Of a stretch of 7,301 bases of DNA, positions 1-7,301 are shown one piece after another; positions within the stretch are counted from its first letter, which is position 1; every line of letters begins with the position of its first letter. The notes beneath the pieces were generated by a model. The model saw only the letters and a program-made list of their open reading frames with translations, searched no databases and was not told the origin of the DNA. Location: contig JARGFV010000119.1 in NCBI GenBank assembly GCA_029210545.1, positions 1 to 7,301 of the forward strand. The letters are read 5' to 3'. A program made the position numbers and the translations under genes. The DNA is from a bacterium (GTDB taxonomy: Bacteria > BMS3Abin14).

Positions 1-4
1 CGGA

Positions 5-50
5 GGGGAGAGGGAGAATAAGGAAAGGGGCTATTGGCATGGGGAGGAAG
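5..50 (+). repeat. 46-bp direct repeat, copy 1
   Basis: By eye this 46-nt purine-rich segment is identical to 6860-6905 in the same orientation. It begins ggggagaggg and ends ggggaggaag. After the exact block the two copies stay similar for a few bases (gataaggaa against aatgaggaa). The copy begins with the right half of a CCCTCTCCC/GGGAGAGGG hairpin that is complete at the other copy, so the window edge probably cuts a longer unit. Confidence 0.9.
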
Positions 51-131
51 GATAAGGAAGGGAGCCTACATGAGGGGAGGAAGATTAAGGAACTGGACTA
101 TTTTAGGGTTCGCAATGACAGACAAGGCTGG

Positions 132-169
132 ATTCCGGCTCATCACGCCGGGGGCGTGCTGTCCGGAAT
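132..169. repeat. REP-like palindrome (attccgg...ccggaat)
   Basis: The outer arms attccgg (132-138) and ccggaat (163-169) are perfect complements. The inner arms catcacgcc (141-149) and ggcgtgctg (153-161) pair with one mismatch around a ggg loop. A related core, cacgcc-aga-ggcgtg followed by atgagc, lies in the opposite orientation at 7161-7183. This fits a dispersed intergenic palindromic repeat. It has no T-run, so it is not an obvious terminator. Confidence 0.7.
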
Positions 170-242
170 GACCCCTCAACTATGCTCGGGGCAGGCGGGC
201 AGCCTTTTCTTATCCCCTTCCATCCCCTTCATCCCTGTTAAA

Positions 243-274
243 TCCGCCGCCTTTACAGGACCTTCGCCTTCCCC
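243..274 (+). repeat. Dispersed 'ctttacagga' unit, copy 1
   Basis: The segment tccgccgcctttacagga followed by ccttcgccttcccc matches three units near the right end of the window, at 6962-6990, 7101-7130 and 7204-7224. The shared core is roughly ccgc-ttt(t/c)acaggaacc followed by gccttcccc or gccttacccc. Copies are imperfect and lie on the same strand. The function is unknown. Confidence 0.6.
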
Positions 275-308
275 CGCATTTATGCCTTTCTCCGATTTTC
301 TCCGTCTG

Positions 309-327
309 CCCTGAGCATGTCGAAGGG
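309..327. repeat. Short repeat motif CCCTTCGACATGCTCAGGG
   Basis: The minus strand reads CCCTTCGACATGCTCAGGG. It resembles a CCCTTCGACA-GCTCAGGG motif that I recall from intergenic DNA of many bacterial and metagenomic genomes. It is an imperfect palindrome and lies within the repeat-rich left end. Confidence 0.5.
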
Positions 328-361
328 TGGCTCTGTGGTTAAATCCAGGCTTTTGCGCCAC

Positions 362-426
362 AAGGCCTGCGATTGCCGCGTCATCCCGCTTCAGGCGGGA
401 CTCCTCGCAATGACAATCGCGGCCTT
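362..426. repeat. Large REP-like palindrome
   Basis: The outer arms 362-375 (aaggcctgcgattg) and 414-426 (caatcgcggcctt) are complementary over 13 bp with a single bulged t at 368. An inner hairpin pairs cccgc (385-389) with gcggg (395-399). On the minus strand the interior reads tgtcattgcgaggag...cggcaatcgc, which resembles the 'tcattgcgaggag...gcaatc' repeats I recall from many deltaproteobacterial and metagenomic intergenic regions. A small adjacent hairpin pairs cgcggc (418-423) with gccgcg (428-433). Confidence 0.7.
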
Positions 427-476
427 AGCCGCGGTTTTGCATTCGCGCCCGTCTTCGCCTTCGGCTTCGCCGTGGC

Positions 477-520
477 AAAAAAATAAAAAGACCCAGGCGC
501 TGGCCTGGGTCTTTTATTTT
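477..520 (-). terminator. Intrinsic terminator of tRNA-fMet
   Basis: A 13-bp perfect stem (486-498 with 503-515, core gacccaggc/gcctgggtc) encloses the 4-nt loop gctg. On the minus strand it is followed by TTTTTATTTTTTT. It begins a few nucleotides past the tRNA 3' end, which fits a Rho-independent terminator for that gene. The plus-strand side is also T-rich (512-523), so it could act in both directions. Confidence 0.9.
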
Positions 521-522
521 TT

Positions 523-599
<77 letters not shown>

Positions 600-613
600 A
601 CAAAGAAGTTAGG

Positions 614-642
614 TTGATAACATCAGCGGTAACGTTTGTCAA
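614..642 (-). promoter_or_regulatory. Promoter of tRNA-fMet
   Basis: On the minus strand a perfect TTGACA (-35; 637-642) is followed by a 17-nt spacer and TATCAA (-10; 614-619, 4 of 6 consensus bases). Transcription would start near 607, leaving a leader of about eight nucleotides before the tRNA at 599. Spacing, strand and distance all fit a sigma-70 type promoter for a stable RNA gene. Confidence 0.7.
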
Positions 643-662
643 GTTGATGTGGTTACCGCTGA
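623..662. repeat. 11-bp inverted repeat around the tRNA -35 box
   Basis: The arms tcagcggtaac (623-633) and gttaccgctga (652-662) are perfect complements separated by 18 nt, with the -35 hexamer of the tRNA promoter in the spacer. The symmetry suggests a protein-binding site or a mobile palindromic remnant. There is no T-run to support a terminator. Confidence 0.6.
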
Positions 663-676
663 GTTTTCGGCTGTCA

Positions 677-762
677 GTTCACTGTTTACAGTGAGTTCCA
701 GGAGCTTATGCAACATGTTCAACCGCGATTTAACAGTGAACCGTAAACTGTAAACCGTGAAC
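677..762. repeat. Imperfect inverted repeat gttcactgtttacag
   Basis: Arm gttcactgtttacag (677-691) pairs with ctgtaaaccgtgaac (748-762) at 14 of 15 positions. Further related words (aacagtgaaccgtaaactg) lie just inside the right arm. The pair fills the gap between the tRNA promoter and the operon terminator, looks like a degenerate intergenic repeat, and encodes nothing I can recognise. Confidence 0.6.
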
Positions 763-765
763 CTC

Positions 766-789
766 AAAAGCCGCTACCCTGCGGCTTTT
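766..789 (-). terminator. Terminator hairpin containing the stop codon of the last operon gene
   Basis: The arms aaaagccgc (766-774) and gcggctttt (781-789) form a perfect 9-bp stem with a 6-nt loop. The TAG stop of the Fe-S gene (774-776) lies within the hairpin. The T-run on the minus strand is short (four T inside the stem), so it is either a weak intrinsic terminator or a 3'-end stabilising structure. Confidence 0.6.
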
Positions 790-2126
790 GTAATGCGCTC
801 GACCGGCACGTCTCCGCTGCGCGCCTTCAGTTCGGATATCACTCTCATCCTGCGGGCGATAAGCTCCGTGACGTGGAGGACCTCGATGGCCTCCATCCCC
901 CTCCTGCGCAGGCCATCCCGGATGTGCATGATGCATGCCGGGCACGAGGTCACCACCGCCTCGGCTCCCGTTTCGACGATGCGGTCAATTTTATTGTCAT
1001 TGACCTTCCTGGCAAGGTCGTAATGCTCGATGCTGAAAGAACCGCCCATGCCGCAGCATCGTTCGGCGTCGACCATGGGGACGTACTGGACCCCCGGCAG
1101 CGATTCGATGAGGCGTATGGGCGCCTCCCGGATCCCCTGGAGACGCGCCAGGTGGCACGGATGATGGTAGGTGACCCTCAGGGGCTCCCTTTCAACCTGG
1201 ACCTCCGTATCCCTGAAGTGGGCCGCCAGACCTGAACGGGTCAGGAAAGAGTTGATGTCATATACTTTTTCCACGAAAGCCCTGGCCCTGGCCTCCAGGA
1301 TACCTGCCTCTTTCAGGAATTCCAGGTAATTATGCTTCAGGTTCCCCCCGCACGAAGCGCACCCGGTGACGATGAAGTCGAGATCGTGTTTCTCGAACGC
1401 CTCCAGGTTTTTCACGGCCAGCTCGCCGACGGTTTCCCTGGCCCCCCCGGTCAGGGCCGGCATCCCGCAGCAGACCTGGCCCTCGGGGACAACGACTGTC
1501 GTTCCCAGGGAGCCCAGGATGTTGACCATCGTCTCGCCGATCTCGGGGTAGAAGTAGTTGACCATGCACCCGCCGAAGATCCCCACGCGGGGGCCGTACC
1601 CCTCCCTCACAAGTTCCTGGAACAGTTCGGTGAAAAAGTACCTGGCCACCGGGGGGACGGTCCGGTCCCGGGCGATGAGGGGCAGGGGGAACCGGCGCCT
1701 GAGGCCGCTGTCCTCAGGGATCCGGTGGAAAAGGAATTTCTGGAAGAACCACCCGGTCCGCATGGCGACCCGGAATGTCCGTGCCGCTCCCAGCAGGTGA
1801 TTGAGGATGATCCCCTTGCCGAACCTGAGGCCGGCATGTGAGGTCATCGCCTCCCGTGCCTTGAGCATCACCGGCAAGGTCGGCACCTCGTTGGGGCACG
1901 CCTCCTCGCACGCACCGCACAGGAGACAGGTCCCGATGTACTCCCGGTACCTGTCCGTCTCGCCCAGCTGCCCCAGGTGGACCGATTCGATGAGGGCCAT
2001 CTTGCCCCTGGGTGAAAAGGATTCGAGGCCCCCCGCCTCGTAGACAGGACAGACGGGGAAACAGCTCCCGCACTTGACGCAGTCCCGCTCGCTCCTCGGG
2101 CCCCTGTCAGGCATCTTGTCCCTCAT
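774..2126 (-). CDS. GlcF-type (Fe-S)-binding subunit of a 2-hydroxy-acid dehydrogenase
   Basis: A 450-residue protein that likely carries electrons from the FAD subunit encoded just upstream to a downstream acceptor. Two 4Fe-4S ferredoxin motifs lie at the N terminus: C16-C19-C22-C26 (CVKCGSCFPVCP) and C67-C70-C73-C77 (CLLCGACEEACP). Two CCG (cysteine-rich, DUF224) domains follow: the first with C187, C219-C220-G and C256/C259, the second with C324, C357-C358-G and C395/C398. This architecture defines GlcF, the glycolate oxidase iron-sulfur subunit; heterodisulfide-reductase subunits and LutA share the CCG domains. No signal peptide or membrane helix is seen, so it is probably cytoplasmic and perhaps peripheral to the membrane. 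It starts 7 nt after the FAD gene. A second ATG at 2114 has a better-spaced GAGGGA Shine-Dalgarno and could be the true start, losing four residues. Substrate (glycolate, D-lactate or another 2-hydroxy acid) cannot be told from this subunit. Confidence 0.93.
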   Translation of the reverse strand: MRDKMPDRGPRSERDCVKCGSCFPVCPVYEAGGLESFSPRGKMALIESVHLGQLGETDRYREYIGTCLLCGACEEACPNEVPTLPVMLKAREAMTSHAGLRFGKGIILNHLLGAARTFRVAMRTGWFFQKFLFHRIPEDSGLRRRFPLPLIARDRTVPPVARYFFTELFQELVREGYGPRVGIFGGCMVNYFYPEIGETMVNILGSLGTTVVVPEGQVCCGMPALTGGARETVGELAVKNLEAFEKHDLDFIVTGCASCGGNLKHNYLEFLKEAGILEARARAFVEKVYDINSFLTRSGLAAHFRDTEVQVEREPLRVTYHHPCHLARLQGIREAPIRLIESLPGVQYVPMVDAERCCGMGGSFSIEHYDLARKVNDNKIDRIVETGAEAVVTSCPACIMHIRDGLRRRGMEAIEVLHVTELIARRMRVISELKARSGDVPVERITKAAG

Positions 2127-2133
2127 CTTTCCA

Positions 2134-3561
2134 CTACCCGCTGTTTCCCCTGTAGTCGAAGGTTTTGGAAGGGTTCATGACATTGTTCGGATCCAGCGCG
2201 CGCTTGATGGTCCGCATGACGTGGATGAGGTTGTCGTCTATCTCCATGCCCAGGTAGGGCGCCTTGGCGATCCCGATACCGTGTTCGCCGGTAAGGGAGC
2301 CTCCGAGGTCCACTGTGAGCTGAAAGAGGTCCTTCACCGCCTCCTCGGCCCTTTTGCGCTCGTCCTTGTCGTCCGGGTCAACCAGGATGTTGACGTGGAC
2401 GTTCCCGTCACCGGCATGGCCGAAGTTGACCACCATGACGTCATGCTGCCTGGCGATCTCCTCGATCCCGATGATGAGTTCCGGGATTTTCATCCTGGGA
2501 ACGGAGACGTCTTCGTTGATCTTCAGGGGGCGTATTTTCATGATGGCGGGAGAAAGGGACCTCCTGACCTTCCAGAGTCCCTCGCGCTCCTCCGGCGTCT
2601 GGGCTCTTTTGACGTACAGGGCACCGGACCTCTTACAGACTTCCGTAAGCCTTTCAGCCTGCCTCCCGGCGCCAAGCTCATCCCCATCCACCTCCACCAG
2701 CAGGAGGGCGGACGCCCCTTTTGAAAGTTCCTCGCTGATGGACCCCTTGACGCAGTCGATGGCGCTGCGGTCCATGAACTCGAGAGTGGACGGGATGATG
2801 CGGCTCGCCATGATCCGGGCCACGGCCCGCGAAGCGGTGGAAACGTCCGGAAAAGCGGTGAGAAGGGTCACGACTGCTTCGGGTCTGGGCAGCAGCCTTA
2901 CGAGGATCTTCGTGATGAACCCCAGCGTGCCTTCGGAACCGACAAGGAGGCGGGTAAGGTCGTAGCCGGTGACGCTCTTGATGGCCTCCGAACCTGTGCG
3001 CACGATGCGGCCGTCCGGCATGACCACTTCGAGAGCCATGACGTAATCCCTGGTCACCCCGTACTTGACCGCCCTGGGACCGCCGGCGTTTTCCGCGACG
3101 TTGCCCCCGATGGTGGAAAAGTCCATGCTGGAAGGGTCAGGGGGGAAGAAGAGATCCTTTTCCAGGACAGCCTTCTGGAGATCGCCGTTGATCACCCCGG
3201 GCTCTACCCAGGCGGACATGTTATCGGGGTCCACCTCGACGATGCGGTTCATGCGGCTGGTGGTGAGCACGACTCCGCCCTCGACCGCCAGGGAGCCTCC
3301 TGTAAAACCGGTCCCTCCCCCTCGCGGGATGACGGGAAACATTTCCCGGTTGGCCAGCTTGACGATGGCCGAAACCTGGCGCGCATTCTCGGGATGGGCC
3401 ACCATCTCGGGGGGGAACCTGCGGTTCATGGCGTCGTAGGCGTACAGCACCAGGTCTTCGGAGCTGTCCGAACAGTGGTCGGGCCCCACGATCCTCCGGA
3501 TCTGATCCCGGGCGCTCTTGCTCAGGGGCTTGTACTGTGTGTCAATCACGTGATCCGGCAC
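2134..3561 (-). CDS. GlcD-type FAD-linked 2-hydroxy-acid dehydrogenase
   Basis: A 475-residue flavoprotein of the vanillyl-alcohol-oxidase/PCMH superfamily, the family of GlcD and bacterial D-lactate dehydrogenases. It oxidises a 2-hydroxy acid to the 2-oxo acid. The FAD-binding domain (about 40-225) carries PRGGGTGFTGG (79-89) and GGNVAENAGGPRAVKYG (152-168). The C-terminal FAD-linked-oxidase domain (about 230-470) carries NEDVSVP (349-355), NFGHAGDGNVHVN (379-391), GEHGIG (425-430) and LDPNNVMNPSK (456-466). The length is usual for GlcD. The start is GTG at 3561, one nt after the malic-enzyme stop, so translation is probably coupled; a second GTG lies at 3549 and neither has a strong Shine-Dalgarno. 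The neighbouring Fe-S subunit is the expected partner. No GlcE-like third subunit follows, which is a pattern common in D-lactate dehydrogenases of anaerobes, so D-lactate is at least as likely a substrate as glycolate. Confidence 0.93.
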   Translation of the reverse strand: MPDHVIDTQYKPLSKSARDQIRRIVGPDHCSDSSEDLVLYAYDAMNRRFPPEMVAHPENARQVSAIVKLANREMFPVIPRGGGTGFTGGSLAVEGGVVLTTSRMNRIVEVDPDNMSAWVEPGVINGDLQKAVLEKDLFFPPDPSSMDFSTIGGNVAENAGGPRAVKYGVTRDYVMALEVVMPDGRIVRTGSEAIKSVTGYDLTRLLVGSEGTLGFITKILVRLLPRPEAVVTLLTAFPDVSTASRAVARIMASRIIPSTLEFMDRSAIDCVKGSISEELSKGASALLLVEVDGDELGAGRQAERLTEVCKRSGALYVKRAQTPEEREGLWKVRRSLSPAIMKIRPLKINEDVSVPRMKIPELIIGIEEIARQHDVMVVNFGHAGDGNVHVNILVDPDDKDERKRAEEAVKDLFQLTVDLGGSLTGEHGIGIAKAPYLGMEIDDNLIHVMRTIKRALDPNNVMNPSKTFDYRGNSG

Positions 3562-3562
3562 G

Positions 3563-6145
3563 CTAGCTTGTCGATTCCAGTTTCCCCTTGAGGTGGCGGA
3601 GATGCCCCTCGTACAGATACTCGGTGGTCTTGGCGGCGATCTCCTCGGGGGAAACCTTTATCCGGGCGACACCGTCGTTGATGGCAGCCTGGGCCACCGC
3701 CGCGGCTACCCGGGGAGGTACCTTGAAGTTCATTGCGTCAGGGATGATATAGTCCGGCCTCACGTTCTTGTCGTCGATGAAGTCGGCGATGGCGTGGGCG
3801 GCGGCTATCTTCATGTTCTCAGTGATGTCGGTCGCCCGGACGTCCAGGGCCCCGCGGAAGATGCCGGGGAAGGCCAGGCAGTTGTTGACCTGGTTGGGGA
3901 AGTCCGAGCGGCCCGTGGCGACGACGGCGGCGCCGGCGGCGTGGGCATCGGCCGGCATGATCTCGGGGGTCGGATTGGCCATGGCGAAGACGATGGGGTC
4001 CTTGGCCATGGACTTGACCATGGCCTTGGTCACCGTGTTCGGGGCGGAAAGCCCGAAGAACACGTCGGCACCCTTGATGACATCCTCGATGGAACCTTTG
4101 GCCTGGTCGATGTTGGTGATCTCGGCCATATCCTCCTTGATGCGGTTCATCCGTTCCTTGCGGCCCTTGTAGATGGCCCCGGTGGTGTCACAGAGGATAA
4201 AATTCTTCGCACCGGCCGTCATGAGGAGCTTTGCCGTGGCGATGGCGGAAGCACCGGCCCCGTTCATGACGATCTTCACGTCGGCCATGTTCTTGCCGAC
4301 GATCTTCAGGGCGTTGATGAGACCGGCCAGGGCCACGACCGCCGTACCGTGCTGGTCGTCGTGGAAGATGGGGATATTGGTCTCTTTCTTGAGGCGCTCT
4401 TCTATCTCGAAGCATCGGGGCGCCGAGATGTCCTCCAGGTTCACACCGCCGAAGGTGGGTGAGATCGCCTTGACCAGTTCCACGATCTCATCCACGTCCT
4501 GGGTGCAGATGCAGATCGGGAACGCCTCCACCCCCGCGAAGGTCTTGAACAGGATGGCCTTGCCCTCCATGACCGGCAGGGCGGCCCGCGGCCCGATGTT
4601 GCCGAGGCCCAGCACGGCGCTGCCGTCGGAGACGATCGCCACCAGGTTGGCCTTGCATGTCAGGTCGTAGACCTGCTCCGGGTGCTTTGACAGCACGATG
4701 CTCGCCTCGGCAGCCTCGGGGGGAAGGTAGAGGCGGTTGAGGATGTACTCGTCCCGGATGGGCACTTTCACCTTGATCTCCAGGACTCCCTGGTACCGGT
4801 GGTGGAGGTCGATGGACTCCTCCATGACATCCATCTTCTTCTTCCTCGGCGGAGGAGCCGGAAGGACGGTGTACTCGTTCTCGTAGACGATCTTCCGGGT
4901 CTTCGCTTCAACCTCGTCCGGTGAGACCTCCACCCTCGCGTCACCTCGCAGGATGGCAGTCTCGGCGACGACCCTGGCTATGCTGGCTGCCACCTGGAAA
5001 TCAAAGATAGGAGGCACAAGGTTGGTCGGGTTGAGATTCCCCTCCGGTACCATTGAGGCGATGGTCTCCGCAGCTGCCAGGTAGGTGGCGTCGGTGATCC
5101 TCCAGGCCCTCACGTCCAGGAGACCGCGGAAGATCCCGGGGGCAACGTAAGCGGAGTTGATCTCGTTGGGGAAATCGGAGCGGCCCGAACCGACGACAGC
5201 GGCCCCGGCCTTTAACGCCTCGTCGGGCATGATCTCAGGCACGGGGTTAGCCAGGGCGAAGACGACGGCTCCTTTTGCCATGCTCTTTACCATCTCGCCC
5301 GAGACGATCCCCGGAGCCGAAAACCCGATGAAAACGTCAGCGCCTTCCATCATGTCCTTGAGGCTTCCGCTTTTTCTTTCGATGTTGGTCTGGAGGGAGA
5401 TCTCCGATTTGGCCCAGTTAAGAGGCATGGTCCGATAGCGGTAAATAGAGCCGTACCGGTCGCAAAGGACGATATGCTTGGCGCCCGCCGCGAGAAGAAG
5501 GCTGGCCGTCCCGATGCCGGCGGCTCCAGCTCCGGAGATGATGATCCTGCACCTGTCAAGGCGCTTTCCGACGACCTTCAGCGCGTTGATCAAGGCAGCG
5601 TACACAGCCACGGCCCCGCCGTGCTGATCGTTGTGCATCACCGGGATCCGCGTCGCCTTTTTGAGGTTGTTCTCCAGGGTGAAGCATTTGGGCGCCGCGA
5701 TGTCCTCTAAAACGATCCCTCCGAAGTTGGTGGTGAGACGGTGGCATATTTCCACGATCTCGTCCGTATCCTGGGTGTTCAGCGCGATGGGCATGGCGTC
5801 CACCCCCGCAAAGGTTTTGAAGAAGACCGAACGCCCCTCCAGCATGGCGAGGGCCGACTCCGGCCCCGTGCTGCCGAGCCCGTATACCGAGGAACCGTCA
5901 CTGATGACGGCGATCGTGTTTCCACGGCACGTCAGGTCGAAGGAGCGGATCGGATTGGCGGCGATCTCAAGGCAGGGAGCTGCCACGCCCGGCGTGTAGA
6001 GCAGGCTCAGCGCGGAAGCGTCTTTGAGCGGGACCTTGCTGTCGACACCGATGAGACCCTGGTTGCGCAGTCTCAGCTCCAGGCCATAATTCCTGCGGGG
6101 CTCGTGCCCCTTTCCGGTCTTGGGATCCTTGGTCTTGCGGGACAT
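3563..6145 (-). CDS. Tandem two-unit malic-enzyme-like protein (oxaloacetate-decarboxylating malate dehydrogenase family)
   Basis: An 860-residue protein built from two complete malic-enzyme-like units joined by a Pro/Lys-rich linker (about 425-450, PAPPPRKKK). Malic enzyme converts malate to pyruvate and CO2 with NAD(P). Unit 1 (about 18-424): YTPGVAAPC with Tyr50, Lys110, metal-site LEDIAAP (Glu147, Asp148), HNDQHGG (171-177), GAGAAG (205-210), [14 protein letters not shown]. Unit 2 (about 450-850): LYLPPEAA (472-479) in place of the YTPGVA loop, Lys534, LEDISAP (Glu571, Asp572), HDDQHGTA (595-602), GAGASA (629-634), [14 protein letters not shown]. Each unit is about the size of a normal bacterial malic enzyme. 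Large MaeB proteins carry a phosphotransacetylase domain at the C terminus instead, and none is seen here. I chose ATG 6145 because GAGGGGG lies 5 nt upstream; a longer frame from 6223 would add 26 residues that look non-coding and lie upstream of the predicted transcript start. It is first in the operon. Malic-enzyme family is certain; whether one or both units are active is not. Confidence 0.93.
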
Positions 6146-6150
6146 TTTTA

Positions 6151-6157
6151 CCCCCTC
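6151..6157 (-). promoter_or_regulatory. Strong Shine-Dalgarno that sets the malic-enzyme start
   Basis: The minus strand reads GAGGGGGTAAAAATG. The purine run is 5 nt from ATG 6145, so this start is preferred to the upstream in-frame ATG at 6223. Confidence 0.85.
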
Positions 6158-6225
6158 GCAAATGATATGGGAACCTGCCAGGGGTTTTCCAGCAGGTTTT
6201 CGGATTCTGATAACACCATCCATGA

Positions 6226-6251
6226 ATTATAGCAACTCGCAGCATGATCAA
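6226..6251 (-). promoter_or_regulatory. Extended -10 promoter of the malic enzyme/glcD/glcF operon
   Basis: The minus strand carries a perfect TATAAT (6226-6231) with an upstream TG at -15/-14 (TGCTATAAT), an extended -10 element. The -35 region is weak: TTGATC lies 14 nt upstream, closer than ideal, and no good hexamer sits at 17 nt. Transcription would begin near 6219, giving a leader of about 74 nt. This is the only strong promoter-like sequence I see upstream of the operon. Confidence 0.6.
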
Positions 6252-6269
6252 GTCCTGCTGATCATGCTG
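6240..6269. promoter_or_regulatory. Operator-like inverted repeat over the -35 region
   Basis: The arms cagcatgatca (6240-6250) and tgatcatgctg (6259-6269) are perfect 11-bp complements with an 8-nt spacer. The repeat begins 9 bp upstream of the -10 box and covers the -35 region, where a dimeric repressor or activator would act. No regulator gene is in the window. A hairpin role in RNA is unlikely because it lies upstream of the predicted transcript. Confidence 0.55.
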
Positions 6270-6274
6270 TGGGT

Positions 6275-6301
6275 GCAAAGCGCAAAGCACGAAGCGCAAA
6301 G
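6275..6301 (+). repeat. Short direct repeats (gcgcaaag)
   Basis: The unit gcgcaaag occurs at 6279-6286 and 6294-6301, with related caaagc words between them. It looks like degenerate simple-repeat DNA between the operon promoter and the insertion-sequence remnant. Confidence 0.45.
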
Positions 6302-6310
6302 GAAGATCTA

Positions 6311-6340
6311 GCAGCGTGTCGGAAAACCCTGACACGCTGC
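6311..6340. repeat. Hairpin at the left end of the IS remnant
   Basis: The arms gcagcgtgtc (6311-6320) and gacacgctgc (6331-6340) are perfect complements around a 10-nt loop. The hairpin includes the element's terminal repeat. Confidence 0.75.
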
Positions 6341-6379
6341 GTAAAAGTTTGTCGGCCGTGGTCTTTTTTAGGACCTGGA

Positions 6380-6586
6380 TCATATATTTTCCGGACCATG
6401 CGCCTGAAAAACGGGAAATAGTCCGGATTTGATGGCGTAAAGCAGCAAGCTCACCATCATCTGGGGATCGTAGGGTGGCTGCCCGCCGGCCGAACCGTCA
6501 TAGGATGCGTAAATCCGTTCAAGACATATAATTCTGAGGGCTAACTTCTTCAGAATTATATGTTTTTCCATGACATCATAGTACAA
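6380..6586 (-). pseudogene. Transposase fragment, IS1182-type N-terminal region
   Basis: A 68-residue frame opening with TTG. Residues 25-51 include IYASYDGSAGGQPPYDP followed by QMMVSLLLYA, which I recognise as the conserved N-terminal block of IS1182-type transposases (normally several hundred residues long). Similarity stops after LLYA; the remaining tail (IKSGLFPVFQ...) looks like sequence joined by an internal deletion. The residues before 20 are encoded by a perfect inverted repeat and do not resemble the usual transposase start. No catalytic residues remain, so it is non-functional. Confidence 0.75.
6524..6563 (+). repeat. 14-bp perfect hairpin inside the IS remnant
   Basis: The arms acatataattctga (6524-6537) and tcagaattatatgt (6550-6563) pair perfectly around a 12-nt loop, followed on the plus strand by ttttt. 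It could act as a weak plus-strand terminator. It overlaps the 5' part of the transposase fragment. Confidence 0.75.
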
Positions 6587-6607
6587 TGGGCCGACAAAAT
6601 ATATCTG

Positions 6608-6660
6608 GGAGTCTGTGCCCTGCCTGTCTAACCAGACAGGCAGGTTCTCCGACAGACTCC
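6608..6660. repeat. Nested hairpins at the right end of the IS remnant
   Basis: The outer arms ggagtctgt (6608-6616) and acagactcc (6652-6660) are perfect complements. Inside them cctgcctgtct (6619-6629) pairs with agacaggcagg (6634-6644) around a 4-nt loop. The outer right arm includes the element's terminal repeat. Confidence 0.75.
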
Positions 6661-6724
6661 TAGGCTGCGGTCCTGGACCTGTTTTCCCAGGATCCTTCCT
6701 TCGCTACCTCCCCCTCACCTCGGT

Positions 6725-6745
6725 CCTCTCCCCCCAGGGGAGAGG
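6725..6745. repeat. CCTCTCCCC/GGGGAGAGG hairpin
   Basis: Perfect 9-bp arms (6725-6733 and 6737-6745) surround a 3-nt loop, preceded by cccctcacctcggt. This resembles 'ctcacc...cctctcccc...ggggagagg' intergenic repeats I recall from many proteobacterial genomes. The following gaactagactattcc resembles gaactggactatttt at 90-104. Confidence 0.65.
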
Positions 6746-6845
6746 AAGAATAGTGAACTAGACTATTCCAGGACAGTCTTTTCGCCCCCTCGGCTTTTCC
6801 CCCATGCTCCCATGCACACACGCTCCTTTTCCCCCATCACCCCGG

Positions 6846-6869
6846 CCCTCTCCCTCGGCGGGGAGAGGG
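6846..6869. repeat. CCCTCTCCC/GGGAGAGGG hairpin
   Basis: Perfect 9-bp arms (6846-6854 and 6861-6869) surround a 6-nt loop, preceded by catcaccccgg. It is the same repeat type as 6725-6745, and its right arm begins the 46-bp direct repeat. Confidence 0.65.
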
Positions 6870-6905
6870 AGAATAAGGAAAGGGGCTATTGGCATGGGGA
6901 GGAAG
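6860..6905 (+). repeat. 46-bp direct repeat, copy 2
   Basis: By eye identical to 5-50 in the same orientation. The pair brackets the tRNA, the operon and the IS remnant. Confidence 0.9.
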
Positions 6906-6961
6906 AATGAGGAATTTCGCCTTCCTTCGTGTTACTTTGTGACCTTCGTGTTGGATTAAAC

Positions 6962-7224
6962 TCCGCTTTCACAGGAACCGCGCCTTCCCCTCAGGTCCTT
7001 CGCCTTACCCTGCTTGCCGAGTCGAAGCCTTGGCGAAGACTGGCGTCACCCTGCCTGTCACGTCGTAGCTTTAGCGAAGACGGATGGTTAGATGGCTCTT
7101 ACCGCTTTTACAGGAACCGGGCCTTACCCCAGATTCAGCCTTCCTCCGTATCCGACGCCTGTCACGCCAGAGGCGTGATGAGCTCTGTGGTGAATCCGCT
7201 CTTGCCGCCTTTACAGGAACCGGG
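6962..7224 (+). repeat. Dispersed 'ctttacaggaacc' units, copies 2-4
   Basis: Three imperfect same-strand copies lie at 6962-6990 (tccgctttcacaggaaccg...), 7101-7130 (accgcttttacaggaaccgg...) and 7204-7224 (gccgcctttacaggaaccgg). The first two continue as gccttcccc or gccttacccc. Spacing is irregular (about 139 and 103 nt), so this is not a CRISPR array. Confidence 0.6.
7021..7083. repeat. Paired gcgaagac-containing motifs
   Basis: The motifs gtcgaagccttggcgaagac (7021-7040) and gtcgtagctttagcgaagac (7062-7081) are alternative versions of one imperfect palindrome. A similar inverted word, gtcttcgccttcggcttcg, occurs near 451-469. They appear to be degenerate intergenic repeats. Confidence 0.5.
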
Positions 7225-7301
7225 ATCGCTTCGCCCGGGCATTAGCTCGCGAAGACAAGCATTACCCCAGTTCCTGCCTTTCTTCGTGTCCGACTTCGTC
7301 A

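Follow-up and report, generated by a model that had tools for sequence, protein, structure and literature searches.

In this report, we describe a malic enzyme (ME) gene in which two complete small-type ME units are fused into a single chain of 860 residues. On the pattern of residue conservation, the protein very probably works as a pseudo-heterodimer that arose by one duplication and fusion, with a live composite active site (site A) spanning the two halves, a second composite site (site B) that has been released from catalysis, and a unit 1 that is still essential. The window (the whole stretch of DNA that was analyzed, 7,301 nucleotides) is the entire contig C119 of a draft genome of 2.7 Mb (241 contigs, 97% complete). 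No description of a fused ME was found in the open-access literature searched. The features of the gene and its product are as follows.

3563..6145, minus strand: tandem ME, 860 amino acids plus stop codon; uninterrupted open frame, Pfam malic and Malic_M domains in both halves, homologues of the same architecture
6151..6157, minus strand: GAGGGGG, a putative ribosome-binding run read from the sequence, 5 bases before the ATG at 6145
4835..6145, minus strand: unit 1, residues 1-437, with a canonical tyrosine loop and a degenerate catalytic body
3566..4834, minus strand: unit 2, residues 438-860, with an altered tyrosine loop and a canonical catalytic body
4823..4870, minus strand: linker of 16 residues
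5963..6010, minus strand: unit 1 tyrosine loop, residues 46-61; Tyr50 corresponds to BbMaeB Tyr52 (aligned to 6ZN4)
5831..5833, minus strand: unit 1 Arg105, aligned with the catalytic Lys (BbMaeB K107)
5702..5707, minus strand: unit 1 Glu147-Asp148, metal/proton-donor pair, kept
5627..5632, minus strand: unit 1 Asn172-Asp173 in HNDQHGG, with Asn172 in place of the partner Asp of the catalytic Lys
5516..5533, minus strand: GAGAAG (residues 205-210), the Rossmann motif of unit 1, present in every lineage
5153..5167, minus strand: unit 1 NEINS, residues 327-331, with Ser331 in place of the substrate Asn (human N467)
4691..4741, minus strand: unit 2 tyrosine loop, residues 469-485, in which Tyr473 remains and YTPGVAxPC is replaced
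4559..4561, minus strand: unit 2 Lys529 (VMEGK), catalytic general acid/base, aligned to BbMaeB K107 and to the EhME Lys motif
4430..4435, minus strand: unit 2 Glu571-Asp572
4355..4360, minus strand: unit 2 Asp596-Asp597 (HDDQHGT), lysine partner and metal ligand
3974..3976, minus strand: unit 2 Asn724 (ANP motif)
3881..3886, minus strand: unit 2 Asn754-Asn755 (NQVNN), substrate asparagines

The presence of two complete ME units in one chain, proposed earlier in a sequence-only reading of this DNA, was borne out by the open frame, the Pfam matches, alignments to solved MEs and recurrence in other genomes. A Pfam search of the 860-residue protein found malic in three stretches and Malic_M in two, all above cut-off, so that each unit contains both domains of the small-type ME family (PF00390 and PF03949). 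Solved small MEs align to nearly the full length of each unit (1-437 and 438-860), and the two units are 50% identical to each other. An AlphaFold run of the full chain, made with an alignment of 27 rows of which only three cover unit 1, gave a mean pLDDT of 72, a pTM of 0.53 and values below 50 for the tyrosine arms. Two other identities were considered and rejected. A hybrid MaeB is not indicated, with no PTA match in Pfam and a score of 671 against NF009501 (cut-off 1178), and for malolactic enzyme the score against NF041582 was 113 bits (cut-off 850). In most relatives a distant large-type ME is found beside the tandem gene; a PF00390 search of the window's genome returned no ME besides the tandem gene and no large-type ME.

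Ten other members of the window's family have the fused gene (72-82% identity; some copies fragmentary), and two of these relatives are single-contig assemblies with a complete or near-complete fused gene. The window's phylum is represented in the collection by 12 genomes of one family, and 11 of them have the tandem ME; G009, counted among the 11, has it only as pieces on separate contigs. A search of 337 genomes identified tandem MEs in two further phyla, represented by G246 and by G145, to which G339 and G340 were later added, for a total of four genomes in two phyla outside that of the window. The G340 copy (L140/L146 on G340:C320) is incomplete: the final third of unit 2 contains stop codons, which reflect either a sequencing error or a decaying gene. 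An apparent tandem in G012 was rejected, as a MaeB and a small ME, both canonical, are encoded there by separate genes. No relative was found among viral contigs. The linker is 16-19 residues long in all tandem lineages. An assembly error, which the sequence-only reading had named as a possible source of the fusion, is ruled out by this recurrence in 10 other genomes of the family, single-contig assemblies included.

The catalytic positions were assigned by alignment to the enzymes of two structural papers (PMC7902834 and PMC11944484), with positions counted along alignments to 6ZN4, where the chain index minus 11 gives the published BbMaeB numbering. In BbMaeB the catalytic residues are Y52, K107, E149, and D174, and Y52 is supplied by the other monomer (PMC7902834). 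In EhME the triad is Tyr65 (65-YTPGV-69), Lys120 (116-VMEGKA-121), and Asp193; the hydroxyl of Tyr65 lies 2.8 Å from NZ of Lys120 of the other chain, and the dimer is described as entangled (PMC11944484). The suggestion in the earlier reading that some small MEs receive their tyrosine from the neighboring subunit is correct for both enzymes. By alignment, Y52, K107, E149, and D174 of BbMaeB correspond to Tyr50, Arg105, Glu147, and Asn172 in unit 1 and to Tyr473, Lys529, Glu571, and Asp596 in unit 2, respectively. The statement that both units keep the Lys (110 and 534) did not hold, since these are the lysines of an FK motif, and the catalytic Lys is that of VMEGK: Lys529 in unit 2, replaced by Arg105 in unit 1. 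In the orthologue from G001 (L008, a complete single-contig genome) the residue at the position of Lys534 is His, encoded by CAC, two base changes from the AAG of the window; the FK lysine is present in all other unit-2 sequences and single MEs compared.

The remaining motifs noted earlier, namely YTPGVAAPC, HNDQHGG, and NEINS in unit 1, HDDQHGTA and NQVNN in unit 2, and the Glu-Asp metal pair and Rossmann-type glycine motif (GAGA..) in both, are all present as read. The claim that unit 2 has lost its tyrosine loop stands in part. The loop is altered, the segment after Tyr473 being one residue longer than YTPGVAxPC and replaced in sequence, but the tyrosine itself is not lost, as Tyr473 aligns with BbMaeB Tyr52 and is present in all members of the window's family that cover the position. 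All nine catalytic residues are found within unit 2 of the window protein, but its tyrosine loop is altered; unit 1 is without the catalytic Lys, its Asp partner and one Asn.

The same arrangement is found across the window's family. Unit 1 of all 11 members examined retains YTPGVAAPC; the catalytic Lys is Arg, its partner Asp is Asn or Ser, and NQxNN reads NEINS. The catalytic body of unit 2 is kept, and the unit-2 loop is altered in every member covering it. In the other phyla the substitutions are different. Unit 1 of G246 has EGY for EGK (Tyr where the window protein has Arg105), HGDQDAN, and NHFTS, and its unit-2 loop reads LYSSKTASETC. Unit 1 of the G145 group keeps the Lys and has H[ST]DQH, NEVSC, and ASP for ANP; its unit-2 loop is IISTPGAA, with Tyr replaced by Ser, and its unit-2 metal site is perfect. 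Outside the window's phylum the Lys-partner Asp of unit 1 is replaced by Gly, Ser, or Thr. Common to every tandem examined are a canonical unit-1 tyrosine loop, the unit-2 catalytic Lys, and a unit-2 body that is canonical at the catalytic positions.

Nine catalytic positions (Tyr, Lys, Glu, three Asp, and three Asn) were then scored for each putative composite site, where site A is the unit-1 tyrosine loop with the unit-2 body and site B is the unit-2 loop with the unit-1 body. Ten complete tandems were scored; the eleventh, from G340, was left out as incomplete. Site A has 9/9 residues (YKEDDDNNN) in 10/10 complete tandems, and all nine positions are likewise kept in 37/37 single MEs compared. 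Site B is missing three to five of the nine in every complete tandem, reading YREDNDNNS or YREDSENNS in the window's family, YYEDGDSTS in G246, and SKED[ST]DSSC in the G145 group. Site B would thus have decayed by different substitutions in each of three distantly related lineages.

The contrast was also determined over larger sets of alignment columns, in tests that treat columns as independent. For the window's family, of 71 body columns that are invariant in single MEs, unit 1 has lost 18 and unit 2 none (p = 2e-6), and of 6 loop columns unit 1 has lost none and unit 2 four (p = 0.06). For columns conserved at 95% or more among 27 representative single MEs, the numbers kept and lost in site A and site B, respectively, were 80/3 and 62/21 for the window's family (p = 9e-5), 81/2 and 57/26 for G246 (p = 4e-7), and 78/5 and 62/21 for the G145 group (p = 1e-3). 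The loop contrast by itself, over 6-7 columns, gave p = 0.06-0.07 for the window's family and p = 1 for the G145 group. The strength of the cross pattern lies in the body contrast and in its repetition across lineages, not in the loop contrast. At the level of sequence, duplicated halves with one intact and one degenerate putative composite site are conserved across the homologues. The pattern had been described before as a complementary loss in the two halves; the crossing is confirmed, and it is better described as the joint decay of one of two composite sites.

In a maximum-likelihood tree of 59 units, the unit-1 sequences form one clade (100/96) and the unit-2 sequences another (100/98), and all tandem units fall together on one side with respect to 37 singles (95/90). 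On this topology the tree demonstrates a single ancient duplication and fusion of a small ME gene, which predates either the divergence of three phylum-level lineages or a transfer between them. The decay of site B would have come after the fusion, separately in each lineage. Sister to the tandem clade (83/82) is a single canonical ME from G194 (L133, G194:C23), possibly close to the ancestor that was duplicated; no tandem ME was found in a search of the phylum of G194. The Lys of the GK motif, where the chains cross, is replaced in both units of the window protein (Leu31 and Val454). As this canonical single sister also has GV there, without the Lys, the replacement is not peculiar to fused MEs.

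Within the window's phylum the mean identity is 78.8% for unit 1 and 76.0% for unit 2, with unit 1 higher in 19 of 21 pairs. This slightly greater conservation argues that unit 1 is no passenger. The corresponding values for unit 1 and unit 2 are 77 and 82% within the G145 group and 49 and 61% between phyla. Unit 1 is under constraint, on terms specific to each lineage.

These results are consistent with the following mechanism. A single in-frame duplication and fusion of a small prokaryotic ME gene would have taken place in a common ancestor of the three lineages, which have since moved far apart. Identical chains of ordinary small MEs swap their N-terminal tyrosine helices to give two composite sites per dimer. 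The fused halves would pair with each other as a pseudo-heterodimer, either inside one chain or head-to-tail between chains. In site A, unit 1 would contribute the tyrosine loop and unit 2 would contribute Lys529, the metal ligands, the substrate asparagines and the nucleotide fold (Lys529, Glu571, Asp572, Asp596, Asp597, Asn724, Asn754, and Asn755). Site A is predicted to catalyze the NAD(P)-dependent oxidative decarboxylation of malate or the reverse reaction. Site B, freed from catalytic constraint, would have lost its catalytic residues separately in each lineage and is probably inactive. Unit 1 would stay essential, both to donate the tyrosine and as a structural partner; its nucleotide fold is probably retained and may sense a ligand. 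The proposals of the sequence-only reading that unit 1 lends its tyrosine loop to unit 2, and that the protein is an internal pseudo-dimer with one working site, fit the cross pattern of retention and seem well supported, with site A complete and site B short of three to five residues. The other tandems found by searching for proteins with two ME units, in the family and in two other phyla, are alike.

The halves could instead pair homotypically, or form sites in cis, in which case unit 2 would be an ordinary homodimeric ME using Tyr473 and unit 1 a dead or regulatory dimer. Tyr473 aligns with the catalytic Tyr in the window's family, the unit-2 body is fully canonical, and that residue alone is compatible with a site of this kind. 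With Ser in place of Tyr, though, unit 2 of the G145 group would be dead; given its perfect metal site, the tyrosine must come from elsewhere, and unit 1 keeps it. Homotypic pairing would also leave the unit-1 loops canonical in all lineages though serving a dead body and the unit-2 loops altered in all lineages though serving the sole live body, and we consider it improbable. A bifunctional enzyme, in which site B catalyzes another 2-hydroxyacid conversion, would accord with the position of the gene among 2-hydroxyacid genes (LarA-like, GlcD/GlcF) in the window's phylum. That neighborhood is not common to the other tandem lineages, though, and the changes in site B differ between lineages and remove the general base or its partner; such a function is very improbable. 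A pseudogene or an assembly artifact can practically be dismissed: the window offers nothing in its favor, and the stops in unit 2 of the G340 copy are set against a fused gene that recurs in other genomes, single-contig assemblies included, with conserved catalytic residues.

Pairing of unit 1 with unit 2 can be extended to a model in which site B is a ligand-sensing allosteric site and the dead partner controls the live one. The GAGAAG Rossmann motif and Glu-Asp metal pair of unit 1 are kept in all lineages, which makes a sensory role possible, the substituted letters are conserved within the window's family (Arg105 and NEINS), and in that phylum unit 1 is the more conserved half. However, each lineage has its own substitutions, so that a common ligand is not implied, and the conservation could be merely structural; we hold this extension tentatively, as somewhat less than an even chance. 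A more elaborate version is a single-chain, entangled, domain-swapped dimer, knotted and with one live site, in which the dead site has turned into a sensor of nucleotide or substrate that controls the live one. The single-chain form may be knotted, given the entanglement described for the parent dimer, but we regard this combination of properties as unlikely.

The tandem ME gene is followed in the window by two further genes on the same strand.

2134..3561, minus strand: GlcD-like FAD-linked 2-hydroxyacid dehydrogenase (PF01565 and PF02913; TIGR00387 below cut-off)
774..2126, minus strand: GlcF/LdhH-like iron-sulfur protein (PF02754 twice and Fer4_8)

The GlcD-like gene starts 1 base after the ME stop codon. 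Five further family genomes also have it next to the ME, and four have the GlcF/LdhH-like gene there. The recurrent cluster in the window's phylum (L098-L104; L168) comprises genes for a PdxA-like protein, an ABC substrate-binding protein, a LarA-like 2-hydroxyacid racemase, the tandem ME, GlcD, and GlcF, with members missing in some genomes. In the window's genome, PdxA, the binding protein and LarA are found together on another short contig, C122. Related repeats are found at the ends of C119 (1-102 and 6736-7301; 59 nt at 95% identity between 1-59 and 6856-6914), and other repeat families lie at 247-280 and 6956-7294. Given these flanking repeats, the cluster was probably split, and the assembly probably broken, at this point. 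The LarA superfamily comprises racemases acting on many 2-hydroxyacids, and malate racemase is among the activities discussed for it (PMC7583248 and PMC11770544). The cluster suggests a role in the use of 2-hydroxyacids (lactate or malate). It is not common to the other tandem lineages and so does not explain the fusion. Elsewhere in the window, a 107-residue frame (6383-6703, minus strand) has no Pfam match; by eye, its PPYDPQMMVSLLLYAIKSG stretch resembles the remnant of a transposase. A tRNA-Met (CAT) is located at 523-599 (minus strand), downstream of the operon, and adjoins a 32-nt imperfect inverted repeat (467-498/503-534).

Each half of the tandem ME has the topology and motifs of the small dimeric prokaryotic-type MEs (Candidatus Phytoplasma ME, 5CEE; Entamoeba EhME; T. 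maritima, 1VL6), whose composite sites with a swapped tyrosine are of the kind proposed here. Those enzymes are homodimers with two identical sites, whereas the tandem departs from the homodimer of identical chains in having two diverged copies in one chain and, as judged by its residues, a single intact composite site. The ME part of hybrid MaeB (BbMaeB, 6ZNG) is likewise similar, with a tyrosine supplied in trans (Y52) and K107, D174, and E149, but its ME is joined to a PTA domain, and the tandem has no PTA domain and a second ME as the C-terminal partner. In the membrane adenylyl cyclases there is one working and one degenerate composite site. They too are dimer-forming enzymes duplicated and fused into one chain, as C1/C2 pseudo-heterodimers (PMC9552081); their fold is unrelated to that of ME, and no regulatory ligand is in evidence for the degenerate site of the tandem. 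The active AdoMetDC of Trypanosoma needs a catalytically dead paralogue, the prozyme, which is encoded by a separate gene and relieves autoinhibition (PMC5201418), whereas the dead partner in the tandem ME would donate a catalytic residue.

The small ME is a textbook enzyme of central metabolism that shares each active site between two identical chains. The fusion can be viewed as a natural experiment in broken symmetry, in which one site is kept and the other would have decayed repeatedly, by different substitutions. The entangled parent dimer suggests that a single-chain knot may have arisen naturally. The fusion also predicts which half provides which residue, and would offer a clean system for asking why enzymes with shared sites keep two of them.
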